Source: Geobacter sp. AOG2
GTDB lineage: Bacteria > Desulfobacterota > Desulfuromonadia > Geobacterales > Pseudopelobacteraceae
Assembly: GCF_019972295.1 (NCBI RefSeq)
Contig: NZ_BLJA01000001.1
Coordinates: 3,555,574 to 3,619,573, forward strand
Direction: 5' to 3'
DNA length: 64,000 bases
The notes below the pieces were generated by a model, which was not told where the DNA came from, made no database searches, and saw only the letters and a list, made by a program, of their open reading frames with translations. The position numbers were made by a program, and so were the translations under genes. Position 1 is the stretch's first letter; each line of letters opens with the position of its first letter. Below are positions 1 through 64,000 of this stretch, in pieces.

Positions 1-426
<426 letters not shown>

Positions 427-444
427 ATAAAAATAAAATACGGT

Positions 445-475
445 CCGGGGGAAGGTTCTCCTTCCCCCAGGCCGG
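445..475 (+). other. Hairpin in the 23S-5S spacer
   Basis: A G-rich arm (ccgggggaagg) is followed by a short loop and its complement (ccttccccc), just downstream of the 23S 3' end. The position suits an rRNA processing stem, but no T-run follows, so it is not a terminator. Confidence 0.4.
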
Positions 476-554
476 ATATAAATCCACCAACTAACAAACA
501 AACCTAAACTACAAACCACAATGCAATTGGATAAACGATAAGGGCACAGGATTT

Positions 555-660
555 TGTGTCATATGCCAGGCAGCCAAGGAGTGGGGCGTGAGGCGTAGCA
601 GCGCTACGTTGAACGACACACGATGCAGGCAACGCCGCAGATGACCAAAAGCCGAAGCCC
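555..660. repeat. Probable dispersed intergenic repeat in the rRNA spacer
   Basis: This noncoding stretch contains a compact palindrome (cgtagc-agc-gctacg, 594-608) embedded in ggagtggggcgtgaggcg. It resembles, on the opposite strand and imperfectly, the core of the palindromic element at 13424-13550, which also has a gaggcgta...tacg hairpin. This suggests a family of mobile or REP-like extragenic repeats. Only two loosely matching examples are visible, so the family assignment is tentative. Confidence 0.3.
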
Positions 661-667
661 GAAAGAT

Positions 668-784
<117 letters not shown>

Positions 785-800
785 GAATAATTACACAAAC

Positions 801-828
801 GAGCCCTTCAGAACTATCTGAAGGGCTC
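801..828 (+). terminator. rRNA operon terminator
   Basis: A perfect 11-bp stem (gagcccttcag / ctgaagggctc) with a short loop lies 16 bases after the 5S gene. The following T content is modest. Position and stem strength suit termination of the rrn transcript. Confidence 0.75.
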
Positions 829-927
829 GCTCGCGTTTCAGGATTGTTAAAAATAATGTCTGCGAAGCTTGAATGGTCGGTAAGGGTGGGCACACCCGCA
901 TCTACCGCATACAGAAACCCCAATGCA

Positions 928-1086
928 CTAGTAGATGATGATGTAACCGTGAGACTCCGCTATGGCGCGGACCTCGTCCTTATCCTTGAGCGTATAGGTC
1001 TTTCCTTCCAGCGTGAAGATGTACCCGCCCGTGCCGTCCGGAACCGTATCAGCCAGAAGCGCCTCGAATGTTGCCGTCTTGACCAT
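928..1086 (-). CDS. Small conserved-type protein of unknown function (52 aa)
   Basis: A 52-residue ORF starts at ATG 1086 behind a clear ribosome site (aaggggggatc). The protein is acidic and soluble, with a central GGYIFTLEGKTYTLKDKDEV segment that looks like a small beta-rich fold, and no signal peptide or membrane segment. I do not recognise a family. It lies 38 bases downstream of the threonine aldolase gene on the same strand and may be co-transcribed with it. A longer upstream reading in this frame overlaps the aldolase antiparallel logic and has no ribosome site, so the short start is preferred. Confidence 0.6.
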   Translation of the reverse strand: MVKTATFEALLADTVPDGTGGYIFTLEGKTYTLKDKDEVRAIAESHGYIIIY

Positions 1087-1124
1087 GATCCCCCCTTGTT
1101 TGCCCGGCTGATCCAGAAGCGTTC

Positions 1125-2192
1125 TTATGCTTCCGCGCAGGCCAGCCGAACCGCAGCGACCAGGCTGGCCACATCCTGCTCGGTGGTCAGCCACGAGCAC
1201 ATGAAGCGGGCGCCGCCGGTGCCGATGAATGAATAGAAGTGCCATCCGGCCGCACGCAGTGCCGTGGTTGCTTTTTCCGACATCTCCGTGAAGACAGCGT
1301 TGGCCTGGCAGGGATACATAAGGCGCACGCCGGGGATTCGGGCCAGTTCGCTGGCCAACAGCCGGGCTTGGCGGTTGGCGTTTTCCGCGTTGCGCAGCCA
1401 GGCTCCGCTCTCGAGCATGCCGATCCACGGGGCGGAGATGAAACGCATCTTGGAGGCCAGTTGCCCCGCCTGTTTGCAGCGGTACTCGAACTCCTCGGCG
1501 AGCCCCCGATCGAAGAAAACCACCGCTTCGCCGATGGCCATACCGTTCTTGGCCCCGCCCAGGCAGAGGACATCGACCCCAACCTTCCAGCTCGTCTCCG
1601 CCGGCGTCACACCCAAGGTTGCCACGGCATTGGCAAAGCGCGCCCCATCCATGTGCACCCGCAGGCCGTGGGAATGGGCCAGGTCACAGGCCGCCCGGAG
1701 CTCGTCGGGCGTGTAGACGGTTCCCAGTTCCGTGGATTGCGCCATGCTTAATACCCGCGGTTTGGGATAGTGGATGTCGCTGCGCCGGGTGATGGCGAGT
1801 TCAACCGCATCCAGGTCCAACTTGCCGTTGGCGCCATCCGTGTGCATGATCTTCGTACCGTTGGAAAAGAACTCAGGGGCGCCGCACTCGTCGGTCTCGA
1901 TATGGGCCATGTCGTGGCAGACAACGCTATGGTAGGAGCGGCAGAGTGAGGCCAGGGCCAGGGAATTGGCTGCCGTGCCATTGAAAACGAAGAACACTTG
2001 GCAGTCGGTCTCAAACAGGTTGCGGATGCTCTCGCAGGCGCGCTCGGTCCAGCGGTCGTCACCGTAGGAGGAGACAAACCCCTGGTTCGCTTCCTCCATG
2101 GCCTGCCAGGCCTCCGGGCAGATCCCGGCGTAATTGTCGCTGGCAAACTGGTTAAATAACGGCTGTGGCGACTGCTTGCTGTCGAGTGACAT
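1125..2192 (-). CDS. ltaE: Low-specificity L-threonine aldolase
   Basis: The 355-residue product is a PLP-dependent fold-type I enzyme that cleaves L-threonine or L-allo-threonine to glycine and acetaldehyde in the cytoplasm. Visible family features are the N-terminal FASDNYAG segment, the FVFNGTAAN cofactor-phosphate region near residue 90, HMDGARFANA with the PLP-contacting Asp, and LGGAKNG holding the Schiff-base lysine near residue 220. Length is normal for the family. The ATG at 2192 has an AGGAGA site. The gene is divergent from the L,D-transpeptidase gene. Substrate stereopreference cannot be read from sequence. Confidence 0.9.
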   Translation of the reverse strand: MSLDSKQSPQPLFNQFASDNYAGICPEAWQAMEEANQGFVSSYGDDRWTERACESIRNLFETDCQVFFVFNGTAANSLALASLCRSYHSVVCHDMAHIETDECGAPEFFSNGTKIMHTDGANGKLDLDAVELAITRRSDIHYPKPRVLSMAQSTELGTVYTPDELRAACDLAHSHGLRVHMDGARFANAVATLGVTPAETSWKVGVDVLCLGGAKNGMAIGEAVVFFDRGLAEEFEYRCKQAGQLASKMRFISAPWIGMLESGAWLRNAENANRQARLLASELARIPGVRLMYPCQANAVFTEMSEKATTALRAAGWHFYSFIGTGGARFMCSWLTTEQDVASLVAAVRLACAEA

Positions 2193-2296
2193 ATGATATC
2201 TCCTGTAAACCGCCTCAAAAGAGTATTATGGAGGCATACATAGCATGGACAACCGTCACGCTGCCACATATTTGTCATGTTAACGGCAGCTAGGGG

Positions 2297-2325
2297 TTGA
2301 ATATCTCACAGTAAGCGAATATTAT
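2297..2325 (+). promoter_or_regulatory. Candidate sigma-70 promoter for the L,D-transpeptidase gene
   Basis: TTGAAT (2297-2302) and TATTAT (2320-2325) are separated by exactly 17 bases, 20-35 bases before the coding start. This is a visual match to the sigma-70 consensus, not a measured start site. Confidence 0.5.
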
Positions 2326-2359
2326 ATCTTGTTACGTTTTAAGAATGGAAGGATTTCGT

Positions 2360-3241
2360 ATGCGTCCCAGTCGAATGGGGCTTTCCCACAAAATAGCCCT
2401 GGTTTTCCTCTTTACCTCACTGCTGGTTGGGGTCACCGTCTTACGCACGCCCTCCGAGACCAGCGAGCCCGGTGCCTCCCCTGACGACAAGGCGCAGGAG
2501 GATCTTTCCCGGGTTGAGTATCCCAGCCTCAAGTCCATCAAATGGCACGCTCATTTCATCCAGCCGGATGAAACCCTGGAATCGCTCTTTGGAAAAGATT
2601 GGGTCTGGGTAGCGCGTTTCAATCGCATCGACCGGCGTCATGTGTACCCCGGCATGACGATCAAGGCGCCTGACAATATGGCCGATATTCGCGGCTATAC
2701 GCCGCTGCCGCGTTTTTACGAGCCCGCCCGGCGGCACGAAAAGTATATCCTGGTGGATGTCACTGAGCAATGGATGGGGGCCTATGAACATGGGAAACTT
2801 GTTTTTTCCGTACCGGCCGCCACCGGGAAGCCCGGTACAGAAACCCCCACGGGGCAGTACCGTATCAGCGCACGGGACCGTAATCATACCTCGTCCCTCT
2901 ATAAGACCCAGGATGATTCGGAGCAGTATCCCATGGACAATGCCATGAGGTTTTATATTGACGAGAAGAGCGTCGGCTACTGGATCCACGCCCGTGACCT
3001 GCCGGGCCGTCCCGCCTCCCACGGCTGCATTGGGCTCTACGACGAGGCGATGCAGAAGCGGGTTTTCGGGGTCCCGGATAAACCGGAGCTGCTGGATTCG
3101 GAAAAGGTCTATGCCTGGGCCGTGGGAGAAGAGGATTACGAGGGCGACAGCGGGAACCTGGAGGAGTTGGAGGACGCGCCGGCGGTTGAGGTCCGTGGAG
3201 AATTGCCGCGGTATCTTCCCCAAAGTCCGTTCCGGCGGTGA
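2360..3241 (+). CDS. Exported L,D-transpeptidase (YkuD domain)
   Basis: This enzyme family cross-links peptidoglycan stems (3-3 links) or attaches proteins to the wall in the periplasm. The N-terminus holds one hydrophobic anchor or signal segment (IALVFLFTSLLVGVTVL). A LysM-like stretch follows (FIQPDETLESLF...YPGMTIKAP). The YkuD catalytic domain covers roughly residues 125-245, with the signature HARDLPGRPASHGCIGL containing the catalytic His, Ser-His-Gly and Cys. I prefer ATG 2360 (293 aa) because ggaagga sits at good spacing; ATG 2345, in the same frame, lacks a ribosome site. The C-terminal tail is acidic and probably unstructured. Confidence 0.85.
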   Translation: MRPSRMGLSHKIALVFLFTSLLVGVTVLRTPSETSEPGASPDDKAQEDLSRVEYPSLKSIKWHAHFIQPDETLESLFGKDWVWVARFNRIDRRHVYPGMTIKAPDNMADIRGYTPLPRFYEPARRHEKYILVDVTEQWMGAYEHGKLVFSVPAATGKPGTETPTGQYRISARDRNHTSSLYKTQDDSEQYPMDNAMRFYIDEKSVGYWIHARDLPGRPASHGCIGLYDEAMQKRVFGVPDKPELLDSEKVYAWAVGEEDYEGDSGNLEELEDAPAVEVRGELPRYLPQSPFRR

Positions 3242-3278
3242 TGCTTTGGTAGAGGATAATCCTGAAAGCGGGGGTAAC

Positions 3279-3716
3279 ATGATGCGGATGATTATTACAG
3301 CTCTGGTGTTGTTGGGTCTGGCGACGCCTTCCCTGGCGGCCAAGGTCTACCTGAAGGATGGCGGCGTGATCGATGCAAAGTCGGTCTGGCGTTCCCCAGG
3401 AAAGGTCCATGTGCTGATCAACCGGGACACCCTGACTGAGTATTCACCGTCCGAGATCGACATGACACGGACCTTTCCCAAGCGACACCGTGCCGTGCGC
3501 CGGCATCCCCATGCCGCGATCCCGTGCAAGGGAGCATCCGTAGCGCCGACACGGACATCCACGCCGCAGAAAAGCTCCGGCACGGGGTTTTCGCTTCCCA
3601 AACTACCGTCTTTGCCGACGAAGCTGCCTGAGATGAGCCCCCCCTCCCTTGATGGAAAAGAAGAGGGGGCTATCAGGAAGCAGAAAAGGGAAATGCAGGA
3701 ACGGCTGAACGAATAG
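3279..3716 (+). CDS. Small secreted protein of unknown function
   Basis: The 145-residue product starts with a clear Sec signal (MIITALVLLGLATPSLAA, cleavage after AxA). A compact region follows (KVYLKDGGVIDAKSVWRSPGKV), beta-rich, resembling the short SH3-like repeats found in many Deltaproteobacterial exported proteins. The rest is a low-complexity Pro/Ser/Lys tail. The gene starts 37 bases after the L,D-transpeptidase stop, so the two are probably one operon and this may be a wall-associated partner. No enzymatic motif is visible. Function unknown. Confidence 0.7.
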   Translation: MMRMIITALVLLGLATPSLAAKVYLKDGGVIDAKSVWRSPGKVHVLINRDTLTEYSPSEIDMTRTFPKRHRAVRRHPHAAIPCKGASVAPTRTSTPQKSSGTGFSLPKLPSLPTKLPEMSPPSLDGKEEGAIRKQKREMQERLNE

Positions 3717-3718
3717 CT

Positions 3719-3758
3719 GGTTCCATCCGGAAACTCCGGATGGAACCCGGTTACTTTT
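3719..3758. terminator. Terminator between convergent genes
   Basis: A strong stem (ggttccatccgg / ccggatggaacc, 3719-3747) is followed by ttactttttc. It ends the L,D-transpeptidase operon and sits immediately before the hemB stop on the other strand, so it may serve both directions. Confidence 0.75.
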
Positions 3759-4725
3759 TCAGCCAGCGGGCCACATCCTTGGCGTGGTAGGTGATGATGA
3801 TGTCGGCGCCCGCGCGTTTGAACCCGAGCATGGTTTCCATGACGACCCGCTCCTCATCGATCCAGCCGTTCTGAGCTGCGGCCTTGACCATGCTGTACTC
3901 ACCGGAAACATTGTACACCGCCAGCGGCAGATTGTACTCGTTGCGTATGTCCCGGACGATATCCAGATAGGGGAGGCCCGGCTTGACCATAATGATGTCG
4001 GCCCCCTCCTCGATGTCCGATGCCGCCTCACGTAACGCCTCAAGCCGGTTGGCGGGGTCCATTTGGTAAGAGCGGCGGTCGCCGAACTGGGGGGTCGAGT
4101 CTGCCGCTTCGCGGAAAGGACCGTAATACCCCGAGGCATATTTTACCGCGTAGCTCATGATCGGGATCGCATCGAAACCGTTTTCATCCAGAATTTCGCG
4201 GATGGCCGCCACCCTGCCGTCCATCATATCCGACGGTGCCACCATGTCGGCACCGGCTTTGACGTGGGAAAGCGCCTCCTTGGCCAGGAGTTCCAGCGTG
4301 GCGTCGTTGTCCACGTCGCCATCCTTGATGATGCCGCAATGGCCGTGGTCGGTATATTCGCACATACACACATCGGTGATGACCGCCAGTCCCGGCACCT
4401 CCTTCTTTAACGCCCGAATCGTCTCCTGGATGATGCCGCTATCCGAATAGGCATCACTTCCCACCGCATCCTTTGTCTCCGGAATCCCAAAGAGTATCAC
4501 CGCCGGAATACCCAGGGCGTACACCTCGCGGGCCTCCGCCACGATATCCGTGATTGACTGCTGGTAGATGCCCGGCATAGAGGAAATTTCTTTCCGCGGC
4601 CCGTTACCGAATGCAGAAAACATGGGATAGATCAAATCATTCACCGACAGCGTCGTCTCGCGGACCATGCGTCGGAATATCTCGTTGCCACGAATCCTGC
4701 GCGCCCTGAACTGGGGGAAAAACAT
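3751..4725 (-). CDS. hemB: Porphobilinogen synthase (delta-aminolevulinate dehydratase)
   Basis: The enzyme condenses two 5-aminolevulinate molecules to porphobilinogen, the second committed step of tetrapyrrole synthesis. The 324-residue length is typical. Visible motifs are [14 protein letters not shown] (the cysteine-containing metal-binding region), MSYAVKYAS with one active-site lysine, and [13 protein letters not shown] with the Schiff-base lysine. ATG 4725 has a GGGAGG ribosome site. In an organism with the multiheme cytochromes seen elsewhere in the window, heme supply is a central pathway. The gene stands alone here and is not in a hem cluster. Confidence 0.95.
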
Positions 4726-4960
4726 GCATACCTCCCTTTCTTCGACAATAGTTATCTAAAAATAATACTGCAACGTTCGGTCATAATGCAAGCAGCACGA
4801 CCAACCAACCGGTCCGGCACTAAAAAAATTCCCCCGTTATCTTGTTTTTTGACAGTTTAGGGCTATGATTTACACAATAATCTGTAGTCTGATCGGACGT
4901 ACGTAATGGTCGTGCTTGAGTCAGGGCAGTCTCAGAAGATAGTGATCCAAAAGTGCCAAC

Positions 4961-5545
4961 GAAAGGAGAACCATGTTATGAAGAAATCGCTCGCACTGGT
5001 TGTCGCAGGCCTGATGGCGGTACTTGCAACGACAGCTTCGGCAGGCAATAAGGAGGGGACATTCTCCCTTTCGCCCGTGATAGGCGGCTATACCTATGAC
5101 GGCGTGCAGCATCTCGATACCGCCCCGGTTGTCGGCGCTCGCCTGGGCTACAATTTTACCAAGGCGTTCGGCGTGGAGGGGCTCTTCGACTACGCGCATA
5201 CCGAGTCGACCCAATCGGAGAACAAATTCGACATGTACCGTTACGGCGGAGAGCTGCTGTATCATTTCTTCCCGGACAATACCCTTGTTCCCTACGTTGC
5301 TGCCGGCTATGCCGGTCTTAACTTCAACGACTACAAGCCCAAGGGGGCCTTTGATTACGGTGCCGGTGTGAAATACTTCCTTACCGACAACTTTGCGTTG
5401 CGGGGAGATGTACGCCATATCCTCTTCAAATCCGGTGGCAGCGACAGCAAGACCCTCAATAACGTTGAGTACACCATAGGCGCCTACATCCCCTTTGGCG
5501 GCACGGCACCGGTCGTAAAGGCGGTTGAGGCTCCGGCGGCTCCTG
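4961..5545 (+). repeat. Near-identical duplicated segment, copy 1
   Basis: This 585-bp stretch, from the ribosome site through the signal peptide and beta-barrel coding region of the first OmpA gene, recurs at 6627-7211. By comparing both copies I find only two differences, at 5127/6793 and 5136/6802, both silent. Upstream and downstream of the block the two genes are unrelated or diverged. Confidence 0.93.
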
Positions 5546-6354
5546 AACCCGTGGTCGCTCCGGCACCGGCTCCCGAAGAAGCTCCGCTGGAAGAAATCCC
5601 GGCGGCTGAGCCCACCCCGGGCCACTACAAGTACTGCGTCACGCTCCATATCGAGTTCGACATCGACAAGACTGCCATCAGGCCGGAATACCACGACGAG
5701 GTAGCCAAGGTCGGCGACTTCATGAAAAAATATCCGGCTACCACCGCTGTCATCGAAGGGCACACCGACAATGTCGGTACCCCGGAGCACAACCTCGACC
5801 TGTCCCGAAGACGTGCTGAGAACATCGTGAACTACCTGGTTGAAAAATTCGGCATCGAGAGGTCCCGCCTCACGGCCAAGGGATATGGTTCAACCCGTCC
5901 GGTCGCCGATAATGCCACCGAGGAGGGAAAACAGAAGAACCGCCGCATCGAGGCCATTATCGACTGTGCCTTCGATGTCAAGGAGGTCCACCCCCCCGAA
6001 CGGCTCTGCATGTCGCTCCAGATGGAATTCGATACCGGCAAAGCGGATATCAAACCCATGTATCACGATGAGATCGCCAAGGTGGGTGAGTACATGAAGA
6101 AGTACCCGACAACGACCGCTGTCATCGAAGGGCATACCGACAACGTGGGTGGCTATGAATACAATATGAAACTTTCCCGGGAGCGTGCCGAGAATGTGGT
6201 GAACTACCTGGTAGAGAACTTCGGGATTGACCGCTCCCGCCTTACGGCCAAGGGATACGGCTACACCCGCCGCATTGCCTACAACAATACTGCCGAGGGG
6301 CGGCAGAAGAACCGCAGGATTGATGCGGTTATCGACTGCGTTATAAAGAAATAG
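4978..6354 (+). CDS. OmpA-family outer-membrane protein with two C-terminal OmpA domains
   Basis: The 458-residue product has a Sec signal (MKKSLALVVAGLMAVLATTASA), an eight-stranded-type N-terminal barrel (about residues 23-180), a Pro/Ala/Glu linker, then two successive OmpA-like peptidoglycan-binding domains (about 215-325 and 335-455). Each carries the IEGHTDNVG core and a QKNRRI ending; the usual protein of this type has only one. The role is anchoring the outer membrane to the cell wall. ATG 4978 sits behind aaggagaacc. Its 5' half is nearly identical to the next gene. The two OmpA domains differ from each other throughout, so that duplication is older than the gene duplication. Confidence 0.92.
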   Translation: MKKSLALVVAGLMAVLATTASAGNKEGTFSLSPVIGGYTYDGVQHLDTAPVVGARLGYNFTKAFGVEGLFDYAHTESTQSENKFDMYRYGGELLYHFFPDNTLVPYVAAGYAGLNFNDYKPKGAFDYGAGVKYFLTDNFALRGDVRHILFKSGGSDSKTLNNVEYTIGAYIPFGGTAPVVKAVEAPAAPEPVVAPAPAPEEAPLEEIPAAEPTPGHYKYCVTLHIEFDIDKTAIRPEYHDEVAKVGDFMKKYPATTAVIEGHTDNVGTPEHNLDLSRRRAENIVNYLVEKFGIERSRLTAKGYGSTRPVADNATEEGKQKNRRIEAIIDCAFDVKEVHPPERLCMSLQMEFDTGKADIKPMYHDEIAKVGEYMKKYPTTTAVIEGHTDNVGGYEYNMKLSRERAENVVNYLVENFGIDRSRLTAKGYGYTRRIAYNNTAEGRQKNRRIDAVIDCVIKK

Positions 6355-6406
6355 CAGCATGTAGGTACCCTGTGCGGTGAACCGGCCGTACGGGAACAGG
6401 GTGAAA

Positions 6407-6444
6407 GGGGCGTACTGGCCGCACATGGTACGCCCCTTTTTTTG
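6407..6444 (+). terminator. Terminator after the first OmpA gene
   Basis: The stem ggggcgtac / gtacgcccc is followed by a run of seven T. It separates the two OmpA genes, so the second one needs its own promoter in the AT-rich 6480-6625 stretch, where no confident -35/-10 pair is visible. Confidence 0.85.
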
Positions 6445-6626
6445 TCGCGGTCTGGGGGGGCATTCTTGCTGCTGCCCGCCAGCACGTGATACCCTCTTTA
6501 TATTGTTTGGCAGTTGTAAACTGTTGTTAGGCTTGTGTAACTCGCGACATAGAGGATATAAATTGTCTTTTTAGTTGTATCGCACCAAGGTTAGTGGTAG
6601 AAAATAATCACTTACTAATCTGGTAT

Positions 6627-7211
6627 GAAAGGAGAACCATGTTATGAAGAAATCGCTCGCACTGGTTGTCGCAGGCCTGATGGCGGTACTTGCAACGACA
6701 GCTTCGGCAGGCAATAAGGAGGGGACATTCTCCCTTTCGCCCGTGATAGGCGGCTATACCTATGACGGCGTGCAGCATCTCGATACCGCCCCTGTTGTCG
6801 GGGCTCGCCTGGGCTACAATTTTACCAAGGCGTTCGGCGTGGAGGGGCTCTTCGACTACGCGCATACCGAGTCGACCCAATCGGAGAACAAATTCGACAT
6901 GTACCGTTACGGCGGAGAGCTGCTGTATCATTTCTTCCCGGACAATACCCTTGTTCCCTACGTTGCTGCCGGCTATGCCGGTCTTAACTTCAACGACTAC
7001 AAGCCCAAGGGGGCCTTTGATTACGGTGCCGGTGTGAAATACTTCCTTACCGACAACTTTGCGTTGCGGGGAGATGTACGCCATATCCTCTTCAAATCCG
7101 GTGGCAGCGACAGCAAGACCCTCAATAACGTTGAGTACACCATAGGCGCCTACATCCCCTTTGGCGGCACGGCACCGGTCGTAAAGGCGGTTGAGGCTCC
7201 GGCGGCTCCTG
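6627..7211 (+). repeat. Near-identical duplicated segment, copy 2
   Basis: Second copy of the 585-bp block described at 4961-5545. Identity starts abruptly at the ribosome site (gaaaggagaaccatg) and stops abruptly in the alanine/proline linker codons. This points to a recent segmental duplication or gene conversion restricted to the barrel-coding part. Confidence 0.93.
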
Positions 7212-7888
7212 CGCCGGCTCCCGAACCTCCGAAGGCGGCAGAACCCCCGCCGGCCGCTCCAGTCCCGGTCACACCGACGAGCACCCTGACCATTGCACCT
7301 GCCAGCATCACCAAAGGGCAGCCTGCGACGCTGAGTTGGACCTCCCGGAACGCCACCGCCTGCGATATCCAGCCCGGCATCGGGCCTGTTCAGGCACAGG
7401 GTTCCATGAACATCACGCCCGCCGATAACACCGACTATACCCTGACCTGCACCGGAGAAGGCGGCAGTGCCACGAGCGCCGCCAAGATCGCGGTGATCGC
7501 ACCGGTGGTAGTGGCACCCAAGCCCGTTGCCAAGCTGTGCAGTCCCACAACGTTGGAGATTCAGTTCGATACGGCCAAGTCCGACATCAAGCCCAAGTAC
7601 CACGAAGAGCTGAAAAAGGTCGGGGATTTCCTCAACGAAAACCCGGGCGCCAAGGGTGTCATCGAAGGACACACCGATAACGTTGGTTCCCTGAAGATGA
7701 ATATGAGTCTCTCCCAGCGCCGCGCCGAGAGTGTGAGAAATTATATCATCAAGAACTTCAAGATTGCCCCTGAGCGGATTGGCGCCAAGGGGTACGGTCC
7801 CACCAAGCCGGTCGCCGACAACAAGAGTGCCGCCGGCAAGCAGAAAAACCGTCGTATCGACGCAAACTTCACTTGTGACGCCAAGTAA
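6644..7888 (+). CDS. OmpA-family outer-membrane protein with an Ig-like insert
   Basis: The 414-residue paralogue of the preceding gene has the same signal peptide and barrel (protein-identical through VKAVEAPAAP). After a Pro-rich linker comes an Ig-like beta-sandwich (about residues 205-290, with TLTIAPASITKGQPATLSW and YTLTCTGEGG). A single OmpA domain (about 300-412) follows, with GVIEGHTDNVG and QKNRRID. The Ig-like part is probably periplasmic or surface-exposed. Same ribosome site as its paralogue. The pair looks like one barrel combined with two different wall-side modules. Confidence 0.92.
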   Translation: MKKSLALVVAGLMAVLATTASAGNKEGTFSLSPVIGGYTYDGVQHLDTAPVVGARLGYNFTKAFGVEGLFDYAHTESTQSENKFDMYRYGGELLYHFFPDNTLVPYVAAGYAGLNFNDYKPKGAFDYGAGVKYFLTDNFALRGDVRHILFKSGGSDSKTLNNVEYTIGAYIPFGGTAPVVKAVEAPAAPAPAPEPPKAAEPPPAAPVPVTPTSTLTIAPASITKGQPATLSWTSRNATACDIQPGIGPVQAQGSMNITPADNTDYTLTCTGEGGSATSAAKIAVIAPVVVAPKPVAKLCSPTTLEIQFDTAKSDIKPKYHEELKKVGDFLNENPGAKGVIEGHTDNVGSLKMNMSLSQRRAESVRNYIIKNFKIAPERIGAKGYGPTKPVADNKSAAGKQKNRRIDANFTCDAK

Positions 7889-7910
7889 TGCTTTAGCGGC
7901 TGTCGCATGA

Positions 7911-7956
7911 ACGCACAAACGCCCTTCCGGTACCATCCGGAAGGGCGTTTGTGCGT
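7911..7956. terminator. Long-stem terminator
   Basis: A very long perfect stem (acgcacaaacgcccttccgg / ccggaagggcgtttgtgcgt) follows the second OmpA gene. Its symmetry would let it act for the convergent LarA-family gene as well. The T content after the stem is low on the plus strand. Confidence 0.75.
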
Positions 7957-7984
7957 TTGCGGGCCGCGGAAACGGCGGGACGAC

Positions 7985-9247
7985 TCAGGATGTCGCCACC
8001 GGCAATACGCTCCCACCCTCGGGCATGACCAGCGCCCGCCACGACGACTGCAGTAGCGTTTCTGCCTTTACCAGGGCGTCTTCAAGCGAAGGGGCGGGGA
8101 GCATGCCCATCTCCTCTACCTGGTGATTGGGAAACCGGGACACCAGGATGATCGAGAAGCGCTGCGCCTTATGGAACAGGGAATAGGCGGTCTGGCCGTT
8201 GATCTCGTACTGCGCCCGTAACGCGGCTTCGAACTGGTCCAGGGTGCGGTGGCGGAACCAGTTGAAGAAGGTGGCATGGCCGAAACCGTCACGGCATTCG
8301 GCCAGGAGGATCATCACGCCGCTCTCTTTGAGGGCCTGGGATGCATACTCCATGGACTTGTGCGCCTGGATGAGGTTGATGTCCTTGGGAAAACCGCCGC
8401 AGGAGACGACGACCAGATCGGCTTTATTCGCGATTGGGCAGGAAAAGAGCTCCCGGTAGGAGCGGCATCCCTGTTCGTGGGCCTCGCGCCACGATCCGGC
8501 AAAGGCCGCGATGACGCGCTTTTCCAGGGAGAGGATCGTGTTCAGGAGCAGGTCCGGGGCAACCATGGCACAGGCCTCGACCATGGCTTGGTGCACCGGA
8601 TTTCCTTCCAGGTTGCCGGTGGTGGCCGAGGGATTCTTGCCGCTGCCCGGTTGGGGATTGAGTACGCTGAAGTGGCTTGCCATGCAGGCCTGGCGGCTGG
8701 CGATGCCCGGCAGGACGGCCTTACGCCCCCCGCCGAACCCGGCGAAGTAATGAAAACCGATCACCCCGGTCAGGATGAGCCGGTCGGCCTCGGCGGCCCG
8801 TCGGTTGATGCTGACCTCGATGTTTGCGGAGGTCTTCCCCACCGTGACCAGTGAGGCTTGGTCGTCGCAGTCGTGATCGGTGACCTTGATGCGGCCATGG
8901 AGCGGTCCCAGAATCTTCTCATGCTCATGGGGCGTCTGTTTGCGGTGGATGCCGAGGGCGATGAGGATCTCGATGTTGCGATCCGGTATGCCGCGGCGGT
9001 TGAGCCGCTCCACCAGCAGGGGGAGGTACACCTCGCTGCCGGTGTAGCGGGTGATGTCGGAGGTGACGATGACGACCCGGTCGTCCGGCGCAAAACTCGC
9101 CATAACCGATTCACAGCCGTCCAGCGCCGTGGTGATGATCTCTTCGGGGGATTGGTCCGGCAGGGGTAGGGCCGGTTCTATGACGCCGGCCAGGCGTTCC
9201 TGCGGGAGCAAAAGCGGAAACGAGGTTGAGCCGTATTTAAGTTCCAC
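7985..9247 (-). CDS. LarA-family (DUF2088) nickel-pincer racemase-like protein
   Basis: The 420-residue product belongs to the lactate racemase catalytic family, which interconverts 2-hydroxyacid stereoisomers using a nickel-pincer nucleotide bound to lysine. Visible motifs are TSDITRYTG, the GIHRKQT segment (GTHR in LarA), HDCDDQ, and GFHYFAGFGGGRKAVLPGIA with the likely cofactor lysine. The start is GTG 9247 behind AGGAGG. No larB, larC or larE lies nearby, so the cofactor genes must be elsewhere if it is active. Its substrate may not be lactate, because LarA homologues act on several 2-hydroxyacids. Confidence 0.8.
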   Translation of the reverse strand: MELKYGSTSFPLLLPQERLAGVIEPALPLPDQSPEEIITTALDGCESVMASFAPDDRVVIVTSDITRYTGSEVYLPLLVERLNRRGIPDRNIEILIALGIHRKQTPHEHEKILGPLHGRIKVTDHDCDDQASLVTVGKTSANIEVSINRRAAEADRLILTGVIGFHYFAGFGGGRKAVLPGIASRQACMASHFSVLNPQPGSGKNPSATTGNLEGNPVHQAMVEACAMVAPDLLLNTILSLEKRVIAAFAGSWREAHEQGCRSYRELFSCPIANKADLVVVSCGGFPKDINLIQAHKSMEYASQALKESGVMILLAECRDGFGHATFFNWFRHRTLDQFEAALRAQYEINGQTAYSLFHKAQRFSIILVSRFPNHQVEEMGMLPAPSLEDALVKAETLLQSSWRALVMPEGGSVLPVATS

Positions 9248-9279
9248 GGGAGGTGCCTCCTGTGTTTTTCAACAGCCCG

Positions 9280-9525
9280 TCAGATCCAGGCGTCCCCGCC
9301 GTCGTACTGGTAGTCTCCGCCCTTTGTTTTGGGAGCAACCTTGAACTTGGCTTCCCGAGCGAGGCGTTTCATCTTCTCGGCGGCGCTTTCTCCCAGGTCG
9401 GTCAGTTTTTCCCGCACCTCGCGGCCCGGTTTCGGGGTCAGGAGAAGCGCGGCTGCAGCGCCGATGACGGCGCCGGATACAAAGGCAATGACGGCGGCTG
9501 CGGCATTATCGTTGTTGGTGGACAT
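9280..9525 (-). CDS. YtxH-domain protein
   Basis: This 81-residue protein has one glycine/alanine-rich membrane segment (AVIAFVSGAVIGAAAALLLTP), then the KPGREVREKLTDLGE helix and a charged tail, as in YtxH small membrane proteins. Molecular function is not known for the family, which is often stress-linked. ATG 9525 has an AGGAG site. It lies upstream of the LarA-like gene on the same strand, 33 bases away, and may be co-transcribed with it. Confidence 0.8.
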   Translation of the reverse strand: MSTNNDNAAAAVIAFVSGAVIGAAAALLLTPKPGREVREKLTDLGESAAEKMKRLAREAKFKVAPKTKGGDYQYDGGDAWI

Positions 9526-9623
9526 GACAGGCTCCTTTATGGCGTAGCATGGTGGTCGCTAAAGTGTTGATGAACTGGCTCTATATCTAGCACAGCAGGC
9601 AATGCAACATAAAGCAAAATTTT

Positions 9624-9649
9624 CCGGGAGGCGTGAAAAATCCTCCCGG
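9624..9649 (-). terminator. Terminator after the glutamate dehydrogenase gene
   Basis: On the minus strand ccgggagg and cctcccgg form an 8-bp stem followed by aaaattttgcttt, downstream of the large dehydrogenase stop at 9700. Confidence 0.55.
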
Positions 9650-9699
9650 TTGAATGCCGCTCCGCAAGCCCGGCTCCGGGCGTTCTCGCGGGCTCTTGG

Positions 9700-12675
9700 T
9701 CATAGCGTCCGCGCCAGGTGTCTTCTCACCATATCCTCGAAATCCGTGTCGCGGTTGCCGGTGTAGACCAGAGACGAACCGATCTCGGCGGCGAGGATGG
9801 CGCATAGGTATTTGCGGGGCAGATTTCTGACGCGCTTCCGAAAGGCCGGCGTCTCCCGCAGGAGCCGCGGCAGATGGTTGAAGATCGCCTGTCGGAAGGG
9901 GTGCTGCAGGCAGAGTTCCGGCCGTGCGGAAAAGAATTCGAATAGCCGGGTATAGAAGCTGTTGATGTTGATGCTGATGGTATCGGAAATCTCGGTGTAC
10001 GGAAGGCTGTCGCCGGATTCCCGCCGGCGTCGCAGGATCAGGCGTGCTTCGTCCTCGGTCCGTTTCTCCAGGATGGCCAGTACGTCCTTAACATACTCCT
10101 CCTTGTGCTCCAGGAATTCCTGTTCGGAGAGGAGCAGGTTGGCTATGATCTCGTAGGAGGACGATATGACGCCGCACTTGTTGGCCGCAGCATCGCGCAT
10201 GATTACCACGCCGCTCTTCTGGAGCTGGGTCCTGGCTTCGGGAGTGATGAACGAGTTGGCCCCCTCCACGACTACGGGGGCCGAAGGGGTCCCCTTGTCG
10301 TCGAGGTATGAACGCCAGTTCTGGCCGTCGATGGTTTCGGGGCGGCCTCCGGCGGGGATGAAGAGATCCGCCTTGACCGTAAAGACCAGGCTGTTGTACT
10401 CGCGATAGAAGTCGTCAACCTCCAGCCATTCCTCCACGAGCCCGTCCGCCCCCCGGACCACCTTGCGGTGCGTTTCTTTCAGCCCCTCCACACGCCTGCC
10501 GGTGCGGTAGATGATGAAGCCTCCTTCTCCCAGGGCATCGGGGCTGAAGGCGTCCAGATCGTGGGCCAGCACGATGCGCTGCAACTCTCCGCGGTCGATG
10601 CCGCTGGGATCGTAGAGGGCGGCGGTGCCGTCCAGTATCAGGCGCACCTGCATGAGCGGGCAGCGTTCCAGCATGATGCGCAGGGCATTTCCGGCAACGT
10701 CCCCGTTGGGCCCGCCGGTCATCTTGAGTGAGAAAGAATCCTTGTGGATGTCTATTCCGGCCGTTTCGGCCATGGTGATCTCGGCAAATTTGACCACGCC
10801 GGTGGAGGTGACCCCGTACTCCTTGTGGTTGATGCCGACCCGCTTGCTGGACATGATACCGATGCCGAGGATGTAACCCCGCTTCCTGGACAGGCTGGCT
10901 ATGGCCTCGATCATGCCGTCGTGCATATTCTCGTCCGGGCCGATCTCGATCGGCTCGTCGTCGCCGTAATAGTCCACCACGCGCGGGTCCCTGGCCCGGC
11001 CCTGCTCGGTCACGAAGATGTCCAGGAAGGCGTTGGCGATGCCGTATTGCAACTTGTACAGGCGGCTGTTCTCCGCTTCGCCGCCCGCCTGCTCCAGGTC
11101 GGAGGCATCCAGTACCAGGGTCATCTTGGAGCCACCCTCGTAGATGTCCTTGTTCTTGAAGTGCTGCGTGTTGGCCAGGACATACACCTCTCGGAAGAGG
11201 GTGTTGGCGGCGGTGATGTAGTCGTCGGCGCTGCGGGCGATGACCGTGCGCCAACCACCACGGGCGATGTCCGAGAAGCCCACATGGTAGCCGGCGCCGT
11301 AACGGCTGAAAAAGAACGTCACCCGGAAGGGGAGCGCCTCGGGCAGATCGGCGGTGAACTCGTGCCCCATCTCGCGCAGGTAGGTGGGGTCGAGGCGGAA
11401 GGCCAGGGCCTGTTTGGCCACCACGAAGAAGTTGGTCTTGAGGGTATGGGTGACCAGCAGCAGGCAGCAGCGGTAGACGGCCCGGCGGATGTCGTCCAGC
11501 CAGCGGTGGCCGGTGTTGTACTCCTGGGCCGCCGCTTGCGTCTCGGCCAGAAGGTTGTTGTAGACGGCCTCCCGCCCGGCCAGGTCGGGATCGAAGCGCG
11601 CCCTGAACAGGCCGATGAATCGTTGGGCCATCTCTGGATGGTCATAGAAGGCTTTCTCCACATCCTCCAATCCGAAGCGGTCCGGCTGACTGTGGGCCAG
11701 ACTGGTATGGCAGAAGGCGATGAAGGCGTTGACCAGGGCGGCGTCCTCGCCCGACATCTGGCCCTCGGTGACGTAGTCGCGGTAGGCGGGCGAGGAGGTG
11801 GCGATGATCTGGGTGGTGCACAGCTCACGCGTCAGGCGTGCGGCCAGATCGCTGTCCGGCGACAGGGGTGCGCCTTGGCGGCTGATCACGAAGAAGGCCC
11901 CCAGGAAGTAGGGATGGATCCCGTTGGAGATGGTCTGGCAGTATGCCCTGCGGATGCCCACATCCAGGCGATTGAAGACCTCCAGCACCTGGAGCAGGAA
12001 TTCGTCCTGGGGCGGATTGCCCACGGCGAACAGGACCCTGGTCTCCGGTCGCCCGTCGCGCACGACCTCGCAGATGTCGAGGAACAGGCCGCCCGAGGCG
12101 TTACCCCGCTCGAAGAGCCAGATCAGCCAGGCAAGCCGCGACGGAGGCGATATGCGGATCAGATTCTCGTCGTTCAGCCAGAGGATCTTCAACAGGTGGT
12201 CGAGTTTTTTCAGGTCGAACCCTGGAAAGGTGCGGCGCAACTCGGCACGGAGTCTGCGTGTCAGGGCGGGCGGGATTTCCACCTCCTGGTGCAGGTCGAT
12301 CTCGTGGCTATGGCGGCGGTCGAACTCGAAACGCTGCACCTCCAGTTCATGCGCCATACCCGGCATGGGTGCATTGGAATGGGAGAACATGGCATAGGAA
12401 ATCTCCTGTTCACCTATGCGGCGCAGGGTTTCGTAAAGCGAGCCGGGTTGGTTGACGCAGGCCATCACCAGGCGTTTTTCCCGGTCTGTCAGGATCAGGC
12501 TCCGGTTGTCCCGCAACCGGCCCATCTCCCGCGCCAGCAGCACCAGGGCATCCTCCTCGTCGGCCATGGCGTGGAAAAAGTAGGGACTCATATGTTGCTG
12601 GAGCCAATCGGCGTTTTGTGCGCTGACTTCATGTCGGGCCTTGGCAGAACGGCGGATGACGGCGGGAAGGTTCAT
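9700..12675 (-). CDS. Large NAD-specific glutamate dehydrogenase
   Basis: The 991-residue product belongs to the ~1000-residue NAD-dependent glutamate dehydrogenase class (Glu/Leu/Phe/Val dehydrogenase catalytic domain in the C-terminal half behind a long N-terminal region). It deaminates glutamate to 2-oxoglutarate and ammonia. Supporting segments are YHVGFSDIARGGWRTV, NKDIYEGGSKMTLVLD with the substrate lysine region, GPDENMHDGMIEAIA, INHKEYGVTSTGVVKFAE, and TGGPNGDVAGNALRI, which corresponds to the dinucleotide-binding fold. I chose ATG 12675 (site aggagcagtcac). Upstream in-frame codons overlap the divergent cobalamin gene and lack a ribosome site. It is a single-gene transcript. Confidence 0.88.
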   Translation of the reverse strand: MNLPAVIRRSAKARHEVSAQNADWLQQHMSPYFFHAMADEEDALVLLAREMGRLRDNRSLILTDREKRLVMACVNQPGSLYETLRRIGEQEISYAMFSHSNAPMPGMAHELEVQRFEFDRRHSHEIDLHQEVEIPPALTRRLRAELRRTFPGFDLKKLDHLLKILWLNDENLIRISPPSRLAWLIWLFERGNASGGLFLDICEVVRDGRPETRVLFAVGNPPQDEFLLQVLEVFNRLDVGIRRAYCQTISNGIHPYFLGAFFVISRQGAPLSPDSDLAARLTRELCTTQIIATSSPAYRDYVTEGQMSGEDAALVNAFIAFCHTSLAHSQPDRFGLEDVEKAFYDHPEMAQRFIGLFRARFDPDLAGREAVYNNLLAETQAAAQEYNTGHRWLDDIRRAVYRCCLLLVTHTLKTNFFVVAKQALAFRLDPTYLREMGHEFTADLPEALPFRVTFFFSRYGAGYHVGFSDIARGGWRTVIARSADDYITAANTLFREVYVLANTQHFKNKDIYEGGSKMTLVLDASDLEQAGGEAENSRLYKLQYGIANAFLDIFVTEQGRARDPRVVDYYGDDEPIEIGPDENMHDGMIEAIASLSRKRGYILGIGIMSSKRVGINHKEYGVTSTGVVKFAEITMAETAGIDIHKDSFSLKMTGGPNGDVAGNALRIMLERCPLMQVRLILDGTAALYDPSGIDRGELQRIVLAHDLDAFSPDALGEGGFIIYRTGRRVEGLKETHRKVVRGADGLVEEWLEVDDFYREYNSLVFTVKADLFIPAGGRPETIDGQNWRSYLDDKGTPSAPVVVEGANSFITPEARTQLQKSGVVIMRDAAANKCGVISSSYEIIANLLLSEQEFLEHKEEYVKDVLAILEKRTEDEARLILRRRRESGDSLPYTEISDTISININSFYTRLFEFFSARPELCLQHPFRQAIFNHLPRLLRETPAFRKRVRNLPRKYLCAILAAEIGSSLVYTGNRDTDFEDMVRRHLARTL

Positions 12676-12895
12676 GTGACTGCTCCTGGGAAATGGGTTG
12701 TATGGCGTGGATCGCCCCATAGTATACCGCCTCTGGGGTTCTCTGCAATGGATAGCTCGCAATTTGAAGCGGCAATCCTTTGCTTGACCGCGCTTGGCTG
12801 AATTGCTATAGTCAAACACCGTTGTTTTATTCTGCTGTAATCGCGAAGAGCCCTGTATTGGAAGGGTTTTGCGGGATTCTAACCGGGATTGTCGC

Positions 12896-13423
12896 ATGGC
12901 GTTGGAACGTGGCTGCATACAGGTGTACACCGGCAACGGCAAGGGGAAGACCACCGCGGCCCTCGGACTGGCCTTGCGAGCCATAGGCCGCGGCCTCAAG
13001 GTGTGCGTCTTCCAGTTCATCAAGGGGGGAGGCCCCTACGGCGAACACCTGATCGCCGAAAAACTGGCTCCGTTGTTTACCATCATGCAGTCCGGCCGCC
13101 CAGGCTGGGTCAACACCAGGGACATCACCGAGGACCGCAGGGTGGCCCAGGAAGCGCTGGAGCGGGCCAAGGGTATCCTCGCCTCGGGGGAATACGACCT
13201 GGTGGTCCTGGACGAGATCAACGGAGCCGTGGGCTTCGGTTTGGTGGATGTTGAGCAGGTGCTGGAACTCATGAGCCTCAAACCCGAAAGGACGGAATTG
13301 GTCCTGACCGGCCGCAACGCCCATGAACGGGTGATCGAGGCGGCCGATCTGGTGACCGAGATGCGGGAGGTCAAGCATTACTATAAGGCGGGGGTGCCGG
13401 CCCGCACGGGAATAGAAATGTGA
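12896..13423 (+). CDS. cobO: Cob(I)alamin / corrinoid adenosyltransferase (CobA/CobO/BtuR type)
   Basis: The 175-residue product transfers the adenosyl group of ATP to reduced corrinoid, giving adenosylcobalamin. The P-loop-like YTGNGKGKTTAALGLALRA lies near the N-terminus, followed by KVCVFQFIKGG, LVVLDEINGAV (Walker-B-like) and LTGRNAHERVIEAADLVTEM, all typical of the family. ATG 12896 is chosen; a TTG at 12869 in the same frame is possible, and neither has a strong ribosome site. The gene lies 174 bases upstream of a free-standing B12-binding protein, which makes physical sense as a supplier and user of coenzyme B12. Confidence 0.92.
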   Translation: MALERGCIQVYTGNGKGKTTAALGLALRAIGRGLKVCVFQFIKGGGPYGEHLIAEKLAPLFTIMQSGRPGWVNTRDITEDRRVAQEALERAKGILASGEYDLVVLDEINGAVGFGLVDVEQVLELMSLKPERTELVLTGRNAHERVIEAADLVTEMREVKHYYKAGVPARTGIEM

Positions 13424-13550
13424 TGACGAATCCGGAAAAAGTCCATCCGGTTCGTTGCGCTCATTCTCGTCGCTGCGACGTACCGCACGGGTACGCCTCA
13501 CTCCTCAAATTTCGCGCACCTGCCGGCTGGAGCTTTTTGCGAATTCGTTA
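13424..13550. repeat. Palindromic intergenic repeat element
   Basis: The outer arms are imperfect inverted repeats: acgaatccggaaaaagtcca (from 13426) against the reverse complement of tggagctttttgcgaattcg (13528-13547). A central hairpin (cgtacc-gcac-gggtacg, 13479-13495) sits between them. It fills nearly all of the cobO-downstream gap and has no coding signal. It resembles the dispersed REP- or MITE-like elements common in this bacterial group. Confidence 0.6.
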
Positions 13551-13597
13551 ATGGAAACTGGGTCTAGCTTATATATTTCACATCGGAGGTAACTTTC

Positions 13598-14002
13598 ATG
13601 GCTTCAAGGACATTACGCGTGCTTGTGGGAAAACCGGGGCTGGACGGTCACGACCGGGGTGCGAAGATTATCGCCCGCGCTTTCCGCGATGCCGGTTTCG
13701 AGGTTATCTACACCGGCCTGCACCAGACGCCGGAGCAGATCGTCTCGGCCGCCATCCAGGAAGACGTGGACTGCGTCGGCCTGTCGATCCTGTCCGGCGC
13801 CCATAACACCCTCCTGCCCCGCATCTGCCAACTTTTCAAGGAAAAGAATGCCGACGATATCAAGGTGTTCGGCGGCGGCGTCATCCCCGAGGACGACATC
13901 CCCGGCCTGAAAGCGGCCGGCATCAGCGAGATCTTCACCCCCGGCACCTCCACGGATGACATCGTCTCCTGGGTGAAGGACAACGTGATCCCTCGGGCAT
14001 AA
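13598..14002 (+). CDS. Stand-alone cobalamin-binding domain protein (methylmalonyl-CoA mutase C-terminal type)
   Basis: The 134-residue protein is a B12-binding Rossmann domain like the C-terminal part of methylmalonyl-CoA mutase. It shows [20 protein letters not shown] with the DxHxxG motif whose histidine ligates cobalt, then [10 protein letters not shown] and [10 protein letters not shown], the two further cofactor loops. It probably forms a complex with a separately encoded catalytic subunit of a mutase (methylmalonyl- or isobutyryl-type) outside this window. A GGAGG ribosome site precedes ATG 13598. The adenosyltransferase gene lies upstream across a repeat element. Confidence 0.9.
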
Positions 14003-14007
14003 ACGTA

Positions 14008-14099
14008 TAGTTCCCCCCTTTGACAAAGGGGGGCTAGGGGGGATTTGCTTCGAGCCGTTGTTAAATCCCCCTCGGTCCCCTTTTTTTAAAGGGGGAAGG
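14008..14099. repeat. G/C-run palindromic repeat
   Basis: Alternating runs form nested inverted repeats: cccccctttgacaaagggggg (named as ccccccttt / aaagggggg) and aggggggattt / aaatccccct. Such poly-G/poly-C extragenic palindromes recur in many genomes. Only this copy is evident here. Confidence 0.5.
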
Positions 14100-14115
14100 C
14101 AATCAACACCTTATC

Positions 14116-14149
14116 AAAGCCGCCCCGGATCACCGGGGCGGCTTTTTTT
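14116..14149 (+). terminator. Terminator downstream of the B12-binding gene
   Basis: The stem aagccgccccgg / ccggggcggctt is followed by seven T. Its core (ccgccccggatcaccggggcgg, split by the gatcac centre) is the same as the core of the terminator at 14991-15024. Confidence 0.88.
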
Positions 14150-14189
14150 GTCGAATGAGTAACGCGAATGACACTTGATGTTGCCATAA

Positions 14190-14206
14190 AAGACTATTAT
14201 AGTCTT
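14190..14206. promoter_or_regulatory. 17-bp perfect palindrome, candidate operator
   Basis: AAGACTATTATAGTCTT lies 45 bases before the SDR start codon and overlaps the AT-rich promoter zone. Its size and symmetry fit a dimeric repressor site. No regulator gene is adjacent, so the binder is unknown. Confidence 0.4.
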
Positions 14207-14250
14207 ATTATGATGAGTGTCGAACCCCATACCCATGAACGGAGAAAGTC

Positions 14251-14967
14251 ATGAAACTTGAAAATACAACTATTTTGGTAACCGGATCGAACAGGGGCAT
14301 CGGCAAGGCCCTCGTTGAAGAATTGCTCAAACACCCGGTCAAGAAGATCTATGCCGCGGCCCGCAAGACCGAAGAGCTCCCGGCATTCGGCGACAGCCGC
14401 GTGGTGCCGCTGAAGCTGGACATTACCGACCCGGATCTCGTCGCAAAGGCTGCCGGCCTGGCGCAGGATGTGGACATAGTCATCAACAACGCCGGTGTCG
14501 CCACCTTTTCGTCCGTTGTCACCGGTGAACCCGACGCGCTGAAACACGATCTGGAGGTGAACTACCTGGGCACGCTCAACGTGGTCCGCGCCTTTGCGCC
14601 GGTGCTGGAGAAGAAAGGGGGCGGCGCCATTGCCAATGTCCTCTCCGTTCTCAGCCTCGCCAGCATGTCCGCCGTAGGCGGTTACAGCGCTTCAAAGGCG
14701 GCGCTCTTTTCCGCAACCCAGGCGATGCGGGCGGAATTGAAGGCCAAGGGCATCTCCGTACACGGCATCTTCCCCGGCCCGATCGATACCGACATGTCCC
14801 GCGACTTCGCCATGCCGAAAACCGGCGCGCCGGAAACGGCGGAGAACATCATCAAAGGCATCCTGGCGGATCAGGAGGATATCTTTCCCGATCCCATGTC
14901 CGCCCAGGTAGGCGAAGTGTGGGCGAAAGACCCGAAAGGCCTTGAGCGCCAGTTTTCGGCCATGTAG
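14251..14967 (+). CDS. Short-chain dehydrogenase/reductase (SDR)
   Basis: The 238-residue classical SDR has the dinucleotide-binding TGSNRGIGKAL, the structural NNAG motif (IVINNAGVATF) and the catalytic YSASKAA with Ser upstream (LSVLSLASM). The cofactor is likely NADP(H) or NAD(H); the Arg after TGSN slightly favours NADP(H). Substrate unknown. ATG 14251 follows a GGAGA site. It is a single-gene transcript with its own terminator and a palindromic element upstream. Confidence 0.88.
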   Translation: MKLENTTILVTGSNRGIGKALVEELLKHPVKKIYAAARKTEELPAFGDSRVVPLKLDITDPDLVAKAAGLAQDVDIVINNAGVATFSSVVTGEPDALKHDLEVNYLGTLNVVRAFAPVLEKKGGGAIANVLSVLSLASMSAVGGYSASKAALFSATQAMRAELKAKGISVHGIFPGPIDTDMSRDFAMPKTGAPETAENIIKGILADQEDIFPDPMSAQVGEVWAKDPKGLERQFSAM

Positions 14968-14990
14968 CGGGGGCAGGTTCGTACATGAAA

Positions 14991-15024
14991 CGACCGCCCC
15001 GGATCACCGGGGCGGTCGTTTTGT
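14991..15024 (+). terminator. Terminator downstream of the SDR gene
   Basis: The stem cgaccgccccgg / ccggggcggtcg is followed by ttttgttg. It shares a 22-base core with the terminator at 14116. Confidence 0.8.
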
Positions 15025-15047
15025 TGAAAAACAATATTCGTATTCGA

Positions 15048-16253
15048 TCATTCTTTCATGCCTGACCCGGCTGTCCCTGCCGGCCTGTTCAGTAATTCGA
15101 TCACTTCCCTCGCGTAAAAGGTTCTGTACCGCCGGTGTTTTTCCCGCTGGAACAAAACCCCCTTTTCTTCAAGCATGGCCAAGGCCGCACTAGCCGACGG
15201 AAAAGAAATGCCAAGGGCGTTCTTGGCCTTGTGTGCCGTCAAAACAGGGGTCCCGAGCATAAGTTCGGGAAACTTGTGCAAAACCGATTGGCGGCGCAGG
15301 CCAAGCCCGCCTACAATGTCTTGCCACTTTCGGAGGATTGCCCCGAGCCCGAGCGCCGTGCCGATGGACTCCTGGACAGCGGTATCGACGCCAATCGCGA
15401 AAAACCTGATCCACTCCGCCCATTTGCCCTTAAGTTGGACGCCTGCCAGGGTGTCGTAATATTCCCTCTGATTGTCCTTGAGATAGCCCGACAGATACAC
15501 CGGCGGATAACCCTCCGCAGCCAGCATAAGGGGCAGGATGATACGCCCGACCCTCCCGTTGCCGTCGAAAAACGGGTGAATTGTCTCAAATTGTGCGTGA
15601 ACGACCGCCATGCGGACCACGATGGGCATTTCGATCTGATCCTCCTCGGCCGGCGCATACCGTAGCATCGAGATCACATCATCCATGCAGTCGGGCACAT
15701 TGCCGGCCGGCGGAGGGACAAAACGCGCCTGGTCTATTTTAAGGCTGCCGATCCAGTTTTGTTTGTCCCGGTACTCACCCGGTGCCCATGAGTTGTCACC
15801 ACCCGACATGAGCCGGGCATGAAGTTCCTTGACCAGATCGTTTGTGAAGGCGGCGACCCCACGCTCCCTGACCCGTTGCAGACCATACTCAAGAGCTGTG
15901 ACGTAATTGAGCGTGACCCGGACATCCGGCGGCAGCCCCTCATCACTGCCCGTGGCTTCGTAGGTCAACAGCTCATCTATTCCCGAATTGGTTCCCTCTA
16001 TCTGACTGCTCCGCACGGCTTCGCGCCGGTCTGCCGTCCGCGTGACAAGGTCCGGGTTGGGCAGCCCATGCGCAAGCGTCTGAAGATTCGCCAGAGCCGT
16101 ATGCGCCCGGCTTACTTCGCCGTGCAGACCTTGCAGCCCGGTGAGCCGGTCAACGCGAGGCGTAAGCGGCGGAACGAGCGCATATGCTCCCGGGTGACTC
16201 GCCACGGGCACGAGCAATGCGCGGCGTTCCGGGCTCAGATCGGTTTTTCGCAT
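15048..16253 (-). CDS. Fic-family protein (AMPylator)
   Basis: The 401-residue protein carries the Fic signature HPFFDGNGRVGR at about residues 207-218; the His is the catalytic base and the acidic residue binds Mg. Fic enzymes transfer AMP or other nucleotide parts to hydroxyl side chains of target proteins. An N-terminal inhibitory motif (SSQIEGTNS, the S-x-x-x-E-G type) is present, so it is probably self-inhibited. The C-terminus has a winged-helix-like region (LGISFPSASAALAMLEEKG). No antitoxin partner is adjacent. It lies in an accessory patch with a HicAB pair. Its target is unknown. Confidence 0.88.
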   Translation of the reverse strand: MRKTDLSPERRALLVPVASHPGAYALVPPLTPRVDRLTGLQGLHGEVSRAHTALANLQTLAHGLPNPDLVTRTADRREAVRSSQIEGTNSGIDELLTYEATGSDEGLPPDVRVTLNYVTALEYGLQRVRERGVAAFTNDLVKELHARLMSGGDNSWAPGEYRDKQNWIGSLKIDQARFVPPPAGNVPDCMDDVISMLRYAPAEEDQIEMPIVVRMAVVHAQFETIHPFFDGNGRVGRIILPLMLAAEGYPPVYLSGYLKDNQREYYDTLAGVQLKGKWAEWIRFFAIGVDTAVQESIGTALGLGAILRKWQDIVGGLGLRRQSVLHKFPELMLGTPVLTAHKAKNALGISFPSASAALAMLEEKGVLFQREKHRRYRTFYAREVIELLNRPAGTAGSGMKE

Positions 16254-16401
16254 GCTGCAACCTTTAATTATAGATTTGTTTATTTAAAGTTATACCTAAA
16301 ACATTAAATAAGCAATCGGGTAATTTAAAGTTTCGAGTGTCTTGGATGAGTTCCCTTTCACTTCGCGACTCAGCCGCAGGGGGAGGGGATAAGGAGGGAA
16401 A

Positions 16402-16470
16402 ATGAGAAAAGATGACCTGGTGGTTCTTGATGCTCTTCTCTGGGGCTGCCTCTCAGGTTTCGGCTTTTAA
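16402..16470 (+). CDS. Possible 22-aa small ORF
   Basis: ATG 16402 follows an excellent ribosome site (aaggaggga) and encodes MRKDDLVVLDALLWGCLSGF plus two more residues before TAA. It sits in the 267-bp gap between the Fic and HicB genes. It may be a genuine small protein, a leader, or the surviving 5' end of a decayed gene. No homology can be assigned. Confidence 0.3.
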   Translation: MRKDDLVVLDALLWGCLSGFGF

Positions 16471-16520
16471 GCGGCTCATGAAACGAGCGCTTTGTTATCG
16501 AAATAGCTAAGAGGCATGGA

Positions 16521-16874
16521 TCAGGCCGCCTTGCGGGCAAGGCCCTCCGCGATGTAGGTCGCGGCTAGGGTGTTGATGCTGACGCCCTCCTGTCGCGCCC
16601 TGGCCTGCAACCGGGCATGAACGCTTTTCGGGAGCCGCTGCACGAACTTGCCGGAGTATGCGCCGTAGTTGCCCGGTTCCGGGACCGGAAGGCCCCGTTC
16701 TTCAAGCGTGGCGATCACGGCGGCCAAGGCCTTGAAACCTTCCGCAATCGCCTCCTCGATAGTTTCGCCGTCAGCTATGCACTCGTTGAAATCGAGGAAC
16801 GCGACCATGTAGCCGCCCCCCTCTTCTGCTGTGAGCGCCCGTGTCTCGAATGGATATGCTTTAATGTCTTTCAT
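16521..16874 (-). CDS. hicB: HicB-family antitoxin
   Basis: The 117-residue protein has the N-terminal partially degraded RNase-H-like HicB fold (YPFETRALTAEEGGGYMVAF, ECIADGETIEEAIAEGFKAL). A C-terminal ribbon-helix-helix DNA-binding part follows (FVQRLPKSVHARLQARARQEGVSI). It should neutralise the adjacent HicA and repress the pair's promoter. Its ATG overlaps the HicA stop by 4 bases (toxin gene first, then antitoxin). Confidence 0.9.
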   Translation of the reverse strand: MKDIKAYPFETRALTAEEGGGYMVAFLDFNECIADGETIEEAIAEGFKALAAVIATLEERGLPVPEPGNYGAYSGKFVQRLPKSVHARLQARARQEGVSINTLAATYIAEGLARKAA

Positions 16875-17098
16875 GGTTCCTCCAGCAGTGCCAGAAACTT
16901 CCTGACGTAAATCATCTTGATCGGCTTTTTTGCCGGCACCGGAAGGGTTTTTCCGGCGGCAGTTATAAAAACGCAATGGCTCCCGCCATCATGACGCCAC
17001 GCAATCCCCATGCGATTCGCCACGGCCTGGAGGTCTTCGATCCTCCACCCGTCCGGGTTGTTACGCATTTTGTTTATCGTCTTGTCAGCTTGCGTCAT
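16871..17098 (-). CDS. hicA: HicA-family mRNA interferase toxin
   Basis: The 75-residue protein has the double-stranded-RNA-binding-like HicA fold with the conserved GGSHCVF histidine that HicA needs to cleave mRNA, and a VPAKKPIKMIYVRKFL C-terminal helix. It is slightly longer at the N-terminus than the usual ~60 residues. Gene order hicA-hicB with a 4-base overlap is classical. The promoter just upstream contains a 14-bp palindrome, the expected site for HicB. Confidence 0.88.
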   Translation of the reverse strand: MTQADKTINKMRNNPDGWRIEDLQAVANRMGIAWRHDGGSHCVFITAAGKTLPVPAKKPIKMIYVRKFLALLEEP

Positions 17099-17108
17099 AG
17101 GGATATAG

Positions 17109-17132
17109 TACTATATATAGTATCAAAGTCAA
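17109..17132 (-). promoter_or_regulatory. hicAB promoter with palindromic operator
   Basis: On the minus strand TTGACT (17132-17127) is followed, after about 17 bases, by an ACTATA/CTATAT -10. The spacer and -10 contain the perfect palindrome TACTATATATAGTA (17109-17122). This suits autoregulation by the ribbon-helix-helix domain of HicB. Confidence 0.5.
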
Positions 17133-17143
17133 TGGGTTTTGGT

Positions 17144-17893
17144 TCAGTCCGTGGCTTGCGAGGACTGCTGGAATTTTGACGGAACGATTTGCAACGTGTG
17201 AACACCAAGGAAAGTTGGCAGCACATCTGGAGGCGATACTTTCGATTCTTCCCAAATGGGTGAATAAAATGCCCGTTGCCCAACTCTGAAGTCGGCACAA
17301 GAGCCACCTGTGTCACGTGCAAAATAGTTCTCCGTAACACCTACAGGTACCCACGAAGATGCAACAATATGACCGCGATTCCACGGTTTTTTTTGCTCAT
17401 ATATTTTCTTCCTGCGGTGAACTTTCAGCCTCAAAATAAATCCCTTATCCGTTTCAATCATTCGAGCAATGTCGTTTTTCCATTCTGGGCGGAGTTGATA
17501 CTCAGGTGTGCCTTTAATATTATTCCAGCGTTCGACTGCGGATGGGACAATGGATGTCGGCGATTCGCAACTGATGGTCTCTGCATCAATTATGAAGCCT
17601 TGATATTCATCTTTTGGTAGGCTGAAATATAGACAAAAAGTGGCGAGAGATAGTGCGGCAATGAGTAAGGCAGCCACAGAAGATTGTGGTTGTTTTATCC
17701 CTACTATAACACCGAGAATAAGACCAAGAACAACTCCAAACGGACCTGAAATAAAGATCCCAAACATCGGCCCTTGATTGGCATGCGGATTTAGTAAAAT
17801 CGGACCGAAGAAGCCGCCTATAAATCCAACAGATCCGAGGAGTATCGCATATAAGAGAGGAAGCGTTATCGGGAAGCGGGAGTTACCTGTCAC
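17144..17893 (-). CDS. Membrane protein of unknown function
   Basis: The 249-residue product has three predicted membrane segments in its first ~95 residues (LPLLYAILLGSVGFIGGFF, IFISGPFGVVLGLILGVIVGI, VAALLIAALSLATFCLYFS). A soluble domain of ~150 residues follows with no motif I recognise. The start is GTG 17893 with an agaaagg site. Codon use is more AT-rich than the flanking genes, which agrees with the accessory character of 15-18 kb. Function unknown. It may be transcribed separately from hicAB, 46 bases downstream. Confidence 0.6.
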   Translation of the reverse strand: MTGNSRFPITLPLLYAILLGSVGFIGGFFGPILLNPHANQGPMFGIFISGPFGVVLGLILGVIVGIKQPQSSVAALLIAALSLATFCLYFSLPKDEYQGFIIDAETISCESPTSIVPSAVERWNNIKGTPEYQLRPEWKNDIARMIETDKGFILRLKVHRRKKIYEQKKPWNRGHIVASSWVPVGVTENYFARDTGGSCADFRVGQRAFYSPIWEESKVSPPDVLPTFLGVHTLQIVPSKFQQSSQATD

Positions 17894-18070
17894 TATTGCC
17901 TTTCTCTAATTTTATTCGGCTACCCTACGATTAGACTACCCACTAACCGTGATATATTATGGAATGGGCAAGGTCCACACTGTCCTCCCCTTACCAACTT
18001 CCCTAAAATTCCCTTTAAAACTGAAAAATTATTCTGACTTATTCTGTCCGAATCATATCTTCTCCATCAC

Positions 18071-18880
18071 CTAATCAAACGTCTTCCTCAGCAAATGCGC
18101 AAACAACGCCAGCAGCAGCATGGCCGAAACAACGACCGCCCCGGCGATCTTCCGTTTCTGGCGTGAATCGTCCAGGGCCTTGAGCTGGTCCTGAATCTTC
18201 TTCAGGTCCGCCTGTATCCCGGCCGACTCTTTCTTCACCATCCCCACGTCTACGTTGTGGAACAGGGTGTGGAAACGGTTGCGCACGGCGAACAGGCTTT
18301 TTTCCAGGCTTTCCGTATCGACCCCGTTACCCTTGTAAGCCGCGATCCTCTTGTCGATGGCAACGATCATGGCCTCGGTTTCCTGCATGGCGTCGCGAAT
18401 CACGCGGGCACGCTCGAAGCTGTGGCACTGGCTGCACCGCTTCTCGTTGATGATGTCCAGGGACGCCTTGACCACCAGATGGTTACTGTGGCAGGTGACG
18501 CAGGTCGGCCCGCCCTTGCCCAGGGCCTTGCCGTGGGCGCTGGCCAGGTAGTCCTTCAACACCCCTACATGGCAGCGGCCGCAGAAGGCCGGGATGGCCG
18601 CCTCCTTGGGCGCGCCCAGGAAGCCCCTAGCCGGGCTCATGGCATTGGCCGCGTCCTTGGGGTCGCCGCCGTGGCAGGCGTTGCAGGCGATGCCGTTCTC
18701 CGCGTGGATGCTCCCTTTCCAGAGCTTGACCGGTTCCCCGATCTTGCCCGGCATGGTGGAGTGGCACTGGATGCAGACGATCTCCGCCGGCTCGGCCGCG
18801 AACGAGGACATCGGCAGCAGCAGGACGAAGAGGATGAACAGGTGTGCCGACAGGTGCATTACAGTCTCCCGGTATCTCAT
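18071..18880 (-). CDS. Pentaheme c-type cytochrome, membrane-anchored
   Basis: The 269-residue product has a Sec signal (LFILFVLLLPMSSFAAE) and five CxxCH heme motifs (CIQCH, CNACH, CGRCH, CVTCH, CSQCH). A helical region and one C-terminal membrane helix (GAVVVSAMLLLALFAHLL) follow. It should be a periplasmic electron carrier that receives electrons from the cytochrome b/Rieske pair encoded just upstream. Its ATG overlaps the cytochrome b stop (ATGA). The fusion-like reading upstream of 18880 is only the antiphase of cytochrome b and is not used. Confidence 0.9.
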   Translation of the reverse strand: MRYRETVMHLSAHLFILFVLLLPMSSFAAEPAEIVCIQCHSTMPGKIGEPVKLWKGSIHAENGIACNACHGGDPKDAANAMSPARGFLGAPKEAAIPAFCGRCHVGVLKDYLASAHGKALGKGGPTCVTCHSNHLVVKASLDIINEKRCSQCHSFERARVIRDAMQETEAMIVAIDKRIAAYKGNGVDTESLEKSLFAVRNRFHTLFHNVDVGMVKKESAGIQADLKKIQDQLKALDDSRQKRKIAGAVVVSAMLLLALFAHLLRKTFD

Positions 18881-19980
18881 GAGTAGTGCCCCCAGACGCT
18901 GAGCCCGATCCAGAGCATGATGCCGCCGATGGCGCAGATCATGAACAGAGGGCGTTTCAGGGGGTGGCGCTCCTTGGTCCGGTCGATGAAGGGGAGCAGG
19001 GCCAGAAAGGTCATGCCGGCCCCCTGCACCGCCAGGCCGATGAACTCGCTGGGGAAGATCTTCAAGGTCTGGTAGTTGGCCAGGAAATACCATTCCGGCT
19101 TGATGTGGGCCGGAGTCTGGAGCGGGTTGGCCGGTATAAAGGAATCCCTGGTGAAGAACAGGTAGGGATCGAAGTACACCACCGCCAGGAAGCAGGCCAG
19201 GTAGATGAAGATAGACCGCAAGTCTTCAAGGGCATAGTTGGGGAAGAACGGGATGCCCCCCGGATGGCTCTCGTAGCTGTAGCCGTCTCCTTTCCACCGG
19301 TTGGTGGTGTCCTTGAGTCCAAAGGGGGGAGTGGAGACGCCGGTGCGTTGCAGGAAGAACAGGTGGGCGCCGACCACGGCCGCGATACCCAGCGGGATAA
19401 GGGCCACGTGCAGGGCGAAGAAGCGTCCCAGGGTCGGGGGGCCGACCAGCTTGCCCCCCCGCAGGAATTCCACCAGATACGGCCCCACCACCGGGATGGC
19501 GTTAGCGCTGTTGGTGGCCACGGTGGTGGCCCAGAAGGAGAGCTGGCTCCAGGGGAGCAGGTAGCCGGTCAGGGATATGCCCTGGACCAGGGTGAAGAGG
19601 ATGAAGCCGGTCAGCCAGTTCATCTCCCGTGGGCTCTTGTAGCTGTTCATGAAGAGCACGGAGATCATGTGAAAGAGGAGCACCAGCACCATCATGCTGG
19701 AGCCGACCACGTGGCACATGCGGATCAGCCAGCCGAAGGGGACCTCGTTCATGATGTAGGTGACGCTCTTGAAGGCTTTGTCCGCATCCGGAACATAGTA
19801 GATGAGGAGCAGGATACCGGTCACCACCTGCAGGACGAAGATGAACAGCAGGATACTCCCCATGGAGTACCAGGTGTTGATGTTGCGGGGGAGCAGGTAG
19901 CCGGTCAACTCCTTTGCCACTACCTCCCGGGCGCCGATGCGCACGTCGATCCAATCGATGAGCCGTTTGAGCAGAGCCAT
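18877..19980 (-). CDS. Cytochrome b of a quinol:cytochrome c oxidoreductase
   Basis: The 367-residue full-length cytochrome b (b6 plus subunit-IV parts in one chain) has two paired heme-ligand histidines in two helices (CHVVGSSMMVLVLLFH and LHVALIPLGIAAVVGAH). It also has the quinol-site PEWYF motif (KPEWYFLANYQT) and about eight membrane helices. It oxidises menaquinol in the cytoplasmic membrane. I chose ATG 19980 because GGAGG precedes it; a TTG at 20004 would overlap the Rieske gene. It is the middle gene of the Rieske - cytochrome b - pentaheme operon. Confidence 0.9.
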   Translation of the reverse strand: MALLKRLIDWIDVRIGAREVVAKELTGYLLPRNINTWYSMGSILLFIFVLQVVTGILLLIYYVPDADKAFKSVTYIMNEVPFGWLIRMCHVVGSSMMVLVLLFHMISVLFMNSYKSPREMNWLTGFILFTLVQGISLTGYLLPWSQLSFWATTVATNSANAIPVVGPYLVEFLRGGKLVGPPTLGRFFALHVALIPLGIAAVVGAHLFFLQRTGVSTPPFGLKDTTNRWKGDGYSYESHPGGIPFFPNYALEDLRSIFIYLACFLAVVYFDPYLFFTRDSFIPANPLQTPAHIKPEWYFLANYQTLKIFPSEFIGLAVQGAGMTFLALLPFIDRTKERHPLKRPLFMICAIGGIMLWIGLSVWGHYS

Positions 19981-19996
19981 GCCGCCTCCAGGTTTT

Positions 19997-20416
19997 TCAG
20001 CCAACGGTGATGATCCCGTTGGTCACGGTAAAGGGAAGTTTTGTGAGCGGTTTCGGTGGGGGGCCGGAGATGACGGCCCCTTCGGCGGTATAGAGGCCGC
20101 CATGGCAGGGGCAGAGAAAATCCTGCTTGTTTTTTTCCCACTGCACGATGCAGCCCAGGTGGGTGCAGACGGCTGAAAGTGCGATCAGGTCGCCGCCCCG
20201 TTTCCGCACCAGGACCGCCGACGCCCCGCCGAAGTCGAAGAATTTGGCCTCGCCTTCCGGTACGTCCTTTTCCGGGATATCGACCTTTGCGGCCGTCGTC
20301 TTGGCGGGGCGGGGCGCCAGGTAGCGGTACACGGGCCAGGCGGTCACGGCGGCTGCGGCCGCTGCCAATCCTCCCAGGCACAGTCCGAGGAACGTTCTCC
20401 TGCCGTTGCTTTCCAT
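19997..20416 (-). CDS. Rieske 2Fe-2S protein
   Basis: The 139-residue subunit has a twin-arginine signal or anchor (NGRRTFLGLCLGGLAAAAAA). Its Rieske cluster boxes are CTHLGC and CPCHGG, about 20 residues apart, which supply two Cys and two His ligands. It carries electrons from cytochrome b to the cytochrome c subunit. ATG 20416 has GGAGGA. It is the first gene of the three-gene operon, 16 bases before the cytochrome b start. Confidence 0.93.
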   Translation of the reverse strand: MESNGRRTFLGLCLGGLAAAAAAVTAWPVYRYLAPRPAKTTAAKVDIPEKDVPEGEAKFFDFGGASAVLVRKRGGDLIALSAVCTHLGCIVQWEKNKQDFLCPCHGGLYTAEGAVISGPPPKPLTKLPFTVTNGIITVG

Positions 20417-20536
20417 GGATTCCTCCGGAGATTACGTAGATGATTACTTATAGCAACCCTGCCGGTTTTTTCAAGGTGAGAATTTGGTGGGGGACCGGGT
20501 GAAACTCCGTTTACACAAAATCGTGTGCCGGACAGA

Positions 20537-20566
20537 TTGCAATTGTGACACGGTTTGGTTTATGCT
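20537..20566 (+). promoter_or_regulatory. Candidate promoter for the MarR gene
   Basis: TTGCAA (20537-20542) and TATGCT (20561-20566) are spaced by 18 bases, about 65 bases before the MarR start. The surrounding AT-rich stretch to 20610 could also hold the repressor's own site. Confidence 0.35.
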
Positions 20567-20631
20567 AAAACAATTTCAGTTAAAATGATTATTGCTTTAA
20601 TTTGTCGTGCGTGGCCGGAGAAGGAGGAGGT

Positions 20632-21135
20632 ATGACCAAAACTGCGAAGGTTGCAGAGATCATAAATAATATCCGCAGGGTATTTCAGGTGTTCAACGAC
20701 TATTCCAAAAAGGCCAAGCGGGAAACCGGCCTGACCGGGCCCCAGCTCTGGGCGATCAAAATGATCGCGGAGAATGCGCCCGTCAAGGTTTCGGATTTGG
20801 CCCGGCTTATGTTCGTTCAGCCGGCTACGGTGGTGGGCATCCTCGACCGCCTGGAAAAAAAGGGGCTGGCCGCGCGGACCCGCTCCCAGAATGACCGCCG
20901 GGTGGTAACCATCGAGCTGACCCCTGACGGTAAGGATCTGGTCAATCAGGCCCCTGAGGTCGTCCAGGGGCATCTGGTCAAGGGGTTGGAGACGTTGCCG
21001 GTGCAGCGGCTTCTGCTCATTGAGGACGGTATGGAGCAACTGGTGAAAATCCTCGGCGCCCAGGAGATCCCCCCCCGGATGATTCTGGCGCGGGATGAGG
21101 CGGCGCCCCAGATGAAAAAGGGACAAAAGAGCTGA
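20632..21135 (+). CDS. MarR-family transcriptional regulator
   Basis: The 167-residue protein has the MarR winged helix: helix-turn-helix VKVSDLARLMFVQPATVVGILDRLEKKGL (given as VKVSDLARLM and ATVVGILDRL) and the wing ARTRSQNDRRVVTIELT with the conserved D-x-R. It likely binds DNA as a dimer and responds to a small ligand. ATG 20632 follows AAGGAGGAGG. It lies 80 bases upstream of the DctA-type symporter on the same strand, so it may control that gene. Confidence 0.9.
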   Translation: MTKTAKVAEIINNIRRVFQVFNDYSKKAKRETGLTGPQLWAIKMIAENAPVKVSDLARLMFVQPATVVGILDRLEKKGLAARTRSQNDRRVVTIELTPDGKDLVNQAPEVVQGHLVKGLETLPVQRLLLIEDGMEQLVKILGAQEIPPRMILARDEAAPQMKKGQKS

Positions 21136-21215
21136 TAACGAGGTACCAACGGGACATGGAACAAATCTGCTTCAGTTTAGCCACGCCCCTAAAACCAACG
21201 TGAGAGGGAACAAGG

Positions 21216-22541
21216 ATGAAAGGGAAGAGGATTTACGGGCATCTTTATTTTCAGGTTCTGACGGCGATTGCGGCAGGCGTGGCGCTCGGTTATTACTACC
21301 CGGAAGCCGGGGTGGCCATGAAGCCCTTCGGCGACGGGTTCATAAAGCTGATCAAGATGATCATCACCCCGGTTATCTTCTGTACGGTGGTGAACGGCAT
21401 AGCCGGCATGGAGGACATGAAAAAGGTCGGGCGGGTAGGGGTCAAGGCGCTGCTCTATTTTGAGTTGGTCACCACGGCGGCCCTCCTCATCGGCCTGGTC
21501 ATCGTCAGCGTGATCCAGCCGGGCTCCGGTTTCAACGCCGACGTCAGCAAGATCGACACCACGGCCCTTACGGCCTTTACCGCCCAGGCCAAATCGACCA
21601 CTACCGCCGATTTCCTCATGAACATCATTCCCACGAGCGTGGTCGATGCCTTTGCCAAGGGGAACATCCTCCAGGTGCTCCTGTTTTCCCTGCTTTTCGG
21701 TTTTGCCCTTTCCGCCCTGGGCGAGCGGGGCAAGGTCGTGTGCCGGCTTGTGGAACAGATTGCGCATGTCCTGTTCGAGATCGTCGGCATCATCATGAGG
21801 CTCGCCCCCCTGGGCGCCTTCGGCGCCATGGCGTTCACCATCGGGAAGTTCGGAGTCGGCTCGCTGTCCAGGCTGGGGATGCTCATGGGGAGTTTTTATC
21901 TCACCTGCATTATCTTCATCTTCCTGGTGCTCGGCACCATTGCGCGGCTTACCGGTTTCAATATCTTCAAGTTCATCCGGTACGTCAGCGAGGAAATCCT
22001 GATCGTACTCGGCACCTCTTCGTCGGAATCGGCGCTGCCGCGCATGATGTCCAAGCTGGAGAACCTGGGATGCCGAAAATCGGTGGTTGGACTCGTCATC
22101 CCCACCGGCTATTCGTTTAACCTGGACGGCACCTCCATCTACCTGACCATGGCCGCGCTGTTTGTGGCCCAGGCTACCAATACCCATCTGACCCTGATCC
22201 AGACCCTGACCGTGCTCGCTATCCTCCTTCTGACCTCCAAGGGGGCTGCCGGGGTTACCGGGAGCGGCTTTGTGACCCTGGCGGCCACTTTTGCAGCCAT
22301 CCCCACCATTCCGGTAGCCGGCTTGGCCCTGATCCTGGGAATCGACCGCTTCATGTCCGAAGCGCGCGCCATCACCAACCTGATCGGCAACGGCGTAGCC
22401 ACCGTGGTCGTTTCCAAGTGGGAGGACGAATTGGACGAGGAAAGGTTGCATCGTGTGCTGAATCGGGAGGTCTGTCCCGAGGTCGGCGAGGAGCAGGAAG
22501 ATGAGGTATCTTTTCTTGAGCAGGTACCGGTTAAAGAGTAA
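21216..22541 (+). CDS. Dicarboxylate/amino acid:cation symporter (DAACS, DctA/GltP type)
   Basis: The 441-residue polytopic membrane protein imports C4-dicarboxylates or acidic amino acids with protons or sodium. Family motifs are the serine-rich reentrant loop [13 protein letters not shown], the [22 protein letters not shown] region ([10 protein letters not shown]) and the [13 protein letters not shown] second hairpin. The arginine in the [13 protein letters not shown] helix favours a dicarboxylate or acidic substrate. In an acetate/fumarate-using metal reducer, a fumarate or succinate role is plausible. It is preceded by a MarR regulator and followed by an acetate-kinase paralogue. Confidence 0.9.
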
Positions 22542-22620
22542 GATGGGGCACTGTCCGCATTCGGCGCTATGGTGTGAGTTGCCGTAACATTTCCGTACCG
22601 GCGGCCCAAGTGGAGCTAAC

Positions 22621-23898
22621 ATGAATATTCTGACCCTGAGTTGCTGGAGTCATTCCATAAAATACCATCTCTTCTCGTGGGGAGGGGAATCACTGCTTGC
22701 GGCGGGCCTGGTCAAGCGGGTCGGGCTGGGTGGAACGTCCATAACCATCGAAGTGCCGGGCCGGACAGCGGAGACGGAGGATGTGGAATTTGTCGATCAC
22801 CTGGCTGCCGTTGCACTGATCCTCGAAACCCTCAGCGACCCCCGGTACGGGGTTGACGGGGAGGCGGCGCAGATCGGTGCCGTCGGCCACCGGGTGGCCC
22901 ACGGCGGGGAACGGTTTCACCACTCCGTGGTGATCGACGACCAGGTACTCGATGCCATCCGGGATCTCCAGCAACTTGCGCCGCTGCATAATGCCGCCAA
23001 TATCGCCGGCATTGAGGCGGCCATGGGGCTTCTGCCCCATCTCCCCCAGGTGGCCATCTTCGACACCGCTTTCCACGTCACCATGCCCGACTTTGCCTAT
23101 ATCTATCCCCTGCCGTACGAATGGTACAAGAAGTTCGGCGTGCGGCGCTACGGTTTCCATGGGCCGTCCCACATCTATCTGTCCCGGCGGGCCGCAATGT
23201 TGCTGGGCAAGCCCGCCGACGCCTGTAACCTGATCACCATTCACATCGACAAGGGTGTGTCCCTGTGCGCCATCCGAAACGGGGCCTCCATCGACACCAG
23301 CATGGGACTGACCCCCCTGGAGGGGGCGGTCATGGAGACGCGCAGCGGCGATTTCGACGCCGGCATCACCGCCTTCATCATGCAACAGATGAACCTTTCG
23401 GCGCGGGAGATGGAGAGTATCCTCAACCAGAAAAGCGGGATTCGGGGCATTACCGGGTGGAATGCGGAGCGCCGGCAGATCCTGGAGGCCGCTGTTGGCG
23501 GGTACCCCCGGTGCCGTCTGGCCCTGGAGATGGAGGCCTACCGCCTTAAGAAGTATATCGGGGCCTACCTGGCCGCCGTGGGGCCGCTGGACGCCGTGGT
23601 ATTCACCTCCGGCGCGGGCGAATTGGAATGGTTTGCCCGTGAACTGGCCCTGGGCGGATTGGAGTGTTTCGGCGTCCTGCCCGACCCGGAAAGAAACCGG
23701 GCTATCCGCTCGGAACGGGAAGAGGCGCTCATTACCGGTGACGCATCACCGGTGAAGGTCTTTGTCATCCCCACCGACGAGGAACTCGTCTTTGCCCAGG
23801 ATGTGACCGCTATCCTCTCCGGTGAGTACAGCGATCACCTGCACTACGACTACTCGTTCGGCCGTCCCGGTTTCGTTCCTCTCCAGTCTGCGGTTTAG
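22621..23898 (+). CDS. Divergent acetate/propionate kinase family protein
   Basis: The 425-residue product aligns along the whole acetate kinase fold (ASKHA superfamily). Conserved positions include Arg91, Asp148, His180 (GFHGPSH), His208, Arg241 (ETRSGD) and the C-terminal Glu of TDEEL. However, the N-terminal NxGSSS phosphate loop is changed (SCWSHSIKY: Asn7 to Ser, Gly9 to Trp), and the adenosine-side HLGNG box reads HIDKG (Asn211 to Lys). Ack catalysis is therefore uncertain; it may be a different acyl kinase or a regulatory relative. The ATG at 22621 has a GGAG site. It follows the symporter gene by 79 bases. Confidence 0.8.
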   Translation: MNILTLSCWSHSIKYHLFSWGGESLLAAGLVKRVGLGGTSITIEVPGRTAETEDVEFVDHLAAVALILETLSDPRYGVDGEAAQIGAVGHRVAHGGERFHHSVVIDDQVLDAIRDLQQLAPLHNAANIAGIEAAMGLLPHLPQVAIFDTAFHVTMPDFAYIYPLPYEWYKKFGVRRYGFHGPSHIYLSRRAAMLLGKPADACNLITIHIDKGVSLCAIRNGASIDTSMGLTPLEGAVMETRSGDFDAGITAFIMQQMNLSAREMESILNQKSGIRGITGWNAERRQILEAAVGGYPRCRLALEMEAYRLKKYIGAYLAAVGPLDAVVFTSGAGELEWFARELALGGLECFGVLPDPERNRAIRSEREEALITGDASPVKVFVIPTDEELVFAQDVTAILSGEYSDHLHYDYSFGRPGFVPLQSAV

Positions 23899-23980
23899 GC
23901 CGCAGACCGGCCCTCTATTTCCGTGCTTTTTTCCGTAGAACCTCCGACAGTACCCCGCTTTATTTCCCGTTTTTTTGCGC

Positions 23981-24050
23981 TATAATTTAATCCATGGGAC
24001 TCATGGGATCCATGACCCATGAGTCCCATAAGTCCTATAAATCCCATAAG
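23981..24050 (+). promoter_or_regulatory. TATAAT box and perfect inverted repeat in the CbcL-like leader
   Basis: A consensus TATAAT (23981-23986) is followed by gggactcatggg / cccatgagtccc, a perfect 12-bp inverted repeat with an 8-base loop (23996-24027). Three imperfect 9-base repeats (agtcccata, agtcctata, aatcccata) come next. The whole array lies 50-110 bases before the coding start and could fold in the mRNA leader. Confidence 0.45.
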
Positions 24051-24098
24051 ACCCTGGCAGGCCGCGGCAAATACAACAGTGCTGCACGAGGAACGGCT

Positions 24099-25817
24099 AT
24101 GGAAACCAACGGTAGAGGGATGGCATGGGGATGTTTCCTGGCGCTGGCGGTGGCGCTGCTGGCTGCACAACCGGCCTTCGGCACCAGGGAGAACAGCGAG
24201 TGCCTTGAATGTCACGGCAAGCAGGCTATCATCAAGCAGGGTGGCGAGCGCCTCTATGTCGATCCGGTGCAATTCGCCGAAACTACCCATAAGGTCGTCG
24301 GTTGCGCCTCGTGCCACGACTCGGTGACCGACAAGCACCCCTATGACGGCACCAGGCCCTCTCACGCCACCTGCAAGGAGTGCCACGGTTCGGTTGTACA
24401 GGAGTACGCCCAGAGTCTGCACGCCAAAAACGCAACCTGCGCCGACTGCCACAATCCGCACCAGGCCCGCAGGCCGGCCTCGGTATCGGGCGTGGCGATC
24501 AACGCGGTCTGCTCTCGCTGCCACGTGCCGGCGGCGACCGAGAAAAGCCACCGCCAATGGCTTCCCCAGGCGGGGCTGCACCTGGATAATCTGCCGTGCA
24601 TAACCTGCCATACCGGGTCAAAGGGTTATTACATCAACCTGTACGTGGAAAAAGAGGACCAGGGCGGCTTCCGTCTGGCGACCAGCGACGAACTGACGCG
24701 GCTGACCGGCGAAAACGGCGTCCCATCCCTGATAGACGCCAACGGCGACAGTCGGATCTCGCTGAAGGAGTTGCGGAGGTTCAACAAAAAATCCCGTGAC
24801 GACGGGCTCCGCCTGCGGGGCATGATGATGCCGGAGGTGGTGACCCACAGCTACCAGATTCTCGACAACCGCTGGGACTGCACCTTCTGCCACGTCTCCG
24901 GGGCACATGCGTTGCAGACCAGCTTTGTTTCCTTTCCCACCAAAAGCGGGGCCTACAACCGGATGCCCGTTGAAAAGGGGGCGATCCTGGACGTCCTCTA
25001 CGGCACCCCCGATTTTTACATGACCGGCGCGACCCGCAGCGTCCTGTTCAGCATCATCGGCGGCCTCATCATCGCCTGCGGGATCGTCATACCCCTTGGC
25101 CACGGGTTCGTGCGCTTCCTGACCCGCAGGAAGAGGGAGCACAACCACCACGAACCAGCCCACGAGGTCATCGTCTACCTGCAACCCACCCCGGTCAGGA
25201 TCTGGCACTGGATTCACGCCCTCAGCATCGTCACCCTGTGCGTCACCGGGGTTCAGATCCGCTTCCCCGAGGCGGTCAACCTGTTCGGCAGCTACCGGGC
25301 GGCCGTGTACCTGCATAACGCGGCGGGAATCGTGGTAGGACTCTCCATGGTGTACTGGGTCCTCTATTATGTCGTCATCTCCCGCACCATCGGCAGGATC
25401 TATTTCCCCACCGGCGAGGATGTGAAGCACGGGCTGATACGGCAGGCGGTCTTTTATGCCTTCAACTACTTCCGTGGCAAGCCGAACCCCTTCCACGCCA
25501 CGCCGGAGAACAAGTTCAATGCGCTCCAGAAGATGGCCTACCTCGCGATCATGTTTGTCTTCATGCCGCTGGTGATCGTCACCGGTCTGCTGTTGCTGGA
25601 TATCCAGCCGCTGCGCAGGGTACTGTTCGTGCTGGGTGGGATCAAGCTGATCGACGGGCTTCATTTCTTTGCCGCCTGTTGCCTGTGTGCCTTTGTCTTC
25701 TTCCATTTCTATCTGACGACCCTCGGTCCCACCCCGTTTTCCGAGATCAGGACCATGTGGACCGGATGGGAGAAGGAGGAGGAACCGGAGGAGAAGCCGG
25801 AGCCGACGATCGACTAG
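24099..25817 (+). CDS. CbcL-like fusion: multiheme cytochrome c plus diheme cytochrome b
   Basis: The 572-residue product has a signal segment (FLALAVALLAAQPAFG) and seven CxxCH motifs (CLECH, CASCH, CKECH, CADCH, CSRCH, CITCH, CTFCH) in the first ~300 residues. A membrane cytochrome b of the HydC/FdnI type (about 340-555; HWIHALS, YLHNAAG, HFFAACCL) follows. CbcL of Geobacter has this architecture and passes quinol electrons to periplasmic carriers during reduction of low-potential metal oxides. An EF-hand-like loop (DANGDSRISLKE) lies between the heme clusters. I chose ATG 24099 (site gaggaacggct) over 23994, which lies in the leader repeat. Confidence 0.85.
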   Translation: METNGRGMAWGCFLALAVALLAAQPAFGTRENSECLECHGKQAIIKQGGERLYVDPVQFAETTHKVVGCASCHDSVTDKHPYDGTRPSHATCKECHGSVVQEYAQSLHAKNATCADCHNPHQARRPASVSGVAINAVCSRCHVPAATEKSHRQWLPQAGLHLDNLPCITCHTGSKGYYINLYVEKEDQGGFRLATSDELTRLTGENGVPSLIDANGDSRISLKELRRFNKKSRDDGLRLRGMMMPEVVTHSYQILDNRWDCTFCHVSGAHALQTSFVSFPTKSGAYNRMPVEKGAILDVLYGTPDFYMTGATRSVLFSIIGGLIIACGIVIPLGHGFVRFLTRRKREHNHHEPAHEVIVYLQPTPVRIWHWIHALSIVTLCVTGVQIRFPEAVNLFGSYRAAVYLHNAAGIVVGLSMVYWVLYYVVISRTIGRIYFPTGEDVKHGLIRQAVFYAFNYFRGKPNPFHATPENKFNALQKMAYLAIMFVFMPLVIVTGLLLLDIQPLRRVLFVLGGIKLIDGLHFFAACCLCAFVFFHFYLTTLGPTPFSEIRTMWTGWEKEEEPEEKPEPTID

Positions 25818-25934
25818 TATCCTGGGGAAGCGCCGCTGCGGGAATGAGGCCCCGGAACAGGCGGGATATCCGGCATAATATCAGTGACTTCACCCGGAAG
25901 CCGCCGGGAGGCAATTTTTTACGTACATTTTGAG

Positions 25935-25963
25935 TTGACACGGCAAATAATTTCATGTTAAAA
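25935..25963 (+). promoter_or_regulatory. tRNA-Asn promoter
   Basis: TTGACA (25935-25940) and TTAAAA (25958-25963) have a 17-base spacer and lie 20 bases before the tRNA. The -35 is a perfect consensus. Confidence 0.75.
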
Positions 25964-25983
25964 GACCGGCTCTACACTGCTAT

Positions 25984-26059
<76 letters not shown>

Positions 26060-26067
26060 AACATTAC

Positions 26068-26101
26068 AAGGAGTTACGATTAAGTTCGTAGCTCCTTTTT
26101 T
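26068..26101 (+). terminator. Terminator after tRNA-Asn
   Basis: aaggagttacg and cgtagctcctt form a stem with a short AT loop, followed by a T-run, starting 9 bases after the tRNA. Confidence 0.8.
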
Positions 26102-26304
26102 GTTATGTGGTCTCTGGCGTATCCTGCGGGCCGCACGCGACATGCCGGAAGCCGTTGAAGCGATGTTCCCATGCAGATACCGGGTTGAAAAACGGTGGAG
26201 AAGTTTTTAAATTAGGATCATAGATGAATTTACTTTCAAGGTGATAAGCTCCCGGTCTTGAAAGAAGGCAGCAAAATATGTGAAGAAGCGGCGGCGCTAA
26301 CGGA

Positions 26305-27675
26305 ATGAGAAAGAAAAAAAGCTGCTCGGTCATCATCGCACGGCAGGAACATGGAATCTCCCGCAAACTCATGAGCCCGAACGCCCTGCGCGCACTCTAC
26401 CGCCTGAGAGATAACGGCTATGTCGGCTATCTCGTCGGCGGTTGTGTGCGCGACCTCCTGCTCGGACGGGAGCCGAAGGATTTCGACGTGGTAACCAACG
26501 CCACTCCCGGCGAGCTGAAACGGATGTTCCGCAACTGCCGTCTTGTCGGGCGGCGTTTTCGTCTTGCACATATACACTATCAGGATGAGATCATCGAGGT
26601 GGCGACCTTTCGGTCCCAGGCTTCGAACGAGCCCGAACCCGAGCCGAAAGAGCCAGCCGGGACGGATCACCGGCAGCGCCCCCCGCAGATGCTGAAGGAC
26701 GATGACGGCATGATCCTGCGGGACAACGTCTACGGCACCCCCGAAGAGGATGCCCTGCGCCGCGACTTCACCGTCAACGCGCTGTCCTACAATATCGCCG
26801 ATTTCTCGATCATTGACTACACCGGCGGCCTCGCCGACCTTAACGCCGGCATCATCCGCACCATCGGCGATCCCGCCGTCCGCTTCCAGGAAGACCCGGT
26901 ACGGATGCTGCGGGCGGTGCGGTTTGCCGCCCAGCTCGCCTTCACCATCGAGGAACATACCTGGAAGGCGCTGGTCGCCGCCGCCGATACCATTGTCAGG
27001 GCGGCGCCGTCGCGTCTCTACGATGAGATGCTCAAGCTGCTCCTCTCGGGAGAGGGGGCACGGTGCTATGAACTCCTCCGCCAGACCGGGCTCTTTGCCG
27101 CGCTTTTCCCGCACGTCTCGAACTGGCTCGGCGCCGAAAGCGAAGGTTTTCCCCACACCCGGTTCGGGGCAATGCTCAGCCGTGTCGATTCCTCTCTCCA
27201 GCAGGGGAACAAAGTCTCCCCGCCGCTCCTTCTGGCACTTCTGTTCGGCGAGTACATCGATGAGAAGGCGGCGCAGTTCCGCCGACAGGGTGTGCCCTGG
27301 CAGCAGAGCGTTAATGCTGCGGTTGCGGAGTTTATGGGCGAAACCTGCCCGATCGTCATGATCACGAACCGCGTCGGGCTTGCGCTCCGCGACATTATCG
27401 GCCAGCAGACGCGCCTGAAAAAGATCCCCGGCCGCCGACCGGAGTCGTTCATCGCCCGTCCCGATTTCAACGATATCATTGAATACTGCCGGACAACCTG
27501 CGGCGACAAAAAGGACGTCGTCACGCAGCTCGGTTGGTGGGAGGCTCAGGCACGGCAGCAGGCGCCGGTGCCGCTTCCCCGCGAACTCACCAAAGAAGCC
27601 GGGGCGCCGCAACGGAAGAGAAAGAGGCGCCGCCGACGAAATCCATCTGCGAAAAACAGGGCGGATAGGGTATAA
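26305..27675 (+). CDS. pcnB: Poly(A) polymerase / tRNA nucleotidyltransferase family (PcnB)
   Basis: The 456-residue product adds A residues to RNA 3' ends, promoting decay, or is a CCA-adding relative. The nucleotidyltransferase head has LVGGCVRDLLLG and KDFDVVTNATP (catalytic aspartates), RRLVGRRFRLAH-like (CRLVGRRFRLAH), and RRDFTVNALSYN. The neck region QEDPVRMLRAVRFAAQL is present. The very basic tail (RKRKRRRRRNPS) and length favour PcnB over a CCA enzyme. The start has only a weak ribosome site. It sits just downstream of a tRNA gene. Confidence 0.88.
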   Translation: MRKKKSCSVIIARQEHGISRKLMSPNALRALYRLRDNGYVGYLVGGCVRDLLLGREPKDFDVVTNATPGELKRMFRNCRLVGRRFRLAHIHYQDEIIEVATFRSQASNEPEPEPKEPAGTDHRQRPPQMLKDDDGMILRDNVYGTPEEDALRRDFTVNALSYNIADFSIIDYTGGLADLNAGIIRTIGDPAVRFQEDPVRMLRAVRFAAQLAFTIEEHTWKALVAAADTIVRAAPSRLYDEMLKLLLSGEGARCYELLRQTGLFAALFPHVSNWLGAESEGFPHTRFGAMLSRVDSSLQQGNKVSPPLLLALLFGEYIDEKAAQFRRQGVPWQQSVNAAVAEFMGETCPIVMITNRVGLALRDIIGQQTRLKKIPGRRPESFIARPDFNDIIEYCRTTCGDKKDVVTQLGWWEAQARQQAPVPLPRELTKEAGAPQRKRKRRRRRNPSAKNRADRV

Positions 27676-27999
27676 TCCGCCAGGATCCCCCGCATACCGC
27701 GGGCCAGGCAACCTGCCCGCCCGCTGAAGACCTCCTGGAGCCGTAGCCCTCCAAGCCCTGCCCTCGATAGAGCGCTGTCCCTGCTGAGCCTGCGTCACAA
27801 TCAAAAAAATATTTGTATCGAAATGAAACAGTCGCGGGGATTCTGCCGTTAAATTCGCGCGTTTTCCTGTATGAAAACGGTAGGATGGAAAAAGCGGCCA
27901 AGGAGTGTTAATTTTTTTAACACTCTGAAATAGCGTTGAAAAATGCGATTTTGTGATGTAGAAGAGGGGCAGGGCAGGTTTTGGTGCTTGTTGAGTATA
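27676..27999. other. Noncoding gap after pcnB
   Basis: About 320 bases with no convincing gene. It contains a palindrome (gagtgttaat / taacactc region, 27903-27925) that may be a weak terminator. No RNA family is recognised. An opposite-strand reading here (27587-27901) has no ribosome site and runs into pcnB, so it is not called. Confidence 0.4.
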
Positions 28000-28075
28000 A
28001 TCCACAGGGGGGCAGGCCTACGAATTTCAAATTTTCAGCGAGGATTTGTGAACATTTTTGAAATTTGTGACCCCC
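28000..28075 (+). repeat. Flanking repeat, left copy
   Basis: atccacagggg and a perfect 22-base block (28023-28044, aatttcaaattttcagcgag plus ga), followed by ttgaaatttgt, recur in the same order at 29186-29250. Inside each copy, aatttcaaa and tttgaaatt are inverted repeats that can pair. The two copies bracket the AT-rich zinc-ribbon gene. Confidence 0.75.
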
Positions 28076-28118
28076 TATAGGTTACCTTATGGGGTACCTT
28101 AAAGTAAGAGGAGGACAA

Positions 28119-29168
28119 ATGTTTTGTACTCGGTGCGGAACCCAAGCCATTTCAACTGCGAAGTATTGTGCTAAGTGTGGAGCGTCATTGAACATAAGCT
28201 CATCGTCAAGAGAACCTGAGCAACCGCATCAAACTGAAACTATCACCAAAACAAGTCCAGAGATTATTGTTACCAAGGCAGGCCCGTCTGGTATTGGAGG
28301 CTGGCTCACGCTGCTTATTGTCGGAATGATGCTGTTAAGGCCATTGATGGGGTTAGGCAAAATAAACGCTGATTTTATGACAGCAGAAAGACAATATCCA
28401 AATCTTGAGTCTCTTGGACTATGGAAGACTTTCAATAATGCTACTTGGTTTACGTTTACAATAGTTACAGCAATAAGCATTTATGGTGGTTTTGGATTGG
28501 CTAAGGGGCGCAACTGGAAAGTAGTTAAACAAGCAAAAATAATATTGTGGATAATTGGTCCTTTAGCTTCTATAGTATTATCAGTAATTATTCCTAAAAT
28601 AGTTTTAGGAAATACTAAAACATTTGGTGCTGACTCTCTTAGTGACATCTTAACTTCATTCCTAGCAGCGAGTATTTGGACTATCTACTTGTCAAAATCA
28701 AAACGAGTTCGCAACACTTATTCTAACTTGAAGCCACTAGAAACACGCCAATCTGCCAAAACAAGCAATTCAGAAGAAAACAAAAATGACACCGGTTGTG
28801 GCAATACTGAAGATCAACCTTTAAAAGAAAAGTACTGCGCAGCAATTGGAAAAAACAGTGAATATTATGTTGATAGATTTATCCATTTTAAAATAGTAAA
28901 ATGTTATTTTTCTTGGAATTGGGCTGCATTTTTATTTTGCATACCATGGACTGTTTACAGAAGGATGTATAAATTAGCTGCCGTATTTATCGTAATTTTT
29001 AGCTTTTGGTGTTACCAATCAATCAAAATGCTTGAATATTCAAAAGTTAACCAAAATCTCGAAGAGGTGTGGATTGCACTTCTTGTGCTTGCTTGGTGCG
29101 CTAAAGGGACTTATGGCATTTTTGCTAACGCATTGTACTTCTACCATGTTGATAAAAATAAACTCTAG
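28119..29168 (+). CDS. Zinc-ribbon membrane protein (DUF2569-like plus DUF2628-like regions)
   Basis: The 349-residue product starts with a zinc ribbon (MFCTRCGTQ ... YCAKCGASL: four Cys in two CxxC pairs). It continues with a DUF2569-like membrane part (GIGGWLTLLIVGMMLLRPLM onward, about four helices). It ends with a DUF2628-like part (FSWNWAAFLFCIPWTVYRRMY ... ANALYFYHV, given in pieces: SWNWAAFLF, ANALYFYHV). Function is unknown for this architecture. ATG 28119 follows AAGAGGAGGA. The gene is much more AT-rich than its neighbours and is bracketed by repeats, a sign of horizontal acquisition. Confidence 0.8.
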   Translation: MFCTRCGTQAISTAKYCAKCGASLNISSSSREPEQPHQTETITKTSPEIIVTKAGPSGIGGWLTLLIVGMMLLRPLMGLGKINADFMTAERQYPNLESLGLWKTFNNATWFTFTIVTAISIYGGFGLAKGRNWKVVKQAKIILWIIGPLASIVLSVIIPKIVLGNTKTFGADSLSDILTSFLAASIWTIYLSKSKRVRNTYSNLKPLETRQSAKTSNSEENKNDTGCGNTEDQPLKEKYCAAIGKNSEYYVDRFIHFKIVKCYFSWNWAAFLFCIPWTVYRRMYKLAAVFIVIFSFWCYQSIKMLEYSKVNQNLEEVWIALLVLAWCAKGTYGIFANALYFYHVDKNKL

Positions 29169-29185
29169 ATGTAATCCATGGAATG

Positions 29186-29253
29186 ATCCACAGGGGTCTA
29201 TCAAATTTCAAATTTTCAGCGAGGACCCATGAGTTTTTTGAAATTTGTAGGTC
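29186..29253 (+). repeat. Flanking repeat, right copy
   Basis: Right-hand copy of the element at 28000-28075: atccacagggg, the same 22-base block at 29204-29225, and ttttgaaatttgt. The sequence between these blocks has diverged from the left copy. Confidence 0.75.
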
Positions 29254-29770
29254 TTTAACCTGCACCGGCTAACCCCTTGTATTTTTCCTGTAACAAATCT
29301 CCCCTTCCATACAACATCTCCCCATTTCCCATCCAGAATCGTTGCAGCACATTATCCAACCGTCCGGGAAAGATTACACCTGCCGGTGGTATCGGTTTGA
29401 ATTGTGATTTGTGTGACGAGTCCCACCGGAAACGGTTAACCCGTCACTGCGGGATCAGCGAAACCCGAAACGAAAGCCGGAGAATCAAAACCGGGAAATA
29501 AGGCGAAATCACATATTCATGTGCGCCAAAATGACACCATGGTGGGGCAAAACTCGAAACGCTCTGTTGGCGCTAAATTTGAGTGCAATTATAAAAATGT
29601 TTAATATTAAATGGTTACAGTTATATTCAAAAAGTAAATAGCAAGCAGGATTTCCATTCATTAAGCAGATAACTTATTGATATCAGATGGATATTAGCAT
29701 TTAGTCCGTTTGGCTCCCGAATTGCATTAAAAACTGCCGGTTTGCAATTAAATGTGGAGGGAAAAAGAAA
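29254..29770. other. Noncoding gap before the rhodanese cluster
   Basis: About 515 bases without a supported gene. It holds a potential 49-base stem-loop closed by gcgccaa (29523-29529) and ttggcgc (29565-29571), with the palindrome caccatggtg inside, and then a strongly AT-rich stretch likely to contain the promoter of the next gene. I could not match the 29340-29500 part to a known riboswitch class. Confidence 0.4.
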
Positions 29771-31708
29771 ATGAAACGAATTTTGTTGGTGCTGACACTC
29801 CTGGTGTCCGTTGCCGTGTCCCTGTATGGGTGCGGAAGTTCCACTACGAGTAAAGTCAGTGCCGTGCCTACCCTTAAGCCTGCCATGAGCGACTTTCCCA
29901 ACTCCAGCCTGCTCGTATCGGCGGATTCGCTTCAGGACAGTCTTGGCGCCAAGAACCTGATCATCATTGATACGAGGGCAACCGCCACGTACACGGCATC
30001 CCATATTCCCGGCGCAATCAACCTCCATTGGCAGGATTACCGCGACGGAAGCGCCCTGGCGCTGAAACCGCTGGCCACCCTGCAACAGCAGTTGGGCGCG
30101 GCGGGCATCACCCGCGACGCAACCGTCGTCATCTACGATGAGACCATCAACTCCTGGGGAGCCGCGGGCCGGGTCTTCTGGATGCTCGACTACCTGGGAT
30201 GCGACGATATCCACATCCTGAACGGTGGCTGGGATAAATGGTCGGCGGACAAACGACCCACGCAGACAGGCACCAACACGCTCACCGCCGCGACCTTTAC
30301 CGCCGCGACGAATCTGCGGACCGACATATCCGCACAGAAGGAACACATCGAGAACAGATTGGGGAACAGCGACTTTGTGGTTCTCGACACCCGGACCGAC
30401 GAGGAATACATGGGGTGGCAACTCTATGGTGAAGCGCGGCCGGGACATATCACCGGTTCGGTCAATATTCCCTATGCCTGGTACTATAATGCGGATGGAA
30501 CCAGCCTCGATTACAAGCCTCTCAAGGCCCTGTTCGAATCCAGAGGGGTGACCAGCGACAAGGAAGCGGTTTCATACTGTACTTCCGGTATCAGAAGCGC
30601 CTATGCCTACTTCCTGATGCGCCTCATGGGCTATTCCCGCTGTGCCAACTACGATGGATCGATTAAGGAATGGGCCGCAACCACTCCCAACCTCCCCATG
30701 GAGTATGCGGCAAATTACAAGCAGGTCGTCTACCCCGGGTGGGTCCAGACACTTATCTCCGGCGGCACCCCGACAACCTTCCCGTCCGGCAACAGTTATA
30801 AAATATTCGAATGCGGTTGGGGACCAACCTCCAGCGCATACAATGCAGGGCACATCCCCGGTGCCATCCACTTCGATACCAATAATGTGGAGGCCCGTGA
30901 TTATCTTAATCCAGCCAACCCCTTCCCTGTGACCGACGCCAACGAAATCGTCTGGGATCTGGTTTCCGACAGTCTTTTGGAGGCACGGCTTGCCGCCCTG
31001 GGGGTGAGCAATACCACGACCGTCATTGTGTACGGTAAGAGCCAGATCGCTGCAACACGTGTTTATTGGGCACTTCGCTACGCCGGGGTCGACGTGCGCT
31101 ATCTGAACGGCGGCATGAGCGGCTGGACAGCCACCGGGGGCACGGTCGAGACGACAGCCCGCACGGCCACAGCCGCAAGTTTTACCATTAATCCGCAAAG
31201 CCAGTTCAAGGCGCTGACCCCGGAGATCAAAACGTATGCGGATTTTTACCGCTCAAACGGCACCCTGGAATCCGGGAAAGTGCTCGTGGACGTCCGCGGC
31301 ATTCAGGAATACACCGGCGAAACCACCGGCTACAGCTACGATCCCAACCTGACCCGCCTGGGGCGCATCCCCGGCGCGGTATGGGGCTATGACGCCGATA
31401 GTTCGAGCAGTTACTATATCGATGACGACACAACCCTGCGCAGCTACACCGAAGTGCGCGACATGTGGGCCGCCAAGGGCATCACATCCGACAAAACCGT
31501 TATTTTCTATTGCGGAACCGGCTGGCGTTCCACCCTGGGCTTCCTCTACGCCGATCTGATGGGCTGGCCGAACATAAAGAATTATGACTCCTGGTATGTG
31601 TGGAGCACGTACTATGAAGCGGCAACCGGCACCATTCACCGCGACGCCCCGTTCAACGATGCCAATATGCCGGTGGATCTTGGCTGGTCGCTGCTGACAG
31701 CCCTGTAG
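29771..31708 (+). CDS. Lipoprotein with four rhodanese domains
   Basis: The 645-residue product has a lipoprotein signal (lipobox LYGC, Cys21), so it is anchored in the envelope. Four rhodanese-type domains follow, at about residues 47-165, 180-305, 320-460 and 475-620. Domains 2 and 4 keep a catalytic-loop cysteine (YCTSGIRSA, Cys270; YCGTGWRST, Cys581). Domains 1 and 3 lack it (IYDETINSWGA, VYGKSQIAATR), the usual inactive-active pairing of thiosulfate sulfurtransferases, here doubled. Rhodaneses move sulfane sulfur (some act on selenium compounds). GGAGG ribosome site. First gene of the 30-41 kb cluster. Confidence 0.9.
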   Translation: MKRILLVLTLLVSVAVSLYGCGSSTTSKVSAVPTLKPAMSDFPNSSLLVSADSLQDSLGAKNLIIIDTRATATYTASHIPGAINLHWQDYRDGSALALKPLATLQQQLGAAGITRDATVVIYDETINSWGAAGRVFWMLDYLGCDDIHILNGGWDKWSADKRPTQTGTNTLTAATFTAATNLRTDISAQKEHIENRLGNSDFVVLDTRTDEEYMGWQLYGEARPGHITGSVNIPYAWYYNADGTSLDYKPLKALFESRGVTSDKEAVSYCTSGIRSAYAYFLMRLMGYSRCANYDGSIKEWAATTPNLPMEYAANYKQVVYPGWVQTLISGGTPTTFPSGNSYKIFECGWGPTSSAYNAGHIPGAIHFDTNNVEARDYLNPANPFPVTDANEIVWDLVSDSLLEARLAALGVSNTTTVIVYGKSQIAATRVYWALRYAGVDVRYLNGGMSGWTATGGTVETTARTATAASFTINPQSQFKALTPEIKTYADFYRSNGTLESGKVLVDVRGIQEYTGETTGYSYDPNLTRLGRIPGAVWGYDADSSSSYYIDDDTTLRSYTEVRDMWAAKGITSDKTVIFYCGTGWRSTLGFLYADLMGWPNIKNYDSWYVWSTYYEAATGTIHRDAPFNDANMPVDLGWSLLTAL

Positions 31709-31838
31709 CACATCGCTTGCCCGGCCGAAGCCTTGGCTCCGGCCATTCCGTACCTTTCCTCCCGTCGCGCGCCCGCACGGGCAACCGGCGGGAGGAAAGG
31801 CCACGGCGACAGTACCAACTTATCCCAGGAGGCAATGT

Positions 31839-32675
31839 GTGAACACGTTTTACTCGAAACTACTCGCGGCGGGCCTGCTCGTCATCGTATCCGCCGGTAC
31901 TGCCTTGGCCGGCGCCTGGACCGCCCCCAAGAACGCTTTTTATGAAAAGCTGTCGTATAACTACTATTATGCCCACGAAACCTTCGACTCGTCCGGGAAT
32001 CGCGGCGGCACGGCGAATGGCGGCACCTTCACCGACCACAACGTCAGCAACTATTTCGAGTACGGACTGACCAACGATCTGACGGCACTCAACTCCCTGA
32101 CCTATAAATGGCTGGAGAACGAAGACAACTCTAATCGCTCGAAGGCATACGGTCTGGGCGATGTGGATCTGGGACTGCGCTACAAACTGCTGGACAGCGC
32201 TGTCGGCATTGTTTCGACCCAACTGCTGGTCAAGATTCCGGGGACCTATGACAAGACCGATCCGCTGCCCTTGGGCAACGACCAGGTGGATACGGAGCTG
32301 CGCCTGCTCTACGGCCGTTCGCTCTACCCCGTTATCCCCGGCTACGGCAATGTGGAGATCGGCTATCGCTGGCGTGCGGACGGCCCTTCCGACGAGGTCC
32401 GCTACTTGATAGAATTTGGCGTCGATATCACCAAAAGCATATTTACCCGAGCCAAGCTGGACGGTACATTGAGCGTCGATAACGGCAGAAAACAGGACAG
32501 CAGCGGCAATCCTACGACAACCAATAACTTCGATCTGGGCAAGCTGGATCTTACCGTCGGCTACAAGGTGACGCCCACATGGGGGGTGGAAGTCGGCTAC
32601 CGCCCGGAGATCTATGGTCAGAACACGGCAGCCGGGGCCAATTATAGTCTGTCGGTCTATTTCAAAACACAATGA
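31839..32675 (+). CDS. Outer-membrane beta-barrel protein
   Basis: The 278-residue product has a Sec signal (LLAAGLLVIVSAGTALAGA) and then alternating-pattern strands to the C-terminus (YSLSVYFKTQ). Many Gly/Tyr/Asn turns indicate a porin-like barrel of roughly 12 strands. The family resembles the transporter-like barrels found next to electron-conduit genes in Geobacteraceae. The start is GTG 31839 behind CAGGAGG. It follows the four-domain rhodanese by 130 bases and precedes another rhodanese lipoprotein, so it may be the outer-membrane pore for the compound those proteins handle. Substrate unknown. Confidence 0.75.
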   Translation: MNTFYSKLLAAGLLVIVSAGTALAGAWTAPKNAFYEKLSYNYYYAHETFDSSGNRGGTANGGTFTDHNVSNYFEYGLTNDLTALNSLTYKWLENEDNSNRSKAYGLGDVDLGLRYKLLDSAVGIVSTQLLVKIPGTYDKTDPLPLGNDQVDTELRLLYGRSLYPVIPGYGNVEIGYRWRADGPSDEVRYLIEFGVDITKSIFTRAKLDGTLSVDNGRKQDSSGNPTTTNNFDLGKLDLTVGYKVTPTWGVEVGYRPEIYGQNTAAGANYSLSVYFKTQ

Positions 32676-32855
32676 CGCCCCAGAACGCTATGCTAGTGAG
32701 GCTGAAACGCTCATGACGTAGGTGGGGCAATGGCGCGGCCAGGTTTGGGTCACAAATACGGCGCATGAAAAAACAGGTCATGGGCGATGAATTCATTCTG
32801 ATGCTTTGATTGCCGTTATCCATTGATGTGCCAATAACTGAAAGGTCTAACGTCT
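32676..32855. other. Noncoding gap inside the rhodanese cluster
   Basis: 180 bases without a gene. It shares the short words gaaacgctc and ggtggggcaa with the gap before 29771 but in a different order. No terminator or promoter is clear. Confidence 0.3.
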
Positions 32856-33932
32856 ATGAAAAGATATATGATAAAAGTTATTCCAGCGCTGGCGATCGCC
32901 GTTTCCCTGATGGGGTGCGGCTCGTCAACATCCTCAAAATCGACAGTATCGGCGAGCGTAGCGCAGACGCATTATGAGGCGCTTGTGGACCCGGCATGGG
33001 TCAATACCCTCATAAACGGCGGTAATCCAGGTGTAGCGGGCACTCCAAGCACTTATCCGGGCAAAGGGTATGTGATCGTCTTTACGTCCTGGTATCCACG
33101 TTATGCCACTAACGAGATATCCACCACTGGCGCCGGACTTCCCTTTGCTACGGACGGGCACATACCAGGCGCCATTTTCCTGGATACGTATTCGATAGAA
33201 ACCGGTCCAACCTCGGAGTATGGAAGTGGTTATGCGAGTCCTTCCGATTCCCACGTAAAAGAGCTTTCGGCGTTGCAAAGTTTCTTTGCCGGCATGGGAA
33301 TAACCAAGGACAAAACCGTCGTGGTCTACGCGGACGATGATATTTCCACCATGACTGCAGGGCGGATCGCCTGGGGATTGTTGTATGCCGGCGTTGAGGA
33401 CGTGCGCATCCTCAACGGCGGCTACAAGGCGTGGGTGGCGGCGGGGAACGCCGTCGAGACCGGTACAACTGCCTGGAGCCCTGTGCAGAGCTTCGGGGTG
33501 ACTTCGGGACACCCGGAATATATGGTATCGACCTCAGATCTTTATGGTGTCATCAAGGGAACGAATGCGAGCGCAATGATCGTCGATGATCGTGCCTGGG
33601 ATGAATTTACCGGAGCAAGCAATTCGTATTACTGGTGGTTTGACGAGAAAGGGCGGATTCCCACCGCCAAGTGGATAGGGGACTGGAACGATATTTCCAG
33701 TGCCGATGCCCAATCCTTCATGTCATTCCAGGAAGCGGACTATAAGTGGAGGCAGGCGGGATTCACCCCCGGTAAAAAGATGTATTTCTACTGCGGTGGC
33801 GGGGCGAGGTCGGCCATGTATACCTTTTATGCCTATATGATGGGATGGCCTGCCGCCAACTATGAAGGCGGATGGTATCTGTGGGCTACTGATCATGCAA
33901 ATCCCCGAGAGACCGGAATACCTGGCTCCTGA
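32856..33932 (+). CDS. Rhodanese-type sulfurtransferase lipoprotein (two domains)
   Basis: The 358-residue lipoprotein has lipobox LMGC (Cys21). It has two rhodanese domains: the first (about 40-200) without the catalytic cysteine (VYADDDISTMT), and the second (about 220-345) with it (YCGGGARSAM, Cys313). It resembles the second half of the 29771 protein (start VDPAWVNTLINGG against VYPGWVQTLISGG), so the two share a common ancestor. Expected activity is sulfane-sulfur transfer at the envelope. A gaaagg ribosome site precedes the ATG. Confidence 0.88.
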   Translation: MKRYMIKVIPALAIAVSLMGCGSSTSSKSTVSASVAQTHYEALVDPAWVNTLINGGNPGVAGTPSTYPGKGYVIVFTSWYPRYATNEISTTGAGLPFATDGHIPGAIFLDTYSIETGPTSEYGSGYASPSDSHVKELSALQSFFAGMGITKDKTVVVYADDDISTMTAGRIAWGLLYAGVEDVRILNGGYKAWVAAGNAVETGTTAWSPVQSFGVTSGHPEYMVSTSDLYGVIKGTNASAMIVDDRAWDEFTGASNSYYWWFDEKGRIPTAKWIGDWNDISSADAQSFMSFQEADYKWRQAGFTPGKKMYFYCGGGARSAMYTFYAYMMGWPAANYEGGWYLWATDHANPRETGIPGS

Positions 33933-33965
33933 TATAGTGACGAACGGTTATTGTTGCGGTGAATG

Positions 33966-34002
33966 GCCGTCCGGATCACACGACAGGTGTGATCCGGACG
34001 GC
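33966..34002 (+). terminator. Long stem after the second rhodanese gene
   Basis: gccgtccggatcacac and gtgtgatccggacggc form a perfect 16-bp stem with a 5-base loop. No T-run follows on the plus strand, so termination may be incomplete, or the stem may protect the mRNA end. Confidence 0.55.
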
Positions 34003-34064
34003 ATGTCGTATCCATCAAGCGGGGCGATAACGTGCCGTGACCATGCAGCATTCAGGATAGTGCA

Positions 34065-35894
34065 ATGAGCGTTATTATAAGAGATCCACTCCGTCCGGAA
34101 CTTCGTGAGAAAATTGCCGAAACGCAGGCCGGTTGCACCGATTGCGGGGCGTGTGTCCGGGAATGCGCCTTCCTGCGGAAGCACGGCACGCCAAAGTCCA
34201 TGACCGAAAACTTCGATGCGGAGGCGCCCGCATCCTTGCTGCGTTCGTTCGAGTGCAGTCTGTGCGGGCTCTGCTCGACGATCTGCCCGGAGCGGCTCGA
34301 CCTGGACGGCCTGTTTTTGGAGATGCGTCGCGAGGCGGTGGACCGTGGCATGGGGGACTTTCCCGAGCATGCCCCCCTTCTGGCTTACGAGCGCTTGGGG
34401 ACATCCCGGCGCTTCAGCCTGTACCGGCTGCCCCAAGGGTGCACGACCATTTTCTTCCCCGGTTGTTCCTTGTCCGGCACCCGGCCTGATGGCGTCGACA
34501 TGCTCTTCGCCGAACTGAGGAAAACGGATCCGGCTATGGGGATCGTTTTCGACTGCTGTATGAAACCGTCCGACAGCCTGGGACGCGAGCAGTACGCCAT
34601 GGCCATGTTCGAGGAAATGCGTTCATGGTTGGTAAGCCAGGGGGTGAACGAAGTTCTGGTGGCCTGCCCCAACTGCCAGAACATGTTCAATTCCCTGGGC
34701 CGAGGGTTGAAGGTCGGAACCGTGTGGGAGATCCTGGCCGAGTCGGGGCTGCAGCCGAAAAGGGCGTCCGGCACGGTGACCATCCATGACCCCTGTGTTA
34801 TCCGTAACGCTCTGCCGGTCCATCAAGCGGTACGCACCCTGCTCACGCGGCAGGGGGTGACCGTGGAGGAAATGCCCCACTCCGGACGTACTACCGTCTG
34901 TTGCGGGCAGGGCGGAGCCGTCAGCCTGTTGAACCCATCACTGGCTGAGGCATGGGGGGCGTTACGCAAGGAAGAGGCCGCCGGCAGAAGAATCATCACC
35001 TATTGCGCCGGTTGCGTCCAGGCATTGGGCAGCCATACGCCGACAAACCACTTGGTGGACCTGCTGTTTGCCCCGGAACAGGCGCTGCTCGGAAAAAAAG
35101 AGGGTGCACGGGCACCTCTTACCTATCTCAACCGGCTGCGTCTCAAGCGCGCTTTCAAGCGCAAGAAGGGATATGTCATGACACGGGAACGAGCCTTTGC
35201 CCCGGAACAGGGGCAACACAGGAAAGGTTCCTGGAAATCGCCGCTATTGCTGGCCCTGGTGGTGGCGGCCATCGCCGGTGTGCATCTGTCGGGAGTCGCC
35301 CACTATCTCCAGCAGGAGAGGTTACAGGCGTTGATCGCCTCCTACGGGATTCTGGCGCCGGCCATATACATCCTGATTTATAGCCTGGCTCCGGTGCTGT
35401 TCCTGCCCGGTTTACCGGTCACCATCATCGGCGGCATCCTCTTCGGTCCGGTCTGGGGTGTGGTCTACGCCATTACCGGCGCCACCATCGGAGCCTCCCT
35501 GGCTTTTCTGGTCGCCCGCTACGGCGCCCGCGACTGGGTGGCCGCCAAGCTCACCGGCGCGAAATGGGAACGGCTGGATAACGAGGTGGCGCAGCACGGC
35601 TGGAAGGTGGTGGCCTTCACCCGCCTGATCCCCGCCTTTCCCTTCAACCTGCTGAACTACGCCTTCGGCCTGACCAAGGTTCCGTTCATCCACTATGTGG
35701 CCGCCTCCTTTGTCTGCATGCTGCCGGCCTGCATCGCCTTCATCGTCTTTTCCAGCTCGCTCGTGGGGCTGATCAAAGGCACGGTTTCAGCAACGGCGCT
35801 CCTGGGCATCGGTCTGGTGGTGCTGGTGTCGCTGGTTCCGGCAGCCTACCGGCGCTTCAAGGGGCGTCGGGCGGTCGGGGCGGTTGCCGAGTGA
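34065..35894 (+). CDS. HdrD/GlpC-like Fe-S oxidoreductase fused to a VTT (TVP38/DedA) membrane domain
   Basis: The 609-residue fusion has two 4Fe-4S motifs (CTDCGACVREC, Cys24-34; CSLCGLCSTIC, Cys64-74). Two CCG domains like the heterodisulfide-reductase catalytic subunit follow (FDCC...CPNC; HDPC...CCGQGG...CAGC). A membrane VTT/SNARE-associated domain takes up about residues 390-600 (LPGLPVTIIGGILFGP, FTRLIPAFPFNLLNYAFGL). CCG domains typically bind Fe-S clusters that reduce disulfides or oxidise small organics. An internal ATG at about 35178 follows aagaaggga and could yield the VTT part alone. The next gene overlaps by 4 bases. I infer a thiol/persulfide redox step at the membrane. Confidence 0.85.
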   Translation: MSVIIRDPLRPELREKIAETQAGCTDCGACVRECAFLRKHGTPKSMTENFDAEAPASLLRSFECSLCGLCSTICPERLDLDGLFLEMRREAVDRGMGDFPEHAPLLAYERLGTSRRFSLYRLPQGCTTIFFPGCSLSGTRPDGVDMLFAELRKTDPAMGIVFDCCMKPSDSLGREQYAMAMFEEMRSWLVSQGVNEVLVACPNCQNMFNSLGRGLKVGTVWEILAESGLQPKRASGTVTIHDPCVIRNALPVHQAVRTLLTRQGVTVEEMPHSGRTTVCCGQGGAVSLLNPSLAEAWGALRKEEAAGRRIITYCAGCVQALGSHTPTNHLVDLLFAPEQALLGKKEGARAPLTYLNRLRLKRAFKRKKGYVMTRERAFAPEQGQHRKGSWKSPLLLALVVAAIAGVHLSGVAHYLQQERLQALIASYGILAPAIYILIYSLAPVLFLPGLPVTIIGGILFGPVWGVVYAITGATIGASLAFLVARYGARDWVAAKLTGAKWERLDNEVAQHGWKVVAFTRLIPAFPFNLLNYAFGLTKVPFIHYVAASFVCMLPACIAFIVFSSSLVGLIKGTVSATALLGIGLVVLVSLVPAAYRRFKGRRAVGAVAE

Positions 35895-36643
35895 GACCGG
35901 CGACCCTCGACATAGCCCTGGTCATACCGGCCAGGAACGAAGCGTTGTCCCTGCCCGGAGTGCTGGGCAGCGTGCCGCCGGAGATCGGGCGGGTGGTTGT
36001 GGTGGATAACGGCTCGACGGATGGGACGGCTCAGGTTGCTGCGGCATATGGCGCATGGGTCGTAACCGAGCCGGTAGCCGGCTACGGCAGAGCCTGCCTG
36101 GCCGGTTTGGCGGCCCTGAGCAAAGCCCCGCCGGATATCGTGGCGTTCGTCGATGGCGACGGCAGCGACGAACTGGCGAGCCTTCCCGGCCTGATCGCCC
36201 CGGTGGCCGCCGGGGAACGTGATTTCATGCTGGGACGAAGGGTGCCGGTGGAACGGGCGGCTCTCAGTTTCCAGCAACGCTTCGGGCACTGGCTGGCCAC
36301 CGGTCTGATCAGGCTGTTCTGGTTGCACCGCTACCGGGACCTGGGGCCGATGCGGGTCATCCGCTGGGCGGATCTGGAGCGATTGGCCATGGCCGACCAG
36401 GCTTTCGGCTGGACAGTGGAGATGCAGGTACGGGCGATCAAGCAGGGGTTGCGGATCGGGGAGCGTGACGTGCCGTATCACCGGCGTACCGCCGGAACGT
36501 CCAAGATCAGCCGCACGATCGGCGGCACGATCAAGGCAGGGGGCACGATCCTCTGGGTTATCGGCCGGGAAGTACTGTTGGAGTTACAGCAGAAAAAACG
36601 GCAGGGAACACCGGCCGGCACGGCTATTGTCGCCGGTTCGTGA
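35891..36643 (+). CDS. GT2 glycosyltransferase (polyprenyl-phosphate sugar synthase type)
   Basis: The 250-residue product has the GT2 nucleotide-sugar fold: IALVIPARNEALSLPGVL, VVVVDNGSTDGTAQVA and the DxD-like FVDGDGSDE, with no membrane helix. It resembles dolichyl/undecaprenyl-phosphate mannose or glucose synthases. It would load a sugar onto a lipid carrier at the cytoplasmic face. The GTG start overlaps the previous stop (GTGA), implying translational coupling with the Fe-S/VTT gene. The sugar donor is unknown. Confidence 0.85.
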   Translation: MRPATLDIALVIPARNEALSLPGVLGSVPPEIGRVVVVDNGSTDGTAQVAAAYGAWVVTEPVAGYGRACLAGLAALSKAPPDIVAFVDGDGSDELASLPGLIAPVAAGERDFMLGRRVPVERAALSFQQRFGHWLATGLIRLFWLHRYRDLGPMRVIRWADLERLAMADQAFGWTVEMQVRAIKQGLRIGERDVPYHRRTAGTSKISRTIGGTIKAGGTILWVIGREVLLELQQKKRQGTPAGTAIVAGS

Positions 36644-36663
36644 GATAAAAGGAGAAGAATGTC

Positions 36664-37554
36664 ATGCTGGTTGCTGCAACATCTGTCCGGCCCGCCAAAC
36701 CATCAGGCTTGCCTCGCGTCATTGGTGCCATAGTGCTTATTGCGGCGGTAACCATCGCCTGCTCTTCGGTTGCCATGGCGGCCGATCTGGGGTTGATCGA
36801 TGCGGCCACCCTGAAGGGCAGCTCCGCAAAGTGGGTCGTGCTTGACGCCCGCCCCAAGTCCGATTGGGAAGCCGGGCATCTTCCGGGTGCCATCCCGTTT
36901 TCCTGGGAGAACTATACCCGCACCGACGCCAAGGGGGTGAAGTACAGCTCGTTTCCGCCCCAGGAATTGGCGGTGGCGCTGGCCGGGCTGGGCATCGATG
37001 AAAAGAGCCCGGTGGTGGTGTACGGTGATGCCGACAAGAGTTGGGGGGGCGAAGGGTATGATGTCTGGCTGCTTTCCTGGCTTGGACACAGGGGCCCCAT
37101 CCGGCTCTTGAACGGAGGCATTCAGGCCTGGCGCGGCCAGAACCTCCCCCTGGTCCGCGGGGCGGAAAGGCCTGCCGTCCCAAAGGCCCGCTACCGTGTG
37201 GGCCTCAAGCCCCAGTACCAGATCTCCACGGAGGATGTGCAAAACGGGAAGGGGGCCTACACGCTGGTGGATGTCCGGTCGACCTTTGAATGGATCAGAG
37301 GCAGAATCCCGGGCGCCGTCCATATCCCGTGGGAGGATTTCTACACCGGCAGGGACCGTCACCCGCTCCCTCCGGCGGAGCTGAAAAAGCTGCTTGCCAA
37401 ACATGGTGTGGATACCTCGAAGCCGGTGGTCTACTACTGTCTGGGGGGAATCCGCTCGGGCTATGCCTGGACGGCCCACCAGTTGGCGGGGCTGCCGGAC
37501 GCCCATAACTTCAAAGGTGGGTGGGCCGCCTGGGAAAAACGGTCGGGACAGTAA
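36664..37554 (+). CDS. Exported tandem-rhodanese sulfurtransferase
   Basis: The 296-residue product has an N-terminal export segment (VIGAIVLIAAVTIACSSVAMAA) and two rhodanese domains. The first is inactive (VYGDADKSWGGE) and the second carries the catalytic cysteine (YCLGGIRSGY, Cys259). Unlike the two lipoproteins it has no clear lipobox, so it is probably periplasmic. It is the third exported rhodanese in 7 kb. AAAGGAG ribosome site. It sits in the same direction and close spacing as the glycosyltransferase upstream and the small secreted protein downstream. Confidence 0.88.
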   Translation: MLVAATSVRPAKPSGLPRVIGAIVLIAAVTIACSSVAMAADLGLIDAATLKGSSAKWVVLDARPKSDWEAGHLPGAIPFSWENYTRTDAKGVKYSSFPPQELAVALAGLGIDEKSPVVVYGDADKSWGGEGYDVWLLSWLGHRGPIRLLNGGIQAWRGQNLPLVRGAERPAVPKARYRVGLKPQYQISTEDVQNGKGAYTLVDVRSTFEWIRGRIPGAVHIPWEDFYTGRDRHPLPPAELKKLLAKHGVDTSKPVVYYCLGGIRSGYAWTAHQLAGLPDAHNFKGGWAAWEKRSGQ

Positions 37555-37569
37555 GGAAAGTAGGCGGCC

Positions 37570-38100
37570 ATGATGGGACCCGTAGCGTTATCATATCGAT
37601 CCGTACGCGCGTTGTTGGTGTTGTCGTTTATCCTGTGTGTTGTCTCCGTGGCTATCTGCGCCGGCGCAGAGCAAGTCCCGGCAAAAACGCCCTTGGGCGG
37701 CGGCAAGAAAAAACTGCTGCTGTTCGCCAAGAATCCGGCCACTTGGTCTATTGTCAAGGGGGGGGCGGGCGGCAAGCTGGTCTATGGTGAAACGACCGGC
37801 GCCTTTACCCTGAATGCCGCCAAGCTGCGCCCCCGTTCGGCATACGCCCTGGTCCGGTATGCGGACGTCCCCCCTCGGGTGGATATCGTCGCCAGGGGCG
37901 AGAGCGACCGGCGCGGTAATCTGGAGCTGCGCGGTGTCTGGCGAAACTGGACTAAAAAGTTCTGGGTGGTGCCGGCCGAGGATGTGGCGGGTAAGAACGG
38001 AGAGGCCGGTTCGCTGCGGGCCTGGCGGCCGGACCGGTATCTCTTTGAGGAAAAACAGCTCGGCGTCCCCTGCGATTGCCCTGAGCCGGAGGAACCATAG
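37570..38100 (+). CDS. Secreted protein of unknown function
   Basis: The 176-residue product has a hydrophobic export segment (ALLVLSFILCVVSVAICAGA). A beta-rich domain follows with KLVYGETTGAFTLNAAKL and YALVRYADVPP and no Cys-based cofactor motif, then a Cys pair near the C-terminus (VPCDCPEPEEP). I do not recognise a family. It begins 15 bases after the rhodanese stop, so it is very likely in the same operon and may be a periplasmic partner of that enzyme. Confidence 0.7.
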   Translation: MMGPVALSYRSVRALLVLSFILCVVSVAICAGAEQVPAKTPLGGGKKKLLLFAKNPATWSIVKGGAGGKLVYGETTGAFTLNAAKLRPRSAYALVRYADVPPRVDIVARGESDRRGNLELRGVWRNWTKKFWVVPAEDVAGKNGEAGSLRAWRPDRYLFEEKQLGVPCDCPEPEEP

Positions 38101-38145
38101 TGGCGGTACTGTTCACCATGAAGGACGCACGGGTATGATCGGGGC

Positions 38146-39621
38146 ATGAGGTCTCTGCTGCCGCTACTGATTCCGTTCCTGACCGTAGTCCATTTCAGCG
38201 CCCTGTTGGGTCTCTGCCTTTACGGAATGCACCGGATCTGGCTGATCCGCTGTCTGTACGGTCCCCAAAAGCTTGCGACCCCGCCGCCGCCCGCCCTGGG
38301 CGAACTCCCCACGGTCACGGTACAATTGCCCCTGTATAACGAGCGTTTTGTGGCGGAACGGCTGCTGGATGCCGCCGCCGGTCTCGACTGGCCCCGCGAG
38401 CGGCTCGAAATCCAGGTGCTGGACGACTCGGACGACGACACGAGCCGCCTGGTGGACGAGCGGGCCGCCTGGTGGCGGCGGCAGGGGATCGCCATCTCCG
38501 TGGTGAGAAGATCCGGCCGCGGCGGCTACAAGGCCGGGGCGCTCGCCCATGGCCTGGCAACGGCGCGGGGCGAGTTCATTGCCGTCTTCGACGCCGACTT
38601 CATGCCTGCCCCCGATTTCCTCCATGCCACCATCCCCTGGTTCACGGACTTCGGGGTCGGCATGGTTCAGACCCGCTGGGGTTTCTGCAATGCCGATCAT
38701 TCCTGGTTCACCGGCATCCAGTCCCTCCTGCTCGGCCCCCATTTCAGTATCGAGCACCGGGTGCGCTACCAACAGGGGTTGTTCTTCAACTTCAACGGAA
38801 CCGCCGGAGTCTGGAGAAGGAGCGCCATCGTCTCCGCCGGCGGCTGGCAGTCCGATACGGTGACTGAGGATCTTGACTTGAGCTACCGCGCCCAGTTGGC
38901 GGGGTGGCGTTTCGTTTACCGGGAGGAATGCCGGGTGCCGTCGGAGTTGCCGGTGACCATGGCGGCGTTGCGCAGTCAGCAGCAGCGATGGGCCAAGGGG
39001 TCCGTCCAGACCGCCCGCAAGATCCTGCCCCGGTTGCTGCGGGCGCCCCTGCCCCTGGCCGTCAAGATCGAGGCGGTGGCCCATCTCATGGCCAATATCT
39101 ACTGGCTTCTGGGGATGGTCGTCATGCTGACCCTTTACCCGGCGGTAACCTGGCGGGTCGGCATCGGCCTGCACCAGATGCTGCGCATCGATCTGCCGAT
39201 TTTTTTGGCCACCAGCGGGGCGATCATGGGCTATTTCCTGCTCTACTCCCTTCGCAGCGGGTCGGGAAAGCTCAGGCATCTCCTCTTGCTGCCCGCCCTC
39301 ACCATCGGGCTGGCTCCCAGTATCTCGATCTCGGTACTGAAGGGACTCTTCCGGTCCGGCGGGACCTTTGAGCGGACCCCTAAATTCGGCGTACGGGGCC
39401 GGGAGCGGATGCCGGGGCTGGCCTTCCTCTATCGCCAGAAGAGTATCCCCTATATCGTCATGAACCTGGCGCTGTTTCTTTACTGCCTGCTGCCCCTCAT
39501 CTTCGCCTGGCAGCGAGAAACCTGGTTCGCCGTGCCGCTCTTCCTGCTCTTCCCCTTGGGCTTTGCCCTGGTGACCGCCAAGGATCTTGCCGAGGCGGCC
39601 CCGCACCGGCGGCCGCTCTAA
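38146..39621 (+). CDS. Membrane GT2 glycosyltransferase (cellulose-synthase-like)
   Basis: The 491-residue processive-type glycosyltransferase has an N-terminal helix and a catalytic domain with QLPLYNERFVAERLLDA, VLDDSDDDTS (D), VFDADFMP (DxD), VTEDLDLSYR (TED) and SQQQRWAKG (QxxRW), then four or five C-terminal membrane helices. The closest named group is the CESA_CaSu_A2-like family, which makes beta-linked polymers or glycolipids. It follows the small secreted protein gene and runs directly into the next glycosyltransferase (TAATG junction). The product is unknown. Confidence 0.88.
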   Translation: MRSLLPLLIPFLTVVHFSALLGLCLYGMHRIWLIRCLYGPQKLATPPPPALGELPTVTVQLPLYNERFVAERLLDAAAGLDWPRERLEIQVLDDSDDDTSRLVDERAAWWRRQGIAISVVRRSGRGGYKAGALAHGLATARGEFIAVFDADFMPAPDFLHATIPWFTDFGVGMVQTRWGFCNADHSWFTGIQSLLLGPHFSIEHRVRYQQGLFFNFNGTAGVWRRSAIVSAGGWQSDTVTEDLDLSYRAQLAGWRFVYREECRVPSELPVTMAALRSQQQRWAKGSVQTARKILPRLLRAPLPLAVKIEAVAHLMANIYWLLGMVVMLTLYPAVTWRVGIGLHQMLRIDLPIFLATSGAIMGYFLLYSLRSGSGKLRHLLLLPALTIGLAPSISISVLKGLFRSGGTFERTPKFGVRGRERMPGLAFLYRQKSIPYIVMNLALFLYCLLPLIFAWQRETWFAVPLFLLFPLGFALVTAKDLAEAAPHRRPL

Positions 39622-41099
39622 TGGGCGCCGGTTGCAATGACGGGCGTTTTCGAGCCGGAGAGTGCAGTGAACAAGAACGCCGGCCCGCACGCGCCAAGAA
39701 GCCGTTGCCGATAAATCGTATAAAAATGCTTTTGATGGCAAGCGGATTTGGAAACGCCCCCGCCTGTCTGCTCGCAGCCGCCGTCGTTACGGCCTGTGCT
39801 TTCATGGCCAGGGAGCCGGAGATCCGCTTGGCGGTCCCCCTGCTGGTCGGCGCCACAGCGGTGATGACCATGGCGCTTGCCGGTTCCCTCTATTACGGCG
39901 AGCGACAGAAGATCTCATTGTCCCTGCCCGTCATTCTCGTCGTGGCATTCCTGCTGCGCCTGCTGTTCCTGTTCGCCCCGCCGCAACTGTCCGACGACAG
40001 CTATCGCTACCTGTGGGACGGCAGCAATGTGCTGCACGGGATCAACCCCTACGCAACCGCCCCTTCCTCCGTGAAGCCGCCGCCCGGACTGGCCGCCGTT
40101 CACGCACGGATCAATCATCCCGGCTATGTCACGATTTATCCGCCGATGGCCCAGGTTCTCTTTGCCGGGGGGGCGGCCCTGGGCGGTACCATTACCGGCC
40201 TCAAGGTATTTCTGGTGTTGCTCGACATGGGGTTGTGCCTGCTTGTGGCGATGTTGCTGAAGCGGCTTGAGTTGCCGGTGTGGCGGGCGGTGCTCTATGC
40301 ATGGAATCCTTTGCCGGTACTGGAGATCGCCGGATCGGGACATGTGGATGGAGCAGGTTTTACCATGCTGATCGGCTCTTTCTGCCTGCTTATGACGGAT
40401 AGCCGGGGCACTCCTGCGCCGGGCCGGCGGCAATGGCCGATTCTGTTGTCCGGGGCGCTTTTGGCGGGCGCCGGTTTGGTGAAGCTGTTCCCGTTCATTC
40501 TGGCGCCGCTGCTCTTCATGGTGGTTCCTGCCGGGTGCCGGCGGCATTTTGCCGCCGGCTTTCTCGGGACGCTGGCGGCACTGATACTGCCCTTCCTGCC
40601 CCATCTGGTCAATATGACCGCCAGCCTGGACGCCTATGCCCGCAACTGGGAATTCGCCGGGTTCGCTTTCAACGTACTGCGCGCCGCGACCGGGTCGGGA
40701 GCGGGCGCCCGGCTGCTCCTGTCCGGCTGTTTCCTGCTGGTTATCGCCGGGCTTATGCTTCGGTTTATCGATACTGTCGGCGGTGAGCAGTCGCCGGCCG
40801 CAAGGGTACGTCGGGTTCTGGAGGTATGTTACGCCATTGCCATGGCGTTTTTGCTGCTTACCCCAACACTGCAACCCTGGTATGCCCTCTGTCTGGCGGT
40901 CTTTCTGCCGTTTTACCCCGGTCCGGCAGGCCTGGTGCTCTGCTGGGCGGTGTTTTTGGCCTATCAGGTTCAGATCCCCTACTTCATTCAGGGCAAATGG
41001 ATAGAGAGCATGCCGGTAACGGTCGCGATCTCTCTGGCGCCGGTAACGGCATACCTGGTGAACAGGCTTTATGGGCAGGGGCGGCGCTCGGCGGGATAA
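39621..41099 (+). CDS. Polytopic membrane glycosyltransferase (GT-C, mannosyltransferase-like)
   Basis: The 492-residue product has about 11-12 membrane helices. A periplasmic loop near residues 130-160 contains APPQLSDDSYRYLWDG and GINPYATAPSSVKPPP, typical of GT-C enzymes (PMT/MptB/GT87-like) that use lipid-linked sugars as donors. This matches the upstream GT2 that could make such a donor. The start at 39621 overlaps the previous stop by one base; an internal ATG at 39727 (MLLMASGF) is also possible because the first ~35 residues are polar. It is the last gene of the cluster. Confidence 0.78.
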   Translation: MGAGCNDGRFRAGECSEQERRPARAKKPLPINRIKMLLMASGFGNAPACLLAAAVVTACAFMAREPEIRLAVPLLVGATAVMTMALAGSLYYGERQKISLSLPVILVVAFLLRLLFLFAPPQLSDDSYRYLWDGSNVLHGINPYATAPSSVKPPPGLAAVHARINHPGYVTIYPPMAQVLFAGGAALGGTITGLKVFLVLLDMGLCLLVAMLLKRLELPVWRAVLYAWNPLPVLEIAGSGHVDGAGFTMLIGSFCLLMTDSRGTPAPGRRQWPILLSGALLAGAGLVKLFPFILAPLLFMVVPAGCRRHFAAGFLGTLAALILPFLPHLVNMTASLDAYARNWEFAGFAFNVLRAATGSGAGARLLLSGCFLLVIAGLMLRFIDTVGGEQSPAARVRRVLEVCYAIAMAFLLLTPTLQPWYALCLAVFLPFYPGPAGLVLCWAVFLAYQVQIPYFIQGKWIESMPVTVAISLAPVTAYLVNRLYGQGRRSAG

Positions 41100-41175
41100 T
41101 GTGGTTGCCACTCGCTCCGGGGTATGCCCGGCGTCGCGGCAGGTTTCACGGAGTAAAGGTTCCTCGGGATTGTTT

Positions 41176-41457
41176 TTATAATTCCCGGCGGTGCTTCACC
41201 ACACTGTTTTCTATGGTAACGGCATTAATAATCTTCTCTGCTTCCTCTGTCGAAAGGCCTACACCCGGCTTGTTACCCATCCAGTGGGTAAGATCGTCAC
41301 TTGGGGGGTCAAGTTTTTCAGGCAACGCCGGGCCCGGTATGAACCGGCCGTTCACATACAATGCCGCCTTGAACTCTCCTTCGTCACTGATAAGAGCAAA
41401 ATCGGCTTTCAAGCCATTGGAAAGTATTTTTGACAGTATGGTTCGTCTGTATAGCAA
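41176..41457 (-). CDS. Hypothetical protein (93 aa)
   Basis: A 93-residue soluble reading from a TTG at 41457, with gagggg about nine bases upstream. The sequence has FALISDEGEFKAALYVNGRFIPGP, described as SDEGEFKAALYVNGRFIPG, and a helix near the C-terminus. No family is recognised. The protein-like composition and the absence of an overlapping gene support it, but the start is uncertain. Confidence 0.45.
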   Translation of the reverse strand: MLYRRTILSKILSNGLKADFALISDEGEFKAALYVNGRFIPGPALPEKLDPPSDDLTHWMGNKPGVGLSTEEAEKIINAVTIENSVVKHRREL

Positions 41458-41606
41458 AGTACTTGCCCCTCATCTTTCAATATTTTAAGCACATTGATAG
41501 TGAATGAGCACTACACGATGAATATATTCTAACACCATTCTGCTTTTAACATGACACTTAAGCCATAGTCCACATTTTTATTCCCCCTATTATCACCATT
41601 ATCAGC

Positions 41607-41635
41607 TTGACATCTGAATAGAAATTATTTCTATT
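41607..41635 (+). promoter_or_regulatory. Promoter with a 19-bp perfect palindromic operator
   Basis: TTGACA (41607-41612), 17 bases, TCTATT (41630-41635). The spacer and -10 are covered by AATAGAAATTATTTCTATT (41617-41635), a perfect palindrome around a central A/T. Transcription would begin only a few bases before the ATG at 41643. The site's size and the metal-binding genes downstream suggest a Fur/Zur/Mur-type repressor. Confidence 0.6.
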
Positions 41636-41642
41636 TATTAAC

Positions 41643-42020
41643 ATGAAACCTTTTTCCGGATCGACCAAAAGCAGCATCCCGGATGGCGGGCACCGTAGCC
41701 GCCGTATTGCATTTGTGCTGTCGGTACTCGTGCTGTTCTCGATCCTGCTGTTCGCTTTCCATCGTCACGACGACGGGCAGGACCACGGCGATGATTGTCC
41801 TGTCTGTGCCGTTGCCCACCATCGCGCCGCCGATATCGCCATAACGCTTTCCGACGTCACGCACGTGCCGTTCACATCCCCGGCCTATTCCATCGTCCTG
41901 GTCATTATCTGTGCGGTCGCCTATTTTTGCCGTTCCACACAAAGCCGCGCCCCTCCCGGTACAGTACTCTCACCCCCGGCGCTCTCCCGTGCCGATGCGG
42001 AGTACCGCCGTGTTGTGTAA
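41643..42020 (+). CDS. Small exported His-rich membrane protein
   Basis: The 125-residue product has two membrane segments (IAFVLSVLVLFSILLFAF and YSIVLVIICAVAYF) with a short His/Asp/Cys-rich loop between them (HRHDDGQDHGDDCPVCAVAHH). This loop is a likely metal site, as in DUF2946-like small proteins near metal-homeostasis genes. Few bases separate the promoter from the ATG, so translation may be nearly leaderless. It precedes the metal-binding lipoprotein gene by 61 bases and is probably co-regulated with it. Confidence 0.65.
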   Translation: MKPFSGSTKSSIPDGGHRSRRIAFVLSVLVLFSILLFAFHRHDDGQDHGDDCPVCAVAHHRAADIAITLSDVTHVPFTSPAYSIVLVIICAVAYFCRSTQSRAPPGTVLSPPALSRADAEYRRVV

Positions 42021-42081
42021 AAATTTCAGGCATGAACAGGTAACTGAGTGTAGAATAAAAACGATACCGGAGACTCTGAAT

Positions 42082-43044
42082 ATGAAAAAAATACTCATCG
42101 CATCAGTAGTGATCCTCTGTCTTTCAGCCATGGGCGCCTGCCGGAAAAAAGAGGCGCCGATCTCTTCTCCCGCATCCCACAAAAAGATGGTTGTCGTGAC
42201 GACCCTGTTTCCCCTGTACGATTTTGCCCGCACCGTCGGCGGCAATAAGGTGGATGTCAATCTGATCCTGCCGCCGGGCATCGAGGCCCATTCCTTTGAA
42301 CCAAAACCGGAGGATGCCGCCAGGGTCACCGGGGCGGACCTGTTCGTCTATACCAACGAATACATGGAGCCCTGGGCGGTGAAGTTCGTCAAGGGCCTGA
42401 ATGCCGGGAGCGTGCTGCTGGTGGATTCGAGCAAGGGTGTTACCTTTCTCAAGGCCGGTGCCGAGGAGGGGAGGCATGAAGACCACGATGGCGCGGAGCA
42501 CCACCACGCCGGAGGCATGGACCCGCACATCTGGCTCGATTTCGGCAATGCGCAGATCATGGTGGACAACATCGCCGAGGCCCTGGCTGCCCGAGACCCG
42601 GCCAACAAGGGGTATTATCTGGCCAATGCCGCTGCCTACAAGGCGGAACTGAAGAAGCTCGACGACGACTACAAGGCCGGGCTGTCAAGCTGCGCCAAGA
42701 AGACGTTCCTGCACGGCGGGCACTACGCCTTCGGCTATCTGGCCCATCGCTACGGTCTCCAGTATGAGTCCGCTTCAGCGGTCAACGCAGACGCCGAGCC
42801 GACACCGGCCAAACTGATTGCGCTCGTCAAGCAGGTAAAAGCCATGGGCCTGAAGTATGTCTACAGCGAGGAACTCCTTTCGCCGCGCGTCTCGGAGATG
42901 ATCGCCAAGGAGACCGGGGCAACCGTTCTGCTGCTCCATGGCGCCCATAACATCAGCAAGGATGATTTCGATCACGGCGTAACCTTCATCGCCCTGATGA
43001 GAAGGAATTTGGACAATCTGAGGGCCGGTTTGCAGTGCAAGTGA
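42082..43044 (+). CDS. Zinc/manganese ABC-type substrate-binding lipoprotein (ZnuA-like)
   Basis: The 320-residue lipoprotein (lipobox MGAC) belongs to the cluster A-I metal-binding family. It has TTLFPLYDFARTVGG, LPPGIEAHSFEPKP (metal His), a His-rich loop (HEDHDGAEHHHAGG) before MDPHIWLD, FLHGGHYAFGYLAHRYGL and YSEELLSPRVSE. It should capture Zn(II) or Mn(II) for import. I chose ATG 42082 because the longer in-frame reading crosses the previous gene. No permease or ATPase gene lies next to it, which is unusual. Confidence 0.88.
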   Translation: MKKILIASVVILCLSAMGACRKKEAPISSPASHKKMVVVTTLFPLYDFARTVGGNKVDVNLILPPGIEAHSFEPKPEDAARVTGADLFVYTNEYMEPWAVKFVKGLNAGSVLLVDSSKGVTFLKAGAEEGRHEDHDGAEHHHAGGMDPHIWLDFGNAQIMVDNIAEALAARDPANKGYYLANAAAYKAELKKLDDDYKAGLSSCAKKTFLHGGHYAFGYLAHRYGLQYESASAVNADAEPTPAKLIALVKQVKAMGLKYVYSEELLSPRVSEMIAKETGATVLLLHGAHNISKDDFDHGVTFIALMRRNLDNLRAGLQCK

Positions 43045-43111
43045 ACCGTGACAGGCGTTTGCAACCATCACTATTCAAACAGGAGCGTTTCCAGCTTGTG
43101 GAGGAAGTACC

Positions 43112-45778
43112 ATGAACAGGATCAATCGATATGTCGGGCTTGTTTTCGCCCTGATAATTTGTGTTTTCGCCGGGGTTAGCCCCGCCTTATCCGGCGAGGT
43201 CACCAGGGCCACCCTTAAAAACGGTCTGCGGGTGGTCATCGTGCAGAATTCCCTGGCCCCGGTCGTTACGACCCAGGTCAATTACCTCGTCGGCTCAAAC
43301 GAGGCGCCTCCCGGTTTTCCGGGTATGGCGCATGCCCAGGAACACATGATGTTTCGCGGCAATCCGGGGCTTACCTCGGATCAGTTGTCATCCATCATCG
43401 CCGCCATGGGCGGCAATTTCAACGCCCAAACCGAACAGTCCCTGACACAATATTTCTTTACCGTCCCGGTTGAGGACCTGGAAACCGCCCTCCATGTGGA
43501 GGCGGTGCGGATGCGCGGAATCATCGATTCCGACAAGGCATGGAAGGAGGAGCGGGGGGCCATCGAGCAGGAGGTGGTTCAGGATCTGTCCGATCCCCAG
43601 TACATCCTGAGCACCCGCCTGTTGGGCAAACTGTTCGCGGGAGCCCCCTACGAGCATGACGCTCTCGGAACGGTGGCTTCCTTCGACAAGACGACCGGCG
43701 CCATGCTCAAGAGGTTCTATGATGACTGGTATGCGCCGAACAACGCGATCCTGGTCATCGCGGGCAATGTCGAGCCGCAGCGAACCCTGGCGACGGTCAA
43801 GCGCCTGTTCGGGGGGATACCCCGGAAAAAACTGCCCGCACATGCCCCGATTGCCCTCTCGCCCCTCAAGCCCGCCGAGATACAACTGGACTCGGACCTG
43901 TCCTATGGGCTGGCTCTCGTCGCATACCGGTTTCCCGGATTGGAGAGCCCCGATTATGCGGCCGGCATGGTCTTGTCGGATGTCCTCTCCAGCCAGCGCG
44001 CCAACCTTTATGCCCTTGTTCCGGAGGGCAAGGCGCTTTCGACGAGCTTCGACAGCTATGCCTTGCCCAAAATGGGATACGCTTTCGCCCTCTCCGCATT
44101 CCCCCAGGGGGAAGACGGACATCCCATGGTGGAGACCCTCAAGAAGATTATCCATGACTATGTGACAAACGGCGTCCCCCCGGAGTTGGTGGAGGCGTCC
44201 AAGCGCCATGAGATCGCCCAGGCGGAGTTTCAAAAAAACTCGGTTGAGGGATTGGCCTCCGCATGGTCCCAGGCCCTCGCCCTGGAAGGACGCTCTTCGC
44301 CCGACGACGATATCCAAGCCATCGGCAGGGTCACGGTCGAGGATGTCAACCGTGTGGCGCGGAATTTTCTGGCTAACGACACGGCCATCACCGCGATCAT
44401 GACCCCCAGGCAATCCGGCAGCCCCGTGGAGTCGAAAGGCTCCGGCCGCACGAACGAGTCGTTCGCCCCTAAACAGGTGAAGAAGGTGAAGCTTCCCGCA
44501 TGGGCCGCTCAGGTCACCAGGCCCCACAAGGTTGCGGCGGTGAAGGAAGGGCCGACCGACCTGACACTAAAAAACGGGATACGCCTGATCGTGAAAACGA
44601 CCAGAACCAGCGATACGGTCAGCCTGTATGGCCACGTCAAAAACAATCCGGGGCTTGAGGCGCCTCCCGGCAGGGAAGGCGTGGAAGATATCCTGGGGGG
44701 GCTTTTTAGCTATGGCAGCAAAAGCCTGAATCGTCTGGCTTTTCAATCCGCTCTGGATGAGATAGCCGCAGATGCCGAGGTGGGACCCTTGTTCTCTCTC
44801 CAGGTGGTAAAGGGGCATTTTGACCGCGGAGTGGCGCTCGTCGCGGATAACCTGATCAATCCGGCGCTTCCGGAGGAGGCCTTCAAGGTGGTGCAAAAAG
44901 AGACTTCCTCACTCCTTGCCGGCCAGGAAAAAAGCCCGAAATGGCTTGTCGGCCGGGCGCTCAGAACAGCGCTCTTTCCGAAAGGCGACCCGGCCCTCCG
45001 TTATGCCAAACCGGCAACGGTCGAAAAGCTGACCCTTGCCGACGTCCGGGACTACTACCATGCCGTTTTCCGGCCCGACGTGACGACCATCGTGGTTGTG
45101 GGGAACATAACCCCCGGCGAAGCGCGGGCGGTTATCGAAAAACACTTCGGCGGCTGGAAAGCCGAAGGCCCCAAGCCCGAGACCGAATATCGGCCGGTTG
45201 CCGACAACAAGCCTGCGGCGGTGGTGGTTCCCAACAACAGCAGGGTGCAGGACGAGGTGTCGCTCGAAGAGACGCTCGGCATAACCCGTTCACATCCTGA
45301 TTACTATCCCTTGCAGGTCGGCCTGCATATCCTCACTGGAGCTTTCTACGCAACCAGGCTCTACCACGACCTTCGCGAGACCAACGGTTTGGTCTACGCG
45401 GTGGATGCCTTCCTCAACATCGGCAAGACCCGCTCGAGCTTTGGCGTTGATTACGGCTGCGATCCCCGGAACGTCTCGAAAGCCCGCTCGATCATAGAGC
45501 GGGACTTGGCGGACATGCGGACGAACCTCGTGAGCCCTGACGAGTTGTCCCAGGCAAAGAACCTGCTCGTCCACCAGGTTTTGCTCTCCTCTACCAGTAC
45601 CGCAAGCATTGCCCTGGGGTTGCTTCATCTTTCACAGTTGGATTTGCCGCTGGATGAGCCGGCTCGCGCGGCCGACAGGTATCAGAAGGTCTCTGCCGCC
45701 CAGGTCAGGTCGGCCTTTTCGAAATGGATCAGGCCTGATGGGTTTGTTCAGGTTACCAGCGGGCCGCAGCCGCAATGA
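43112..45778 (+). CDS. M16-family zinc metallopeptidase (exported)
   Basis: The 888-residue protein has a signal peptide (LVFALIICVFAGVSPALSG) and two M16 halves. The active half carries the inverted zinc site HAQEH (about 74-78) with the downstream glutamate region (ERGAIEQEVVQD). The second half (from about residue 480) lacks the HxxEH and is structural, as in pitrilysin-type enzymes. It probably degrades peptides in the periplasm. ATG 43112 has GGAGGAAG. It follows the metal-binding lipoprotein gene by 67 bases, so zinc supply and a zinc protease may be co-expressed. Confidence 0.9.
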   Translation: MNRINRYVGLVFALIICVFAGVSPALSGEVTRATLKNGLRVVIVQNSLAPVVTTQVNYLVGSNEAPPGFPGMAHAQEHMMFRGNPGLTSDQLSSIIAAMGGNFNAQTEQSLTQYFFTVPVEDLETALHVEAVRMRGIIDSDKAWKEERGAIEQEVVQDLSDPQYILSTRLLGKLFAGAPYEHDALGTVASFDKTTGAMLKRFYDDWYAPNNAILVIAGNVEPQRTLATVKRLFGGIPRKKLPAHAPIALSPLKPAEIQLDSDLSYGLALVAYRFPGLESPDYAAGMVLSDVLSSQRANLYALVPEGKALSTSFDSYALPKMGYAFALSAFPQGEDGHPMVETLKKIIHDYVTNGVPPELVEASKRHEIAQAEFQKNSVEGLASAWSQALALEGRSSPDDDIQAIGRVTVEDVNRVARNFLANDTAITAIMTPRQSGSPVESKGSGRTNESFAPKQVKKVKLPAWAAQVTRPHKVAAVKEGPTDLTLKNGIRLIVKTTRTSDTVSLYGHVKNNPGLEAPPGREGVEDILGGLFSYGSKSLNRLAFQSALDEIAADAEVGPLFSLQVVKGHFDRGVALVADNLINPALPEEAFKVVQKETSSLLAGQEKSPKWLVGRALRTALFPKGDPALRYAKPATVEKLTLADVRDYYHAVFRPDVTTIVVVGNITPGEARAVIEKHFGGWKAEGPKPETEYRPVADNKPAAVVVPNNSRVQDEVSLEETLGITRSHPDYYPLQVGLHILTGAFYATRLYHDLRETNGLVYAVDAFLNIGKTRSSFGVDYGCDPRNVSKARSIIERDLADMRTNLVSPDELSQAKNLLVHQVLLSSTSTASIALGLLHLSQLDLPLDEPARAADRYQKVSAAQVRSAFSKWIRPDGFVQVTSGPQPQ

Positions 45779-45832
45779 TGATGGGGAAAAGGATCTGATG
45801 CCCCGGTAGGGGGATCGGGATACAACGGAACT

Positions 45833-45878
45833 GGCCGGTTTGTCGATTATTCGGATCGACGCACCGGCCCGTTTTTTT
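45833..45878 (+). terminator. Terminator after the M16 protease gene
   Basis: A long stem (ggccggtttgtcgat / atcgacgcaccggcc) is followed by a run of seven T. Confidence 0.88.
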
Positions 45879-45880
45879 AC

Positions 45881-46051
45881 TTACACCTTCGAGTTTAGTT
45901 GCGATTCGAGCTGGTCGTAGCGGGTGCTCAGCATCCTGATGGCGTCACGCATGATTTCGGGTACGGTCTTCTGGGTCTCCCATGCCATGACGTTCAGATT
46001 CTTGAGCTCGTTATCGCTGACCCGCATGGCGATGACATGACTTCTCTGCAT
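45881..46051 (-). CDS. Small protein, possibly ribbon-helix-helix-like
   Basis: The 56-residue ORF starts at ATG 46051 with aggatactaaca upstream. It is MQRSHVIAMRVSDNEL followed by NLNVMAWETQKTVPEIMRDAIRMLS (given in parts), which has the strand-helix-helix layout of RHH/CopG DNA-binding proteins. The helix-rich C-terminus could dimerise. It lies 83 bases downstream of the CoA-transferase on the same strand. Its role is unknown. Confidence 0.55.
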   Translation of the reverse strand: MQRSHVIAMRVSDNELKNLNVMAWETQKTVPEIMRDAIRMLSTRYDQLESQLNSKV

Positions 46052-46133
46052 TGTTAGTATCCTGCCCATGGTCTGTTGTCCATTCTTCTCCCCCGGGCGC
46101 GACCTGGATCGCACCCGGGTTGCATGTCCGGTT

Positions 46134-47696
46134 CTAGACTTCCCAGTTGTCAATCTTCATAGTCCCGTTTTTGGCCAGGTTGACCTGCATCTTGAAGACC
46201 CGGTCGAGCATTTGCGGTTCGTGGCCCGCTTTCCGTCCCAGACACTCCTTGGTCGCCATGTCCAGATACTCCTGCAACAGAGGCTTGTAATCCGGATGGG
46301 CGCAGTTATCGATGATGAGTTGTGCCCTGGTTTTCGGGTCCAGGCCGCGCAGGTCGGCCAGACCCTGCTCCGTGACCAGTACGTCCAGGTCGTGCTCGGT
46401 ATGGTCCACGTGGGGTACATGGGGTACCACGCAGGTGATGCCGGTCGGGTCGGTCTTGCTCGGCCGGGCCGACGGGGTGTGCATGATGGAGAGATAGGCG
46501 TTGCGGAGGAAGTCGCCGGAACCGCCGATGCCGTTGATCATCCTGGTGCCGCCCACGAGGGTGGAGTTGGCATGGGCGTAGATGTCGAACTCCACCGGGG
46601 TGTTCATGGCGATGCAGCCCAACCGGCGGATCGGCTCGGGATGGTTGGCGATGGAGAGGGGGCGCATCAGCACCTTGTTGCTGTACTTGTCCCAATTGTC
46701 GTAGAAGCGTTTGAAGCCGTCAACCGAATAGGACAGGGAAACCGTGGAGGCGAAGTCCAGCTTCCCGGAATCGAAGAGGTCGAGCATGGTGTCCTGCAAC
46801 ACCTCGGTCCAGACCTTCAGGCCGGTGAACGGTCCCTTGGCAAGGCCGCCGATGACCGCGTTGGCGATGGAACCGACGCCGGACTGGAGCGGCAGCAGGT
46901 TCTTGGGCAGGCGGCCCACCTTCACCTCGTTGGAGAAAAAGTCGATGATATGATTGGCGATAGCTTCCGAGGTTTCGTCCTGCTCGCTGAAGGAACGGCC
47001 GTTGTCGGGGCGGTTCGATTCGATGATGGCCACGATCCGGTCCGTATCCACCCGCACGTAGGGGGAGCCGGCCCGGTCGTCCACACGGCTGATGAGGTAC
47101 GGCTGCCGGTTGGGCGGGTTGATCGGTTCGATGATGTCGTGTAACCCTTCGAAGCTGGGGATGGAGGTGTTGATCTCGACGATGATCTTGTCGGCGATCT
47201 GCACGATCTCCGGCACCGCACCGCAGGAGGCGGTCAGCACCAGCCCTCCGTTTTCCGTAATGGCGGAGCACTCGATGATGGCAATATCCAGGCGCCCGCC
47301 GTTCTCCTTGGTGTAGAAGCCATATCCCAGGTCCTGGGCGAACATGGAGAGGTGCTTGTCCCCCATGCGGATGCGGCCTTCGTTGATGCCGGACTGGATA
47401 TTTTTACCGGTCTGGTAGGGCCAGCGCCGATCGATCATGTCCAGGGAGGCCCACCGGTCTTCGGTCTCCACACCCACCGAGGCGCCGATGAACAGGTTGA
47501 ATTTCAGCTTCCCCTGCAGCCCGTTCTTCTCCACATGGTCGGCAAGGGCGATAGGCACCATTTTGGGGTAACCGGCGGGGGTAAAGCCCGACCACCCGAC
47601 GTTCATGCCGTTCTCGAACAGCGGGATGACATCCTCGACCTTCCTGATCCTGGAGTGGAGATTGGTTTTTCTGATCCTGTTGTGCAATTCTGACAT
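46134..47696 (-). CDS. Acetyl-CoA hydrolase/transferase family CoA-transferase (succinyl:acetate type)
   Basis: The 520-residue product belongs to the Cat1/Ach1 family that moves CoA between succinyl-CoA, acetate and related acids. In acetate-oxidising Geobacter, succinyl:acetate CoA-transferases both activate acetate and close the TCA cycle. Visible segments are MNVGWSGFTPAGYPKMVP near the N-terminus, LTASCGAVPEIVQIAD, PLQSGVGSIANAVIGGL and ARMINGIGGSGDFLRNAY (TRMINGIGGSGDF). I chose ATG 47696 (site aaggagaacgcgg); upstream extensions cross the promoter. It is divergent from a TetR gene with an operator between them. Confidence 0.9.
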   Translation of the reverse strand: MSELHNRIRKTNLHSRIRKVEDVIPLFENGMNVGWSGFTPAGYPKMVPIALADHVEKNGLQGKLKFNLFIGASVGVETEDRWASLDMIDRRWPYQTGKNIQSGINEGRIRMGDKHLSMFAQDLGYGFYTKENGGRLDIAIIECSAITENGGLVLTASCGAVPEIVQIADKIIVEINTSIPSFEGLHDIIEPINPPNRQPYLISRVDDRAGSPYVRVDTDRIVAIIESNRPDNGRSFSEQDETSEAIANHIIDFFSNEVKVGRLPKNLLPLQSGVGSIANAVIGGLAKGPFTGLKVWTEVLQDTMLDLFDSGKLDFASTVSLSYSVDGFKRFYDNWDKYSNKVLMRPLSIANHPEPIRRLGCIAMNTPVEFDIYAHANSTLVGGTRMINGIGGSGDFLRNAYLSIMHTPSARPSKTDPTGITCVVPHVPHVDHTEHDLDVLVTEQGLADLRGLDPKTRAQLIIDNCAHPDYKPLLQEYLDMATKECLGRKAGHEPQMLDRVFKMQVNLAKNGTMKIDNWEV

Positions 47697-47799
47697 CTTT
47701 CCGCGTTCTCCTTTGTCGTTAGTGATTGTTTTCCGTTGAGACCGTGACGGCCATGCTCCAGAAAGGGGCCGCTGACCGGTGTGCCGCAACGTGAATATA

Positions 47800-47815
47800 T
47801 CGAACGTTCGTTCGA
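47800..47815. promoter_or_regulatory. TetR-type palindromic operator
   Basis: TCGAACGTTCGTTCGA reads as TCGAAC-GTTC-GTTCGA, a perfect inverted repeat of two 6-base half-sites with a 4-base centre. It lies in the divergent promoter region between the CoA-transferase and TetR genes, where a TetR-family repressor would control both. Confidence 0.7.
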
Positions 47816-47934
47816 ATACAGCATAACAATACACTGTTTGTCCTGCAAGAACTATTTGGAACACATATCTCTACCGTTGGATTTTGCGGGCGATTTTGCT
47901 ACTCTTGCGCTACATTCAAGCGGTGGGGAGTGAC

Positions 47935-48525
47935 ATGACAAAAGCGGATTGCCGCAGCAGGTTGGTGGAGGTGGGAACACGGCTGTTTGCCGAGCGCGGT
48001 TTGCACGGGGTCAGCGTCAGGGAGTTGTCCCAGACCGCCGGGGCGAGTATCTCCATGATTTCGTATTATTTCGGCAGCAAGGAGGGGTTGTACCGCTCGG
48101 TACTGCAGGAACAATTCGCCTGTTTCGACCAGATCGAGGAGATCCGCCGGCAAGGGGCCGATCCCTTGGCCGTACTGGAGGAATACCTGCGCTGGACTAT
48201 TCTGAGGCATCGCAACAACCCGTACCTGCTGCGGTTCTATACCAGCGAACTCACCAATCCCACTGCGTATTTCGCCACCATCGTCTCACCCGCCATCGCC
48301 AAGGTGATCCGCATCCTTGCGGACGTGGTGCATGAAGGGATGCGTCGGGGGGAATTCCGGCAGGATGTTGATGCCGTCAATGCCGCCTTGGCCCTTGCCG
48401 GCATGGTCAATTACTTTTTCCTCAGCACCCTGGCCACCGAATCGCTGATGAGCCGTTCGCCCGGCCAGGACGAACAACTGATCGGCCAGTACGTGGCTAT
48501 CTTCACCAAGGGGATCATTGCGTGA
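47935..48525 (+). CDS. TetR-family transcriptional regulator
   Basis: The 196-residue protein has the N-terminal TetR helix-turn-helix (GTRLFAERGLHGVSVRELS then QTAGASISMISYYFGSKEGLY). It has an all-helical ligand-binding C-terminus (TetR_C type with YTSELTNPTAYFATIVSPAI). I chose ATG 47935 (site gtggggag); the ORF extends 17 codons upstream without a ribosome site. It likely represses its own gene and the divergent CoA-transferase through the palindrome at 47800, responding to an acyl-CoA or fatty-acid-type ligand (inference). Confidence 0.85.
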   Translation: MTKADCRSRLVEVGTRLFAERGLHGVSVRELSQTAGASISMISYYFGSKEGLYRSVLQEQFACFDQIEEIRRQGADPLAVLEEYLRWTILRHRNNPYLLRFYTSELTNPTAYFATIVSPAIAKVIRILADVVHEGMRRGEFRQDVDAVNAALALAGMVNYFFLSTLATESLMSRSPGQDEQLIGQYVAIFTKGIIA

Positions 48526-48553
48526 GCAGCCGTGTCCGGTATTCGGGAAGATA

Positions 48554-48991
48554 CTACACCTGATGCCGGAACCAGGCGAGGACCGCCTCGACGCTCTGCG
48601 CCCCGGCGAGGCGGGATACGATCCTGCCGCCCCGGAAGAGCACCAGTTCCGGTATGCCCCGCACGCCGAACCGCGCCGCAAGAACCTGATTCTGCTGGGT
48701 GTCGATCTGGACAACCGCCGCTTTTCCCGCCAACTTCTCCGCTACTGTCCGCACCGCCGGTGCGAATGAGGTGCAGTGCGGTCACCAGGGAGCCCAGAAC
48801 TCGGCCAGCACCGGTCCCGGATAGTTTGCCACAAAGGCATCGAAAGTCTGATCCGCAAGCTGCTGCGGGTGGCGGTACAACGGAGGCAGGACGGCGCGAC
48901 AGGTGCCGCAACGCCCTTTTTTCCCTTCCTTGTCGGCGGGGATCCGGTTTGCCGTGCCGCACGACGTGCAGGTGACGATATAGTCCGACAT
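48554..48991 (-). CDS. Thioredoxin-2-like selenoprotein (UGA as selenocysteine)
   Basis: Read through one in-frame TGA at 48782-48784, this is a 145-residue TrxC-type protein. An N-terminal zinc ribbon (CTSC...CGTC, Cys8/11/28/31) precedes the thioredoxin fold with PGPVLAEFWAPW-[UGA]-PHC. The UGA is exactly at the first cysteine of the WCxxC site, giving W-U-P-H-C (Sec70/Cys73). The frame then continues through TVAEKLAGKAAVVQIDT and VRGIPELVLFRGG (cis-Pro) to a normal stop. Just 3' of the UGA the mRNA can form a hairpin. ATG 48991 has GGAGGGAGG. It should be a cytoplasmic disulfide or peroxide reductant. The alternative, a nonsense mutation at that codon, is much less likely. Confidence 0.88.
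48739..48781 (-). promoter_or_regulatory. Candidate bacterial SECIS element
   Basis: Starting directly after the UGA, the minus-strand RNA pairs CCGCACTG with CAGTAGCGG (one bulged A). Above an internal loop, CGCACC pairs with GGTGCG around a GGC apical loop. The loop begins with G about 23 bases from the UGA, which fits the loose bacterial SECIS consensus (G in the first loop positions, 16-37 bases from UGA). Confidence 0.7.
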
Positions 48992-49228
48992 TCTTAACCC
49001 TCCCTCCTGATATCTTCGCGCAACTCCTCCACTACGGTCAAGCGGTTCCATCACAAGGGCTCCACGCCGGAGCCAAAGCTTGTACCCGCGGATGACCGAA
49101 CTCCGGCCAAGCCGCGGGTTGTTCCGGTGTTTACGGAAGCTCTTCCTGCGTCCGTGATGTTTGCGCTTGCAACGATCATGGAGGTGTTGCAAAATACCAG
49201 GCTGGCTTCTTATGGGCAGGGGTGACGT

Positions 49229-49756
49229 GTGGCTGGTATCTTCAAACAGAGGGCGCATATTATCAAGCTGGCTTTCGTGGCTGTGTTGTGGTGCGCCCTC
49301 GTCGCCTGTACGGGGCCGCTTGTCTATCGGCCCGTGCAGAAGCCCGCAGCCGCGGCCGCCGCGGAGCCGGACGACGCCCTCCCCATGCCTGATCCGAAGC
49401 TCAACGATGCCACCCTGGCAGGGGTCGATACCACCGGCATCGGCATCCGCGATGATGTCCATATCTGGATATACCAAAATTACACGGCCGTCGTGAAACG
49501 TACTATTGTCATGACCATGGCCAAAGCTATTCAGGATGTGATGGTCACTCCCCCTACGACCACGGAGGAAGCAAAAAGCCTGGAGCAATCCTATAAGGAT
49601 GCCGCCATGATGCTCAGGGCCGTTCGGGGGCTCACGCAAAGCCAGGCCGCTGAAATGGACCGGCTTCTGTTTTTGGAGACGATCGATACGCCGGAACGCA
49701 TGGAGGCGTATCTGCGGTACAACCTGCTGCTGGAGCAGGGTAGGGGGGCACACTGA
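49229..49756 (+). CDS. Lipoprotein of unknown function
   Basis: The 175-residue product has a lipobox (ALVACTG, Cys near residue 27), an Ala/Pro-rich spacer and a helical domain (DVHIWIYQNYTAVVKRTIVM then TMAKAIQDVMV; EMDRLLFLETIDTPERMEAYL). It has no recognised family. The start is GTG 49229, with aggggtgac upstream; a GTG two bases earlier is out of frame. It is monocistronic, divergent from the selenoprotein gene and followed by a strong terminator. Confidence 0.7.
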   Translation: MAGIFKQRAHIIKLAFVAVLWCALVACTGPLVYRPVQKPAAAAAAEPDDALPMPDPKLNDATLAGVDTTGIGIRDDVHIWIYQNYTAVVKRTIVMTMAKAIQDVMVTPPTTTEEAKSLEQSYKDAAMMLRAVRGLTQSQAAEMDRLLFLETIDTPERMEAYLRYNLLLEQGRGAH

Positions 49757-49803
49757 ACAGGGGTCCGTGCCGGACCCGGCCGTTATCCCCGTGTTTGAAA
49801 CGG

Positions 49804-49844
49804 AACGCCCCGCCTTGACATGAAAAGGCGGGGCGTTCTGTTTC
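49804..49844 (+). terminator. Terminator after the lipoprotein gene
   Basis: aacgccccgcc / ggcggggcgtt is a perfect 11-bp stem followed by ctgtttc, just before the convergent beta-barrel gene. Confidence 0.8.
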
Positions 49845-49864
49845 GGGATGTTGGGGGGTCTTGG

Positions 49865-50464
49865 TTAAAAAAAGTATCTCGCGCCAAAGGTCATGGAGAG
49901 ACTCGTGGGGTCGATATTGCCGGCCTTGCCCTGGTAGTTGATATCGGCGCTGGGCGCCAGGACCGCCTTGAGCTGGGCGGTCAGGGCAAACTGCCTGGTT
50001 ACGAAATAGTCCGCGCCGCCGCTGATATGAACGCCCACGCAGCTGTCAACATCGGTCTTGGTCCCGTCGGAGTAAGTGAAGTCGTTGATCAGGATATCCA
50101 GGCCTGCACCCACGTAGGGGGTGAACTGGGGCACCGCGACGTCAAAACGGTACTGGCCGCCCAGGGAGTAGTTGATGGTTTCGGCGTTGCCGCCCATCGT
50201 GTTGTTACCGTGGACATCAAAGCTGGTGTGGGTGATCTCGAATTCCGCCGCGATGTTTTTCGTTATTCCGTAAATAAACCCGCCGCCTCCTACGAAATCG
50301 GTGTCCGTGTCGGCACTTCTTCCCTGTAATTCGCTGTCGGCGGGGACAAGAAAGCCGAGCCTTCCGGTGACGCCCAGTCTTCCCTTGATGTCGTCCGCCA
50401 TGGCCGGGGTGGTGGCCAGAAACAGTGCCGCTGCCAGACAGCAGCAATAGATGATCTTGTTCAT
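49865..50464 (-). CDS. Outer-membrane beta-barrel protein under riboswitch control
   Basis: The 199-residue product has a Sec signal (LAAALFLATTPAMADD) and an eight-stranded OmpA/OmpW-type barrel pattern ending in an aromatic (FGARYFF). It has YRFDVAVPQFTPYVGAGLDI and GGADYFVTRQFALTAQLKAVL strands. ATG 50464 follows AAAGGAG. The leader carries a GEMM-I riboswitch and intrinsic terminator, so expression should follow a cyclic dinucleotide. The role is probably surface or envelope remodelling. Confidence 0.82.
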   Translation of the reverse strand: MNKIIYCCCLAAALFLATTPAMADDIKGRLGVTGRLGFLVPADSELQGRSADTDTDFVGGGGFIYGITKNIAAEFEITHTSFDVHGNNTMGGNAETINYSLGGQYRFDVAVPQFTPYVGAGLDILINDFTYSDGTKTDVDSCVGVHISGGADYFVTRQFALTAQLKAVLAPSADINYQGKAGNIDPTSLSMTFGARYFF

Positions 50465-50528
50465 GATGGTCTCCTTTGGGGTGTTATGTGGATTCCATCC
50501 GCAGCGCGGATGGGCAGGGACGAAAATG

Positions 50529-50568
50529 AAAAAACCGGCTCGCCGAAGAGTGATATTTCGGCAACCCG
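50529..50568 (-). terminator. Riboswitch-controlled intrinsic terminator
   Basis: On the minus strand CCGG-GTT-GCCGAA pairs with TTCGGC-GAG-CCGG, followed by six T. The 5' arm reuses the last aptamer strand (GCCGGGTTGCCGAA), so aptamer folding and terminator folding exclude each other. This implies that ligand binding turns the gene on. Confidence 0.82.
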
Positions 50569-50632
50569 GCTGTCTCAATGAGACCCTATAGGCTTTCCGC
50601 CCCATCCTCGCGGATGGTTGAGTATTATCGTC
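50552..50632 (-). promoter_or_regulatory. GEMM-I class cyclic-dinucleotide riboswitch aptamer
   Basis: The minus-strand RNA has the GEMM-I core: a hairpin CCATCC-GCGA-GGATGG with a GNRA loop, then GGGGCGGAAAGCC, a second stem (GTCTCATTGAGAC), then AGCCGGGTTGCC (tetraloop receptor) and a closing stem. In the 5' strand AATACTCAACC, the base aligned with position 20 of the Vc2 aptamer is A (50623). In Geobacter this variant is associated with 3',3'-cGAMP recognition (GEMM-Ib) rather than c-di-GMP. Ligand choice is an inference. Confidence 0.85.
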
Positions 50633-50790
50633 TACCACACAAGCTGTTTTTGAACAGCGACTATTATGCACATGGCGCGGGGAATGTCAATGGCTCAGGC
50701 CGGGGGTTTTTGCATCCCCGCAGTTGCGAATTTTGGCTTATGGGAGTATCCTTAAAAGATACGAATTTCTATGACAAAGGGAGCCGCGCA

Positions 50791-51234
50791 ATGAAAACCT
50801 CAATAGTTGGGTTTCTCCTTCTTCTGTTTGCCACCACTCCGGCATTCGCCGCGCCGGCCGGGGCGATTGGTCACGTACAGACCCTGAAAGGGGCGGCTTC
50901 CTTTCTCCGGGGGACGGTAACGCAGCCTGCCGCAGTCGGAGGGGCGGTGTATCGGGGGGACGTGGTCAGGACCGCAAAGGATGGCTCGTTGGGAATCGTG
51001 CTGACGGACGACACGACCATTTCCCTGGGCCCCAACAGCGAACTTGCGCTCAAAGAGTACGCCTTCGATCCGAAGGAGGCAAAATTCGCCCTCCTGGCAC
51101 GCATGGTAAAGGGAACCTTTGTCTATCTCTCCGGACTCATCGCCAAGCTGGCCCCCAACTCCATCCACCTGGAGATCCCTGACGCGACCATTGCCGTGCG
51201 GGGTACCAGATTGCTGATTGAGGTTCAGGAGTAA
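50791..51234 (+). CDS. FecR-domain periplasmic protein
   Basis: The 147-residue product has a Sec signal (LLLLFATTPAFAAPA) and a single FecR domain (GHVQTLKGAASFLRG, VYRGDVVRTAKDGSLGIVLT then DDTTISLGPNSEL, with the FVYLSG...VAVRGTR-like end TIAVRGTRLLIE). It is not linked to an ECF sigma gene. Instead it starts an operon with an OmpA lipoprotein and a CHASE2/HD-GYP sensor, so it may be a ligand-sensing or load-sensing part of that system. ATG 50791 follows aaagggagcc. Confidence 0.85.
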   Translation: MKTSIVGFLLLLFATTPAFAAPAGAIGHVQTLKGAASFLRGTVTQPAAVGGAVYRGDVVRTAKDGSLGIVLTDDTTISLGPNSELALKEYAFDPKEAKFALLARMVKGTFVYLSGLIAKLAPNSIHLEIPDATIAVRGTRLLIEVQE

Positions 51235-51869
51235 TGTCTCGCAAGGATAGTCATTACCGGCGGATCCCGGAAGTCCTGCCGGGCTTGCCGGCTATGATGG
51301 TGCTCCTGGCCTTGCTGGGCGGTTGCGCGGCCCGGCAGGTGGTCGTTCTGATGCCCGACCGGGATGGTCATGTGGGAAAGGCGGAGGTGGCCACGGAAGA
51401 GGGAAAACAGCTTCTTGAAAAATCCGGTGAGATGACGGTCGTCTCCGGCCGGTCAAATGTCCCTTCTCTGCCGGCACCCGCTGATCCCCGCTATATCGCC
51501 TCGACCTTTGGCGCTGCCTTGGCTGTGGAACCGCTTCCATCCGAGAAATTCATCCTTTTCTTCGAAACAGGCAGAACCTGCCTGGTTGCCGAGTCCCAAG
51601 CCACCATCCCCGCCATCCTTGCTGCCATCAAGCGGCGCAACGCAATCAGTATCAGCATCAGCGGACATACCGACGCGGTCGGCTCGGTCCAGCTCAACGA
51701 CAGGCTTGCCCACGAACGCGCTTTGGCGGTCAAGGAACTGTTGATACAGAAGGGGGTTGATCCGCAACGCCTGACCGTATCGTCCCATGGCAAGGGGAAC
51801 CCCCTGGTCCCAACGCCCGACGGGGTTAAAGAACCCCGAAACCGGCGCGTTGAGGTTATCGTGCGTTAG
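51234..51869 (+). CDS. OmpA-domain lipoprotein
   Basis: The 211-residue protein has an N-terminal lipobox (LLGGCAAR) and a C-terminal OmpA/MotB-type peptidoglycan-binding domain (ISISISGHTDAVG, SSHGKGNPL, EPRNRRVEVIV). Its ATG overlaps the FecR stop (TAATG), so the two are translationally coupled. It would fix the complex to the wall, between the FecR protein and the HD-GYP sensor encoded downstream. Confidence 0.88.
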   Translation: MSRKDSHYRRIPEVLPGLPAMMVLLALLGGCAARQVVVLMPDRDGHVGKAEVATEEGKQLLEKSGEMTVVSGRSNVPSLPAPADPRYIASTFGAALAVEPLPSEKFILFFETGRTCLVAESQATIPAILAAIKRRNAISISISGHTDAVGSVQLNDRLAHERALAVKELLIQKGVDPQRLTVSSHGKGNPLVPTPDGVKEPRNRRVEVIVR

Positions 51870-51879
51870 GTACGTTCCC

Positions 51880-53892
51880 ATGTCTGTATCCTCTTCTCCC
51901 CCCACCAATCCCCAACGACTTCAACCGCTTTGGGGGGGACGCCCCGTGCTGATTGCCGCGGGTTTCCTTCTGACGCTCTGCACGGCCTTGCTTCTGATAT
52001 TTCCGCCGCTTTTCGTCCAGCAGACGGAACTGCGCCTCTATGACCTCATGCTCGCCGGCCGGACCGTTTCGCAAAAAAGCGGCAGCGTGGTGATCGTGGG
52101 GGTTGATGAGAAAAGCCTCACGGCCTACGGACAGTGGCCCTGGCCCCGTTATCGCATGGCCCGTCTCGTCGAACGGTTGAAAAAACTGGGCGCGGGCGTG
52201 GTTGTCCTCGATTTCCTGATGCCGGAACCTGATCGTACCTCTCCCGATGTCATTGCGGCGGAACGGCAGAGGGATCTGGGGTCGGGAGCCGCCGCGTCCG
52301 GCTTTGCGCCAATAGACGTCAACACGCAACGATTGGCCGAGGCGCTGGCGGAACTGCCGACCGCCATCGGATACTTTTTTGAACTCTCTCCGGGAGTGGG
52401 GGGGAGGCCCGGCAGCGTTCCCCATCTTCCCCCGGGCATGGTCGTGACCGCAACACCGGGCGTCACCGCCCAATGGCCGGTACCGGCCCGGTTGATCCGG
52501 GGCGTTCCGGCGTTGACCGCCAACGCCGGTGCCGAGGGGTTCACCAATGCCCAGCACGACATGGATGGCGTCCTCAGGCGGGTGCCCCTGCTGCTGCGTT
52601 ATGAAGGGACCTATTGTCCCTCCCTCGCCCTGACCGCTGTCCTGCTCACATCCGGCGAACGAAACCTTCGTATCACCCGTGACGCATTCGAAACCCTGCT
52701 CATCCGGGGTGATCGCCCTATCCCCCTGGACAGTCAGGGCAATGCCCTGATCGACTTCCGTAATAGAAATTCCTTTCCCTATTTTTCAGCGCAAACAATC
52801 CTGGAAGGCGCTCCGGCCGCCGGGGACCTGCGGGGGAAGATCGTCCTGATAGGCACCTGGGCGAAAGGGCTGGGTGATATCCACCAAGTGCCGTCCGGCC
52901 AATCGCTCAACGGGGTCGAGGTCCATGCCAACGTCATCGACAACATCCTTTCCGGCTCATTTATCTCCCGGCCCATGTGGGCACGGGGAGCCGAACTGTT
53001 TGCCCTTCTCCTTGCGGGAGGGCTCAGCACTTGGCTTCTCAGTCGCCCCGGATTCGTCCTGTCGTTTGTGACCGTTGTGGCCATGAGTGGAGGGTGCTAC
53101 TGGGGAGGGAGAGAACTACTGCTGTCCGAGGGGCTGTACATCTCGCCGCTGCTCCCCATGACGGTGCCGCTGCTCGTGTTGACGGCCCTGAGCCTGCTGA
53201 AATACGGGATAGAGGCCCGCAAGGTGCGTCAGCGCAACCGTGACCTGATCGATGCCCAGGACACGATCATCATCAGTATGTCAACACTCACCGAGGCCCG
53301 CGACAGGGAATCGGGGCAGCACATCCTGAGGACACAGCGTTATGTGGAGATCCTTGCCCGGCAACTCGCCACGCTTCCCGGCTACGCCGCCCTGGACGAA
53401 GCGAATATCGAACTCCTGGCGAAATCCGCACCGCTCCATGATATCGGCAAGGTCGGTATCCCTGATCACATCCTGTGCAAACCGGGCGCGCTGACGGCCG
53501 AAGAGTACGATATCATGAAGACCCATACGCTCATCGGCTCCCATGCCCTGTCAAAGACCATCGGCGGAACCGAACACCCGGAAAAGCTGGAGTTCCTACA
53601 CTACGCGCTTCAGATGGCCGAATCGCACCACGAAAAATGGGACGGCAGCGGCTACCCCCGCGGACTGAGCGGCTCCGACATCCCCTTGGCCGGTCGCCTG
53701 ATGGCGCTGGCGGATGTGTACGACGCCCTGGTCAGCCGGCGCGTCTACAAGCGGGATTTTTCTCACGAGGAAGCTCAGGAGTGGATTCTGGCAAGGTCGG
53801 GCAAACACTTCGACCCCGAAGTAGTCGAAGCGTTCATGGCCCAGAGAGAGGAATTCATTCGCACGGCCAGGGAGTTGGCTGACGACGAGTGA
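51880..53892 (+). CDS. CHASE2 sensor with HD-GYP phosphodiesterase domain
   Basis: The 670-residue membrane protein starts with a signal-anchor (VLIAAGFLLTLCTALLLIF). A long extracellular CHASE2 domain follows (about 60-360, VVIVGVDEKSLTAYGQWPWP), then three membrane helices (about 375-460) and a cytoplasmic HD-GYP domain (about 490-665). The HD-GYP residues KSAPLHDIGKVGIPD, HTLIGSHAL and ESHHEKWDGSGYPRGLSG are all present, so it should hydrolyse c-di-GMP. I chose ATG 51880 over the in-frame start inside the OmpA gene. It is the output of the FecR-OmpA-CHASE2 operon. Confidence 0.92.
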   Translation: MSVSSSPPTNPQRLQPLWGGRPVLIAAGFLLTLCTALLLIFPPLFVQQTELRLYDLMLAGRTVSQKSGSVVIVGVDEKSLTAYGQWPWPRYRMARLVERLKKLGAGVVVLDFLMPEPDRTSPDVIAAERQRDLGSGAAASGFAPIDVNTQRLAEALAELPTAIGYFFELSPGVGGRPGSVPHLPPGMVVTATPGVTAQWPVPARLIRGVPALTANAGAEGFTNAQHDMDGVLRRVPLLLRYEGTYCPSLALTAVLLTSGERNLRITRDAFETLLIRGDRPIPLDSQGNALIDFRNRNSFPYFSAQTILEGAPAAGDLRGKIVLIGTWAKGLGDIHQVPSGQSLNGVEVHANVIDNILSGSFISRPMWARGAELFALLLAGGLSTWLLSRPGFVLSFVTVVAMSGGCYWGGRELLLSEGLYISPLLPMTVPLLVLTALSLLKYGIEARKVRQRNRDLIDAQDTIIISMSTLTEARDRESGQHILRTQRYVEILARQLATLPGYAALDEANIELLAKSAPLHDIGKVGIPDHILCKPGALTAEEYDIMKTHTLIGSHALSKTIGGTEHPEKLEFLHYALQMAESHHEKWDGSGYPRGLSGSDIPLAGRLMALADVYDALVSRRVYKRDFSHEEAQEWILARSGKHFDPEVVEAFMAQREEFIRTARELADDE

Positions 53893-53929
53893 GAACCGCT
53901 CAGTCGGTAGCCGCACACCTGACGGACTG

Positions 53930-54829
53930 TCAATCCGCCATGGCCCGTATCTTTTCCGCCTCATCCACCGGACTGTTGCCGAAGAAGCGTTTGAATTCGC
54001 GGCTGAACTGGGAGGCGCTCTCGTAACCGACGCGCCCCGCGGCGGTGCTGGCATTGAGACCGTCCTGGACCATCAACAGGCGCGCCTTGTGCAATCTGAT
54101 GCTCTTCAGATACTGCAGCGGCGATGCCGAGGTGACCGCCTTGAAGGTGTGATGGAAGGTGGAAACACTCATGTTGGCCTCGCTGGCCAGGGATTCGATA
54201 TCCATGCCGTTGCCATAGTCCGTGTGGATTTTTCTCAAGACCCGCGCGATCTGGCTGAACCGGCCGTGCCGGATGGCTACGGCCCGCAAGGCCCCCCCCT
54301 GCTCACCGCACAACACCCGGTAGGTAATCTCCCGCATGATCTGCGGCCCCAGGATGCGGCTGTCCAATGGCGATTCCAGGCACTCCAACAGCCGGATGGC
54401 GGCGCAGATCAGGTCGTCGGTCAGCGGTGTGGAGTAAATCCCGCGCGGGACTGCTCCGTGCGCGGCGCTCTCGTCATCCATCACCATGAGCAACTCGCTC
54501 AGGGTCGTGGGATCGACCTTGAGCGACACTGCCAGCAGAGGTTCCTGCGGGGTGGCCTCGGTCTCGCACTCGAAGGGGAGCGGCACCGAAAGTACCAGGT
54601 AGTTGCAGGGATCATAGGTGAAGACCTGCTCTCCCAGGTAGCCGCGCTTGCGTCCCTGGGCAACGATCACGATGCTGGGGTCGTAGGTCACCGGTGCTCG
54701 GGGGTAGGATTTGTTCGCCCGTATGAACGTCACCCCTTCCATGTTTGATCGGGTGAAGCCTTCCCTGGTTGCCAACCGTTCCAATAATACCGCCAAGCGC
54801 CCTTTTTTCGCCGTCTGTGCCGTCTCCAC
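53930..54829 (-). CDS. AraC-family transcriptional regulator
   Basis: The 299-residue product has an N-terminal sensor (cupin-like AraC_N, FECETEATPQEPLLAVSL) and a C-terminal AraC double helix-turn-helix (MDIESLASEANMSVSTFHHTFKA, given as IESLASEANMSVSTFHHTFK; RVGYESASQFSREFKRFFG). GTG 54829 is preferred because GGAGGG lies nine bases upstream; the longer TTG reading has none. The divergent gene is an alcohol dehydrogenase. AraC regulators of this YqhC-like group commonly activate such aldehyde reductases. Confidence 0.88.
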   Translation of the reverse strand: METAQTAKKGRLAVLLERLATREGFTRSNMEGVTFIRANKSYPRAPVTYDPSIVIVAQGRKRGYLGEQVFTYDPCNYLVLSVPLPFECETEATPQEPLLAVSLKVDPTTLSELLMVMDDESAAHGAVPRGIYSTPLTDDLICAAIRLLECLESPLDSRILGPQIMREITYRVLCGEQGGALRAVAIRHGRFSQIARVLRKIHTDYGNGMDIESLASEANMSVSTFHHTFKAVTSASPLQYLKSIRLHKARLLMVQDGLNASTAAGRVGYESASQFSREFKRFFGNSPVDEAEKIRAMAD

Positions 54830-55028
54830 TGTTTTATCCCTCCGGCTGTACGCAAGCACAATAATGTCCTGGCTAAACTATACCATCTCCGGGAGGCGGT
54901 TTCACCCAAATCTGCGGGTAACGGCAGAAACAGGCAAGATTTCGGCAGGAACGGGTATTGATAGGGATGGTGTACCGGCTTACCATATAACCATATTGAA
55001 ATAATTCTTAACATATGGAGGCTGAACC

Positions 55029-56072
55029 ATGCTGAAGACCCCTGCGTATGCAGCTGCATCACCCACGACGCCCTTGGCGCCGTTTGCTGTCGAGCGACGC
55101 GAACCCGGCCCGCATGACGTGTTGATTGACATCCTCTATTGCGGGGTTTGCCATTCCGATATCCATCAAGTCCGCGATGAATGGGGCGGCTCCATCTTCC
55201 CCATGGTCCCCGGCCACGAGATCGTGGGGCGGGTGGCACAGGTGGGTGGTCATGTGGAAAAATGGCAGGTCGGCGACATAGTGGGCGTCGGCTGCTTCAT
55301 TGATTCGTGCCGCGAGTGCGAGGCCTGCCGGGACGGTGAAGAACAATTCTGCGAGAAGGGGATGAATGCGACCTACAACAGTTACGAACGTGACGGCAAA
55401 ACGCCCACCTACGGCGGTTACTCCACGCGTATCACCGTAGACGAGGGATATGTGCTGCGCATTCCCGCGGGTATGCCGCTGGAACGTGTGGCGCCGCTGT
55501 TGTGCGCCGGCATTACCACCTATTCCCCCCTCAGCCGTTTCGGGGTCAAGGCCGGCGACGAGGTCGCCGTGGTGGGGCTGGGCGGCCTTGGCCACATGGG
55601 GGTGAAGATTGCCAAAGCCATGGGCGCCAGAGTGACCGTGCTCAGTCATTCCCTCACCAAGCGGGAGGATGCGCTCCGGCTCGGCGCGGATGATTTTATT
55701 GCCACCAGCGATGAACGGGTATTTAAAGAGAACGCCAAACGTTTCGATTTCATCCTGGATACGATCTCGGCGCAGCACGATTACAACGCCTTTCTCGGCA
55801 TGCTGCGCCGCGACGGCACCATGGTGCTGGTGGGATTGCCCGAGCCGACGCTGCTCTCCGCCGCCCCGTTGATCATGCAACGCCGTCGCCTGGCGGGATC
55901 GCTGATCGGCGGCATCCGCGAGACCCAGGAGATGCTTGATTTCTGTGCCGAACACGGGGTCGCCTCGGATGTGGAGGTAATTCCCATTCAGCGGATCAAC
56001 GAGGCTTACGAGCGCATGCTCAAAAGCGATGTGCGCTACCGCTTTGTGATCGATATGGCCAGTTTGGGCTAG
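55029..56072 (+). CDS. Zinc-dependent alcohol dehydrogenase / aldehyde reductase (YahK-like)
   Basis: The 347-residue medium-chain dehydrogenase has catalytic-zinc ligands CGVCHSDIH and GHEIVGRV, a structural-zinc cluster (CRECEACRDGEEQFC), and a Rossmann fold VVGLGGLGHMGVKIAKAMGA. It prefers NADP(H) or NAD(H) and reduces small aldehydes such as those formed in stress or lignocellulose breakdown (family knowledge). ATG 55029 follows ATGGAGG. The divergent AraC gene is the likely regulator. Confidence 0.9.
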   Translation: MLKTPAYAAASPTTPLAPFAVERREPGPHDVLIDILYCGVCHSDIHQVRDEWGGSIFPMVPGHEIVGRVAQVGGHVEKWQVGDIVGVGCFIDSCRECEACRDGEEQFCEKGMNATYNSYERDGKTPTYGGYSTRITVDEGYVLRIPAGMPLERVAPLLCAGITTYSPLSRFGVKAGDEVAVVGLGGLGHMGVKIAKAMGARVTVLSHSLTKREDALRLGADDFIATSDERVFKENAKRFDFILDTISAQHDYNAFLGMLRRDGTMVLVGLPEPTLLSAAPLIMQRRRLAGSLIGGIRETQEMLDFCAEHGVASDVEVIPIQRINEAYERMLKSDVRYRFVIDMASLG

Positions 56073-56091
56073 GCCGGCCCTGAACAAAGAA

Positions 56092-56119
56092 GGCGGGGGC
56101 GCATCGGAGCGCCTCCGCC
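56092..56119 (+). terminator. Possible terminator after the alcohol dehydrogenase gene
   Basis: ggcgggggcgc and gcgcctccgcc form a GC-rich stem with a short loop. No T-run follows, so this is only a weak call. Confidence 0.4.
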
Positions 56120-56177
56120 GGTTGGTTGGCCCGGCAGAGGGGGAAATTCCGGCGGCTTCAAGCCGCTATGGGCGATG

Positions 56178-56525
56178 TTACTGAAACAGTCCGGACTGCT
56201 TGCGTTGTGTCAGGAGATCCAGCAGTCTCTCCTCGCCGAACCTATGGGCGTCTCTCTGGCGTTGCCATTCCCAGAGCACCTCCTGCTGGTAGTGTTTCTG
56301 CCCGATCTGCTCCTGCTGCAATCTCCCTAGTTGTTCCTGCACATACTCCTGTTGCCGCAGCCTCTCCCGCTCCACCGGTTCAAGCATCTGTACCACATCC
56401 GGCTCTTGTTGCTCCTGCTGTCGCAACATCGAGCGGTTCAACTGTATCAAGTCGCTGTTGTTCAGGGCATATGCCACAATGCTTGAAGACATGAACACCG
56501 TCACGAACAGTACAATCCTCAGCAT
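56178..56525 (-). CDS. Secreted Gln/Arg-rich helical protein
   Basis: The 115-residue product has a signal (LFVTVFMSSSIVAYA) and then an almost continuous charged helix rich in Gln/Arg/Glu (QEQQEPDVVQMLEPVERERL, RQQEYVQEQLGRLQQEQ), a likely coiled coil. No family is recognised. ATG 56525 has an aaggggg site. Stand-alone gene. Confidence 0.6.
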   Translation of the reverse strand: MLRIVLFVTVFMSSSIVAYALNNSDLIQLNRSMLRQQEQQEPDVVQMLEPVERERLRQQEYVQEQLGRLQQEQIGQKHYQQEVLWEWQRQRDAHRFGEERLLDLLTQRKQSGLFQ

Positions 56526-56900
56526 ACCAACCCCCTTGCCAGATTTCTGTAACCGAAAAATATTTAAACTCTGATGATGTTGGAGAACGCAGAAAAAACT
56601 GCACGCCCCCCTCGGGGAGAATTGTTCGCATGTTCTGTTTCTACGATTCACCAGCGTTTATCAACGATCGACCGGCCTTGAACTCATGAAGTTCTATTTT
56701 TATTATTATACCAGAATGCGAGGGTAGCGGCCATTCTTCTTTGCGTCGCCGTTCACGGCCTACCGTGCCGGTGGCGAACCGGTCGCCGGCATGGAGAGGA
56801 GGGCAAACCAATTTATTGTCCTTGCCCGGATTTTATGAGAAACTAACCGACATGTCTAATTTGAATTCCTGTCACTATGTGTCGTGGAAGGGCCAATCCC
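56526..56900. other. Noncoding gap before the PilZ gene
   Basis: About 375 bases without a supported gene; a divergent promoter region is expected. An AT-rich patch (56695-56715) could hold one. No RNA family is recognised. Confidence 0.4.
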
Positions 56901-57287
56901 ATGCGCGAAAAAAGATCGTTACGGCGGATCGTTCTTGTGGCCAATGGAGTATTGCTGTATCAGGATCAGCGTTTTCCCTGCCATGTCGAGAATGTTTCCC
57001 TGCACGGGGCGCTGGTCGGGGTAGATGACCCCGTCTGCGAACTGCTCCATCAGGGAGGGCGGTGCGGGCTGACCTTGCGTCAGGGGGGAGGCGGCCCCGG
57101 CATCGATCTGGACGCCCAGATCGTCCACTCGGGGTTTGGCTTGGTCGGCTTGAGGTTTGTCGGACTTGATGCCACCCGGGAAAAGGGCTTGGCAGATATT
57201 ATCGAGCAGGCGTCGCAAGGCGAAGTATCGGCGGGCGGAGACGCTTCGCGCTTGTACGCCCGTTTGGGGATCAATGCGGACAGGTGA
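56901..57287 (+). CDS. PilZ-domain c-di-GMP-binding protein
   Basis: The 128-residue protein is a single PilZ domain: the basic N-terminal motif (EKRSLRRIVLVANG) and the strand motif VENVSLHGALVG (the D/N-x-S-x-x-G signature). Together these bind c-di-GMP. The adjacent sensor kinase gene overlaps its stop by 4 bases. I chose ATG 56901 (ggaagggcc). It may link c-di-GMP to the two-component system downstream. Confidence 0.82.
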   Translation: MREKRSLRRIVLVANGVLLYQDQRFPCHVENVSLHGALVGVDDPVCELLHQGGRCGLTLRQGGGGPGIDLDAQIVHSGFGLVGLRFVGLDATREKGLADIIEQASQGEVSAGGDASRLYARLGINADR

Positions 57288-59134
57288 CGCAGGGGATAGC
57301 ATGTAGCTCTCCGTATCGCTGCGGCCTTGGGGAAGAAACCGTGCCATTGCATGATATCACACGTTTCAAGATAGGGGAGGTTCCCTTTCGCTCCCTTGCT
57401 GCCGTGCTCCTCATCGTCGCTGCCTGCGCCGTCACCTGTCTGCTGTGCGGCGGTGCAGCCCTCGCCGATACGCCCCGGAACAACCCGCAGAAGGTTATCA
57501 TCGTCGGCGGTGACCGGGAGTACCCCCCTTACGAGTTCATCGACAAGAACGGGCGCCCGTCCGGCTATAATGTGGAATTGACCCGTGCCATCGCCGAGGT
57601 CATGGGCATGAAGGTGGAGTTCCGGCTCGGCAGTTGGGCGGAGATGCGGGAGGCTCTTCAGACCGGACGGGTCGATGTGCTCCAAGGCATGTCCTATTCG
57701 GAGGAGCGTTCCCGCGAGGTGGAGTTTTCCCTGCCTCACACCATTGTGAACCACGCAGTATTCGCCCGCCGGGACTCGCCGATGATCAACTCCCTCGACG
57801 AGGTCGAAGGGAAGGAAGTGGCCGTCCACCGGGGCGGGATCATGCACGATTACCTGGTCAGGAAAGGGTTCCGTGGGAAGCTGATCCTGACCGACACGCC
57901 GGCCGACGCCCTCCGCCTTTTGGCCGCGGGCAAGACCGACTATGCCATCGTCGCCATCGTGCCGGGGATGTATATCATCCGCGAACTGAAACTGACCAAC
58001 CTCATCCCGGTGGTACGCAACGTGGCCACCTATCGCTACTGTTACGCTTCGAACCGGGGCAATGCAGAGCTGATCTCCCGTTTCAACGAAGGGCTGGCCA
58101 TTCTCAGGAAGACCGGGCAGTACGAGACCATTTATGAAAAATGGCTCGGCGTACTGGAGCCCGATCGTGTCGAATGGGCCACCGTCACCCGATACGCCGC
58201 CATTGTAGGCATCCCGCTGGTACTCCTGTTGGGTGGTTTTGCCCTCTGGTCCCGCACCCTGCACCGCCAGGTGGCGTTGCGCACCGCCGATTTGACCCGG
58301 GAGATCGCCGAGCGGCGGCACGCAGAGGAGGAATTGCTCCTCAACCAACAGCAATTGGTCCAGGCCGACAAGATGGCCGCCCTGGGGGTCCTGGTTTCGG
58401 GCGTGGCCCATGAGATCAACAACCCCACCGGCCTGATCCTGCTGGAGGTCCCGATCCTCAGGCGGTTTTTCACGGACGCCTCCAAGGTTCTGGAGCGGTA
58501 CTATCAGGAGAGCGGCGACTTTACCTGCGGCGGGCTTCCCTATTCGCGCATGCGGGAGGAGATGCCCCGCAGCCTGGAAAAGCTTCAGGACGCAGGCAAG
58601 CGCATCAAACGGATCGTGGACGACCTGAAGGACTTTGCCCGGCGCGACGATACCGCCTTCAACGGCACCATCGACCTGAACGCCGTGGCCCAGGCCACCG
58701 TCCGGCTGGTCGAGCCCTCCATCCGTAAGGCCACCAACCGTTTCAGCGCCGAGTATGCCGAGGGGCTTCCCAAGGTACGGGGCAACGCCCAGCGCATCGA
58801 GCAGGTCCTGGTAAACCTGATCATCAACGCTTGCCAGGCATTGCCGGATACCGGCCGGGGCATCGAGCTGGCCACGCTTTACGATGCCGCCCGCGGCGTG
58901 GTGGTATTCCGCCTGCGGGACGAGGGGAGCGGGATTTCCCCCGAGAACCTGTCGCGGCTGACCGACCCGTTTTTCACCACCAAGCGGGACATGGGAGGGA
59001 CCGGCCTCGGCCTGTCCGTATCGGCCGGGATCGTCAAGGAACACGGCGGTACCCTGGAATTCGATTCGACCCCGGGCAGCGGGACCACCGTGACACTGAC
59101 GCTGCCTGAATACCGGAAGGAGAACGGCTCGTGA
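57284..59134 (+). CDS. Sensor histidine kinase with periplasmic amino-acid-binding-like (SBP_bac_3) domain
   Basis: The 616-residue protein has an N-terminal anchor (LLIVAACAVTCLLCGGAALA) and a solute-binding domain (about 65-300, KVIIVGGDREYPPYEFIDK; RVDVLQGMSYSEERS). A membrane helix (about 305-325) follows, then a histidine kinase with H-box VSGVAHEINNPTG and the N/G boxes (NLIINACQALPD, LRDEGSGISPENL, GGTGLGLSVSAGIV). It should sense a small molecule and phosphorylate the response regulator. The GTG at 57284 overlaps PilZ; GTG 57341 is an alternative start. Confidence 0.9.
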   Translation: MTQGIACSSPYRCGLGEETVPLHDITRFKIGEVPFRSLAAVLLIVAACAVTCLLCGGAALADTPRNNPQKVIIVGGDREYPPYEFIDKNGRPSGYNVELTRAIAEVMGMKVEFRLGSWAEMREALQTGRVDVLQGMSYSEERSREVEFSLPHTIVNHAVFARRDSPMINSLDEVEGKEVAVHRGGIMHDYLVRKGFRGKLILTDTPADALRLLAAGKTDYAIVAIVPGMYIIRELKLTNLIPVVRNVATYRYCYASNRGNAELISRFNEGLAILRKTGQYETIYEKWLGVLEPDRVEWATVTRYAAIVGIPLVLLLGGFALWSRTLHRQVALRTADLTREIAERRHAEEELLLNQQQLVQADKMAALGVLVSGVAHEINNPTGLILLEVPILRRFFTDASKVLERYYQESGDFTCGGLPYSRMREEMPRSLEKLQDAGKRIKRIVDDLKDFARRDDTAFNGTIDLNAVAQATVRLVEPSIRKATNRFSAEYAEGLPKVRGNAQRIEQVLVNLIINACQALPDTGRGIELATLYDAARGVVVFRLRDEGSGISPENLSRLTDPFFTTKRDMGGTGLGLSVSAGIVKEHGGTLEFDSTPGSGTTVTLTLPEYRKENGS

Positions 59135-60555
59135 GCGATCCTCTGTACCCCGATTTCGGCATCCTCCTGGTGGATGACGAGCCGGACTGGCTCAGTTCCC
59201 TTTCCCTGACCCTGGAGTCCTGCGCCGGCATTACCAACATCACCACCTGTAACGACAGCCGCCAGGTCATGGCCATCCTCGATCAGGGCGGGATCGGTCT
59301 GATCCTCCTGGACCTCACCATGCCGCACTTGTCGGGGGAAGAACTTCTGGAACAGATCGCCGAACACCATCCCGAGGTCTGTTCCATCGTCATCAGCGGG
59401 CTGAACCAGGTGGAGACCGCCGTCAATTGCATGAGGCGGGGGGCGTTCGACTATTTCGTCAAGACCGACGACGAGGGCCGCATGGTAAACGGCGTGCTCC
59501 GGGCCGTGCGCATGCAGGAACTTCAACGGGACCACCGGGAGATGGCCAGCCGTTTCAGTTCGCCGGAGGTCCGGCATCCCGAGGCCTTCAGCGCCGTCGT
59601 CACCAACGACCGGGGCATGCAGGCCGTATTCACCTATGCGGAAGCGGTGGCCGGAAGCCCCCAGCCGCTCCTGATTACCGGAGAGAGCGGCGTCGGCAAG
59701 GAGCTCATTGCCCGCGCCGTCCATACCTTGAGCGGTTGCCGGGGCAAACTGGTGACGGTGAACGTTGCCGGGCTCGACGATACGGTCTTCGCCGACACCC
59801 TGTTCGGCCACGTGCGCGGGGCCTTTACCGGTGCCGAGCAGGTGCGGCGCGGCATGGTGGAGGAGGCGGCCGACGGTACCCTCTTCCTGGACGAGATCGG
59901 TGACCTGAGCATCCCTTCCCAGGTGAAGCTCCTGCGGCTGCTTCAGGAGGGGGAATACTTCCCTCTGGGGAGCGACCTGCCGAAACGGCTCAAGGCCCGT
60001 ATCATCGTCGCCACCCACCAGGACCTGGCGGCCAGGGAGGCGTCCGGGGCCTTCCGCCGCGACCTCTACTACCGGCTGCGGACCCACCAGCTTCATGTCC
60101 CGCCGCTGCGGGAGCGGCGCGGGGATATCCCCCTGCTGTTGGATCATTTTCTGGAGGAAGCGGCCCGGGCCCTGGGCAAGAAGAAGCCGACCCCGCCCAA
60201 GGGGTTGGCGCAATTCCTCGCCACCTACGGCTTCCCCGGCAACGTGCGCGAGCTCAAGGCCATGGTCTACGATGCCGTCAGCGTGCACCGGGATAGGATG
60301 CTTTCCATGGATTCGTTCGTCAAGGCCGTGGAACGTTCCCCGAAACAGGGCGGGGGGATGGCGGCGGCCCCGGCCGCCAAGCAGAATCCCTTTGCCGGGT
60401 TCGATGAACTGCCCACCTTCAGCGATGCCGCCGCGTTTCTGGTCATGGAGGCCCTGGACCGGGCCAACGGCAACCAGACCCTTGCGGCGCGGCTTCTGGG
60501 CATATCCCAGCCGGCGCTTTCCAAACGGCTGAAGATGCGGCAGCAGGGCGGGTAA
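59131..60555 (+). CDS. Sigma-54-dependent response regulator (NtrC family)
   Basis: The 474-residue protein has a receiver domain (LLVDDEPDWLSSLSL, phosphoacceptor in ILLDLTMPHLSG), then an AAA+ domain with Walker A GESGVGKELIARAV, the GAFTGA loop (VRGAFTGAEQ) and Walker B ADGTLFLDEIGDL. A Fis-type helix-turn-helix follows (NQTLAARLLGISQPALSKRL). The GAFTGA loop is intact, so it can activate sigma-54 promoters. GTG 59131 overlaps the kinase stop (GTGA). It is the cognate partner of the upstream kinase. Confidence 0.95.
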   Translation: MSDPLYPDFGILLVDDEPDWLSSLSLTLESCAGITNITTCNDSRQVMAILDQGGIGLILLDLTMPHLSGEELLEQIAEHHPEVCSIVISGLNQVETAVNCMRRGAFDYFVKTDDEGRMVNGVLRAVRMQELQRDHREMASRFSSPEVRHPEAFSAVVTNDRGMQAVFTYAEAVAGSPQPLLITGESGVGKELIARAVHTLSGCRGKLVTVNVAGLDDTVFADTLFGHVRGAFTGAEQVRRGMVEEAADGTLFLDEIGDLSIPSQVKLLRLLQEGEYFPLGSDLPKRLKARIIVATHQDLAAREASGAFRRDLYYRLRTHQLHVPPLRERRGDIPLLLDHFLEEAARALGKKKPTPPKGLAQFLATYGFPGNVRELKAMVYDAVSVHRDRMLSMDSFVKAVERSPKQGGGMAAAPAAKQNPFAGFDELPTFSDAAAFLVMEALDRANGNQTLAARLLGISQPALSKRLKMRQQGG

Positions 60556-60584
60556 TCCGGGCGCAGGACAGAAAGGACACCATT

Positions 60585-61178
60585 ATGGAACCAAGTGCAT
60601 TCGTCATTACTCCCCAGGAGTACCGGATTCTGGTCGAACGGGCGCCCATCATGATCTGGCGGGCCGGGACCGACGGCCTGTGCAACTATTTCAATCAGCG
60701 CTGGCTCGAATTTACGGGGAGGAACATGGCGCAGGAGCAGGGAAACGGCTGGGCGGAGGGTGTCCACCCCGAAGACCTGGACCGTTGTCTGGAAATCTAC
60801 CTGGACAACTTCGGCAAGCGCCTGGCCTTTGAGATGGAATATCGTCTCAAGCGGCATGATGGTGTCTATCGCTGGATACTGGACCGCGGCACGCCGTTTT
60901 ATCTCGACGACGGCGAGTTTGGCGGGTATATCGGCAGTTGCATCGACACCACGGAGCGGGTCGAGGCCCGCGCGGCGATCCGTCAGGCCCAGGAGTCCAG
61001 GATCACGAGACTGGAAGGCCTGTTGCCGATCTGCGCCAACTGCAAGAACATTCGCGACGATGAAGGGTACTGGCATAACGTGGAATCCTACATCTCCGCC
61101 CATTCCGGCGCGGACTTTTCCCACGGTATCTGCCCGGTGTGCGCCGAAAAACTCTATGGGTACAAAAAACAGGAATAA
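60585..61178 (+). CDS. PAS-domain protein with a C-terminal zinc-ribbon motif
   Basis: The 197-residue cytoplasmic protein has one PAS/PAC domain (about 10-125, APIMIWRAGTDGLCNYFNQR, GVHPEDLDRCLEIY), then a short coiled helix and a four-Cys motif (PICANCKNIRDDEGYW ... ICPVCAEKLY). This tail is common in Deltaproteobacterial PAS and response-regulator proteins. It is the third gene of the PilZ-kinase-regulator operon, probably an accessory signal input. ATG 60585 follows gaaagg. Confidence 0.82.
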   Translation: MEPSAFVITPQEYRILVERAPIMIWRAGTDGLCNYFNQRWLEFTGRNMAQEQGNGWAEGVHPEDLDRCLEIYLDNFGKRLAFEMEYRLKRHDGVYRWILDRGTPFYLDDGEFGGYIGSCIDTTERVEARAAIRQAQESRITRLEGLLPICANCKNIRDDEGYWHNVESYISAHSGADFSHGICPVCAEKLYGYKKQE

Positions 61179-61226
61179 ACGGAGGGAACAGCCATCCTGC
61201 TCACCACAACAATCGAGATATTCATC

Positions 61227-62030
61227 ATGGCCATCGGGGCGGGGATCGTCGGCTCAATCCTCGGGCTCGGCGGCGGTATCATCATCGTACCCGCCCTGAC
61301 CATCCTGTTCGGCGTGTCCATGCGCACGGCCGTGGCCGCCTCGACGGTCTCCATCATCGCTACCTCCACCGGGGCGGCAGTGGCCTTCCTGCGAGACCGG
61401 TTGACCAACACCAGGGTAGCCATGTGGCTGGAGATGGGCACTGCCACCGGAGCCCTGAGCGGAGCCTTGATCGCCGGCTACCTGCACCAGCGCTTCCTGT
61501 ACATCCTGTTCGGCCTGCTTCTGGGTTATTCGGGCTACAACATGTTCAGGACCCGCAAGGCCGAGCTGCCGGGGGAGGTCGTGCCCGACCGCCTGTCGAA
61601 AAAGCTGAACCTGGCCGGCTCCTACTACGACCGCATGCTGGGCCAAAGGGTGGAATACCAGGTTACCCGGACCATTCCCGGCCTGATCATCATGTATTTC
61701 TCCGGGGCCGCCGCCGGCCTTTTGGGGATCGGCGCCGGCATGTTCAAGGTGCCGGCCATGGACCAGGTCATGCGCATGCCGTTCAAGGCCTCCACCGCCA
61801 CCTCCAACTTCATGATCGGGGTCACGGCGGCCTCCGGCGCGGTGGTCTATTTCGCCCGTGGCGACGTCAAGCCGCTGATCGCGGGCCCGGTGGTGCTGGG
61901 AGTGCTATTGGGGGCCGTGCTGGGCGCCCGGTTGATGGTCAGGATGAAAACCTCCACCATCCGCAAACTTTTCATTCCGCTGATCGTTTATACGGCCATC
62001 GAAATGATCTACCGGGGGGTGAGGGGATGA
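61227..62030 (+). CDS. TauE/SafE-family permease
   Basis: The 267-residue membrane protein (about 8 helices) has the paired GLGGGIIIVPAL and GIGAGMFKVPAM motifs of the sulfite/sulfoacetate exporter family. Its substrate could be sulfite, sulfur oxyanions or another organic anion. The ATG 61227 lies 40 bases after a good ribosome site (ggaggga); the in-frame ATC/CTG at 61194/61197 is better placed, so the true start may be non-ATG. It is translationally coupled to a DUF1634 partner. Confidence 0.85.
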   Translation: MAIGAGIVGSILGLGGGIIIVPALTILFGVSMRTAVAASTVSIIATSTGAAVAFLRDRLTNTRVAMWLEMGTATGALSGALIAGYLHQRFLYILFGLLLGYSGYNMFRTRKAELPGEVVPDRLSKKLNLAGSYYDRMLGQRVEYQVTRTIPGLIIMYFSGAAAGLLGIGAGMFKVPAMDQVMRMPFKASTATSNFMIGVTAASGAVVYFARGDVKPLIAGPVVLGVLLGAVLGARLMVRMKTSTIRKLFIPLIVYTAIEMIYRGVRG

Positions 62031-62350
62031 CGCTCGATACGCACCACGAGGCACCGACGAAACACGAAGCGATCGAGATGGTGCTGGCGCGCCTGTTGCG
62101 CATCGGCTCGATGATCGCAGCAGCCCTTTTGGCTGTGGGCATCGGCGCCATGCTGCTGGGGCATACGGAGTTCGCGCCGCGGCTGATCACCGCGGGGTTG
62201 CTGGCTCTTTTGGCTACACCGGTCATGCGGGTGGTGGTGGCGGGGCTGATCTTTGTCCGGGAAAGGGATTGGCGCTTCGCCTTCTTCTGTCTGGTGGTGC
62301 TGTGCGCCCTGGTGACCGGCGTCCTGCTGGGGCACGGGCACGGGGGCTAA
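62027..62350 (+). CDS. DUF1634 membrane protein (TauE/SafE partner)
   Basis: The 107-residue protein has three membrane segments (IGSMIAAALLAVGIGAMLLG; LITAGLLALLATPVMRVVVAG; WRFAFFCLVVLCALVTGVLL). It matches the small DUF1634 proteins that typically follow TauE/SafE genes. Its ATG overlaps the TauE stop (ATGA). It probably forms part of the same transporter. Confidence 0.85.
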   Translation: MTLDTHHEAPTKHEAIEMVLARLLRIGSMIAAALLAVGIGAMLLGHTEFAPRLITAGLLALLATPVMRVVVAGLIFVRERDWRFAFFCLVVLCALVTGVLLGHGHGG

Positions 62351-62374
62351 GATTTTTATCGGACAGGTGATCTC

Positions 62375-62896
62375 ATGATCGATGGGGCAGGGGTAATGAA
62401 GCTATTCAACAAGGACGGTATCATCGTCGCCCTACAGAATGCCGTGGTCTGTCTGGTGGCCTATCCTTGCGGGGAATACTCCACCAGCCTCTTTCATGGT
62501 GAGTCGGCGGGCATGGGGGGACTCTGGTCGCTCATCTCCGGGCTGGTGGTGCTTCAGGCCACGACCCGCGACACCTGGAAGTCGGCGGGGCTGCGGGTGC
62601 TTGGAACCTTTATCGGCGCGGTCGTCAGCGGGGCGTATCTCTCCTTTTTACCGTTCGGACCGGCCGGCATGGCCGTCTCACTCGGCGTTACCATCGTGTT
62701 GTGCCAACTCCTGAAGGTGCCCGAACACGGCCGCCTTGCGGTCATCACCGTGGCGGTCATCATGGTGATTTCGCACCTGAATCCCACGCTTAACCCGGTC
62801 ATGAATGCGGTGTTGCGTTTCAGCGAGGCGTGCATCGGCGCCGCCACCGCTGTGGCGGTGGTCCTCCTGACGCCCCGGTTCGAAACCACATCCTGA
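62375..62896 (+). CDS. FUSC-family membrane protein
   Basis: The 173-residue protein (about five helices, GGLWSLISGLVVLQATTRDT, WKSAGLRVLGTFIGAVVSGA, given in parts) looks like one FUSC/aromatic-acid-exporter-type membrane unit without the usual cytoplasmic half. Substrate unknown. ATG 62375 is used; ATG 62396 (aggggtaatg) is equally placed. It follows the DUF1634 gene by 24 bases. Confidence 0.72.
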   Translation: MIDGAGVMKLFNKDGIIVALQNAVVCLVAYPCGEYSTSLFHGESAGMGGLWSLISGLVVLQATTRDTWKSAGLRVLGTFIGAVVSGAYLSFLPFGPAGMAVSLGVTIVLCQLLKVPEHGRLAVITVAVIMVISHLNPTLNPVMNAVLRFSEACIGAATAVAVVLLTPRFETTS

Positions 62897-62925
62897 GCCG
62901 GCAAACCGACACAAAGGGGCAGGAT

Positions 62926-64000
62926 ATGCAACTGGACAAGGCAGAAATTCTGATCGTGGGTGCGGGCATCATCGGGTTGACCATTGCCCGTGAACTGGTC
63001 AAGGCCGGGTACGGCGACATTGTGGTCATCGACAAGGAACCGGAACTGGGCAGGCACGCCTCGGGTCGCAACAGCGGCGTCCTCCATGCCGGGATCTACT
63101 ATTCCCCCGACAGCCTGAAAGCCAGGTCATGCCTGAACGGCAACTTCCTGATGCGTGCCTACTGCAAGGAAAAGGGACTCCCCCTGCTGGAGAACGGCAA
63201 GGTGATCGTGGCTCGCACGGACGGGGAATTGCCGACCCTGGACGAACTCCACCGCCGGGCCACGGCCAACGGCGCCAAGGTGGAGATGATCGACGAACGG
63301 CAACTGGCGGAAATCGAGCCTAACGCCCGGACCGTGGAGCGGGCCCTGTTCTCCCACTACACGGCGGTGGTGGACCCCAAAGCGGTGCTGAAGAGCCTGA
63401 AAAACGACCTGGAAGAGAGCGCCCGGGTACGGTTTCACCTGGAGTGCTCCTTGACCGGCCTGAAGGGGAGCGGCACGGCCCGGACCAGCAGGGGGGAGAT
63501 CGGTTTCAGCCGCTTCGTCAACGCTGCGGGGGCCTATTGCGACAAGGTGGCCCGGCTGTTCGGCGTGGGTACGAACCTCCGCCTGATCCCCTTCAAGGGT
63601 GTCTACCGGCTGCTGAGCAAGGAGGCCCCCTTTACGGTCAACTCCAGCATCTATCCGGTGCCGGACATCCGAAACCCCTTCCTGGGGGTCCACTTCACCC
63701 GCAGCGTCCACGGTGACGTGTACCTGGGGCCCACGGCCATCCCCGCCTTCGGCCGGGAGAACTACGGCATCCTGGCCGGGATCGACGCCGAGGGGTTCGG
63801 CATCGCCCTGGAGGATTTGACACTGTTCCTGGCAAATCCCCAGTTCCGCAGTGTGGCGCTCCACGAACCGCTGAAATACATCCCCTCCTGCTTTTATCGG
63901 GACGCGGCCCGGCTGGTGAAGGAGCTTGCCCCCACGGACGTGCTGCCGTCCACAAAGGTCGGCATCCGGCCCCAACTGGTGGACTGGGAGACCAAGCAGA
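62926..64000 (+). CDS. lhgO: L-2-hydroxyglutarate oxidase (LhgO-like), partial
   Basis: The 358 visible residues start at ATG 62926 (site aaaggggcagga) and run off the window end. FAD-binding GAGIIGLTIARELVKAGYG, then HASGRNSGVLHAGIYY, AVVDPKAVLKSL, and VPDIRNPFLGVHFTRSVHGD (as VPDIRNPFLGVHFTRS) fit the DAO-fold L-2-hydroxyglutarate oxidase, which oxidises the repair substrate L-2-hydroxyglutarate to 2-oxoglutarate and passes electrons to the quinone pool. Full length would be about 400 residues. Confidence 0.85.
   Translation, partial: MQLDKAEILIVGAGIIGLTIARELVKAGYGDIVVIDKEPELGRHASGRNSGVLHAGIYYSPDSLKARSCLNGNFLMRAYCKEKGLPLLENGKVIVARTDGELPTLDELHRRATANGAKVEMIDERQLAEIEPNARTVERALFSHYTAVVDPKAVLKSLKNDLEESARVRFHLECSLTGLKGSGTARTSRGEIGFSRFVNAAGAYCDKVARLFGVGTNLRLIPFKGVYRLLSKEAPFTVNSSIYPVPDIRNPFLGVHFTRSVHGDVYLGPTAIPAFGRENYGILAGIDAEGFGIALEDLTLFLANPQFRSVALHEPLKYIPSCFYRDAARLVKELAPTDVLPSTKVGIRPQLVDWETKQ

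Follow-up and report, generated by a model that had tools for sequence, protein, structure and literature searches.

A probable selenocysteine-containing thioredoxin-2-like protein encoded across an in-frame TGA in a genome of the Geobacter order

The gene, its neighbourhood and its predicted protein

The window, the whole 64-kb stretch of DNA that was analysed, carries on its minus strand a gene of 145 residues at 48554–48991, defined by translation, family matches and orthologues. The frame opens with ATG at 48991, closes with TAG at 48554–48556 (146 codons including the terminal TAG) and contains a single TGA, codon 70, at 48782–48784 (−). By eye, a Shine-Dalgarno-like stretch, AGGAGGGAGGG, lies 5′ of the ATG at 48998–49008 (−). 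With U standing for the putative selenocysteine (Sec), the surroundings of residue 70 read EFWAPW-U-PHC, and GIPEL follows downstream. Translation thus confirmed the frame that the original prediction had described, and the TGA does occupy the first Cys of the thioredoxin redox site (WUPHC). The same prediction held that conventional gene calling would truncate or split the gene, and this was seen under translation table 11, where the locus fell apart into a 323-aa frame stopping at the TGA and a 66-aa frame from 48754.

To place the gene in its context, we compared the window with 60 named loci, naming neighbours by eye; protein clusters, which contained numerous antisense frames, were left out of the comparison. 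A 175-aa frame at 49229–49756 (+), lipoprotein-like by eye and without a Pfam match, was matched in 3 of the 60 loci, all near relatives, at 61–69% identity. The frames at 50578 and 51234 were matched in two loci each, the latter also weakly in a third, and those at 46134, 49865 and 51787 in one locus each, while the TetR and M16 neighbour genes were matched in none of the 60. With so few neighbours matched, the locus does not belong to a conserved operon.

For the profile searches, C was substituted for U in the read-through product. An N-terminal zinc ribbon (Pfam Zn_ribbon_Thio2, PF21352; 33.5 bits against a cut-off of 27.1, 3.9e-8) was found before the TGA at residues 7–33 (48893–48973, −), with CxxC motifs at residues 8–11 and 28–31. 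Its cysteines C8, C11, C28 and C31 are invariant in alignment A1, whose 16 rows were taken from the 41 family orthologues. A thioredoxin domain (Pfam Thioredoxin, PF00085; 90.1 bits against 23.5, 1.1e-25) covers residues 43–140 (48572–48865, −), with W-U-P-H-C at 69–73 and a GIP loop at 112–114 that carries the cis-Pro by analogy. This match spans the TGA, bearing out the predicted run of uninterrupted protein-like sequence after it, GIPEL included. None of the 11 NCBIfam matches reached its own cut-off: the top one, the TrxC equivalog, scored 105.2 bits against 125, and the thioredoxin equivalog TIGR01068 scored 79.6 against 96.8. Because the TrxC cut-off was missed, we file the protein as thioredoxin-2-like and not as TrxC.

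In a sequence search of the PDB, the top scores went to multi-domain disulfide isomerase-like proteins (8eky, 3idv), and the thioredoxin-2 entries 7d6l, 2ppt, 3p2a and 7ysi aligned across most of the length. An AlphaFold2 model built on A1 reached a mean pLDDT of 94.8. Its top Foldseek matches in the PDB were thioredoxin-2 structures (TM about 0.7, whole-length rmsd 7.4–8.1), and single thioredoxin domains superposed at about 1 Å. The high whole-length rmsd suggests that the two domains are probably placed differently from those of the thioredoxin-2 structures.

The canonical thioredoxin redox motif is WCGPC, and the dipeptide of thioredoxin-2/TrxC is GP. The window gene departs from both with WUPHC. 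Across the 89 orthologues described below, the residue before the redox site is W in 69, T in 19 and S in 1, and the dipeptide ahead of the second redox Cys is Pro-His in 88 and Thr-His in the remaining one (G028); the motif search demanded His-Cys, and no gene failed it. Compared with thioredoxin-2/TrxC (PF21352 plus PF00085; 2ppt, 7ysi, 7d6l, 3p2a), the protein therefore shares the domain order, the zinc-ribbon cysteines and the fold, and differs in having Sec for the first redox Cys, PH for GP and a TrxC score below the cut-off. The original description of the protein as a thioredoxin-2 homologue stands for its zinc ribbon, domain order and fold, but not for its UPHC motif or its TrxC score.

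Pro-His is also the dipeptide of DsbA, whose motif is CPHC. The protein might on this account be a Sec-containing DsbA-like oxidant or isomerase instead of a general disulfide reductase, a role that the near-universal Pro-His favours and that we nevertheless consider rather unlikely. Pfam and NCBIfam searches at E up to 0.001 returned no DsbA family, and a weak DsbE match lay far below its cut-off. The architecture and the top fold matches in the PDB are those of thioredoxin-2, and no signal peptide was seen by eye ahead of the zinc ribbon. We accordingly retain the reading as a thioredoxin-2-like disulfide oxidoreductase.

Conservation of the TGA and of the hairpin behind it

To assess how widely the TGA is shared, we collected orthologues from the order at E up to 1e-30. 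The search returned 89 orthologues in 84 of 141 genomes, with TGA at residue 70 in 77 and a Cys codon in 12, so that every orthologue read carries one or the other, as the proposed alignment check had anticipated. Within the family, 40 of 76 genomes contained 41 orthologues at E below 1e-49 (30 TGA, 11 Cys codon). A named collection gave 49 TGA and 11 Cys among 60 loci read of 62 (L118 and L119 were left out); it came from a scan with two peptide patterns that may miss members, and, being drawn from overlapping genomes, it is no independent count. The nearest named relatives belong to Oryzomonas and others to Geomonas, Citrifermentans, Pelotalea and Geomobilimonas; the orthologue of Oryzomonas japonica (L060) is one of the TGA genes. 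Judged by these nearest relatives, the assignment to Geobacter is right as to the order, but the genus is Oryzomonas-like and not Geobacter proper.

Decay after the stop, which would have spoken against the original prediction, was not seen: across the 66 codons examined after the TGA (62 in G124, where the contig permits no more), 76 of the 77 TGA genes show no further stop. The one gene with an interruption, in the draft assembly G096 (C76:5122–5547, L156), has a second in-frame TGA about ten codons on, at the 3′ end of the hairpin described below, and is either a pseudogene or the product of a read error. Two copies of the Sec-thioredoxin family were observed in each of G082, G083, G098, G099 and G032. 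Additionally, the thioredoxin proteins of G082 (C1:998478–998903, L157), G015 and G031 (L038, L037) are identical across different families of the order, through either horizontal transfer or mis-binned contigs. In G126, the single orthologue match is a TGA gene.

We then compared the two sides of the TGA by dN/dS against 11 chosen relatives, four of which gave no value on one or both sides. Of the five genus-mates compared, G051 and G053 gave a dN/dS of 0.11 before the TGA and 0.09 after it; against G001 it was 0.22 before and 0.18 after, and against G126 0.08 before and 0.25 after. Against the other three genus-mates, G049, G050 and G052, it was 0.08–0.12 before and 0.27–0.30 after, with a pN of 0.12–0.14 after the TGA versus 0.06–0.09 before, together with less silent change. 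The higher values after the TGA in these three and in G126 weigh against the Sec reading. As every value is far under 1, both sides of the TGA look constrained.

A SECIS-like structure was expected after the UGA, and a hairpin with an 8-bp stem and the loop GGC is present at 48748–48766 (−). Counting the T of the TGA as nucleotide 1, it occupies nucleotides 19–37, starting 15 nt past the TGA; the loop is formed by nucleotides 27–29, and its first base, a G at 48758, lies 24 nt after the TGA. Counting identical 60-mers once (77 Sec stretches reduced to 68, 12 Cys stretches to 12), the results showed intact pairs in 536 of 544 cells among the Sec stretches versus 67 of 96 among the Cys stretches, counts that are inflated by the relatedness of the sequences. 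When the pairing partner was slid by 1–3 positions as a control, only 35–62% (Sec) and 35–53% (Cys) of cells paired. Of the 68 distinct Sec stretches, 66 have GGC or GGT as their loop.

Individual pairs vary in a way that keeps the stem. Pair 21–35 is C-G in 64 Sec stretches and T-A in 4, and pair 20–36 is T-A in 48, T-G in 18, A-T in 1 and unpaired in 1. The change at pair 21–35 couples the last base of a Phe/Leu codon with an Arg-to-Gln replacement, for which selection on the protein offers no obvious ready explanation. Codon use within the hairpin is nearly fixed among 73 distinct Sec genes (Pro CCG 73/73, Val GTG 73/73, Ala GCA 71/73) compared with use elsewhere in the same genes (CCG 380/785, GTG 351/813, GCA 224/1196).

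Folding energies gave a weaker signal. The mean over 25 nt was −11.2 kcal/mol for Sec versus −4.3 kcal/mol for Cys stretches, with little difference over 42 nt (−15.6 versus −13.6 kcal/mol). Against shuffled sequences, the window sequence scored z −2.8 (47 nt) and −2.3 (24 nt), values so mildly unusual that energy alone is not convincing. An Rfam search of window positions 48600–48900 gave no match up to E 10. Our case for the conservation of the hairpin is built on its compensatory changes, its wobble bases and its difference from the Cys genes. A TGA-plus-hairpin pattern, derived from this same gene family, occurred once in the window (start 48784) versus 0.00 expected.

Selenocysteine machinery and other readings of the TGA

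To determine whether the genome could decode UGA as Sec, we scanned its one contig of 3,921,258 bases for the genes named in the original prediction (selA, selB, selC and selD), and all were present. Two tRNA-Sec genes were found at 79.5 and 77 bits (Rfam cut-off 47), both called by ARAGORN as tRNA-Sec with anticodon TCA; 14 further matches lay below the cut-off, at an E-value at which all 14 control genomes also match, 5 of them above the cut-off. One selA (617.5 bits, cut-off 267.9) and two selB genes (350.7 and 322.7 bits, cut-off 242.25) were detected. One selD lay above the cut-off (358.8 bits versus 125), itself carrying one in-frame TGA, and three other matches fell below it. By eye, GGUCC-UGC-GGGCC can be read after the selD TGA. 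The genome also has one thioredoxin reductase gene above the cut-off (388.9 bits), and a second, ordinary thioredoxin-like frame without stops was seen at C1:29941–30201.

Among relatives, tRNA-Sec was detected in 25 of the 29 family genomes that carry a TGA gene, selB in 26 and at least one of the two in 27; for the 11 genomes with a Cys gene, tRNA-Sec and selB were each found in 9. Two of the Cys-gene genomes (G024, G027) gave no tRNA-Sec, selB or selA match. Searches found selA and selB but no tRNA-Sec in G002 and G065, and tRNA-Sec but no selB match in G005 (52% complete). In G012, a tRNA-Sec gene (C1:60222–60315, −) was observed 40 nt past the end of the Sec-thioredoxin match (59750–60181, +), in convergent orientation (C1:59750–60315).

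The strongest results against a simple Sec reading come from G017 and G040, drafts that are 96% and 92% complete. Both have a TGA gene with 8 of 8 hairpin pairs, and searches for selA, selB and tRNA-Sec, including a laxer tRNA-Sec search, found nothing in either. G017 gave no selD match, and the selD of G040 lacks a TGA, as does that of G015, although G015 has tRNA-Sec, selA and selB. Either contigs are missing from the two drafts, or their thioredoxin genes were stranded after the loss of Sec decoding.

We weighed three other readings of the TGA against Sec. If the gene were a pseudogene, the TGA would be a true stop with a decaying 3′ part. The stop that table 11 places there, the second TGA of G096 and the genomes G017 and G040, in which the TGA may be a genuine stop, fit that account. 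It is nonetheless very improbable, given the open frame downstream in all but one TGA gene, the purifying selection that persists past the TGA, and a TGA shared by most orthologues together with a hairpin kept by compensatory changes. It is just as hard to credit that UGA is read through by a Trp-tRNA or another near-cognate tRNA, independently of SelB and Sec, placing a different residue at position 70. The persistence of the TGA in G017 and G040 would suit such decoding, but the only sense codons at position 70 encode Cys and none Trp, genes with TGA retain the hairpin, which has weakened in the older Cys clade described below, and the window's genome has the full Sec machinery. That the TGA is a misread or misassembled TGC or TGT, an idea to which the Cys codons of 12 orthologues lend some colour, can practically be discarded, as TGA and hairpin recur in separate assemblies of many projects. 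On the shared TGA, the hairpin, the open frame and the Cys-only alternatives, we rejected all three and kept the Sec reading.

The window's genome is one of three in the six genomes of its genus (with G050 and G052) in which we observed two selB genes, at C1:468021–469166 (−) and C1:514103–515679 (+) (L142, L143); those of G050 and G052 are at L145, L146, L148 and L149. They fall into two lineages. The first, which includes the selB of G049, shows 91–96% identity between genomes. The second, with a tRNA-Sec just upstream, shows 73–86% between genomes and 74–76% to the first. The single selB of G053 has 57–62% identity to all others. In G052, the 3′ end of the tRNA-linked selB reads differently, possibly through a frameshift.

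The other tRNA-Sec of the window's genome stands away from selB (C1:2649465–2649558, +; L144 4966–5063) and adjoins, by eye, a transposase-like frame (L144 5151–6023, −). It is a D-stem variant of the selB-adjacent copy; most differences between the tRNA-Sec copies fall in the D stem and look compensatory by eye. Two tRNA-Sec genes with compensating changes have been reported for eight bacterial genomes (PMC5330540). In G053, a genome with a Cys thioredoxin and a divergent selB, two near-identical tRNA-Sec genes lie 2.5 kb apart (C43:6528–6625 and 9019–9116, L152), and a third, odd one lies on C30 (L153).

The two SelBs of the window's genome differ at 5 of their last 45 residues, which does not indicate distinct SECIS specificity. 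A literature search, judged from listings and passages, returned nothing on duplicated selB. Both decoding sets, one selB alone and one selB with its own tRNA-Sec, exist in the DNA. That they share out the selenoproteome, with the zinc-ribbon Sec-thioredoxin and its DsbA-like UPHC site depending on one of them or tuned through them to selenium supply, is a speculation about division of labour to which we give a small chance.

Proposed function, Sec/Cys exchange and meaning for the family

The checks that could be run, on the Sec machinery, the SECIS-like hairpin and residue 70 of the orthologues, all favoured the hidden selenoprotein originally proposed. From the frame, its TGA, the conserved hairpin, the Sec machinery, the thioredoxin reductase gene and a confident fold prediction, all read from sequence, we conclude that the locus very probably holds an intact gene for a thioredoxin-2-like selenoprotein with Sec at UGA 70, inserted through SelB and the hairpin. 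The protein would be a thiol/selenol-disulfide oxidoreductase, probably in the cytosol. In the mechanism we propose, SelB with Sec-tRNA(Sec) would bind the hairpin directly after UGA codon 70, and selenocysteine would be placed as the attacking residue of U70-P-H-C73. Sec70 would then attack the disulfide of a presumed substrate to form a mixed selenenylsulfide, which Cys73 would resolve, the predicted direction of the reaction being reduction of the target. Thioredoxin reductase would be the likely partner that re-reduces the protein, and the N-terminal zinc ribbon may bind zinc.

To trace the exchange of Sec and Cys, we masked the redox residue and built a tree of 82 proteins without an outgroup, after excluding 3 fragments and 4 duplicates from the 89. 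The tree requires three Sec/Cys changes, and the starred branches force three; 33 of 79 inner branches are starred and 21 open, with few alignment columns for 82 rows. Ten Cys genes form one clade (99/91) nested among Sec genes. The Cys gene of G053 pairs with the Sec gene of G051 (100/91), and that of G077 groups with two Sec genes (97/80). The hairpins of these two isolated genes (TGT in G053, TGC in G077) retain all 8 pairs, compared with 3 to 7 of 8 in the ten-gene clade, where three genes have 7 and the A-P-(A/V)-V-R segment is altered in most. We read this pattern as Sec-to-Cys changes of differing age, with the hairpins of G053 and G077 as probable relics.

A Sec-containing thioredoxin of Geobacter species is already known. 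Zhang et al. 2006 (PMC1794560, Tables 1 and 3) include thioredoxin among the selenoproteins of G. metallireducens, G. sulfurreducens and 'G. uraniumreducens', GSU3446 represents a TGA thioredoxin cluster (2007, PMC1914089), and thioredoxin selenoproteins are also mentioned in PMC1242214 and PMC2398784. Another account gives 13 selenoprotein genes for G. sulfurreducens PL and describes bacterial SECIS elements as hard to define (PMC12013277). The likeness to the gene studied here lies in the TGA thioredoxin, and we infer orthology from the published descriptions and not from sequences. The zinc ribbon and PH dipeptide are features of the present gene that were not met in those descriptions. Similarly, Table 1 of PMC1794560 has 15 Sec-to-Cys events in four families, none for thioredoxin, whereas our tree needs three Sec/Cys changes; the same paper mentions remnant SECIS structures. 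The Trx-like 1 selenoproteins of marine metagenomes, defined by COG0526 (PMC2398784), have the same UxxC motif in a thioredoxin-like protein and are likened to this gene by description only. Literature searches by title returned no Sec thioredoxin-2, the phrase matching mainly thioredoxin reductase, and found nothing on Oryzomonas with selenoprotein and no second source naming GSU3446. What is added here, as far as the literature searched goes, is the description of the zinc ribbon with UPHC and the three Sec/Cys changes.

Since a standard-code reading loses the gene, the redox inventory of many genomes of the Geobacter order may be one thioredoxin short. The family amounts to a natural experiment, in which the SECIS-like hairpin is kept with UGA, persists as an intact relic in two isolated Cys genes, and is weakened, in both RNA and protein, in the older Cys clade. 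A hairpin inside the coding region pins the protein at A-P-(A/V)-V-R, and the older Cys clade is freer to vary there.
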